From Candidatus Zixiibacteriota bacterium (GTDB taxonomy: Bacteria; Zixibacteria; MSB-5A5; GN15; JAAZOE01): 34,103 bases of DNA. Shown piece by piece: positions 1 to 34,103 of this stretch. Numbering within the stretch: the first letter of the stretch is position 1; each line of letters begins with the position of its first letter. Below the pieces are notes generated by a model. That model saw nothing but the letters and a program-made list of their open reading frames with translations. It ran no database searches and had not been told where the DNA came from. Location: NCBI GenBank assembly GCA_030668485.1, contig DAOUTW010000047.1, forward strand, positions 1 to 34,103, read 5' to 3'. The translations under genes and the position numbers were made by a program.

Positions 1-653
1 ATATTGAGGGCCGCTTCGATCGTCTCGAGGTCGCGCATCTCACCTACCAGTACCACATCGGGGTCCTCACGCAGCGCGTATTTCAACGCCGACGCGAAAG
101 AGGAGGTGTCACTGTAGACTTCTCGCTGGTTTATCAGACAGTTATTGTGACGATGAAGATACTCGATCGGATCCTCAACCGTCAGGATGTGACAGTGCCG
201 TTCCCGATTGACTTTATCGATCATGGATGCGAGAGTAGTTGATTTACCCGATCCGGTCGGTCCGGTGACCAAAACCAGTCCCCTGGGGAGGTTGGACATT
301 TCGGCGACCACTTTCGGCAGGCCCAGTTCTTCAAAGGTTTTAATCTTGAACGGGATCTGCCTGATGGCTGCGGCCGCGTTACCCCGCTGCATGAATATAT
401 TGCAGCGAAAACGGCTCAGATTTTCAATACCAAAGGACAAATCAAGTTCGTTCTGCTCTTCAAATGCCTTGCGCTGTTTTTCACTCATGATGCTGTAAAC
501 CAGCTTCAAGGTCATCTCCGCTGATAGAACATCATGTTCGGTGCGTGTCAGGTTGCCGTCAATTCTCATCTGAGGAGGCGTACCGACCGTCAGGTGCAAA
601 TCGGAGGCTCCGCGTTTGACCATTTCTTCCAGAAGTTCGCGCAAGGTGACCAT
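1..653 (-). CDS. pilT: Type IV pilus retraction ATPase PilT, 3' end missing (window edge)
   Basis: Hexameric cytoplasmic motor that powers pilus retraction. The reading frame is open from the ATG at 651-653 to the left edge, giving about 217 residues of a family usually near 350-370, so the C-terminal third lies outside the window. The N-terminal part has the PilT-type opening (ASDLHLTVGTPP). The Walker A GPTGSGKST is at about residues 131-139, VEDPIEY at about 159-165, and the Walker B region EDPDVVLVGEMRD at about 196-208. GEMRD rather than GEIRD, plus the absence of a long N-terminal domain, favours PilT over PilB. An AAGGAG ribosome-binding site sits six bases upstream of the ATG. It is the last visible gene of the pilus/roadblock block, about 200 bases after pilB. 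The ATPase family is certain; PilT versus the close paralogue PilU cannot be fully settled from the part seen. Confidence 0.93.
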   Translation of the reverse strand, partial: MVTLRELLEEMVKRGASDLHLTVGTPPQMRIDGNLTRTEHDVLSAEMTLKLVYSIMSEKQRKAFEEQNELDLSFGIENLSRFRCNIFMQRGNAAAAIRQIPFKIKTFEELGLPKVVAEMSNLPRGLVLVTGPTGSGKSTTLASMIDKVNRERHCHILTVEDPIEYLHRHNNCLINQREVYSDTSSFASALKYALREDPDVVLVGEMRDLETIEAALN

Positions 654-850
654 TGTTTCTCCTTCTTATGAGAGCCTAAGCCGGTATATTCCTGTAGATT
701 ATATGTCTTTATTTATATCGACCGGTTGGGCTGAAATCTTGAGCCGGAAAGTTGTTTGGAGGATTCTATATCCTTATGGCGTAAAACAAGATACCTGAAT
801 CAAGAAAAAATCTGTTAGAAGTGGGTTATTTATGGAGATTTGCTGTAAAA
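654..850 (-). other. Spacer between pilB and pilT
   Basis: About 200 bases separate the pilB stop from the pilT start, much more than elsewhere in this block. A minus-strand TATAAT lies at 698-703, about 45 bases upstream of the pilT ATG, but I see no good -35 box at the right distance, so a separate pilT promoter is only possible. No convincing gene is encoded here. Confidence 0.35.
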
Positions 851-2551
851 TCAGGCGGTGCCGGTAATGGCAAAAACCTCTTTGAGACCGATCGCTCCGG
901 TCATCATTTTGTCGACCGCGGCTATACGGAGGGTAAGCATCCCTTCTTCCATCGCTTTCTCGCGAATCTGTACGTCGGTGGCCGATTCCAGGATCAACTG
1001 TTCAATGCCGGGGGTAAGCGGCATCACTTCAAAAATACCGGATCGGCCCGCCTGACCGGTGCCATTGCATTCATCACAGCCGGGGGCCTCAAATACTTCG
1101 CGGGTGGTAATGACCGATTCCGGGACATCGAGAACTTCTATATCCTCGTCAGTCAAATGATATGGCCGTTTACAGCTCGGACACAGTTTTCGTGTCATTC
1201 TCTGAGCCATAATCAATCGTGTCGCCGAAGACACCAAATAGTTGGGGATGCCCATATCAATCAAACGGTTGATGGATGATGGAGCATCATTGGTATGAAG
1301 GGTCGAGAACACCAGGTGACCGGTAAGGGCGGCCCGAATGGCGATCTCGGCCGTTTCAGCGTCACGAATCTCACCGACCATGATAATGTCGGGATCCTGT
1401 CGCAAAAACGATCTCAGGGCCGAGGCGAAAGTTAAACCGATTTCGGATCTGACGGCAACCTGGTTGATACCGTCGAAGTTAAACTCGACCGGATCTTCCG
1501 CGGTCATGATATTGACATCCTCGGTATTGATCTGTTTCAGGGCCGAGTACAGGGTGGTCGTTTTACCGGAGCCGGTCGGCCCGGTAACCAGGATAATCCC
1601 GAACGGGAGCGTAATCGCTTTGGAGAATCTCTCCAGCGCCTTTTGAGTAAATCCCAGCTTGGTCATATCGACCATCAAGGCGTTGGGGTCGAGTATTCGC
1701 ATAACAACCTTTTCGCCGAATATGGTCGGTAAAACCGAGACACGCAAATCGACAGTGCGGTTGTCGAGTTTGATTTTGATGCGACCGTCCTGGGGCAGGC
1801 GCCGTTCGGAAATATCGAGTTCCGACATGATTTTTATACGGGAGATAATGGCGGCCCGGTATTTGAACGGAAGCGGCGCCATTTCCCTTAGGTTGCCGTC
1901 GACACGATACCTGACCCTGATTCGTTTTTCATACATCTCGAGATGAATATCGGAGGCGTTCATGCGAACGGCGTCTTTGATAATCGAGTCGACCAGGCGC
2001 ACCAGCGGCTTATCCTGGACCGCCGTTTCGAGGTCGGTCATCGACAGGTCTTCGTCCTCGACCGAAACAATTTCGAGTTCTTCGTCATCCTCAAGACCTC
2101 TGAGGATTTCGCTGACGCCGTTTTCGTCCTTATAATAGGCGTCGATCGATTTCTGGATCGCCTTTTCCGGGGAAATTACCGGCTGAACGTTGCAGCCGGT
2201 GATAAATTTAATGGCGTCGAGAACGTAGATATTATTCGGATCGGCGATAGCTACGATCAGGGATTTGCCAAGTTTGGAAACGGCGATAACCGTGAATTTC
2301 CGCGCAATGTCAAGAGGGATCAGCTTGACGATATCGGGATTGAGCTCAACATCGGAGAGCCTCAGGCTGCCCATATTGAGCTGCTTGCCGATAAAGTCGG
2401 AGAGTTCCTCTTCCGATTGTATCGCGCCGACTTCGATCAGAGCAACGCCGAAGACATCCTTGTTTTTTTCCTTGATAACAAGCGCCTCGTCCAGTTGCTC
2501 TTGCGTAATCTTGCCGGCTTTTACCAGCATGGCGCCTAATTCAGCGGACAT
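851..2551 (-). CDS. pilB: Type IV pilus assembly (extension) ATPase PilB / GspE family
   Basis: Cytoplasmic ATPase that drives pilin polymerisation at the inner-membrane platform. The protein is 566 residues from the ATG at 2549-2551, a normal PilB length. It has an N-terminal MshEN-like domain (about residues 1-145), the ASDIHLE element near 200, Walker A GPTGSGKT at about 324-331, the DPDIIMVGEIRD Walker B block near 390, the STLHTND histidine motif near 420, and the tetracysteine zinc site typical of PilB (CPSC near 457-460, CDEC near 492-495). A GTG two codons upstream (2557) is also open, but the AAGGG ribosome-binding site lies seven bases before the ATG and only one base before the GTG, so I chose the ATG. 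It follows a roadblock gene by about 60 bases and is read in the same direction, which ties the roadblock/GTPase genes to pilus function. Confidence 0.95.
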   Translation of the reverse strand: MSAELGAMLVKAGKITQEQLDEALVIKEKNKDVFGVALIEVGAIQSEEELSDFIGKQLNMGSLRLSDVELNPDIVKLIPLDIARKFTVIAVSKLGKSLIVAIADPNNIYVLDAIKFITGCNVQPVISPEKAIQKSIDAYYKDENGVSEILRGLEDDEELEIVSVEDEDLSMTDLETAVQDKPLVRLVDSIIKDAVRMNASDIHLEMYEKRIRVRYRVDGNLREMAPLPFKYRAAIISRIKIMSELDISERRLPQDGRIKIKLDNRTVDLRVSVLPTIFGEKVVMRILDPNALMVDMTKLGFTQKALERFSKAITLPFGIILVTGPTGSGKTTTLYSALKQINTEDVNIMTAEDPVEFNFDGINQVAVRSEIGLTFASALRSFLRQDPDIIMVGEIRDAETAEIAIRAALTGHLVFSTLHTNDAPSSINRLIDMGIPNYLVSSATRLIMAQRMTRKLCPSCKRPYHLTDEDIEVLDVPESVITTREVFEAPGCDECNGTGQAGRSGIFEVMPLTPGIEQLILESATDVQIREKAMEEGMLTLRIAAVDKMMTGAIGLKEVFAITGTA

Positions 2552-2614
2552 TCGCACACCCTTACAGTAGTATCTAAAATGTTGTCAGAAGCCGCAGATT
2601 CCCAAAAACTTTTT

Positions 2615-3103
2615 TTAATCCTTGAAAATATCATCCAGTTTGTCGCCGGCCGTGGCGGCGAAATCGGCCGATACTTCAGGGTGTCCTTGATGCGATCTAT
2701 CGCTCATATGTGAGAATATTTTGGCCAACTCATCAGCCGTTTCCTTGGCATAAAGACGCACCATTCCGATGGTGGTCCGATCATCGAATATCACGACCAG
2801 GATGGACCGTTCGCCCACCAGGGACATATGAATATGATCCTTTTTGCCTTGATGAAACAGCACGGAAAACTCGGTCTCGCCCACCAGTCGGGCTATCTCT
2901 TTGGTGGAGGCGAAGGACCCGGCCAGCAAAGCTGCCAGGGCGGTCGTATCCAGAGAGTGAGTAAACCCCTGACGGGTGATCAGATGACCGTCTTTGTCGA
3001 CCAGTAGAGCGCATTTGGCCTCGGCACCCTTGAGAAGCTTGGTCAACCGAGAGTCTATTTGCTCGATCTCTTCTTCATAAATAATCAGACTATCATCGCT
3101 CAC
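2615..3103 (-). CDS. Roadblock/LC7 domain protein (stand-alone, MglB-like)
   Basis: A 162-residue cytoplasmic protein that is essentially one roadblock/LC7 domain (about residues 10-130) with a short polar C-terminal tail. The family signature is the strand-turn-strand CALLVDKDGHLI followed by a helix with ALAALLAGSFAS, then the later strand HIHMSLVGERSILVVIF. Roadblock proteins of the MglB type are dimers that act as GTPase-activating proteins or effectors for MglA-like GTPases. It starts at a GTG (3101-3103) with an AGGGAGG site eight bases upstream. The MglA-like gene ends only 13 bases before it and pilB follows, so it is the best candidate for the cognate MglB-type partner. That pairing is inferred from position; the sequence alone does not distinguish activator from adaptor. 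Confidence 0.88.
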   Translation of the reverse strand: MSDDSLIIYEEEIEQIDSRLTKLLKGAEAKCALLVDKDGHLITRQGFTHSLDTTALAALLAGSFASTKEIARLVGETEFSVLFHQGKKDHIHMSLVGERSILVVIFDDRTTIGMVRLYAKETADELAKIFSHMSDRSHQGHPEVSADFAATAGDKLDDIFKD

Positions 3104-3116
3104 GGGGATTTCCTCC

Positions 3117-4292
3117 CTATTTTAATCCAAACAGGCGTTTGAAAAATGACCGCTTTTTGCGGGGCCTGTCAGCTTTCAATGACGGGGCCATGCGCGGCGC
3201 ACCCGCCGGGTTGGTGATATTCGTATCAGTATTTTTATCGGATCCAGGTAAGCCGCTGCCGGGATCTCCGAACACCTGCGGTTCGGGGTTGATTGCTGGC
3301 ATAACAGGCGGCTCCAAACTTTGCATTTTCTGCTCGTCTTCGCTGGTATTTCCCGGAAAAGGCCGGTATACCGATTGCGGTGCGGGGGTGGGCTCTGCCG
3401 CCACGGGGCCGGCAGATTCTCCACTAAATTCACCCGGCCGATCGACCGGAGCAGGACTGGAGGCCGGCGACGAGCCGGCTATAACAGGTTGAGGTCGAGG
3501 TTGTTCCGCCGCTACCGGGGACGGTTGCCGGGCCGCAGGGGCCATCGGGGTGGACGGCTGTTCCTGTGGAGGCGCCGGTTCCCTGGTTATCGGTGTTTCC
3601 TCGTAGGGCGCAACCGGCGGAGCCACCGCTTGAGGTGCGGGCGGAGCTGGTGCAACTGCCGTCGGAGTTTCCGCGGGCGGAGACGTCTGACCGACAGTCG
3701 GAGCCGTCCCGCCTGCTTTGGCTTTTTCGAGGACCAGTTTCAAAATGCATTTGAGAGTATCGAAGACGCCGAACCCTTCGGTGGCGGAAGCCTTGAATTC
3801 CGGCCATCCCATCGGATTGAGAGCCTTGTTCATTTCTTCCTGGCTGAGGACATTGGGCAGGTCCTGCTTGTTGTACTGGATGACGATCGGCATTTCGTCG
3901 ACCTTATATCCGTATTCGGCCAGGTTTTCTTTCAGGTTATTAAGCGACTCGATGTTCTCATCCATCTTGTCCGGCTGTGAGTCAGCCACAAAAACGAGTC
4001 CGTCGACACCTCTGAGCACGAGTTTCCGGGTGGCATTGTAATATACCTGGCCCGGGACGGTATAGAGCTGGAATTTCGAGACAAAACCGTTGATCGTCCC
4101 GATATTGATCGGTAGAAAATCAAAATAAAGAGTTCGATCGGCGTCGGTCGCCAACGAAATAAGTTTACCCTTGGTGTTCGACGGAACCTTCAAGTGCACG
4201 TACTGCAGGTTGGTCGTCTTTCCAGACAAACCGGGACCGTAGAACACTATTTTGCAGCTAACTTCTCTTGTCGCGTAGTTTATTGAAACCAT
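3117..4292 (-). CDS. MglA-like small Ras-family GTPase with long proline-rich C-terminal tail
   Basis: The GTPase domain occupies about residues 1-195. It shows the P-loop GPGLSGKTTN (19-28), the MglA-type catalytic arginine context DRTLYFDFLP near 52-61, the Asp-less G3 motif TVPGQ (78-82) that is characteristic of MglA rather than Ras, NKQD (141-144) for guanine specificity, and a G5-like SAT near 169. MglA proteins set cell polarity and control type IV pili or gliding motors. This copy is 391 residues, about twice the normal length. Residues 196 to about 370 are a low-complexity Pro/Ala-rich linker, and the last 16 residues (ending KKRSFFKRLFGLK) are basic and hydrophobic, resembling a membrane-binding amphipathic helix. 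It is flanked by stand-alone roadblock genes at 12 and 13 bases, so tight co-transcription is very likely. The tail's role is inference. Confidence 0.93.
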   Translation of the reverse strand: MVSINYATREVSCKIVFYGPGLSGKTTNLQYVHLKVPSNTKGKLISLATDADRTLYFDFLPINIGTINGFVSKFQLYTVPGQVYYNATRKLVLRGVDGLVFVADSQPDKMDENIESLNNLKENLAEYGYKVDEMPIVIQYNKQDLPNVLSQEEMNKALNPMGWPEFKASATEGFGVFDTLKCILKLVLEKAKAGGTAPTVGQTSPPAETPTAVAPAPPAPQAVAPPVAPYEETPITREPAPPQEQPSTPMAPAARQPSPVAAEQPRPQPVIAGSSPASSPAPVDRPGEFSGESAGPVAAEPTPAPQSVYRPFPGNTSEDEQKMQSLEPPVMPAINPEPQVFGDPGSGLPGSDKNTDTNITNPAGAPRMAPSLKADRPRKKRSFFKRLFGLK

Positions 4293-4304
4293 TACCGCTC
4301 TCTT

Positions 4305-4655
4305 CTAGTAAACTGCTTTTTGATTGTTCAGTTTGCTGATAGCGTTCTTGATCTCCAGACGAACCAAACCGATGTTAACCTCCGGCTCGGCTATAACGAC
4401 CAGAATTCCAATACGGGCATCGAAGAAAAATAACTTGGCGTTATCGGCCTCAATCGTCACCTGTTTCAGCGGCCTTGAGTCGAGGCGTTCCAGCGATTTT
4501 TGGATATTGGATATTATCGCGGCTGCGAGCGCGCCGATGGTTTCTTCCTCGATTTGCGTATTGAGGTCGGCGGCGATGACGATACCGTCATTACCCACCA
4601 CCATGCTTCCGGTAATCCCGCTGGTCTTATTCAATTCCTCAAGAATTTGATACAT
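4305..4655 (-). CDS. Roadblock/LC7 domain protein (stand-alone, short)
   Basis: A 116-residue single-domain roadblock/LC7 protein, starting MYQILEELNKTSGI. The first strand pair reads GSMVVGNDGIVIAADL, then a helix with IGALAAAIISNI, then AKLFFFDARIGILVVIA. I place the start at the ATG 4653-4655 because GGAGGAG lies four bases upstream; the open frame extends 15 codons further but has no better site. The first 17 bases overlap the end of the upstream membrane-roadblock gene, and the MglA-like gene follows 12 bases after its stop, so translation of the three is probably coupled. It is a likely direct binding partner of the GTPase, either as a homodimer or mixed with one of the other three roadblock proteins. 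Confidence 0.88.
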   Translation of the reverse strand: MYQILEELNKTSGITGSMVVGNDGIVIAADLNTQIEEETIGALAAAIISNIQKSLERLDSRPLKQVTIEADNAKLFFFDARIGILVVIAEPEVNIGLVRLEIKNAISKLNNQKAVY

Positions 4656-5619
4656 AGCGCTCCTCCACCCGGGCGAACAGAGCCGGGCTGTATCGTTCAC
4701 TCATGTATTTACGAACCATATCCGCCGCCTGTGCGATGCGGATTAGTACTGTTTCATCTATATTCTGATCTGCCAGAATCATCAGGGTTACATGTTCGAT
4801 ACGCCGTAGAATAATTCTCATATTCCTGGTACCGATATCTATTTTTTCCATATCGCCGCCCTGTTGATAATGATGCAGCAATTCCCGATTGCTCTTTTCC
4901 AGAACGATCGCCAGTGGGGCCCATAAATCCGAATCGGCCTGGCAGCGGCTGAATTGGGCCAGAGGCAATCCTTCTTCGTCAATCAGCAGGGCCATCTTGA
5001 CAGCAGCCGATTCTCCGATATAGGCCACGGCCCGCTCGAACTGGTTTTCTTCGCTACCATACTTTCCTGATGACGCCAACGAACCGGCATCGAGCCGCGA
5101 GACGGAACCTGAGGGAGCAGGCGCTTTTTCATCAGAGTTTACCTGGAACTGAGTTTCATTTTCCCGATCGATAATAACCGGTTTGGCATTCGGATCACTG
5201 AAACGGGATCGCGAAGAGCGAGCCGGCGCCAGGTTTTCGGCCAAACCGAGATAAACGGTTCTCATCACAAAAGGCGCCGCAGCGACATGCAAAATAATTG
5301 CCGGTAGATATTTGCCCATGCCCAGCGAGAAGGCGACAGTGCTGTCGATGGCATACATGACGATAATGGTCAGCCCGAAAGCGGCTCCCATAGCCATGCG
5401 GTAGACCAAAGTCAGCGCCGAACCGATGAGAATGGTTTTCAGCGGAGTCCTCCGGCGGAAGAAATAAAGGACAACCCCGTAAAAGACAAATTCATACAAC
5501 ATATATACCGCTGACCCACTGATCAATGGCATCCCCAGACGTTTGGGAAAAATGACCATGGGGATGATCACCAGGATCAGGGAAAACAAGAGCATTGCTC
5601 GTTTAGTCTGTTTTTCCAT
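4639..5619 (-). CDS. Membrane protein with C-terminal roadblock/LC7-like domain
   Basis: A 326-residue protein. The N-terminal third is strongly hydrophobic, with about four or five predicted membrane segments (roughly residues 8-27, 33-54, 62-92 and 104-123). A polar, serine-rich linker covers about 125-190. The C-terminal 120 residues have the roadblock pattern: AVKMALLIDEEGLPLAQFSR for the first strand pair, a helix, then NMRIILRRIEHVTLMILADQ. The hydrophobic part resembles small integral membrane proteins and I cannot name its family. The obvious reading is a membrane anchor that holds a roadblock surface at the inner membrane, where it could recruit the GTPase. It lies 22 bases after the TPR-roadblock gene and overlaps the start of the next roadblock gene. 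Function beyond this is unknown. Confidence 0.8.
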   Translation of the reverse strand: MEKQTKRAMLLFSLILVIIPMVIFPKRLGMPLISGSAVYMLYEFVFYGVVLYFFRRRTPLKTILIGSALTLVYRMAMGAAFGLTIIVMYAIDSTVAFSLGMGKYLPAIILHVAAAPFVMRTVYLGLAENLAPARSSRSRFSDPNAKPVIIDRENETQFQVNSDEKAPAPSGSVSRLDAGSLASSGKYGSEENQFERAVAYIGESAAVKMALLIDEEGLPLAQFSRCQADSDLWAPLAIVLEKSNRELLHHYQQGGDMEKIDIGTRNMRIILRRIEHVTLMILADQNIDETVLIRIAQAADMVRKYMSERYSPALFARVEERYVSNS

Positions 5620-5641
5620 TTTTCGTTTCCCCGTTATGATT

Positions 5642-6550
5642 TCAATCTGCCAGTCGCGGCATTAATGAGGTCAACTTCATTTTCAAAGAACCGAGGTTGA
5701 CCTTTTCAGAACAAACCAGAGCCAGCAATTTCCCTTTGGCCCCGGCCAGATAGAGAATCGAATCAGGGGTTTCGACCATCATCGAATTCAGATTTCCAAA
5801 ACCGCTCTCTCGCATCTGTGCGGTGCTGTGCCGGGCAGCCTCTACAGCCAGAGCGCCGACGAGGTCAGTATTTCCCGGGATATTCCAAACGGCCTCAATC
5901 ACCAGGCCATCCTTGTTAATGAGCAAAACGCCGTCGATTCCGGGGGTACCGACCAGCGATTTGAAAACCTGTTTGTAATCCAGATCAGGCAATTGAGCAG
6001 ATTCCTGTTCTGCTGTCGGGGGCGGACTGACTTCCGGTTCCGGAGGCGGAATCGATTCAGTCGGCTTTATCGGGGAAGACTCCGGAGGTGGCGGGGCGAC
6101 GTTTCCCATGATATCATTCGGTGCCTGATCCAGCGGGATTTTCTTCGCGATATCCAGCAACTTAGTTATCTGTTCGTTATGAGGATCGCCCTGATGGAGA
6201 ATTTCCAACATCCGGCAGGCCTTATTAAATTCACCCTTGTAAATATGAATCTCCGACAGCAATAACTCCGTTGTGCGGGTGGTACCTTCGAGTTCCATAG
6301 CCTTCCGGACTTCGGTTTCGGCCCAATCGTACATTCCTTTATCAAGATTGATCTTGGCCATCACCAAATGGGCGGAACCATAGTTGGGGTGTACCTTGAG
6401 GCCGTTCTGACAGACTCGAAACGCCTTATCAAGATCCCCTTTTTTGCGATACGCTTCGGCCAATGCGGCAAAGATCTGAGAACTCGGATTCTCATCCAGG
6501 ATCTTATTACACTTGGCTATTCTTCCTTCTATGTCCGACAGATCAATCAT
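5642..6550 (-). CDS. TPR-repeat protein with C-terminal roadblock/LC7 domain
   Basis: A 302-residue cytoplasmic protein. Residues about 1-140 form three to four tetratricopeptide repeats (for example AEAYRKKGDLDKAFRVCQNG and AKINLDKGMYDWAETEVRKA). Residues about 150-188 are a proline/glutamate-rich linker. Residues about 190-300 are a roadblock domain with GVLLINKDGLVIEAVWNI and a later ILYLAGAKGKLLALV. TPRs usually bind other proteins, so this looks like an adaptor connecting the roadblock/GTPase switch to another component. It begins the second part of the block: a strong promoter lies about 55 bases upstream and the membrane-roadblock gene follows after 22 bases. The ATG start gives the natural TPR-family beginning; the AGGT ribosome-binding site is weak. 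Confidence 0.87.
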   Translation of the reverse strand: MIDLSDIEGRIAKCNKILDENPSSQIFAALAEAYRKKGDLDKAFRVCQNGLKVHPNYGSAHLVMAKINLDKGMYDWAETEVRKAMELEGTTRTTELLLSEIHIYKGEFNKACRMLEILHQGDPHNEQITKLLDIAKKIPLDQAPNDIMGNVAPPPPESSPIKPTESIPPPEPEVSPPPTAEQESAQLPDLDYKQVFKSLVGTPGIDGVLLINKDGLVIEAVWNIPGNTDLVGALAVEAARHSTAQMRESGFGNLNSMMVETPDSILYLAGAKGKLLALVCSEKVNLGSLKMKLTSLMPRLAD

Positions 6551-6605
6551 ATTTTAAGACCTATCCAAGCTTTGAAAATCACGGCTTCAAGGCCGTTTCG
6601 ATTCG

Positions 6606-6634
6606 ATAATAACCGATGGTCTGAAGGTAGTCAA
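6606..6634 (-). promoter_or_regulatory. Sigma-70 type promoter for the TPR-roadblock gene and downstream genes
   Basis: Read on the minus strand, TTGACT (6629-6634) is followed after exactly 17 bases by TATTAT (6606-6611). Transcription would start near 6599, leaving a leader of about 50 bases. That leader contains a small hairpin (ACGGC paired with GCCGT). The promoter lies in the only sizeable gap between 8220 and 2615, so the roadblock-GTPase-pilB genes could be expressed independently of the DUF4388 gene. Confidence 0.55.
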
Positions 6635-6646
6635 ACAAAATAAAAA

Positions 6647-7012
6647 CTATCCCATGACCTTGCGGGTTTGCAACAAGCCGAGAAACCACATAACGACGGT
6701 AACCAGGTAAAAGAGACCGACAATATCAAACCCTATGGCAAAAACCTCCAGCTTCTCGGCCAGAACAAAAACCTGCCCGAACGCCAGCGCAAAAAACGAA
6801 ATTATCCAGAGCTGCCAGCCTTTGGCCAGGGCGCCACCCTTGACGAGGTTGAACAGCTTGATCGCCACCGCCAGACAGGCCACGGCTGCGGCCAGTATGA
6901 CAATATTCAGGATCACCGGGACCTGCGTGATAACGGCAATATTGGCGGCATCAGCGGTTCCAGAAAAAACCGACAGCATACCGGCTGTCATAATCAATGG
7001 CTTATATTTCAT
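6647..7012 (-). CDS. Small integral membrane protein, unknown function
   Basis: A 121-residue protein, very hydrophobic. It begins with a signal-like segment (MKYKPLIMTAGMLSVFSGTADA, possible cleavage after ADA) followed by three membrane helices at about residues 30-55, 66-84 and 92-114, joined by short charged loops (KLFNLVKGG and LAEKLEV). I do not recognise the family. Its start overlaps the end of the DUF4388 gene by four bases (ATGA), so the two are translationally coupled, and it stands just upstream of the TPR-roadblock gene. By position it may be an accessory membrane component of the same polarity/pilus system, but nothing in the sequence proves this. Confidence 0.72.
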   Translation of the reverse strand: MKYKPLIMTAGMLSVFSGTADAANIAVITQVPVILNIVILAAAVACLAVAIKLFNLVKGGALAKGWQLWIISFFALAFGQVFVLAEKLEVFAIGFDIVGLFYLVTVVMWFLGLLQTRKVMG

Positions 7013-8220
7013 GACATACCTGACAACAGTTTTATGGTTCGTTCCGCCTTTTTAATGGAATCGTAGAAGTTTTCATCCAGACGGTATTTCTTTACCAGTT
7101 CGCGGCGCATCGCCAGCGGTTCGGATATTTCCTTTTTGACATGCCCGACAGCCTCACGGAAAGGCCCCTGCCCCAGTTGAACAAAGATAAATTCCAACTG
7201 CTCATTGAGCATCTCTTCCAGCATCGCCAGAATCCGATGCATTCGGACCGTGTCCGGTATTTTGCGGACCTCTTCGAGGAATTTCTCGAAAGAGGGACCG
7301 GATTCGGAACTGACGTCGCATCCGGGGAAAAAGACCAGGAAGCCGCGTCTGAAACTGGAAATGAAACGGCTGTATCCCGGATTGCTTACGCCGACCACGC
7401 CTTCGATTACCTTGCGAATCTGCAGGAAACTGGAATTGTACAATTTAAAGATCAATCCCAGGATAATCTCCTCGACATCTTCGGTCGGCCCTATTTTATC
7501 CTCGGCCGCTTTGCCGGCCCCTTCGACCAACCCTGAAACGATCAACTTGTACAAAGCGCGACAACTGGGAAACTCACCGACCGGTGACGCCTCGATTATA
7601 TCCGGCAAGGTTCGTTCGCCATTTATGATCGAGATGATTTTGAATTCATCCAGAGACAGGACCACTTCATCGGCTTTGTTTTTCGGCATCAGCCTGATTC
7701 GGAGAAGAACATCGTTGGGCGGAAGTACTTTCTGGATTTCAAGCCATTCATCGATTCGGCGGGTTCCCTCCATGATAATATTCATGGTGGAAAGATTTAC
7801 CAGAAGCTTGACATTTTCCGGCGCATCCCCTTCCGCGAATGAAAATTCACCTTCGGACCAACTGAACAGATTATAAACAATCTCTTCAATCTGCATCCGC
7901 AGGCAGTCGGCGACCTCCTCCTTGTCGAACAGTTCCATGTCGATCAGGGTCGATCCCAGAGCCCGTCCGCTTTGTTTATGGAGGGTAATCGCCCGCTCCA
8001 AATCCTTCTTGCTTATTTTCCCTCGTTTGAGCAGGAGATTTCCGAGCAGATCTTCATTGGCATTGACGGAAGTGGCATAAATAATATTGCCTTCACGGAA
8101 GGCAATTTCTTTTCTACGGGAACCGCAAGAGACACTCAGGGTACCGGTTTTTTTGCCGGTTGAAAGCAATTGCAGCACATCCGGAAAAGAGACTGTTACT
8201 AAATTTCCAGTTAGGCCCAT
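7009..8220 (-). CDS. DUF4388 (PATAN-type) domain protein
   Basis: A 403-residue cytoplasmic protein. The first about 150 residues match the DUF4388/PATAN pattern: the opening MGLTGNLVTVSFPDVLQLL, then GTLSV, then EIAFREGNIIYATS, and a later helical part with FSWSEGEFSFAEGD. The middle and C-terminal parts (about 150-400) are mostly helical and unassigned. DUF4388 domains are common in signalling proteins of bacteria with roadblock/MglA switches, often next to response regulators or motility genes, which fits this neighbourhood. There is no clear Shine-Dalgarno sequence before the ATG; the conserved MGLTGNL opening is what fixes the start. It is the first gene of the minus-strand block, and its end overlaps the next gene by four bases. 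Confidence 0.83.
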   Translation of the reverse strand: MGLTGNLVTVSFPDVLQLLSTGKKTGTLSVSCGSRRKEIAFREGNIIYATSVNANEDLLGNLLLKRGKISKKDLERAITLHKQSGRALGSTLIDMELFDKEEVADCLRMQIEEIVYNLFSWSEGEFSFAEGDAPENVKLLVNLSTMNIIMEGTRRIDEWLEIQKVLPPNDVLLRIRLMPKNKADEVVLSLDEFKIISIINGERTLPDIIEASPVGEFPSCRALYKLIVSGLVEGAGKAAEDKIGPTEDVEEIILGLIFKLYNSSFLQIRKVIEGVVGVSNPGYSRFISSFRRGFLVFFPGCDVSSESGPSFEKFLEEVRKIPDTVRMHRILAMLEEMLNEQLEFIFVQLGQGPFREAVGHVKKEISEPLAMRRELVKKYRLDENFYDSIKKAERTIKLLSGMS

Positions 8221-8347
8221 ATCGTCTTATCTACAAACATGTTAGAGACAACTTTTGGCATTTTGCCATAGATTATTACCATTTCTTTATTTTTATCGGG
8301 AGAAAACCACAATATCTTAACCAATAACTTGTGAGTAAATGTTGGAG

Positions 8348-10603
8348 TTACAAGGACTGCCTTGGGGCAAAATTCTCCGATTGGATATAAACCGCCCCCT
8401 CCTCCAATTTGACAATTATTGGCGATTCGGGGCCTGGTAATACAAAACCATCTATATCATGATAAAGGTCAATGGGTTGTCTCAGCAATAAAATGGCTTT
8501 CCCCGGATCCGGGAGAGAGTTAATTTGGCGAATTTCGGCATAGTTTCTTATGGCGACAAAGTAACTTTGAATCTGAGATATTTTAGACGGTGGATACAAT
8601 TTTAGATTTTCGATCGTGGCGGCATATAATACTTGGACGGAATCGGGAAACTGAATCGCCACCAGTCCGTTTTCCGAATGAAAGGTATAGCCCGAATCAA
8701 GTGAATTGTCAGCATCCGGCGATCTCAGCTCCCAAATCGAGGGCGCTATTCCCTTGGGATCGATCTGACGCGGTCGAAAATCGAGGTCGTAACCTTTGTC
8801 ACTAACCTTGTTCAGACGGTTCTCCGTTCGGTAACGGCTTTCAATGAAAATGTAATAGCGCGGCAACGGCTGCTTTCTTCGCTCCAGGAATGGTATCAGG
8901 TCCTCGCTGAACGATTCCCGACGATCATGGCCATCCTGTCGAAACAATACCACTCCCTCTCCCCGATTCAAGATTACAGTCTGGGTTTTATACAGATTAT
9001 ATATCTCGACTTCGGGATTTTTATCCGAAGTCGGAAATAATATCATGACCAGCGCGATAATAACGACGAGGCTGAGAAAAGAAAGAAGTGGAACTCTAAG
9101 AAGGCGATAGCTGATCGCCAGCATGGTCATAATCACCCCCGCCAGAAGACCAAAGGCATAAACGGCTGAAAATGAGGTCGTGGTAGTCGAGGCATATTCC
9201 CATTGACCGAACCAAAGGACGACCAGATTGATCAACTCCAGCAGACGGTCCAGAAATATTCCCGGCAGTACTGCCGCCGCCGGCAGGATCAGATAGACCA
9301 GAAGCAGGATGGCGATACCTATCACGGCGGCTGATACCAGCGGCACCACGATGAGATTTGATATGGCCGTCACCAGTGATATTTCGCCGAAATAGTAGGC
9401 GGTAATCGGCGCTGATATCATGGTTGCGATAAGGGAGCAAGATATGATCAGCAGCAGGTATCGCCATAGTTGATTCATTCGGCGGTCGACGGTCAGCCGG
9501 TTTATATGCGGCAGAAACAGTATCAGGCCCCAGGTAACGGCGAAGGATAGTTGAAAGCCGATATCGAACAAATTGCCCGGATCGTAGATGATCAGGATGG
9601 TAGCGGCGGCCGCGATGATATTATGCAGATCGGCCCGGCGGTAGCAGGTGTGGGCGATCAGCAGCATCGCCGCCATTATCGAGGCTCGGATAACCGACGG
9701 TTGATTATATGACAGGTGAGTAAAAACCACGATTACAATCAGGAATGCAGCCAGGCGAATGATCCGGTTCAGTTTCAGATATCTCAAAAGAAAAGCGACC
9801 ACCACCAGAACCAGGGCGACATTCGATCCGGAGACAGCCAGCAGGTGCATGGTTCCGGTGCGGCGGAAAGCCAGGTAAACATCATCGGGGATATCCCTGG
9901 TTTCACCGATCAAAAATCCGGACGCCAGCGCGGCAGGTAATTCGGTGAGGTTTTCACGGAAGCATTTGAGAACCGATTGGCGGAGTTTGTTAATTTTTCG
10001 ACCGAAGAAGTTTCGTTGATCTTTTAGAATCATTATACCGCCGGGGTCGGCGATATGTATTATCCCATGAATGCCTTTGCCGCTGAGATAGCGGGCATAA
10101 TCGAACTGTCCCGGATATCCGGAGGTGAAAGGTTTCTTTAATGTGCCGGTGAAGCATATTCGATCGCCCAAAGAGAAATGAGTCGTTTCCCGACCGATGC
10201 TGACAAGGATCACTCCTGATGCATTCACAATCTCATGCCCGTCGGAAACCGAGTCAATTTCGCAGGCGATAATGGTTTTATGTCTTTTGAGCAGCGGCCA
10301 TTTGACTATTTTGCCGAAATAACGCAGCCTCTCCCCGCTATCAACAAAGCGACCGATATGATCACCGGGAAAAGATTGATACATTTTATTGGAATTCAGA
10401 AATGCCGCCGAGATAATAAGGAGAGACAGGGGTAGCACGAAGTACTTCCCCGGCAGGCGCAAAAAACCATACAGGAGAAAACAGGCCGCCGCAACAAAGA
10501 CGGCAACGAGAACCGGCAGGCCGGGGTTGAGCTTAAGTCCAAGAAGAGTCCCTGCGATGGTGCCGATCAGCAGAACCACGGCCGGATAACGAAAGCCAAA
10601 CAT
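8348..10603 (-). CDS. comEC: ComEC/Rec2-family DNA uptake channel with atypical C-terminal domain
   Basis: Polytopic inner-membrane protein that in competent bacteria passes single-stranded DNA into the cytoplasm. The 751 residues contain an N-terminal membrane segment pair, the DUF4131-type soluble domain with the family motif GYPGQFDYARYLSGKGIHG (162-180), and the Competence domain starting FRRTGTMHLLAVSGSNVAL (about 246-264) with many helices to about 525. Residues about 531-751 occupy the place of the metallo-beta-lactamase domain but have no HxHxDH motif; the usual DVGQGD turn is replaced by NRGEGV. The gene starts 15 bases after murJ with no visible ribosome-binding site, so it may depend on coupling. 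Together with pilB and pilT nearby it suggests natural transformation, although the channel could be used otherwise. Confidence 0.9.
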   Translation of the reverse strand: MFGFRYPAVVLLIGTIAGTLLGLKLNPGLPVLVAVFVAAACFLLYGFLRLPGKYFVLPLSLLIISAAFLNSNKMYQSFPGDHIGRFVDSGERLRYFGKIVKWPLLKRHKTIIACEIDSVSDGHEIVNASGVILVSIGRETTHFSLGDRICFTGTLKKPFTSGYPGQFDYARYLSGKGIHGIIHIADPGGIMILKDQRNFFGRKINKLRQSVLKCFRENLTELPAALASGFLIGETRDIPDDVYLAFRRTGTMHLLAVSGSNVALVLVVVAFLLRYLKLNRIIRLAAFLIVIVVFTHLSYNQPSVIRASIMAAMLLIAHTCYRRADLHNIIAAAATILIIYDPGNLFDIGFQLSFAVTWGLILFLPHINRLTVDRRMNQLWRYLLLIISCSLIATMISAPITAYYFGEISLVTAISNLIVVPLVSAAVIGIAILLLVYLILPAAAVLPGIFLDRLLELINLVVLWFGQWEYASTTTTSFSAVYAFGLLAGVIMTMLAISYRLLRVPLLSFLSLVVIIALVMILFPTSDKNPEVEIYNLYKTQTVILNRGEGVVLFRQDGHDRRESFSEDLIPFLERRKQPLPRYYIFIESRYRTENRLNKVSDKGYDLDFRPRQIDPKGIAPSIWELRSPDADNSLDSGYTFHSENGLVAIQFPDSVQVLYAATIENLKLYPPSKISQIQSYFVAIRNYAEIRQINSLPDPGKAILLLRQPIDLYHDIDGFVLPGPESPIIVKLEEGAVYIQSENFAPRQSL

Positions 10604-10618
10604 AATTAAATTTTTGTA

Positions 10619-12169
10619 CTACTTGTTCGTACCCCCGGAAAAGCTAGGAATATTTTTCATGACGAATGAGATCAGGAGATAAATAATGGCCGCCGCCCCG
10701 AGAAGAATTGCCATCCTCTCCATTCGCCCCACAAAACTGCTACCAAGCGAAATAAGCCAGTCGCTTCGCTTGATAAAATATAATATAAGCCAGCACAGAA
10801 CCGAAGACAATAATGATTTAATAAAATATGACATCGGGATATTGAGCCGTATCGGTTTTACCACCTTCGGCAGATTGTACAATAGTAAACTGAAGTTAAC
10901 CAGTCCTCCCAGGCCGGTAGCCAGCGCCAGTCCGGCGAAACCGAGGAATGGAATAAAAATAAAGTTGGCCCCCAGATTGACGACCACCGCGACAATGGAA
11001 TACCTCATCGGTTTGACGGAATTTTTAAGGGCGTAATATACCGGTGCGGTGACCCGTACTCCGGCGAAACCGATCAGGCCGACGCTGAACCAAATCAAGG
11101 CCTGATAGGTATTGAAAGTGTCATTGGCGGTGAAGCGGCCATGTTGGAACAGCAGACCGATTATCTCATCGCCGCAAACGACAAAAAAGGCGGCGACCGG
11201 AAAGACCAGGAAGAAACATAGCTGGATGGCCCGATAAAAAGTCCTGGCCAGCCCCTCGGTATCATTGTCGGCGGCCAGAGCGGAAGCTTTGGGCAGGGCT
11301 ACGGTCCCGAGAGCGACGGCGATAATTCCCAACGGCAGATGCATCACCCGGTAGGAATAGGTCAGATAAGAGACCGACCCGGTCGCCAGAAAAGAAGCCA
11401 GCAAAGTATTGACAAAGATATTGATCCGGCCGGCGGCCAGACCCCCGATCATAGGCGCCATCAATTTGCCGATTCGGGCCAGACCTTCGTTTTTGAACTG
11501 AGGTCGAAACCGGAAGCGGAAGCCGATCCGCCGCAGGCTGGGAAGCTGGATCGCAAACTGTCCGACTCCTCCCAACAAAACTCCGAAAGCGATTCCGAAA
11601 ATGGGGCGTTCGAGATAAGGGCAGATGAGGTAGGCGGCCGAAATCACCCCGATATTGAACATGGCCGGCGCCAGGGCCGGTACGGCAAAACGATCGAAGG
11701 AATTGAGGATCGACATCACCAGAGCGGCCAGGGCGACCAGCAGCAGGAAAGGAAACATCACCATCGTCAATTGGGTGGTCAATTCGCTTTTTCCCGCAAT
11801 ATCACCGAAACCGGGAGCGATTAATTTGACCAGATAGGGCGAGAGTAGAATTCCGGCAAAGACGATAAGCGCCAGGATAATAGTCAATACCGAGAAACAG
11901 ACCTGGGCCAGTTCAAAGGCGGCTTCACGGCCATCCTGTTTCAATTCCCGCTTAAAGACCGGCACAAAGGCTGACGAAAGGGCCCCTTCGGCAAAAAGAT
12001 CACGCAATAAATTGGGAATTCGGAAGGCGGCAAAAAAGGCATCGGCGACCATTGAGGCCCCGAAGAGGTGGGCAAAAACCTGTTCCCGGACCAAACCCAG
12101 GATTCGGGACAGGAAAGTCCCTGAAGCTACCTGGGAAAATGCTTTGGTAAAACCTTTTTTTATCGCCAT
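10619..12169 (-). CDS. murJ: Lipid II flippase MurJ
   Basis: A 516-residue polytopic protein of the MurJ/MviN family, which moves lipid-linked peptidoglycan precursors across the inner membrane. The N-terminus carries the family signature: ASGTFLSRILGLVREQVFA at about 16-34, followed by GASMVADAFFAAFRIPNLLRDLFAEGA with its conserved charged residues, then SSAFVPVF. About fourteen hydrophobic segments follow, as expected, including the VTAPVYYALKNSVKPM segment typical of the family. The ATG at 12167-12169 gives the normal N-terminus. It is divergent from rpsT, with about 70 bases between them containing the rpsT promoter, and is followed by comEC after 15 bases, so the two are probably one transcript. 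Confidence 0.95.
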   Translation of the reverse strand: MAIKKGFTKAFSQVASGTFLSRILGLVREQVFAHLFGASMVADAFFAAFRIPNLLRDLFAEGALSSAFVPVFKRELKQDGREAAFELAQVCFSVLTIILALIVFAGILLSPYLVKLIAPGFGDIAGKSELTTQLTMVMFPFLLLVALAALVMSILNSFDRFAVPALAPAMFNIGVISAAYLICPYLERPIFGIAFGVLLGGVGQFAIQLPSLRRIGFRFRFRPQFKNEGLARIGKLMAPMIGGLAAGRINIFVNTLLASFLATGSVSYLTYSYRVMHLPLGIIAVALGTVALPKASALAADNDTEGLARTFYRAIQLCFFLVFPVAAFFVVCGDEIIGLLFQHGRFTANDTFNTYQALIWFSVGLIGFAGVRVTAPVYYALKNSVKPMRYSIVAVVVNLGANFIFIPFLGFAGLALATGLGGLVNFSLLLYNLPKVVKPIRLNIPMSYFIKSLLSSVLCWLILYFIKRSDWLISLGSSFVGRMERMAILLGAAAIIYLLISFVMKNIPSFSGGTNK

Positions 12170-12177
12170 TTAGTCTC

Positions 12178-12207
12178 TTGACACAGTTTCAAAAACTGTT
12201 ATATTAT
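12178..12207 (+). promoter_or_regulatory. Strong sigma-70 promoter for rpsT with palindrome in the spacer
   Basis: A perfect -35 TTGACA (12178-12183) is followed by TATATT (12200-12205, 16-base spacer) or TATTAT (12202-12207, 18-base spacer). The spacer contains a perfect inverted repeat with seven-base arms, ACAGTTT (12183-12189) and AAACTGT (12193-12199), separated by three bases. A strong promoter is expected for a ribosomal protein gene. The palindrome placed between the two boxes could be an operator or chance symmetry; no regulator is identified. Confidence 0.65.
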
Positions 12208-12241
12208 GTGGCTTTGTTGAGAAAAATGAAAGGAGATTTTC

Positions 12242-12505
12242 TTGCCACACCACAAATCGTGCGTGAAAAGACTGCGGATATCCGGAGAAGAACGCGTCCG
12301 AAATAATGCACTGAGAACTGTTTTACGGAAAACTATGAAAGATGCTCGCGATAAAATTGCTGAGGGAGAATCTTTTGATTTGAATCACGCCTACGCCGAT
12401 ATCGATCGTGTCTGTAGCAAAGGTGTCATTCCGAAAAACAGAGCATCGCGCCTGAAATCCCGCCTGGCTAAAGCGGCCGGGAAAATCACCGCGACCAAGA
12501 GTTAA
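12242..12505 (+). CDS. rpsT: 30S ribosomal protein S20
   Basis: An 87-residue basic protein that binds 16S rRNA in the small subunit. It starts with the family opening MPHHKSCVKRLRISGEERVR and continues with the helical Lys/Arg/Ala-rich pattern, ending SRLKSRLAKAAGKI, which matches the normal S20 length. The start codon is TTG (12242-12244), supported by AAAGGAGA about seven bases upstream and by the conserved MPxHKS opening; no ATG is available in this frame. It is transcribed alone from its own promoter. Its stop codon overlaps the stop of the convergent flavoprotein gene: both TAA codons lie within the four bases 12502-12505. Confidence 0.97.
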   Translation: MPHHKSCVKRLRISGEERVRNNALRTVLRKTMKDARDKIAEGESFDLNHAYADIDRVCSKGVIPKNRASRLKSRLAKAAGKITATKS

Positions 12506-13683
12506 AAAAGATGACGGGCGAGCCGCACCAGACGCGGCTCACCGGATATGACCGATTTTATCATCGCAGCCGGATCAACCGATCCGGCTTTTCTCTCGGA
12601 CAGATATCTCTTCAAGAACCGGGCAAAAATTTCCCAGTCTTCGTCATTGAACTTGGTGAAGAGGGCATGAGCCTTTTTAAATAATCTTAAATCCCGCCCT
12701 ATTTCATCGTCGACTTTTTTTCGGTAGACCGAGACCATCTTATTCCGGTTGATCGAACCGTCGGCTGCCATGAGAACCGTTTCTGCCGCCAGTTTACCGG
12801 TATGTAAGGCTCGGTTGATGCCGGCCCCGGTCAACGAATCGATCGTGCGAGCGGCGTCACCGGCCAGAAGCAAACAATCGCGTCCCAGATTATTCAGGCC
12901 GAGAAATTTCGGCACCAGGCCACAGGTCTCAAACTCGATCTTATAATCACCGTATTTTTCGCGGAGGAAATTATCAAGGCGATGGCGCAATTCCCCGCAA
13001 TCGTTATGGGCAGGATTGAGACCGAGACCGATATTGGCGGCCCGATCCGATTTCGGGAATACCCAAAGGTAGCCATCGGTGGAATACTTTTCGCCGATAT
13101 AAAACTCAAGAGTCTTCGGATCAATATCTATTCCTGAGACCCGATACTGCAGGCTGGAGTCATTCTGATCGGGACCAAGCAGAGTATCTATTCCGGCCAT
13201 CCTCCCGATCATCGATTCGACGCCGTCGGCGGCGATTATATAGTCGGCTTCGACCTGACGGTGGCCTTCTTCGGTTTCAATGACAACCTTTGCCGGATTA
13301 CCAGACGGCAATTCCAATCCGCAGGCATACGCCTCGGTTTGAAGTTCGGCGCCGTTGGACACCGCCTTTTCGGACAGAAATCGGTCAAAAGCGGGACGAT
13401 CGAGAACCATCCCGGCAAATTCCTGAAGATCATAATCAATTCGATAGCCGGAGGAAACGGTAAGAGTGATGCTGTCGATTTCAGTGGCGATGAAACACGG
13501 ATCGGGGTCAATAAAGTTCTGCATCCCCTCCAATGATACCGCCTCGGCGCAGGCCAGCCGATAGCCGACCTCCCGGTCCCGTTCCAGCAAAAGGGTATCG
13601 AGACCGCCGGCGGCGGCAGTCAATGCGGCATATGACCCGGCCGGGCCGGCTCCGATGACTACCAGTTGATAGCGTCTCTTCAT
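12502..13683 (-). CDS. Geranylgeranyl reductase-family FAD-dependent oxidoreductase
   Basis: A 393-residue flavoprotein of the geranylgeranyl reductase (GGR) family, which saturates double bonds in isoprenoid chains such as quinone side chains or polyprenyl lipids. Visible are the FAD-binding GAGPAGS (11-17), the acidic residue in LLLERD (31-36), the GGR signature YLWVFP (205-210) followed by the GLG turn at 219-221, and the second FAD motif LLAGDAARTIDSLTGAGIN (272-290). The gene overlaps the upstream ferredoxin by four bases (ATGA), and the ferredoxin is the probable electron donor. The exact isoprenoid substrate cannot be read from the sequence; menaquinone or a membrane lipid are candidates. 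It ends convergent with rpsT. Confidence 0.88.
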   Translation of the reverse strand: MKRRYQLVVIGAGPAGSYAALTAAAGGLDTLLLERDREVGYRLACAEAVSLEGMQNFIDPDPCFIATEIDSITLTVSSGYRIDYDLQEFAGMVLDRPAFDRFLSEKAVSNGAELQTEAYACGLELPSGNPAKVVIETEEGHRQVEADYIIAADGVESMIGRMAGIDTLLGPDQNDSSLQYRVSGIDIDPKTLEFYIGEKYSTDGYLWVFPKSDRAANIGLGLNPAHNDCGELRHRLDNFLREKYGDYKIEFETCGLVPKFLGLNNLGRDCLLLAGDAARTIDSLTGAGINRALHTGKLAAETVLMAADGSINRNKMVSVYRKKVDDEIGRDLRLFKKAHALFTKFNDEDWEIFARFLKRYLSERKAGSVDPAAMIKSVISGEPRLVRLARHLF

Positions 13684-13868
13684 GTCCCGGCTCCATTGCA
13701 GTCAATCATAAGTGCCTGGACCGGGCAAACCATGACGCAAATGCCACACAAGGTACATATGTCGGTATCAGCCTTAAGGCCGGTGAGGTCGTGAAAAAGG
13801 GCAGCCTCGGGACAGAGACCGATACATCCGGCACAGGAAAGGCAACATTTTTCGTCAATTATGAGCAT
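13680..13868 (-). CDS. Ferredoxin with two [4Fe-4S] clusters
   Basis: A 62-residue electron carrier with two cysteine motifs, CLSCAGCIGLCP and CTLCGICVMVCP, both C-x2-C-x2-C-x3-C-P, each binding a [4Fe-4S] cluster with one cysteine exchanged between halves. The ATG at 13866-13868 (MLIIDEKCC) gives a standard bacterial ferredoxin. An upstream in-frame TTG (13911-13913) would add 15 residues, but these are encoded by the terminator hairpin, so I reject it. No clear Shine-Dalgarno sequence precedes the ATG, because the terminator's T-run abuts it. It overlaps the flavoprotein gene by four bases and very likely reduces that enzyme. Confidence 0.88.
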   Translation of the reverse strand: MLIIDEKCCLSCAGCIGLCPEAALFHDLTGLKADTDICTLCGICVMVCPVQALMIDCNGAGT

Positions 13869-13902
13869 AAAAAAAACCCGGTCCAAATTAGCAGGACCGG
13901 GT
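13869..13902 (-). terminator. Intrinsic terminator after the ParB-like gene
   Basis: Read on the minus strand, ACCCGGTCC (13894-13902) pairs perfectly over nine bases with GGACCGGGT (13876-13884) around a nine-base loop, and the strand continues with a run of eight T (13869-13876). This is a textbook rho-independent terminator for the gene ending at 13923. It stops directly at the ferredoxin ATG, so readthrough or a promoter inside it must supply the ferredoxin transcript. Confidence 0.85.
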
Positions 13903-13922
13903 GATTTATTCAACCATTTTTT

Positions 13923-14723
13923 TTAGCCATTGAACATAAAAACGCCGCCGTCATAATAATTGACACGATCGGAGGAGATGCGCATCTGGAGCATTTGCCG
14001 AAGGAAAAGCTCCTTTTCACTGGCGGGAACTTTTTCGCGGAGAACCGAGAGCGAGTAATCGACACCCAAGACACGATTCGGATGATTGACCCGGACGATC
14101 CCGCGAGGAAGGCAGACATCATGGAGGGCCAGCCCGGCCAATTCCGGAAGTGAAAAATAGGGCGGAAAAACGGCGACTGAAGCTTTGGAAAAACCTCTGA
14201 GAACGTCGGAATCATGATAGTCGAGTTTGACCCGATAATTCGTATGATGGCAGGAAATATGATTCAGCAACATGGCACAGATATCGGAACGAATCATATA
14301 TGATTTCGAGGTCAGGGTCAGCCGTTGTCTTGACTTGTCGGGGAACCTGAACTCGGCCTGATTGGCCGCCAGATCGCCGTCGCTTGAAATCTCAATCCGG
14401 ATCTGTTTGGGGAACCTTTCACAAAATTCAAGCAAATTGTCACGGCTGCATTTATCGACCACTCTTTGCCACGGACGAACCGATAAAACATTCATATCGG
14501 CCAGTTGGACCGGAATATGGACTACGTCGAGAGATTCCAGAGCCATGATTATCGATACATCGTCGAGAATCAGGTATTTATCATCGAGGGGATAAACCAG
14601 CAAGGGGTTTTTCAATTTGCCGTCACGATTAATATCCTGCGCAATCTTAACGGCGCGTTCATCGGAGGGCAGCTCAAATGAGATTACCTGAGCGGAGGGG
14701 ATGATTTTCAGCTTTTCAATCAT
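13923..14723 (-). CDS. ParB/sulfiredoxin-fold-like protein, possibly SbnI-related
   Basis: A 266-residue cytoplasmic protein. The N-terminal part (residues about 1-75) follows the ParB N-terminal layout: an opening strand, ERAVKIAQDINRDGKLKNPLLVYPLDDKYLILDD, a helix with IIMALESL and the closing strand VVHIPVQLAD. The usual catalytic or binding motif after the strand (DGHHR-like) is replaced by LDDVSI, so nucleotide-dependent catalysis is doubtful. The C-terminal part contains CLPRGIVRVNHPNRVLGVDY, which resembles the corresponding region of SbnI/free-serine-kinase proteins. The family link is made by eye and is tentative. AGGA eight bases upstream supports the ATG at 14721-14723. The gene ends in its own strong terminator and appears to be a single-gene unit. 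Confidence 0.55.
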   Translation of the reverse strand: MIEKLKIIPSAQVISFELPSDERAVKIAQDINRDGKLKNPLLVYPLDDKYLILDDVSIIMALESLDVVHIPVQLADMNVLSVRPWQRVVDKCSRDNLLEFCERFPKQIRIEISSDGDLAANQAEFRFPDKSRQRLTLTSKSYMIRSDICAMLLNHISCHHTNYRVKLDYHDSDVLRGFSKASVAVFPPYFSLPELAGLALHDVCLPRGIVRVNHPNRVLGVDYSLSVLREKVPASEKELFLRQMLQMRISSDRVNYYDGGVFMFNG

Positions 14724-14812
14724 GTCAGTCGTCCTGTTTCATAAAGGTCTATGACCTCAATTTAGCAAAGTCGATGCCGTCGATCGTTTTTTTGATGAAA
14801 TAAAGAGGAGTA

Positions 14813-14893
14813 ATGGACAAAAAATCTTTGTTGGGAGCCAATGAATTAGGCGGAGGCGGAGGCTCTCTATTCGAGTCTCCAATCCATATTTAA
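14813..14893 (+). CDS. Possible small glycine-rich peptide (26 aa), doubtful
   Basis: A short frame in the gap 14724-14957 encodes a 26-residue peptide, MDKKSLLGANELGGGGGS followed by eight more residues. AGAGGAG precedes the ATG but only two bases away, closer than ideal. Part of it coincides with a stem-loop (14858-14880). It has no recognisable homology and may be chance. The rest of this 234-base gap shows no gene. Confidence 0.2.
   Translation: MDKKSLLGANELGGGGGSLFESPIHI
14858..14880 (+). other. Stem-loop in the gap upstream of the ParB-like gene
   Basis: GGAGGCTC (14858-14865) pairs with GAGTCTCC (14873-14880), including one G-T pair, around a seven-base loop. There is no T-run, so it is not a standard terminator. 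On the minus strand one pair becomes an A-C mismatch, which favours a plus-strand RNA if it is functional at all. Confidence 0.3.
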
Positions 14894-14957
14894 CGAAAAT
14901 CAACCATCACCGGAAGGTGACGGCAGGAATTGTGCAAAGTATTTCCCTTTCGGTGAC

Positions 14958-16079
14958 TTATTTGATCCGGAATTTCTCCAGCTTTTCGCGGGTCTGCATA
15001 ACTACCGATCCTGAAGATGTGGTGAAAACACCTTTCGGTAATCCGGTGCCCCATATCTTGTAGTTTTCTTTTTCACGGGTCATCGTCTTACCATTCGAGG
15101 TGAAAAGAAGTAAATACCCTTCCACATGACGTTCCGCCTTTGGTAGCTGGTTGCCGCCATTAACATCAAGACCGCAGACGATGAAACGGGCATCGTTGGA
15201 AAGATCCAGCGAATTCAACCATTTCGATCCGTCGGTGATTCTGTGCTCCCAAAGCTGTTTTTTAGTGGTCAATTCATATACTTCCAGTCGTTTGGCAGCC
15301 ATCAGTACTACAATATTGTTTTCAACATTGATAGCCATGTCACGGATTGTCATTTCGGGAGACTTAAAGCTTACCACTTCTTTTTCATCTTGGTATAATC
15401 TGAATATCCCCTGAAAGAAGGTAGCAATATATCGTTCATCTCGGTCGATAACATAATTTTTCGAAACCGGCAGGGAGTCCAGCAAGGTACCCGTGGAATC
15501 ATACACCTCAAGTCCGTCCCTCGCTTTATCAATGATAAACTTCGTCCCTTTGGGTGAAATTGAAAGGCCATGATATTTATTTAAAATCAGGATATTTGTG
15601 CGGTCACCGTATTGATCGTAGAGATGGATTTTGGTTGGCGAGATCCCCGGTGTCCCTTCGATGCCGTAAAAGGCACCGTTGTCAGCAATTTTAAAAGCGT
15701 TCGCGGCCGGTTTGTCGATCTTCCACCGGAACTTCCCGGATTGATCAAACATTTCCAGCTTGACTGTCTTCAAATCGGTCGGGGAACGATCGGCATAGGT
15801 AATCAGCCCGAAGTATTTGCCATTGGGTGACAAAGTCGGTTTAACATTATTCTTGAGCTTTTTGGAAAACAGGGCCTTGCCCCGAATATTGTACATCTTG
15901 ACATAGGGCCGGCCATAGACAAGGTAATTACCTTCCAGCGAACCGAGTATCCGGTCTTTCTCCTTGAGAGGGATCGAGTATTCACTGACAAGTTCCAAAG
16001 CGCCGGCCGGGATCGCCATCAGGATTATAAGAGGCAGGGTTAACAGTAATACGGCGTTTCTGATAAAGTAGCAATTCAT
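14958..16079 (-). CDS. Exported beta-propeller (WD40/PQQ-like) protein
   Basis: A 373-residue protein beginning with a clear signal peptide (MNCYFIRNAVLLLTLPLIIL then MAIPAGALE, cleavage probably after AGA). The rest is all-beta with repeating blades that contain phrases such as PTLSPNGKYFGLI, GLSISPKGTKFII, LEVYDSTGTLL and LEVYELTTKKQLW, the style of seven-blade WD40/PQQ-like propellers. No catalytic residues are recognisable; a scaffold or binding role outside the inner membrane is likely. The ATG at 16077-16079 is chosen because the signal peptide starts there and GGAGG lies 12 bases upstream; the longer open frame to 16148 runs through the promoter. It resembles the other propeller at 30250-31431 in length and layout. 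Confidence 0.72.
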   Translation of the reverse strand: MNCYFIRNAVLLLTLPLIILMAIPAGALELVSEYSIPLKEKDRILGSLEGNYLVYGRPYVKMYNIRGKALFSKKLKNNVKPTLSPNGKYFGLITYADRSPTDLKTVKLEMFDQSGKFRWKIDKPAANAFKIADNGAFYGIEGTPGISPTKIHLYDQYGDRTNILILNKYHGLSISPKGTKFIIDKARDGLEVYDSTGTLLDSLPVSKNYVIDRDERYIATFFQGIFRLYQDEKEVVSFKSPEMTIRDMAINVENNIVVLMAAKRLEVYELTTKKQLWEHRITDGSKWLNSLDLSNDARFIVCGLDVNGGNQLPKAERHVEGYLLLFTSNGKTMTREKENYKIWGTGLPKGVFTTSSGSVVMQTREKLEKFRIK

Positions 16080-16115
16080 GGTTTTCCAGTCCTCCAAATC
16101 AGCATAATGGCCCCC

Positions 16116-16144
16116 ATCATAAAAAAAACGGGCCTCAAACGCAA
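16116..16144 (-). promoter_or_regulatory. Sigma-70 type promoter for the exported propeller gene
   Basis: On the minus strand TTGCGT (16139-16144) is followed after 17 bases by TATGAT (16116-16121). Transcription would begin near 16109, about 30 bases before the ATG, leaving room for the GGAGG ribosome-binding site. Confidence 0.45.
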
Positions 16145-16185
16145 CCATATATTTTACAGGAAAGGAGGCTAAAAGATCGCGGTAA

Positions 16186-16665
16186 TTAGAAATTCAAGCC
16201 GTCGGAACGATTATCTTTTGATTTTTTGACCGCCAGATTAGTAAAGGTCTTGATTTTTAAGGCTGAGCCGATCGGCATGGCCGGAATATCTCCGGCCGAT
16301 CCGGCGGCACGATTTGATGGGGAATCGATAAAGGTGACTTTGAATTGTAACTTCCGGGCCGCCTTTTGAGCCTCGCGTCTGACGGCATCCAACTCCTGCC
16401 CGGAAACCGAATCGTTGTTCATAATATATGCCAGAACCGGAAAATCGGTATATATCTCCAATTCTCTTTTTTGGAAAATCTCGATATTATGTTCGGCAAA
16501 GCGGAGGAAACTGAGAAGAGCGACAACTTCAAGTTCAACACGGGAACCCTCGGCGAGGCATCTGAAAAGCAGACCGTAGTCGGGAACGGCAAAAGAAACA
16601 ACCCCACTCTTTTCCTGCCCGGTGAGATGGCGCCCGGAGACATAGCATTTAAGAATATTATTCAT
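16186..16665 (-). CDS. Hypothetical protein, possibly a degenerate RNase H-like fold
   Basis: A 159-residue protein from the ATG at 16663-16665. The order of elements recalls ribonuclease H: an opening strand pair (KCYVSGRHLTGQEKSGVVSF), a helix VELEVVALLSFLRFAEHNIE whose glutamate could match the second catalytic residue, the strand LEIYTDFPVLAYIMN whose aspartate could match the third, and SPSNRAAGSAG near the place of the NxxAD motif. The first catalytic aspartate seems absent, so activity is doubtful. I am not sure of the family. A TTG start four codons upstream is possible; neither start has a good ribosome-binding site. The leader contains overlapping hairpins (16700-16722). Confidence 0.5.
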   Translation of the reverse strand: MNNILKCYVSGRHLTGQEKSGVVSFAVPDYGLLFRCLAEGSRVELEVVALLSFLRFAEHNIEIFQKRELEIYTDFPVLAYIMNNDSVSGQELDAVRREAQKAARKLQFKVTFIDSPSNRAAGSAGDIPAMPIGSALKIKTFTNLAVKKSKDNRSDGLNF

Positions 16666-16699
16666 GATAAAGGACAAAAAGCAATCCCCATGCCACCAC

Positions 16700-16722
16700 A
16701 GGGGAGCGTAGTCCCCTTACGC
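16700..16722 (-). promoter_or_regulatory. Two mutually exclusive hairpins in the leader of the RNase H-like gene
   Basis: AGGGGA (16700-16705) can pair with TCCCCT (16712-16717), or GCGTA (16706-16710) can pair with TACGC (16718-16722). The two stems share bases and cannot form together. A short inverted repeat TATGC-T-GCATA (16732-16742) lies just beyond. Such alternatives can act as switches, but the stems are short and no function is shown. Confidence 0.25.
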
Positions 16723-16831
16723 CTAATAAACTATGCTGCATATACTTAAAAGGTTTTCAGTTAATCATGGGAGTTGAAGCTGTGCATTCATCTGCCTATT
16801 TACGAATATGGATGAAGCTTCGATTTTGCAG

Positions 16832-16847
16832 AGCGGCAGAGGCCGCT
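16832..16847 (-). other. Hairpin after the thioesterase gene
   Basis: AGCGGC and GCCGCT pair over six bases with a four-base loop, about 13 bases beyond the thioesterase stop. There is no T-run, so termination would be weak or rho-dependent. Confidence 0.35.
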
Positions 16848-16859
16848 TGACTGGGCATT

Positions 16860-17306
16860 CTACTTTTCGACTGATTGTTCAAGCCTTGCTGATAAATCGG
16901 GATTCGGTTTTATATATTTGCCTTTGGCCTCGGCTACCACCTCTCCCCTCTGATTGACGGCCTGACCTTCGGTGAGATAGAGAGGTCCCTTCTTGCCGGT
17001 TTTCCAGCCTTCGAAATGGAGCTTGTCTCCGGAATAAACCGGCAGTTTGAACTTGACTGTCATCTCGGCGGTAACAACGAAGAGGTCTTCGGCCAACAGG
17101 GCTTTGATCATGGTTTCATCAAGGAGGGTTGAGGTGATACCACCGTGGAAAATGTTTTTGTACCCGGCGTACAGTTCGTTTGCCGTGATTTCACAGACCG
17201 CCCTCTGGCGGTGGCCGTCGAAGAAAAAACGGGCTTTGAGGCCGATATGATTTTCGTCACCGCAGACAAAGCACTTGGAATATTTGGCAATTTCTTTCAT
17301 GGGCAT
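16860..17306 (-). CDS. PaaI-type hotdog-fold thioesterase
   Basis: A 148-residue hotdog-fold protein, probably an acyl-CoA or acyl-ACP thioesterase. The motif NIFHGGITSTLLDETM (about residues 51-66) carries the HGG turn and the acidic residue on the central helix that is typical of PaaI-like enzymes. The opening KCFVCGDENHIGL is common in this subfamily. The closing strands read KFKLPVYSGDKLHFEGW and GEVVAEAKGKYI. Substrate cannot be read from the sequence. Two in-frame ATGs are available, 17304-17306 and 17298-17300, and neither has a Shine-Dalgarno sequence. The promoter just upstream predicts a transcript starting at the second ATG, so the true protein may be two residues shorter and translated without a leader. 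Confidence 0.85.
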   Translation of the reverse strand: MPMKEIAKYSKCFVCGDENHIGLKARFFFDGHRQRAVCEITANELYAGYKNIFHGGITSTLLDETMIKALLAEDLFVVTAEMTVKFKLPVYSGDKLHFEGWKTGKKGPLYLTEGQAVNQRGEVVAEAKGKYIKPNPDLSARLEQSVEK

Positions 17307-17335
17307 AATTTATTCCGTGCAAAGATGATTGTCAA
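17307..17335 (-). promoter_or_regulatory. Promoter abutting the thioesterase start (leaderless mRNA likely)
   Basis: On the minus strand a perfect TTGACA (17330-17335) is followed after 17 bases by TAAATT (17307-17312), which directly touches the first ATG. With the usual seven-base distance, transcription would begin at about 17300, which is the A of the second ATG. Confidence 0.6.
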
Positions 17336-17406
17336 GAACGTAAGAGTCCTGACCAACGGGGATGTTTTAATGTTCTACCAATGAATTTGTTTACGTGTCA
17401 GCAAAC

Positions 17407-17424
17407 GGGTGGCTTCTGCCACCC
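17407..17424 (-). other. GC-rich hairpin behind the lipoprotein terminator
   Basis: GGGTGGC (17407-17413) and GCCACCC (17418-17424) form a perfect seven-base stem with a four-base loop, three bases from the T-run side of the neighbouring terminator. It may reinforce termination or protect RNA ends. Confidence 0.45.
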
Positions 17425-17426
17425 CC

Positions 17427-17462
17427 AAAAAACCCCGACTGGCGGGCGCCGGCCGGGGTTTT
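17427..17462 (-). terminator. Intrinsic terminator after the lipoprotein gene
   Basis: On the minus strand AAAACCCCG pairs with CGGGGTTTT around a GC-rich inner part that can itself pair (GGCG with the later CGCC), followed by six T. The A-run on the other side means it could also terminate plus-strand transcripts. It lies about 25 bases after the lipoprotein stop. Confidence 0.8.
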
Positions 17463-17487
17463 GATTCTGTATTTTCAGGCAGGTAAT

Positions 17488-18369
17488 TTAATCGTCGAGA
17501 TTAATCGTGCAAACTTCGCATTCATAACGCCAGGTCACGTCGCCATTGTTGGCCGTGACCGTAGCATTACCGTCATTGAAGCTAACATTGATGGCCCAGT
17601 CAGCACCACCGGTGCCCTCGGTCGTGGCATCGGTCCAGTTGTAAACATTGGACATGCCGATATTGAGAGTTCCGGACTGCGGACAGCCGGAATTCCACTG
17701 ACTCAAGATCTTCGGAACATTAAGGTCGGTAGCGATAACATCGAAGGTGTACAAGTTGGTCATGCTGGTGTCGGAGTCGATATAATTGGTCTCGATGGAA
17801 TTGGTGGTCGAGCCGTTGATTACGGCGACCGTCTGGTCGAGACCAGCGATCTGGAAATCGTTACGGCCGGCGAAATCGTTGTGGGAGACATCCTGATTGA
17901 TCGCGGTGAAGGTCCAGTTATCGATGTAATGGATAAAGTCGACCTCGGTGGTCGGGTTCTGGACCGGCGTATCGTCGATCTGGAACATAATCGAATCGGT
18001 TATTTGAGAATAATATACATCTCCGGTATAGGTGGCATAAACAAAATGCCAGCCATTTTCATAGATGGCGATAAGGACATCCGGATCGATTTCAGGATCG
18101 GGCTGGGTCGCCGGAGGCGTCAGTTGATTCTGTACCGAAGAGGTGTCGCCGGGAGCGACATAGAGGTTGCTGCAACCGGCCACGATATCGTCAACGATGG
18201 TCGATACGGTGTTATCAATCTGGGCTTTGACAGGGACAAATTCGGGATCGTCGAGCGATCCATAGGTCATTGTCGGAGTGGTGGTTGTCTTATCGAAGGA
18301 GCAGCCGTAAAGGACTGCCATCGAGATGATAATCACCCCTGTGAGGACGGTAAGCTTGCCGAGTCGCAT
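17488..18369 (-). CDS. Lipoprotein of unknown function
   Basis: A 293-residue protein with a lipoprotein signal peptide: MRLGKLTVLTGVIIISMAVL, then YGC, the cysteine of the lipobox LYGC lying at about residue 23. The mature part is acidic, rich in Thr, Asn and Asp, and predicted mostly beta, with phrases such as GDVYYSQITDSIMFQIDD and GNATVTANNGDVTWRYECE. Two cysteines near the C-terminus (YECEVC) could form a disulfide. I do not recognise a domain. The start at 18367-18369 is supported by AAAGGAG eight bases upstream and by the signal peptide; the open frame 11 codons upstream is not used. It follows argF by 46 bases in the same direction and ends at a strong terminator, so it may share the argF transcript. 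Confidence 0.75.
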   Translation of the reverse strand: MRLGKLTVLTGVIIISMAVLYGCSFDKTTTTPTMTYGSLDDPEFVPVKAQIDNTVSTIVDDIVAGCSNLYVAPGDTSSVQNQLTPPATQPDPEIDPDVLIAIYENGWHFVYATYTGDVYYSQITDSIMFQIDDTPVQNPTTEVDFIHYIDNWTFTAINQDVSHNDFAGRNDFQIAGLDQTVAVINGSTTNSIETNYIDSDTSMTNLYTFDVIATDLNVPKILSQWNSGCPQSGTLNIGMSNVYNWTDATTEGTGGADWAINVSFNDGNATVTANNGDVTWRYECEVCTINLDD

Positions 18370-18415
18370 ATGAACAACTCCTTTCGTTCGGCCAACAACC
18401 ACCCTCGAATCAAAT

Positions 18416-19321
18416 TTAGCGGTTCATCGCGAAATCCATGATCGCCTTCTGAATATGCAGCCTGTTTTCCGCCTCGTCGAAAACGACCGAATGCGGTCCG
18501 TCCATAACCTCATCGGTTATTTCCCGACCCCGTTCGGCGGGCAAGCAATGCATCACCAGACAATCCGGCTTCGCCAGCTTCAAGAGCGCATCGTTAACCT
18601 GATATTGTTTAAGTAATCTTGTCTTTTCTTCTGCCTTATCTTTCTGGCCCATGGAGGCCCATACATCCGTATAGATTACATCGGCTTCTGCGACGGCTTC
18701 TTTAGGATCGTTGGTTAACATAATTTCCGAAACCCTGGCGGATTTAGCTTTTTTCAAAATAGTCTCATCGGGACCGGTTTCGGCAGCGGTTCCGATCCAG
18801 AATTTCATAGGGATCAAGGAGGCGAGATTAAGCCATGAATTGGTAATGTTGTTGCCATCACCGAGGTAGGCGATTTTGAAGTCATCCCGGCGGCCCCGAT
18901 GCTCGAGCAGAGTAAAATAATCGCCCAGAATCTGGCAGGGATGAACCAGGTCGGTCAGGCCGTTGATTACCGGAACATCGGCGTGCTCGGCCAGTTCCTC
19001 GACATCCGAATGAGAGAAAGTGCGGATCATGATGGTTGCCAGATACCGCGAGAGAACCTTGGCGGCATCGTTAATCGACTCTCGAACGCCTAGTGAAATC
19101 TCCTTCTCGGTGATATAAAGCGACTGTCCGCCGAGCTGGTGGATACCGACCTCGAATGATATTCTGGTGCGCAGCGAGGCTTTATGAAAAATGCATCCGA
19201 CCGATTTACCCGCAAACGGTTTGGGAGCAATTTCACCTTTTTTCATCTTCTCGCAAAGGTCGAAAACTTCCCAGACCTCATCGACGGAGAGATCGGTTAT
19301 TTGAACAAATGAACGAGCCAT
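18416..19321 (-). CDS. argF: Ornithine carbamoyltransferase
   Basis: Cytoplasmic enzyme that joins carbamoyl phosphate and ornithine to citrulline in arginine synthesis. The 301 residues match the family length. Seen are the carbamoyl phosphate site FHKASLRTR (45-53), HPCQ (127-130) diagnostic for ornithine rather than aspartate transcarbamylases, the ornithine-side loop DVWASMGQ (219-226) and the catalytic HCLPAERG (258-265). In the phosphate loop the more common STRTR is SLRTR, a variant also found in other carbamoyltransferases and in the N-acetyl/succinyl-ornithine branch, but the HPCQ and SMG motifs support plain ornithine. The ATG is preceded by AGAGGTG. No other arginine gene is nearby, so this is an isolated biosynthetic gene. 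Confidence 0.93.
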   Translation of the reverse strand: MARSFVQITDLSVDEVWEVFDLCEKMKKGEIAPKPFAGKSVGCIFHKASLRTRISFEVGIHQLGGQSLYITEKEISLGVRESINDAAKVLSRYLATIMIRTFSHSDVEELAEHADVPVINGLTDLVHPCQILGDYFTLLEHRGRRDDFKIAYLGDGNNITNSWLNLASLIPMKFWIGTAAETGPDETILKKAKSARVSEIMLTNDPKEAVAEADVIYTDVWASMGQKDKAEEKTRLLKQYQVNDALLKLAKPDCLVMHCLPAERGREITDEVMDGPHSVVFDEAENRLHIQKAIMDFAMNR

Positions 19322-19555
19322 GTTTCACCTCTTTTTCGAAATGGTTACCCAAAATTTCTTTCAATTAATATCGGACTTGATTAAAGTCAAGAGAAAGTTG
19401 ACCGGCAGAGACTTATATTTGGCGCAAATGACAGGCACGGGCAAAAGATCGGATTTCAATTGATTTTTTTTGTTGCGTCTACAGGATAGTAGTTTGATTT
19501 TTCAAAGGCAGTGACAGAATTTAACTTAACATCGAGATAAGGCGAGGATATAAGT
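19322..19555. other. Divergent gap between argF and the porin gene
   Basis: A 234-base control region with no gene. A short inverted repeat, CTTGA and TCAAG around six bases (19376-19391), lies about 55 bases upstream of argF and overlaps a minus-strand TTGACT (19385-19390), but the matching -10 box is poor. On the plus side TTAACA (19526-19531) and TATAAG (19549-19554) are 17 bases apart, very close to the porin start. Confidence 0.35.
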
Positions 19556-20806
19556 ATGAAAATGTATCGGATAGTTGTATGCGGCCTGATCTGCCTGGCG
19601 GTTATGGCAATCGGCGCCGAGGAAATTCTGGCCGGTGACAAACTGTCATTTGACGGCCAAGTTCGACTGCGGAATGAATACGATTTGAAATCGACCGATG
19701 CCTTCCGGCATTCCGAGGTATTCCATGATTTGCGTACCAGGATCGGGCTGAAATTTGAACCTACCGACGAAACCATGGTTTACATCCAGTTGCAGGATTC
19801 CCGTCGTCTTGGCGATCCCTCATCAGGAGAGCTCACTTCGACCAACAATGTCGACCTTCATCAGGTTTACTTTGAAATCAGTGATGCCGTCTTTGAAGGG
19901 GTGACGATCAAGGCGGGACGGTTTGAGTTGAATTACGGCAATCAGCGGATGTTCGGCTCGGTCGGCTGGCATAATGCCGGGCGAAGCTGGGAGGGCGGGC
20001 TGCTTTCCTATCGCAAAGAGCAGTTCCGTTTTGATTTTTTCAACCTGCACAAAATGGAGATCAACGACGAAGACTACAACCGCGACTTCGATATTTTCGG
20101 TCTTTATGGAAAATTCCCCAAACTGCAGTTTGACATGTTTGCCTTCTACGAATCGAATGCCGACACCAATTTCTTTGTCCAGGAGCAATTGAAGCGATTC
20201 AATATCGGCGGTTATTATCACCGAAAGCATGAGAATATCGATTTCAACCTCCAGGCGGTTTTCCAATTCGGTGAAAAGCCTCGTGACTCGTTACCCGATG
20301 TCGTGATTCAGGATATTTCCGCCTTCATGTTTGCCACCGAAGCGGGATATAATTTCGAAGGAAAATGCAAAGCCCGTATCGCCGCCGGATTCGATTATTC
20401 TTCAGGCGACGACGGCAAGGATTCGACCAAATACGAAGCGTATACCAACGCCTATTACACCGGTCATAAATTTCGGGGATACATGGATAAATTCATTCCC
20501 TCAGAATCGTATGGATTGGTCGATATCATGCTGCGCGGTAAATTCAGCCCGGCCAAAAAGTGGACAGCCGGCGCCGATTTCCATTATTTCAAGGCGGCTG
20601 AGGACTATACCAGCCTGGCCGACGACTCGACTCAAACCAGCGATATCGGAATCGAGCTTGATTTTACGGTCGCTAGCAAATCAATCAAGGGTGCAACGGT
20701 TACCGGCGGATTCTCGGTATTCTTTGCCGATGAGCACTATTCTCCTTACGGCGATGACCGCAAGGTTGGGACCTGGGCATACCTGATGACCACGGTGAAT
20801 TTTTAA
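19556..20806 (+). CDS. Outer-membrane beta-barrel, alginate-export/porin-like
   Basis: A 416-residue exported protein with a signal peptide (MKMYRIVVCGLICLAVMAIG, then AEEILAG, cleavage probably after LAG). The mature part is a run of amphipathic strands with alternating aromatic residues, for example VRLRNEYDL, LRTRIGLKFEPTDE, VYIQLQDSRR, IKAGRFELNYGNQRMFGSVGWHNAGRSWEGG and a final strand ending in Phe (TVNF), the usual C-terminal signal for outer-membrane barrels. The RFELNYGNQR...GW...GRSWEG region is the mark of the alginate-export/porin-like domain. The substrate is unknown. The ATG at 19556 follows GGCGAGG; a second ATG two codons on (19562) cannot be excluded. It ends at a perfect palindromic hairpin. 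Confidence 0.85.
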   Translation: MKMYRIVVCGLICLAVMAIGAEEILAGDKLSFDGQVRLRNEYDLKSTDAFRHSEVFHDLRTRIGLKFEPTDETMVYIQLQDSRRLGDPSSGELTSTNNVDLHQVYFEISDAVFEGVTIKAGRFELNYGNQRMFGSVGWHNAGRSWEGGLLSYRKEQFRFDFFNLHKMEINDEDYNRDFDIFGLYGKFPKLQFDMFAFYESNADTNFFVQEQLKRFNIGGYYHRKHENIDFNLQAVFQFGEKPRDSLPDVVIQDISAFMFATEAGYNFEGKCKARIAAGFDYSSGDDGKDSTKYEAYTNAYYTGHKFRGYMDKFIPSESYGLVDIMLRGKFSPAKKWTAGADFHYFKAAEDYTSLADDSTQTSDIGIELDFTVASKSIKGATVTGGFSVFFADEHYSPYGDDRKVGTWAYLMTTVNF

Positions 20807-20823
20807 TACAAACGCAGGTGTCA

Positions 20824-20848
20824 ATCGGGAGCCATAATGGCTCCCGAT
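20824..20848 (+). terminator. Palindromic hairpin after the porin gene
   Basis: Two perfect 12-base arms, starting ATCGGGAGCC and ending GGCTCCCGAT, are separated by one base, which gives a stem of about ten pairs and a short loop. The following bases are AT-rich but not a pure T-run. It lies 17 bases after the stop codon, so it is probably the terminator. Confidence 0.65.
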
Positions 20849-20860
20849 CTATATTTATAC

Positions 20861-20889
20861 TTGCAAAGGCGCAACCGGCCGGCTATTTT
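20861..20889 (+). promoter_or_regulatory. Promoter for the LiaF-like gene
   Basis: TTGCAA (20861-20866) is followed after 17 bases by TATTTT (20884-20889). Transcription would begin near 20896, about 25 bases before the proposed ATT start and just ahead of the GGAGG site. Confidence 0.45.
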
Positions 20890-20920
20890 TTCGTACCTAT
20901 CATAAACGGAGGTTTTAATT

Positions 20921-21484
20921 ATTACTAACACTCAATCAAGAAATATATTCGGGTTGGTCCTGGTTATCGCAGGGCTGCTCCTGTTGCTGAACAACCTAGA
21001 TGTCGAAATTTTCAGTCTTGGCTGGCCCCTACTGATAATCGCCGCCGGTGTTTATCTGATCTATCGCTCTGTCCGTAAAAGCTCCGGGCAGGATTCCGCT
21101 TTCAGCGAATTCAGGATTTTGGGTGACTCCTCTTACAACGATTTATCCGGTGAAATCGACGGGACCTGTATCGACCACATTATCGGCGACACGAATCTGA
21201 ACCTCAGCGCAGTGAGTCTCAAGCCGGGAATCAACCATCTCAAGATATCTCATTTTATCGGCGATATCGACATTATCGTTCCCGATCATATGGCTGTTTC
21301 CGTTCGTGGCTCATCGGTCCTCGGGGATTTGGTGGTATTGAACCGGATGCGTGACGGTTTGTTCACCTCGGCCGAGGAAAAAACCGGCAGTTATGAGACG
21401 GCGGAGCGGAAACTGGTAATCAACTGCAGCGCTTTTATCGGCGATATCAAGGTCAGATCAATCGGGGCAGCCGACGGAAATTAG
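20921..21484 (+). CDS. LiaF-like membrane protein (DUF5668-type), probable ATT start
   Basis: A 187-residue protein. The N-terminal part has two membrane helices (about residues 12-25 and 33-48) in the pattern of the LiaF/DUF5668 family: RNIFGLVLVIAGLLLLLNNL, then WPLLIIAAGVYLIY. The C-terminal part is a beta-helix-like LiaF C-terminal domain with three repeats of the phrase GD-strand, such as IIGDTNLNLS, FIGDIDIIVP and FIGDIKVRS. LiaF proteins regulate cell-envelope stress responses; no LiaRS kinase pair is present here. The usual start codons fail: TTG 20954 has no ribosome-binding site and would cut the conserved opening. ATT at 20921-20923 has GGAGG eight bases upstream and restores it, so I place the start there. 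Confidence 0.75.
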   Translation: MTNTQSRNIFGLVLVIAGLLLLLNNLDVEIFSLGWPLLIIAAGVYLIYRSVRKSSGQDSAFSEFRILGDSSYNDLSGEIDGTCIDHIIGDTNLNLSAVSLKPGINHLKISHFIGDIDIIVPDHMAVSVRGSSVLGDLVVLNRMRDGLFTSAEEKTGSYETAERKLVINCSAFIGDIKVRSIGAADGN

Positions 21485-21692
21485 ATTTTCCGGAGAGATT
21501 TCCCTTGAAAACCTGATACCCTGAGTTTTCGTGAGTGAATCGATTTAATCATCGGCATATCGCCCGGTGTCCATTTTATGCCCAAAACCATCCAATCATA
21601 TATTCTAATCTTTAACTTTATGGGAGATGTTTCCGACATTAAAGAATAGAGGTTTAAATATAAGATCCTTTAGGATGGTCGAGGAATACTTT

Positions 21693-23963
21693 ATGAAGCA
21701 AATACTATTATCCGTCACAATTATTTTGTGTCTGGCGACAGTGGGCACCCTGTCAGTCAATTCGGCTTATGACCACCGGATGCAAAACCGCGTTACCGAT
21801 ATTCCGGTCGGCCCGGATAATTATCTTCGGGACAGAATTTCCGATGACAAAAATATTATGCCCGATTACTATCCAAAAGCGGCACTCAGGCAGGATTCTA
21901 TTCTGGAATATATATCAAGCAGCCTCTGGCTCGGGGTTCAGGATATACTGGTCGATAACGATTTTGCTTACTGCGCTTTTATAAATGGCCTGGTCATCTT
22001 TGATGTTTCGGATTCAAGTCTACCGGTTATGATCTCCGAACAATATATCAACGGGGGAGCCAGAGAAGTTTTCAAGCTCGGCTCACTGCTCTACCTTGCC
22101 GGCGAACAGGGGCTTACCATAATCGATGTAACTCTGCCCGGCAACCCGGCGATTGTTGGCGAGCGCCCGGTTACCAACGGTATCAACGGCCTGTTTGTCA
22201 GAGACGGTCTTGCCTGCGCCATAACATCCAACGACATGACCGATTTTATCGTCTTCGACGTATCTGTCCCATCAGCCCCCGATTCTCTGGGGAGTTTTAA
22301 CACACCCGGTTTGCCGTGGGATATTTTCGTCGTGAATGACCTCGCTTATGTCGCGGATGATTTTAATGGATTGTCGATTATCGATATCAGCAATCCCGCA
22401 GATCCGCAATTGTTTGACAGTCTGAATATTCCGGGGATATCAACCTCCGTCATCGTTAACGACAGCCTGGCCTTTGTGGTCGGCGACAGTTTCTGGGTTG
22501 TGAATATAGACCTCTCCCCGCCTGAGGTTGTTGGCTCGCTTCCATTTGAAATTATTCCCGGTGCGGATTGTATCTCTCTGGATATTACCCATGAAGACAG
22601 CCTGGTATATGTCAATTACATGGAATTTTTCACGCAGTTCGATGCTCACCTGGAGATAATAAACGTTGCCGATCCCTCCAATCCGGTGCGGGTCGGTCTT
22701 CCCGATCTGAACCCGACCGGACTTTTTGTGGCAAATAGTCTGGCCTATACCATCTACGGTTTTCCCTTCTATATCGAATCGGTCGACCGTCGGAGAGGCC
22801 TTGAGATATTCGATGTAAATGATCTGCTATGCCTGCCGCCCAATTGTCCGGCCGACTCCAATCCGGTTGGTTCCTTCGGGTTCCCGTTTCGGATTCGCGA
22901 TGTTGATGTTGTCGGTGATTATGCCTACGTTGTCTGCGACAGTTGCGGCCTTTTCATAATGGATATCAGCGATCCGGCCAATCCGGTCGCATCTGGAAGA
23001 TTTAGTGATCTTTCGGGAAGCATGTCGGCCGTGAGTGTCAGTGGCGACCTGGCCTGTATAACTTATCATAACGGCGGCGATCATCTGGTTACTATCGATG
23101 TCGGTAATCCGGCTGATCCGGTTTTCCTCGACAGTATCGAAACGCCGGGATTCGCTTATGAAGTCTGCGTCCGGAATACGGTCGCTTATGTGACCGACGG
23201 TTCTCCTCATCTGACCACTTTCGACATAACCGATCCGGCCGACCCGTTCATGCTCGACAGCATCACTGTTTCAGGGCACGGTTATGGTATCGTCGTTCAG
23301 GACAGCCTGGCTTATATTGCCGATTATTTCAAAGGCCTGACAATTATAAATGTCGCCGACCCTACTGATATCTCATTTGTAAGTTATTCTCCTGAGGCAT
23401 GGGAAGCACGGGATATTTTTGTATTGGACGATTTCGCATACCTGACCGAAGCCGACTATGGGATGCACATTGTCGATATAAGCAACCCTTATGCACCGGC
23501 CATGCGTGGTGACTACAGCAATGCCGGTACCAATCTTGGGGTCAACGTTCAGGATGGCAGAGCTTATGTAGCGGTTGAACGGTTGGGACTTCATCTGGTG
23601 GACGTTACCGACCCGGACAATCCGGTTCTGCTCGATATCTATGATACTCCGGGATTCGCCGGAGCCTTATCAGCCGGCGGCGGGATGGTATATCTGGCCG
23701 ATTACTTCTCATTGATGATGCTACGAGATAACGGATTTCCACCGGTATTAACCTGCGGAGATGCTAACGCCGATGGGATGGTCAATGTTGGTGATGCCGT
23801 TTATCTTATCAGTTATGTCTTCCGCGGCGGCGAGCCTCCGATTCCGGACGTTTGTACCGGGGACGTCAATGCCGATGGTTTGACCAATGTCGGCGATGCC
23901 GTTTATGTTATCAGTTATGTCTTCCGGCACGGCGCTCCGATGCTGGAAGGATGCTGCGATTAG
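21693..23963 (+). CDS. Secreted LVIVD-repeat beta-propeller with C-terminal dockerin-like domain
   Basis: A 756-residue exported protein. A signal peptide (MKQILLSVTIILCLATVGTL, then SVNSA) is followed by a long series of LVIVD-type repeats of about 42-45 residues, each with a phrase such as LVIFDVSDSSLPVMI, LTIIDVTLPGNPAIVG, LSIIDISNPADPQLFD or LHLVDVTDPDNPVLLD. These build one or two beta-propellers, probably for binding. The last about 69 residues are a dockerin type I-like pair: GDANADGMVNVGDAVYLISY and GDVNADGLTNVGDAVYVISY, two calcium-loop motifs each followed by a helix. The start at 21693 is chosen by the signal peptide and by GAGGA before it; the frame extends 22 codons upstream without a better site. 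The stop codon forms the first bases of an 84-bp tandem repeat. Confidence 0.88.
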   Translation: MKQILLSVTIILCLATVGTLSVNSAYDHRMQNRVTDIPVGPDNYLRDRISDDKNIMPDYYPKAALRQDSILEYISSSLWLGVQDILVDNDFAYCAFINGLVIFDVSDSSLPVMISEQYINGGAREVFKLGSLLYLAGEQGLTIIDVTLPGNPAIVGERPVTNGINGLFVRDGLACAITSNDMTDFIVFDVSVPSAPDSLGSFNTPGLPWDIFVVNDLAYVADDFNGLSIIDISNPADPQLFDSLNIPGISTSVIVNDSLAFVVGDSFWVVNIDLSPPEVVGSLPFEIIPGADCISLDITHEDSLVYVNYMEFFTQFDAHLEIINVADPSNPVRVGLPDLNPTGLFVANSLAYTIYGFPFYIESVDRRRGLEIFDVNDLLCLPPNCPADSNPVGSFGFPFRIRDVDVVGDYAYVVCDSCGLFIMDISDPANPVASGRFSDLSGSMSAVSVSGDLACITYHNGGDHLVTIDVGNPADPVFLDSIETPGFAYEVCVRNTVAYVTDGSPHLTTFDITDPADPFMLDSITVSGHGYGIVVQDSLAYIADYFKGLTIINVADPTDISFVSYSPEAWEARDIFVLDDFAYLTEADYGMHIVDISNPYAPAMRGDYSNAGTNLGVNVQDGRAYVAVERLGLHLVDVTDPDNPVLLDIYDTPGFAGALSAGGGMVYLADYFSLMMLRDNGFPPVLTCGDANADGMVNVGDAVYLISYVFRGGEPPIPDVCTGDVNADGLTNVGDAVYVISYVFRHGAPMLEGCCD

Positions 23964-24138
23964 TGGCAGGGGCCACCCTTTGGCTGTCGCGTAGATGATC
24001 TGATTTCAAGTGCTGAAGTTTATATTGTGCACGGCATATGTCCGCAGTGGCAGGGGCCACATTTTGGCTGTCGCGCAGATGATCTGATTTCAAGTGCTGA
24101 AGTTTATATTGTGCACGGCATATGTCCACAGTGGCAGA
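23962..24138. repeat. 84-bp tandem repeat, two copies plus a 9-base start of a third
   Basis: Copy 1 (23962-24045) and copy 2 (24046-24129) differ at only four positions, and 24130-24138 begins a third copy. Each unit starts AGTGGCAGGGGCCAC, a five-base stem with a four-base loop. The first copy starts inside the TAG stop of the preceding gene. A diverged relative lies at 26007-26135. Confidence 0.9.
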
Positions 24139-24140
24139 AT

Positions 24141-24173
24141 ATTTTCCCATCCTAAATGGTGGTCCCCCCGTCA
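24141..24173. repeat. Dispersed 33-bp repeat end, copy 1
   Basis: This stretch, starting ATTTTCCCATCCTAAATGG, matches 26103-26135 at 29 of 33 positions. It closes the repeat element that follows the LVIVD/dockerin gene. Confidence 0.75.
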
Positions 24174-24192
24174 TTAATAGCATTGGTTCTCC

Positions 24193-24220
24193 TTGACTAA
24201 TCGGATTTTCACTTTATACT
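24193..24220 (+). promoter_or_regulatory. Sigma-70 type promoter for the subtilisin-like protease
   Basis: TTGACT (24193-24198) and TATACT (24215-24220) are 16 bases apart. Transcription would start near 24227, about 37 bases before the ATG, with GGAGGTG in the leader. Confidence 0.6.
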
Positions 24221-24263
24221 GCTTATAGGCATCCCTGATTGTCTCAGTTGGAGGTGGGATTAT

Positions 24264-25982
24264 ATGTGGAATACCTTAAAATATGATCTTATTATTGCCG
24301 TAACGGTAATATCATTTTTTATGTTGTCGACGCCGCTTTTGCCGGATGCATCTTCTGGCATTGATGCGGCGTTTCCCAAAATCGATTTCGATCTTGCTGA
24401 ATATTTAATAAGTCGCACCACTAACGAATTTATTCCGGTTGAATTAAAAATAGTCGGGGGATTATCGGCTGAAGAGTTAATGCAAGAAATGAATGAAGCC
24501 GGCGAAACACTCGATCAGAAGCGCCGGTATGGTCTGCACCGACTGCGTGAAGTGGCGGCGTCTACCCAGATTCATGTTTTAGATTACTTACGCGGATTAG
24601 TGAAACAGGGTTCGGTCAGAAATATCCAGAATCACTGGCTAACCAACACCATATCCGTCGAAGTCACGGCCTCAACAATCAAATCCGCTGTTGCACATGA
24701 GGATATTATACAGGCTTTTCGATACCCTGATCCAATTATGTTAGCACCTGATGATCCTGTAGAATCTCAACTAAAAAGGCCAATAACGGTCGGGGGCGTG
24801 GAGGAGAATCTTCGTTTTATCGGCGCGGATGAGGCCTGGCATATGGGATATACAGGTTTGGGCCGTATTGTATGTATATCTGATATAGATGGTGTTGACG
24901 GCAATCATCCCGCGCTTTATGCCAACTGGAAAGGACACGATGGAGACACATCGGCGGCATGGCATGGATATGGGCCGGGGTTCCCTATTACATCCGGTTA
25001 TCACGGAACGCACCTGATGGGTATCATGGTTGGCCATAACGACGTAACAGGTGACACAATCGGAGTGGCGCCCGACGCCAAATGGATCGGAGGCCCAGGC
25101 TGGCGAGTTTTTGAATGGGCTGCCGATCCGGACGGCGATCCCCATACAACCGATGATATGCCTGATGTGATCAACTTGTGCTGGGGATCTCGGGGTGATT
25201 GTGACGAATATATGTGGGATATATTCGATATGACCGAGGCATTGGGAATTGTCAATGTGTTCGCCGCCGGTAATGGGGGCCCAGATTATATGTCCTTAAT
25301 CTGGCCCGGTGGCCGGGCCGATGATTCCCTGACGAATTTCGCCATTGGCTCGGTTGACCACAGATCGGGTATGCGGTGGTTTTCATCCAGCCGGGGACCG
25401 TCGGGATGCGATTCCATCTCCATCAAACCCAACCTATGTGCCCCTGGGGCATATATATGGTCATCTATTCCGGGTAACGGATACAGGGTTCATGGTGGAA
25501 CCTCAATGGCCGCGCCCCATGTGGCTGGAGCGGTGGCAATACTCAGGCAGGTTGACCCCAACGCTACGGCTCGTGAGATCAAGGAAGCTCTCATTGCCGG
25601 AGCTATTCCATACGGCGAGCCTTGTCCCAATAATGATTGCGGCTGGGGCATCCTAAATATACCCAACTCTATCAGATATTTATCACGCATCAGGTTAATA
25701 CCCGAATCCCTGGTCCTGGAACAGAATTATCCAAATCCTTTCAATCCCTATACAACCATTACATTTGCTGTGCCGACTGCATCGCAGGTAACCCTTGACA
25801 TCTATAATGTTTTGGGACAACGAGTGAAAAGAATAGTCAACGGGAACCTCCCGTCAGGTTATCATCAGATCAGATGGGATGGTAAGGATTCATTCGGTGA
25901 TAATGTTGCCAGCGGCATCTATTTTTATCAAATTCGCGCGGCAGATCGCACAAAAACGAAAAATATGATCCTCCTGAAATAG
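24264..25982 (+). CDS. Secreted subtilisin-like (S8) serine protease with T9SS-type sorting domain
   Basis: A 572-residue exported protease. A signal peptide (about residues 1-29) is followed by an I9-like propeptide region (about 55-155), then the S8 catalytic domain: an aspartate region SDIDGVDGNHP (206-216), HGTHLMG with the catalytic His near 248, the oxyanion AAGNGG with Asn near 337, and GGTSMAAPHVAG with Ser near 414. The common DTG around the aspartate is altered to DIDG, so D207 or D209 is the catalytic residue. The last about 85 residues start LEQNYPNPFNPYTTITF and end in a FlgD-like Ig fold (SGIYFYQIRAAD...), the type A sorting domain used by type IX secretion. GGAGGTG supports the ATG. 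Confidence 0.93.
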   Translation: MWNTLKYDLIIAVTVISFFMLSTPLLPDASSGIDAAFPKIDFDLAEYLISRTTNEFIPVELKIVGGLSAEELMQEMNEAGETLDQKRRYGLHRLREVAASTQIHVLDYLRGLVKQGSVRNIQNHWLTNTISVEVTASTIKSAVAHEDIIQAFRYPDPIMLAPDDPVESQLKRPITVGGVEENLRFIGADEAWHMGYTGLGRIVCISDIDGVDGNHPALYANWKGHDGDTSAAWHGYGPGFPITSGYHGTHLMGIMVGHNDVTGDTIGVAPDAKWIGGPGWRVFEWAADPDGDPHTTDDMPDVINLCWGSRGDCDEYMWDIFDMTEALGIVNVFAAGNGGPDYMSLIWPGGRADDSLTNFAIGSVDHRSGMRWFSSSRGPSGCDSISIKPNLCAPGAYIWSSIPGNGYRVHGGTSMAAPHVAGAVAILRQVDPNATAREIKEALIAGAIPYGEPCPNNDCGWGILNIPNSIRYLSRIRLIPESLVLEQNYPNPFNPYTTITFAVPTASQVTLDIYNVLGQRVKRIVNGNLPSGYHQIRWDGKDSFGDNVASGIYFYQIRAADRTKTKNMILLK

Positions 25983-26006
25983 AATCATTTTTTCATGCCA
26001 GATATT

Positions 26007-26135
26007 GGTCCGCCGTGGCGGAGGACCTGGGATTACAATAATTCACTCTGCAGCCTAATCTCAAGTATAATTAGTGCATGGCTGATGTCCACATCGCCCA
26101 TTATTTTCCCACCATAAATGGTGGGCCACCCGTCA
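26007..26135. repeat. Dispersed intergenic repeat, copy 2 (diverged)
   Basis: Related to the element at 24041-24173: the start TCCGCCGTGGCGGAGGACC matches TCCGCAGTGGCAGGGGCCA, the middle shares CTCAAGT and GATGTCCACA-like words, and the end (26103-26135) is 29 of 33 identical. It contains two hairpins, TCCGCC/GGCGGA near 26009-26022 and CCCACCA/TGGTGGG (26108-26125). Both copies follow a secreted-protein gene. Confidence 0.65.
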
Positions 26136-26149
26136 AACAATCAATGGGT

Positions 26150-26173
26150 AACCCAGGTACGCACGCCTGGGTT
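26150..26173. other. Hairpin between the protease and phosphoesterase genes
   Basis: AACCCAGG (26150-26157) and CCTGGGTT (26166-26173) form an eight-base stem around an eight-base loop. The T-run is only three bases, so termination strength is uncertain. Confidence 0.5.
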
Positions 26174-26208
26174 TATAGCCAACTTGACGCCATATTCAAA
26201 TTTATTTG

Positions 26209-26237
26209 TTGAGATAACATTTTCCACGTAATATAAT
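26209..26237 (+). promoter_or_regulatory. Sigma-70 type promoter for the metallophosphoesterase
   Basis: TTGAGA (26209-26214) is followed after exactly 17 bases by a perfect TATAAT (26232-26237). Transcription would start near 26244, about 35 bases before the GTG start. Confidence 0.7.
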
Positions 26238-26278
26238 ATACCAACGCAACGCGCCATTCAACAAGGGAGCGGTATATC

Positions 26279-27382
26279 GTGTTTCTGACAATTGTCCTGA
26301 CCATCTGGACCGGCCTGCATGTCTATGTCTTCTGGCGCGCGGCATCGGTACCATTTATTGCCCGGCATGTGTCTACCTGGCTTATGGTAATTATCGCGGC
26401 CTTCCTCTGGTCGAGTTTTTTCGCGCCGAGGTTTCTCGATTTACCTCAAGTCATTTCCCGATCTTTGGAAATGCTGGGTGAAAACTGGCTGGGAATTTTG
26501 TTTCTCCTGTTTTTATGTCTCCTTGTCGTTGATATCATCACCGGTTTCGGATTTCTGCTCTCGAAGCAGGCGCCCTCATGGCGCGGTATCGCGCTTCTGG
26601 CCGGGTTGGGCCTTTCGATCTTTGCTTTCGTGCAGGGTTTTCGCGCTCCGGTAGTTAACGAATACGAAATTCAAATGGCAGGACTGCCAAACGAGGCTGA
26701 TGGTCTTGTGATCGTCGCCCTGTCCGATCTGCATGTCGGTAATTCTCCCGGCGAAGGCTGGTTGGCGGACCTGGTGGAACGGACGAATGAACTGCAACCG
26801 GATCTGATTGTCCTGGTCGGTGATATCATTGAGGGTCATGGCACTGGCGAACGCGACCAGCGGATATCTTCGATAATGCGCGGCTTTTCCGCGCCGCAGG
26901 GAGTTTGGGGAGTCACCGGAAATCATGAGCGTTACGCTGGTCATGACTCGAGTGTACGCTTTCTTGATGATGCCGGTATTCGGATGCTTCATAATGAATG
27001 GCATGAACTTCTCCCCGGTCTTATCCTGGCCGGTGTCGATGATGGCCGGGAGATGCGCGATTCGGACGATATTAGGAATCGTTACGGAAGGGCCCTTGAT
27101 GGCCGATCGGAGAATACCGCGACGGTGTTTCTTTCACATCGACCGAACGGGGCCGAAATCGCCGCAGATTTGGGAGTGGGTCTGATGTTGTCGGGGCACA
27201 CGCATGGCGGGCAAATCTGGCCGTTTGATTACATCACTGCCCGGTTCAATGATTTGCTTGAGGGTAAATATATAATCAACGGTATGCCGGTACTCGTCAG
27301 CCGCGGCACCGGCACCTGGGGCCCGCGTATGCGGTTATGGGCGCCGGGTGAGATACTTCGGATAACCTTGCGGGCATCATGA
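26279..27382 (+). CDS. Membrane-anchored metallophosphoesterase (YkuE/YaeI-like)
   Basis: A 367-residue protein with four membrane helices in the first about 120 residues (about 1-20, 33-48, 70-93 and 101-120) and a calcineurin-like phosphoesterase domain after that. The metal-binding motifs are complete: SDLH (149-152), GDII (181-184), GNHE (214-217), the SHRP histidine near 280 and GHTHGGQ near 300. Relatives act on phosphorylated lipids such as UDP-diacylglucosamine or on unknown phosphodiesters at the membrane; the substrate here is not known. The start is GTG with GGGAG 11 bases upstream, a somewhat long distance. It stands alone behind its own promoter, convergent with the M23/dockerin gene. 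Confidence 0.9.
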   Translation: MFLTIVLTIWTGLHVYVFWRAASVPFIARHVSTWLMVIIAAFLWSSFFAPRFLDLPQVISRSLEMLGENWLGILFLLFLCLLVVDIITGFGFLLSKQAPSWRGIALLAGLGLSIFAFVQGFRAPVVNEYEIQMAGLPNEADGLVIVALSDLHVGNSPGEGWLADLVERTNELQPDLIVLVGDIIEGHGTGERDQRISSIMRGFSAPQGVWGVTGNHERYAGHDSSVRFLDDAGIRMLHNEWHELLPGLILAGVDDGREMRDSDDIRNRYGRALDGRSENTATVFLSHRPNGAEIAADLGVGLMLSGHTHGGQIWPFDYITARFNDLLEGKYIINGMPVLVSRGTGTWGPRMRLWAPGEILRITLRAS

Positions 27383-27424
27383 GGGTTGGTATATAGAGCA
27401 CCCGTTGCGGCAAGCCACTGCCCC

Positions 27425-27446
27425 GGCCTGCCATTTCTGGCAGGCC
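27425..27446. other. Hairpin between convergent genes
   Basis: GGCCTGCC (27425-27432) and GGCAGGCC (27439-27446) form a perfect eight-base stem around a six-base loop. It lies between two converging genes without a T-run on either side, and could serve as a two-way, rho-assisted end or RNA-protecting element. Confidence 0.5.
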
Positions 27447-27483
27447 AGGTTTGTAACTGTAGAACTCGTTTCCACAAAGCCGC

Positions 27484-30240
27484 TTAGTCAACGCAGCCGC
27501 ACGTCGGAGTAGGACCAGTCTTGAATACATAGTTGATCAGGTAGACCACATCGCCAATATTGTATTCGCAGTCAAGGTTTACATCGGCCTCATTGAAACA
27601 TGATGGGGCGGGCCCACCCTTGAAGACATAACCGATGCCATACACCGCATCACCGACATTGACATCACTGTCATGATTGGCATCACCGGCAACTTCGCAA
27701 CAGTCGCCTGATGGCCAACCGACAGGCAGCATGTTGGAATGATGCTCTGCGATAAGAAGATCGGTTGGATACGAGTGACTGTTGAGGTAATCTTCCTCTC
27801 CTCCGACTGGTACTGGAATGTTCTTTACCGGGTCAATGATAAATTCGCTCACCGCCCAATACACGCCGTCACACCCAATTGCTTGCCCGCCGAGCACTTC
27901 TACGTCAAGGTCGGAAAGAGTCTGCCCATCGGACCATTCGCCGCCATTAATACCGGTCGGATTGTTTTGGATATATTCTCCCAAATCAACGGCTGTAAAA
28001 ATGGTATCAAAATTACCGGGTGTCGACGGGACAAGGTCAGGCAATATCCAGTCAGCAGTGAATGGCACACCAAGAGCATTGTAGGCATAGACGTCGCTGA
28101 CACCGTTGGGATGAATAATCGTCTGCCTCCAACCGTTGGCACCCGCAGGTGGATAGAATATGAAGTACAGCGAAAGTCCGTCATATTCCGGATACGATTC
28201 CCTGAAGTTGAGCATGCCGGTATGAGTTTGACGCGTGGGATCCATGTCGCCAAACGCTGCAAAGTCATAGAACCACTCAATATCCATCATCAACTGACCA
28301 TCCTGATACCAGCCAAAGGTAACGTTCTCACCGGCCAGAATCCGGTCGGTTACGCCAGATGTCGAAATTATATGGTTTATTGCATCTATCGTGTGACCTT
28401 CACGGGGAAGATGATAAGCGCTATCCTTATCGTAATCAACCACAATAACATAACCGGTATCCGGAACCCCGTTAGGCATGTACGAATCCCAAATCATGGT
28501 AAGGGGAATATTACCGCTGCTATCTGTGACCACACCTGTCTCCGTGATGAACGATCCAGGTGGAATAGCGGCGTGATCCGACCAATCTGTTTTGGCAGTC
28601 AAGTAAATTGCATAAGGTGAGTTTGGCAGGTATTGGGTCCCGGTGACGCATACCGAATCACCCGGGTAATACACGTATTGTGAAGGATCGATGGTTTGCG
28701 AGAAATTATTGACATAAACCAAATCCTCTTGCTCTTTTTCGGAACCGAGGGGTTTGGAGCCGGATGAGCCCAGGAATACACGTGCTTTTGTGGTTACTCG
28801 ATATCGACCGTCGGGATATTTGGCATCCGCGTTTTTGTCCGCTTTGTCATCTGTACCCGTACCCGTGGGACCTGTCATTGCGTCATCATCATTCTTATCT
28901 TTGTCAACGGCTGTTTGCCAGGCGTTTTTCATGACATTCACGGTAGCATCATTAGCAGCTCGAATTTGTGTATCAGTTTGCTTTCCGCAATTAGTTACCA
29001 GGAAGTAGTTGAAATAGAATTTATTGTTTTCCGTATTATGCTTTTTGTCATATACCAAATCAGCCTTGCCACCATCACTAAAATTTGACGAGATTACAGT
29101 CCAATCCATTAAATAGCGTTCATTGATGTCCTTTCCAGCCACATTACCGAGACCTTGAACCCGGTAACTAATGGCATTGATCTCGGCCTTATTCTTTTCG
29201 GCACCGGCGCACTGAGTGACATCAGTAGTCGAATGAGATACAATGTCAACATCATCTTTGATAACACGGGCGCCATCAACCACTGTGTTGAAATCATGTG
29301 TAGTGGGTCTGGCCTGCCAGTTATCGGTATCTATCTTGAAAAGCGCCGGATCCAGTTTGGCCGCCATACCTGGCATCGGATCAAGTTCATGCAAGGGATT
29401 TATGATGGTATGCAGATTGGCCGGTGGGACACTGGTTTTCGTAAGATGTATGTGATCAACTACACCCCCGAGTCCATTCCATAGAAAAACTTCACCAATT
29501 TTAGTTGTTTTTGTAATTGCACCAGCATTTGCGGCGCCGTCATTAACAACGTCTTTTAAATCTCCAGGAATGTTATCCAAATGGTAATGATGCCATGCAA
29601 AGGGCCCTTCCGCTGTCGGAGCGACTGATACAGAGCCATTTTCTCCTGAAGGCGTCTGGCTGTATAAAACACCCTCAATTACTGAAAATACATCCGTCCC
29701 GGCAGCTTTGGGTATATCTATTCCTCCATGAAAAAGGGGACCTACCCACTGATATCCACCAATCCCATGGTTATAACAATGCGCCTTTTTTTGGTCATCG
29801 AAAGGCCATTGATCAACGAGTTTCTTGACAGATAGTGTAACAGCAACAGTTTTGTTTCCACCATTTGAGGTAATCGTTATAGTCCCGGTATGTTCACCTG
29901 CCGGAACATCGTTTCGATCAACCGTTACTGTGATTTGAACTGTTTCGTTGGCCATGGTGGTTCCGTTGGCCGGATTTACGGTAAGCCATGGTTTGTCATC
30001 GGCAATACTCCATGTCATTTCCCCGTCACCTGTATTGCTGATTGTAAAAGTCAACGAATTGTCACTTGGGGAAAAATGGAGACTGGTTGGGTCCACACTG
30101 GTTATCGGATCGGCCCATGCGTTGGACCATAACCCCCCGATAAGTATCATCACGAATGCAAAAGTGATGAGAAAATGGCCTCTGCAAGTAAAATCATTTA
30201 TTGCAGGAATCCCTTTTTTAATTGAGTTTAAATATTTCAT
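27484..30240 (-). CDS. Secreted BACON / M23-peptidase-like / dockerin protein
   Basis: A 918-residue exported protein. A signal segment (about residues 22-43, cleavage after AWA) is followed by a BACON-like beta domain (about 50-138: MTWSIADDKPWLTVNPANGT and later GTITITSNGGNKTVAVTLSV). Residues about 168-275 resemble an M23 peptidase with the metal motifs HGGID (171-175) and HIH (263-265), plus HHYH near 217. M23 enzymes cut peptidoglycan or peptides, but the catalytic fit has not been tested here. About 550 residues of unknown beta-rich sequence follow. The last about 70 residues form a dockerin-like pair: GDANHDSDVNVGDAVYGIGY and ADVNLDCEYNIGDVVYLINY. It lies nine bases after the propeller gene 30250-31431, so the two form an operon. 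The SD is AGGGGG. Confidence 0.82.
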   Translation of the reverse strand: MKYLNSIKKGIPAINDFTCRGHFLITFAFVMILIGGLWSNAWADPITSVDPTSLHFSPSDNSLTFTISNTGDGEMTWSIADDKPWLTVNPANGTTMANETVQITVTVDRNDVPAGEHTGTITITSNGGNKTVAVTLSVKKLVDQWPFDDQKKAHCYNHGIGGYQWVGPLFHGGIDIPKAAGTDVFSVIEGVLYSQTPSGENGSVSVAPTAEGPFAWHHYHLDNIPGDLKDVVNDGAANAGAITKTTKIGEVFLWNGLGGVVDHIHLTKTSVPPANLHTIINPLHELDPMPGMAAKLDPALFKIDTDNWQARPTTHDFNTVVDGARVIKDDVDIVSHSTTDVTQCAGAEKNKAEINAISYRVQGLGNVAGKDINERYLMDWTVISSNFSDGGKADLVYDKKHNTENNKFYFNYFLVTNCGKQTDTQIRAANDATVNVMKNAWQTAVDKDKNDDDAMTGPTGTGTDDKADKNADAKYPDGRYRVTTKARVFLGSSGSKPLGSEKEQEDLVYVNNFSQTIDPSQYVYYPGDSVCVTGTQYLPNSPYAIYLTAKTDWSDHAAIPPGSFITETGVVTDSSGNIPLTMIWDSYMPNGVPDTGYVIVVDYDKDSAYHLPREGHTIDAINHIISTSGVTDRILAGENVTFGWYQDGQLMMDIEWFYDFAAFGDMDPTRQTHTGMLNFRESYPEYDGLSLYFIFYPPAGANGWRQTIIHPNGVSDVYAYNALGVPFTADWILPDLVPSTPGNFDTIFTAVDLGEYIQNNPTGINGGEWSDGQTLSDLDVEVLGGQAIGCDGVYWAVSEFIIDPVKNIPVPVGGEEDYLNSHSYPTDLLIAEHHSNMLPVGWPSGDCCEVAGDANHDSDVNVGDAVYGIGYVFKGGPAPSCFNEADVNLDCEYNIGDVVYLINYVFKTGPTPTCGCVD

Positions 30241-30249
30241 GGTATCCCC

Positions 30250-31431
30250 CTATCGCAATATCTGAAGATTATTTTTGCAGCCATTGTCCAAAAGGAATAC
30301 TTTGCCTTTATCCAGGAACAAACGCAAATCATCCCAATCGGATTTCTTCACTGAATACTGTTGTCGTCCCACCAGATTACCCGATTCATCAAATGCCATC
30401 AAGACTCGACCTAGTTTTCCTGAAAAGGCCGCGGCTATTACGGCGTCGGCTTCCTCAATCAAAAGGCAATCATAAAGAAGAGACTCGTCGTCGGCATCAC
30501 TCCACTCCCATTCCCATAGTATCTTTCCATCGTTTGCATCGATCATAACAAGGTGGTGGTGCCCGTAAGCCATCAGAAAACTTTCTGATGCCGAGACTCT
30601 TAAGTGATAGGCCCCGTAATTGGGAATTTGAGGATCAACCTGACAGATTTCACGGCCATTGGTGTCATAGATATTAATGAAATGCTTCCGGCCACTGTCA
30701 GCATAAAAAGACGCAAAAACACGGTCACCGGTAATCTGGATTTGACCCGCAAAATGAAGACCAAAGGCCGTTTCCTGCCATAACAACTCGCCCCGATTAT
30801 TGTAAGCCATCAATTGATCGTCCATGGAAACAACTCCGTCCGATGCATCACCTTTTACAGCCGTCACAAATAACTGGCCGTTTGGCGATAGCGCGGCGCC
30901 CTCAGATCGAATGGCTAATCCCTCTAATGAGTTTATTGGCCTTCCATCAGAATCATAAAAGACAATTATTGATTTGCCGCCAAAATCATTAATGCCATTT
31001 AGGGCAACGACCGAACTCCCGTCATCGGAGATATGAATGCGCCCTGCCGGTATGTTATCAGAATTCCATATTACTGTTCCATCGAATCTGATGAGGGTCA
31101 GATCACATGTTGAGCTGTGATGCTGATGAATGGCAGCTATGGCGAGGTACATCCCCGTTGATGAGAACCAGAGTGTTTCGAGGGGAGTAATTTGTCGTGT
31201 GAATAGAACGGCGTCATCTGTATGGAAGGAAATGTTATCATCGTACTGAACAAGCAATCCGGTGAAATCGCCGGAGGTTACTGTCGCTGCAAAAATAGCT
31301 CCATCCAGGTGAGCGGGAGGCGATTGTGTTCTCAACTCATCGGAATAAGTAATGCTGGATAAAGCGCATAATTGGACAATCATGCCCAGACACGCAAGCC
31401 ACGTATATTTTTTCATTGAGCTTCCTGGCAT
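30250..31431 (-). CDS. Exported beta-propeller (PQQ/WD40-like) partner protein
   Basis: A 393-residue protein with a signal peptide (about residues 6-30, MKKYTWLACLGMIVQLCALS). The mature part shows propeller blades with phrases such as LTLIRFDGTVIWNSD, IIVFYDSDGRPINSL, LMAYNNRGELLWQE, INIYDTNGREICQV, LVMIDANDGKILWEWEW and LMAFDESGNLVGRQ, the asp-gly-turn style of PQQ-like repeats. It has no recognisable catalytic site. The ATG 31429-31431 follows AAAGGAGG by five bases, which I prefer; another ATG five codons later also fits a signal peptide. It is the first gene of a two-gene unit with the M23-like/dockerin protein, so it may bind or help export that partner. It resembles 14958-16079. Confidence 0.72.
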   Translation of the reverse strand: MPGSSMKKYTWLACLGMIVQLCALSSITYSDELRTQSPPAHLDGAIFAATVTSGDFTGLLVQYDDNISFHTDDAVLFTRQITPLETLWFSSTGMYLAIAAIHQHHSSTCDLTLIRFDGTVIWNSDNIPAGRIHISDDGSSVVALNGINDFGGKSIIVFYDSDGRPINSLEGLAIRSEGAALSPNGQLFVTAVKGDASDGVVSMDDQLMAYNNRGELLWQETAFGLHFAGQIQITGDRVFASFYADSGRKHFINIYDTNGREICQVDPQIPNYGAYHLRVSASESFLMAYGHHHLVMIDANDGKILWEWEWSDADDESLLYDCLLIEEADAVIAAAFSGKLGRVLMAFDESGNLVGRQQYSVKKSDWDDLRLFLDKGKVFLLDNGCKNNLQILR

Positions 31432-31530
31432 TGAATCCTCCTTTCATTAAAAATCAGCTTTGATAAATAATTAAATCATGATGTGACTTTTCATCTACCT
31501 CCAATCAAAACTGGACGCTGTTGGAGACGA

Positions 31531-31650
31531 ATGGTATTCAATTCTTTCGAATTCTTTGATCCGACCGGCATGCCGGCTTATCCATCGGAAGATACGGCTG
31601 ATATGATGCAAAATCGAGATGATTGCCCTGATTATGCATTCAAGATATAA
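31531..31650 (+). CDS. Possible small acidic protein (39 aa), doubtful
   Basis: A 39-residue frame, starting MVFNSFEFFDPTGMPAYPSE and ending YAFKI, with GGAG four bases before the ATG. It is acidic, with many Asp and aromatic residues. No family is recognised. It could be a real small protein, a remnant of a larger one, or chance; it has no evident promoter. Confidence 0.28.
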   Translation: MVFNSFEFFDPTGMPAYPSEDTADMMQNRDDCPDYAFKI

Positions 31651-31707
31651 GTATATAACAGATCAGTCAAGTGGATTTTTATGTAATTTACAGAAAATAA
31701 GTATATT

Positions 31708-31730
31708 GTCAGGTGCCACAGGCACCTGAC
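31708..31730 (-). terminator. Hairpin after hslU, likely operon terminator
   Basis: GTCAGGTGCC (31708-31717) and GGCACCTGAC (31721-31730) form a perfect ten-base stem with a three-base loop, six bases after the hslU stop. The downstream minus strand is AT-rich (CAATATACTTATTTT) but not a clean T-run. Confidence 0.65.
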
Positions 31731-31736
31731 CTACTA

Positions 31737-33122
31737 TTACAAGATATACCGGCTGAGATCTTTGTCCTTGACGATGGCGGATAACTTCTCGTCGACCATC
31801 TCCTCGGTGATAGCGATTTTCTTGTCGCAATCGGGAGCATCGAACATGATCTCATCCAGCAATGTCGTCATCACGGTGTGCAGACGGCGAGCACCGATGT
31901 TTTCCGCCTTCTCGTTGACATCAGCGGCTATCTGAGCAATCTTCTCAATCGCATCATCGGTAAATGTTAACGCCACCCCTTCCGTCTCCATCATCTCTCT
32001 GTACTGCCGCGTCAATGCCGCTTTCGGTTCTTTGAGAATGCGGACAAAATCGGCGGCTCCGAGTGAAGTCAGTTCAACCCGGATCGGGAGTCTCCCCTGC
32101 AGTTCCGGGACAAGATCGGAGGGTGACTTGCCGTGGAAAGCTCCGGAGGCGATGAACAACACATGATCGGTGCGGACCATGCCGTACTTGGTCGTCACGG
32201 CGCATCCCTCCACCACCGGGAGGATATCACGCTGGACACCCTCACGGGAGACATCGGGGCCATGCTTGCCGTCGCCGCCGACAATCTTGTCGATCTCATC
32301 GATAAAGATGATGCCCGATTCCTGTGCCCGTTCGAGCGCGACCGAAATTACCTCATCCATATTGACCAGTTTGCCGGTTTCTTCCGCTTCCAGGATTTTG
32401 CGGGCATCGGATATCACCAGCTTTTGCTTCTTGGGGGCCTGCGGCGGCATCAGGTTACCGAACATTTCCTTGAAGTTGACGCCCATTTCTTCCAGACCCT
32501 GCGGTGTGAACACTTCGACAATCGGCATATTCGACTGGCTGACATCGACCTCGACCTCGCGATGTTCCATCGTGCCGTTTTCGAGCTTCACGCGAAACAA
32601 CTCCCGTGCGGTTTTCGCGCGATTGCGGTCTTCCTCGGTTTCTCCCGGTTTCGGCTCCGTGGGCCTTAGTAGCAGATCGAGCAATCTTTCGGTCGTACGC
32701 TTTTTGGCTTCCTCGGCAACCTGTTTGGCCTTTTCCTCTTTGACCATGTTGACCGCCAGGTCGACCAGATCGCGCACCATCGATTCGACATCGCGGCCGA
32801 CATATCCGACCTCGGTGAACTTGGAGGCCTCGACTTTGACAAACGGTGCGGCGGTCAGGGCCGCCAGTCGCCGGGATATTTCGGTTTTACCGACCCCGGT
32901 CGGGCCGATCATGAGGATATTAGCCGGCATGATTTCGGCGGCGATATCCGATGTAATCGCTTGCCGCCGCCAGCGGTTGCGCAAGGCGATAGCCACGGCG
33001 CGCTTGGCACTATCCTGCCCCACGATATATTTTTCGAGTTCGATGACAATCTCTTTGGGTGTTAATTGATCTATTGCGGGTTTCTTTTCTACTGTCTTTT
33101 TATCAAGCGCGTGAGATTCCAT
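31737..33122 (-). CDS. hslU: ATP-dependent protease ATPase subunit HslU (ClpY)
   Basis: AAA+ unfoldase that forms a hexamer and feeds substrates to HslV. The 461 residues are a normal length. Walker A GPTGVGKT is at 73-80, the pore loop GYVGRD at 106-111, a large insertion (I) domain lies at about 115-230, Walker B is [10 protein letters not shown] near 270, and the C-terminal tail ends DLSRYIL, which docks into HslV. The ATG at 33120-33122 lies two bases after the hslV stop, so the two are translationally coupled. It is the last gene of the xerC-hslV-hslU unit and is followed by a hairpin. Confidence 0.98.
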
Positions 33123-33124
33123 GA

Positions 33125-33658
33125 TTACCCCAGAGTTTCAACTTTGATATTGGTGTTGGTGTAAACGCAAATACCGGCTGCGATTTCAAGCGATTTGCGA
33201 GTGATTTCGGTGGCGTCGAGATCGGTGTTGGCGATCAGCGCCCTGGCCGCCGAGAGTGCATAATTACCACCTGAACCGATGGCGATAACACCATCGTCCG
33301 GTTCGACGACATCGCCTTTGCCGGTGATGATAAATGAATGATCCTTGTCGACCACTGCCAGCAGAGCCTCAAGGTGCCTCAGAAATTTATCCTGACGCCA
33401 ATCTTTGGCCAGTTCCACCGCGGCTCGTGGCAACTGACCCGAAAACTCCTCGATTTTCTTTTCGAACAATTCAAACAGAGTGAAGGCATCGGCCGCCGAG
33501 CCGGCGAAACCGGTCAGGATTTTGTCGTTATATATCCGACGCAGTTTTATCGCCGATGATTTCATGACGGTGTCGCCAAAGCTTACCTGCCCGTCGCCGC
33601 CCAGAGCGACCTTATCGCCGACTCTGACGCCGAGTATGGTTGTGGAACGAATTTTCAT
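33125..33658 (-). CDS. hslV: ATP-dependent protease peptidase subunit HslV (ClpQ)
   Basis: Proteasome-like threonine peptidase that forms a double hexameric ring with HslU at its ends. The 177-residue sequence starts [14 protein letters not shown]; the TTI places the catalytic N-terminal Thr at residue 6 after removal of five residues. [18 protein letters not shown] follows with the conserved lysine near 33, and the [15 protein letters not shown] segment is typical of the family. It sits seven bases after the xerC stop and two bases before hslU. Confidence 0.98.
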
Positions 33659-33665
33659 AACTACC

Positions 33666-34103
33666 TCATGCTCGTGGATGAGCTTTTTTGTATGCTTCTT
33701 TCAGCCGTCCGGCTGTTATGTGAGTGTATACCTGGGTGGTAGACAATGATTCATGCCCCAGCATTTCCTGGATCGCCCGGATATCCGCGCCATTGTCCAG
33801 TAGATGTGTGGCGAAGCTATGCCGCAGCATATGCGGTGTCACCTTGATACCTGCCTTTAGCCCGTAAATATGCACAATTCGGTTTACGCTGCGAACCGAT
33901 AAAGGTTCCCCGTTGCGGTTAAGAAAGAGAATATCGCTTGATTTTCCAAGGTTGTCCAGTTTCTCCGTGCGCGCGTCTTTGTATTTGTGAAAACTCTCAA
34001 TGGCCGGTTTTCCCACGGGAACGCTTCGTTCTTTGTCCCCTTTGCCCAGGACAGTCACCAGTCCCCGATCAAGATCGATGGCATCGAGGGTGATTGCCGC
34101 CAG
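33666..34103 (-). CDS. xerC: Tyrosine recombinase XerC, 5' part missing (window edge)
   Basis: Site-specific recombinase that resolves chromosome dimers with XerD. The frame is open to the right edge: before the internal GTG at 34058 the codons read [15 protein letters not shown], the normal XerC/D lead-in, so the gene begins outside the window and about 145 C-terminal residues are present. Visible catalytic parts are the beta-hairpin lysine in [19 protein letters not shown] (His and second Arg), [15 protein letters not shown] (His and the nucleophilic Tyr). The first catalytic Arg is upstream of the edge. Identification as XerC rather than XerD rests mainly on its place before hslVU, a conserved arrangement. 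Confidence 0.92.

Follow-up and report, generated by a model that had tools for sequence, protein, structure and literature searches.

Introduction

AUU start codons are read by the initiator tRNA with a mismatch at the third base and are discriminated by IF3. An AUU start in E. coli pcnB was reportedly described by Binns and Masters in 2002 and, to go by their title, it limits translation. The discrimination of AUU-type starts by IF3 is treated in the available parts of two papers (PMC5622118, PMC13009471), the first of which counts a single AUG-to-AUU switch among 61,358 in 36 triplets of close genomes. As far as its available text goes, the second shows experimentally that S. aureus cvfC1 is initiated at AUU with an extended Shine-Dalgarno sequence, gives about 10% of AUG reporter expression for the AUU of cvfC1 and for the AUA starts in RPMI medium, and cites the unusual start of E. 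coli infC as serving autoregulation (PMC13009471).

AUU starts outside infC are already known, and the liaF case described here would add a further one. A sequence-only reading of this DNA had proposed the ATT start and had called such starts very rare and known for infC; pcnB and cvfC1 show that they are not limited to infC.

The start region of liaF

The window, that is the whole stretch of DNA analysed (34,103 nucleotides of a Candidatus Zixiibacteriota draft genome), carries these features in and around the gene, hereafter liaF:

19556-20806 (+): porin-like gene (Alginate_exp), conserved upstream neighbour (Pfam; order kept in loci L040 and L041)
20824-20848 (+): terminator-like hairpin of 11 pairs, 3' of the porin gene (pattern scan)
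20908-20912 (+): GGAGG, Shine-Dalgarno core (read in the sequence; also in 12 of 18 homologues with 20 upstream bases)
20918-20920 (+): ATT, first of a tandem pair, alternative start (spacing 5)
20921-20923 (+): ATT, proposed start codon (spacing 8; ATG at the corresponding place, give or take a few codons, in 28 of 29 homologue loci, the other being unreadable)
20921-21484 (+): LiaF-like gene, 187 codons plus stop, with an N-terminal membrane segment (PF18917/PF22570) and LiaF-like_C (PF09922)
20954-20956 (+): TTG, first standard in-frame start codon, rejected as start (without Shine-Dalgarno sequence, drops an invariant Gly)

The sequence-only reading had placed GGAGG eight bases before ATT 20921 and had found no in-frame ATG, GTG or TTG in reach before TTG 20954, and both statements are borne out. 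The core GGAGG at 20908-20912 (+) is followed by TTTTAATT and then by ATT 20921-20923, a spacing of eight bases, and the liaF frame runs TAA(20903) ACG GAG GTT TTA ATT(20918) ATT(20921) ACT AAC ACT CAA TCA AGA AAT ATA TTC GGG TTG(20954), with no in-frame ATG, GTG or TTG between the stop TAA 20903 and TTG 20954. What that reading missed is the second in-frame ATT at 20918, directly 5' of ATT 20921 and five bases from GGAGG. Its case against TTG 20954 also holds: no GGAG, GAGG or AGGA occurs in the 20 bases before this codon, and a start there would remove part of the conserved N-terminus, the invariant Gly just before TTG being lost.

The arrangement of GGAGG and ATT is above chance, because inside the predicted genes of a genome sample (see below) GGAGG lies 5-9 bases before 1,036 of 215,961 in-frame codons (0.48%), versus 44 of the 520 ATGs nearest the coding edge (8.5%) in open frames of at least 150 codons from the same sample. 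In these 44 of 520 open frames the distance from GGAGG to ATG is spread over 5 (13 cases), 6 (9), 7 (8), 8 (10) and 9 bases (4), and therefore spacing alone cannot choose between ATT 20918 and ATT 20921. Ten residues precede the invariant Gly when counted from ATT 20921 and 11 when counted from ATT 20918, compared with 5-14 in 19 homologues (mode 8; 7 in L015), and on these counts ATT 20921 would be slightly favoured over ATT 20918.

The 11 codons leading from ATT 20921 to TTG 20954 have a slightly negative score (-2.1) on a home-made hexamer scale, so that composition alone is no proof that they are coding. A consensus scan gave no sigma-70-type promoter upstream of liaF, and folding of the RNA from 20896 to 20975 gave nothing unusual in structure (z -0.61). 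The putative terminator hairpin suggests that liaF may be transcribed separately from the porin gene; two terminator-like sites lie in 20780-21640 (shuffles: mean 0.8, sd 1.2), an excess that is not significant. A search for 16S in the genome found none, hence the anti-Shine-Dalgarno end is not readable.

Identity and neighbourhood of the gene

The product is LiaF-like, as the sequence-only reading had recognised, with three Pfam families above their cut-offs. These are PF09922, the LiaF-like C-terminal domain (residues 68-179; 80.1 bits, cut-off 29; E 1.4e-22) and, for the N-terminal LiaI/LiaF-type transmembrane region, PF22570 (33.8 bits, cut-off 27) and PF18917 (29.6 bits, cut-off 27). The reading frame runs uninterrupted to the stop at 21482-21484. 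The gene order carbamoyltransferase(-)/porin(+)/liaF(+) is common to the window and to L040 and L041, from two family members; their carbamoyltransferases are 80% and 86% identical to that of the window at the protein level and their porins 54% and 59%, and the gap from the porin gene to the liaF start measures 115 bases in L040, 111 in L041 and 114 in the window. Because the order is kept with these identities and similar gaps, the window liaF is, on this comparison, a positional orthologue.

In the Lia system of Bacillus, liaF lies beside a two-component system, in a liaIH-liaGFSR arrangement. The three nearest genes of the window put to Pfam encode a carbamoyltransferase, a porin-like protein and an LVIVD/dockerin protein, with no two-component protein among them; for this reason 'LiaF-like' is a statement about domains only and, judged by its nearest neighbours, the locus is not a Lia system.

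Other features of the surroundings may be recorded here. The protein that combines LVIVD repeats with a type I dockerin domain (21627-23963) is followed by a subtilisin-like protease (24264-25982), recognised by eye, whose C-terminal NPFNP-type tail resembles, again by eye, the tails found on surface or sorted proteins. A tandem repeat (23962-24137; period 84, 2.1 copies, 95% matches) sits right at the end of the LVIVD/dockerin gene; its period equals 28 codons and the minus-strand open reading frame 23911-24183 thus reads a repeated peptide. Elsewhere in the genome (G000 C21:17989-18141), a 61-residue open frame resembles the LiaF-like protein over the membrane part alone (E 1.2e-5).

Start codons of the homologues

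A search of 60 genomes, that of the window included, gave matches in 54 of them and 29 loci besides the window (L010-L038). The aligned set consists of the 19 loci (L010-L027, L033) for which the listed match extended to the N-terminus. In all 19 an ATG occupies the equivalent place and the invariant Gly is preceded by 5-14 residues, against 10 in the window. Of the ten other loci, for which the listed match was C-terminal only, nine show by eye an ATG a short distance ahead of the same membrane segment; in L032 a stop 37 codons upstream closes the frame and the start is unreadable. In total, ATG stands at the equivalent place, within a few codons of the window ATT, in 28 of the 29 loci. The alignment of N-termini that the sequence-only reading had proposed as a check thus places the homologue starts there, L032 apart, and not at the downstream TTG.

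Within the family, the five members with a full homologue (38-45% identity) likewise carry ATG. ATT is seen in no readable homologue and the trait is therefore private to one assembly and unconserved. In the upstream nucleotide alignment ATT does not fall exactly on the ATG of the relatives; the N-terminal tail varies in length, and that of the window is one codon longer than in the two nearest homologues (G002, G003). Three homologues begin M-T (L010, L020, L035), two of them M-T-N (L020, L035). GGAGG lies 4-10 bases before ATG in 12 of the 18 homologues that have 20 upstream bases (L014 starts 6 bases before its own ATG, at a contig end), and because of this the strong Shine-Dalgarno sequence is probably ancestral and not a compensation for AUU. 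All 11 columns that are invariant in the 19 homologues are kept in the window, as are 16 of the 17 others in which at least 80% of the homologues agree. The frame is therefore not decayed, and apart from the start codon nothing in its sequence suggests a pseudogene.

The source is a single draft genome in 139 contigs. Scanning the genome collection with the window protein alone gave 76 stretches that matched the pattern, none confirmed as a relative, and scanning it with a three-sequence alignment gave two loci, those of G002 and G003, both with ATG. Neither the collection scans nor the search for relatives returned a second assembly of the species or genus, in a collection that may omit near-identical records. 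Literature searches combining LiaF, AUU and start codon found nothing, and the only match for Zixibacteria with start codon concerns, in its available part, antibiotic resistance genes in soil.

Rarity of the arrangement in the genome

The genome sample, 834,103 bases out of about 4.51 Mb, consisted of the window and 40 stretches of 20 kb each; a home-made coding score predicted 621 genes in it. In 323 of these genes no standard start was accompanied by a listed Shine-Dalgarno motif, and Shine-Dalgarno sequences are therefore far from universal here. The sample was scanned for non-standard codons that precede the first standard start and have a Shine-Dalgarno motif 5-9 bases in front of them, a rough procedure that passes over any gene with a Shine-Dalgarno sequence at its first standard start. 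A loose filter let through 138 codon positions, of which many lay in short false frames or closely preceded a standard start. Across this 0.83-Mb sample and its 621 genes, the ATT pair of the window is the only instance of GGAGG-preceded single-base neighbours of ATG without a nearby standard start.

Two other candidates were set aside: an AAG with a five-/six-base motif (L073), because ATG follows 18 bases on, and an ATC preceded by AGGAG (L084), which lies in a short low-scoring frame. With a four-base motif, the candidates include an ATA in L088, which precedes the first standard start by 36 bases, and ATC codons in L102 (30 bases) and L109 (120 bases).

Start codons of infC in the group

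In the same genome infC has a single match, without any ATG, GTG or TTG from the upstream stop to the conserved KKNEIRVN stretch; an ATA lies there seven bases after GGAGG. At this locus (L039 1468-1482; G000 C95) the fitting ATA overlaps the TAA stop of the upstream gene, which we take to be thrS. The infC survey covered 30 loci including this one, of which 25 were readable (L043, L048, L049, L051 and L055 gave no motif match), besides 8 further matches without a locus. Every readable locus has an in-frame ATA (23) or ATC (2: L052, L062) 4-8 bases after GGAGG and 23-26 codons before the GEQ motif. In 24 of them there is no standard start in frame between the upstream stop and the ATA or ATC, the exception being L058, with TTG, ATG and GTG further upstream in the open frame. 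Since GGAGG with ATA or ATC fits all 25 readable loci, near-AUG starts are probably used in infC across this group.

Discussion

We consider it fairly probable that liaF makes use of a genuine AUU start, acquired by a lineage-specific change from AUG, and we infer that the base is truly T in the organism and that the gene is translated. Because the rate of AUG-to-AUU switches is so low, a single-base error is a serious rival: the organism would have ATG at 20921 and the draft assembly would carry a wrong or strain-specific T, through a consensus error or a minority strain variant. We hold this to be rather unlikely. Nowhere else in the 0.83-Mb sample has a gene lost its start in this way, with GGAGG in place and ATG absent nearby; errors at start codons are thus uncommon here, and liaF is without other visible lesion. 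On the other side stand the origin of the sequence (one draft genome, 139 contigs), the ATG of 28 out of 29 homologue loci with ATT read in none, the great rarity of genuine switches in the available text of PMC5622118, and the homologue N-termini, since M-T (three) and M-T-N (two) are what ATG at 20921 would give.

The base could also be real and yet mark a recent loss of the start codon, the allele being poorly expressed or dying and AUU having no selected role. Such a loss would fit a change private to the lineage and the low yield expected of AUU; with the frame intact, all 11 invariant columns kept and both the Shine-Dalgarno sequence and its spacing preserved, we judge it quite improbable. 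A downstream start at TTG 20954 or ATA 20945 seems to us very improbable, as neither codon has GGAG, GAGG or AGGA in the 20 bases before it, a start at TTG would cost the protein its invariant Gly and one at ATA would leave 2 residues ahead of this Gly versus 5-14 in the 19 homologues, even if TTG is the first standard codon, the one that callers limited to standard starts report, and the 11 codons ahead of it score slightly negatively. A frameshift from another frame was rejected, no ATG being found in any frame between the terminator hairpin and ATT. The weights that we give to these four readings are judgements and not computed values.

If the AUU start is genuine, liaF would be translated from AUU, most likely at 20921 and possibly at the tandem AUU 20918, read by the ordinary initiator fMet-tRNA with the help of the strong GGAGG. 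The ancestral start would have been AUG, altered by one third-position change in this lineage. The expected effect is a constitutively weak translation, with a yield of perhaps a tenth of that from AUG by analogy with S. aureus, and such weak initiation may be sensitive to the level or activity of IF3, as we infer for liaF from infC, sigR and published work. It is tempting to go further and speculate, though we find it unlikely, that an envelope-associated LiaF-like gene has recently come under IF3-gauged translation through an AUG-to-AUU change, the tandem AUUs acting as two weak start sites.

On that speculative reading liaF would be an AUU-start gene other than infC from beyond the well-studied phyla, with its dosage limited by initiation. 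If the AUU start is confirmed, an uncultured phylum supplies one more such gene besides infC, and the product of liaF is one that is kept scarce at the initiation step. Gene callers limited to ATG, GTG and TTG would then place the protein start 11 codons late and cut off the first conserved residues of the membrane segment.

How liaF relates to the described cases can be set out gene by gene. infC (AUU/AUC/AUA) shares with liaF a near-AUG start that differs at the third base and follows a strong Shine-Dalgarno sequence. The unusual infC start is common to 25 of 25 readable loci, including that of the same genome, whereas the liaF ATT is private to this genome; and the E. coli infC start serves autoregulation, whereas no feedback loop is implied for liaF. 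pcnB resembles liaF in having AUU in a chromosomal gene other than infC, and differs in that it has been studied experimentally and has a different product, liaF being known from its sequence alone.

According to the available text on S. aureus, cvfC1 (AUU) and ccpN (AUA) have, like liaF, a non-AUG start with a strong Shine-Dalgarno sequence; unlike liaF, the S. aureus starts were mapped by Ribo-Ret and that of cvfC1 is conserved among staphylococci (PMC13009471). Streptomyces sigR, in the part of the work available, starts at GTC and comes with genetic proof of repression by IF3, whereas the case for liaF is drawn from DNA sequence; the two are alike in that each shows a non-canonical start in a chromosomal gene that was first assigned to another codon (PMC5472188).
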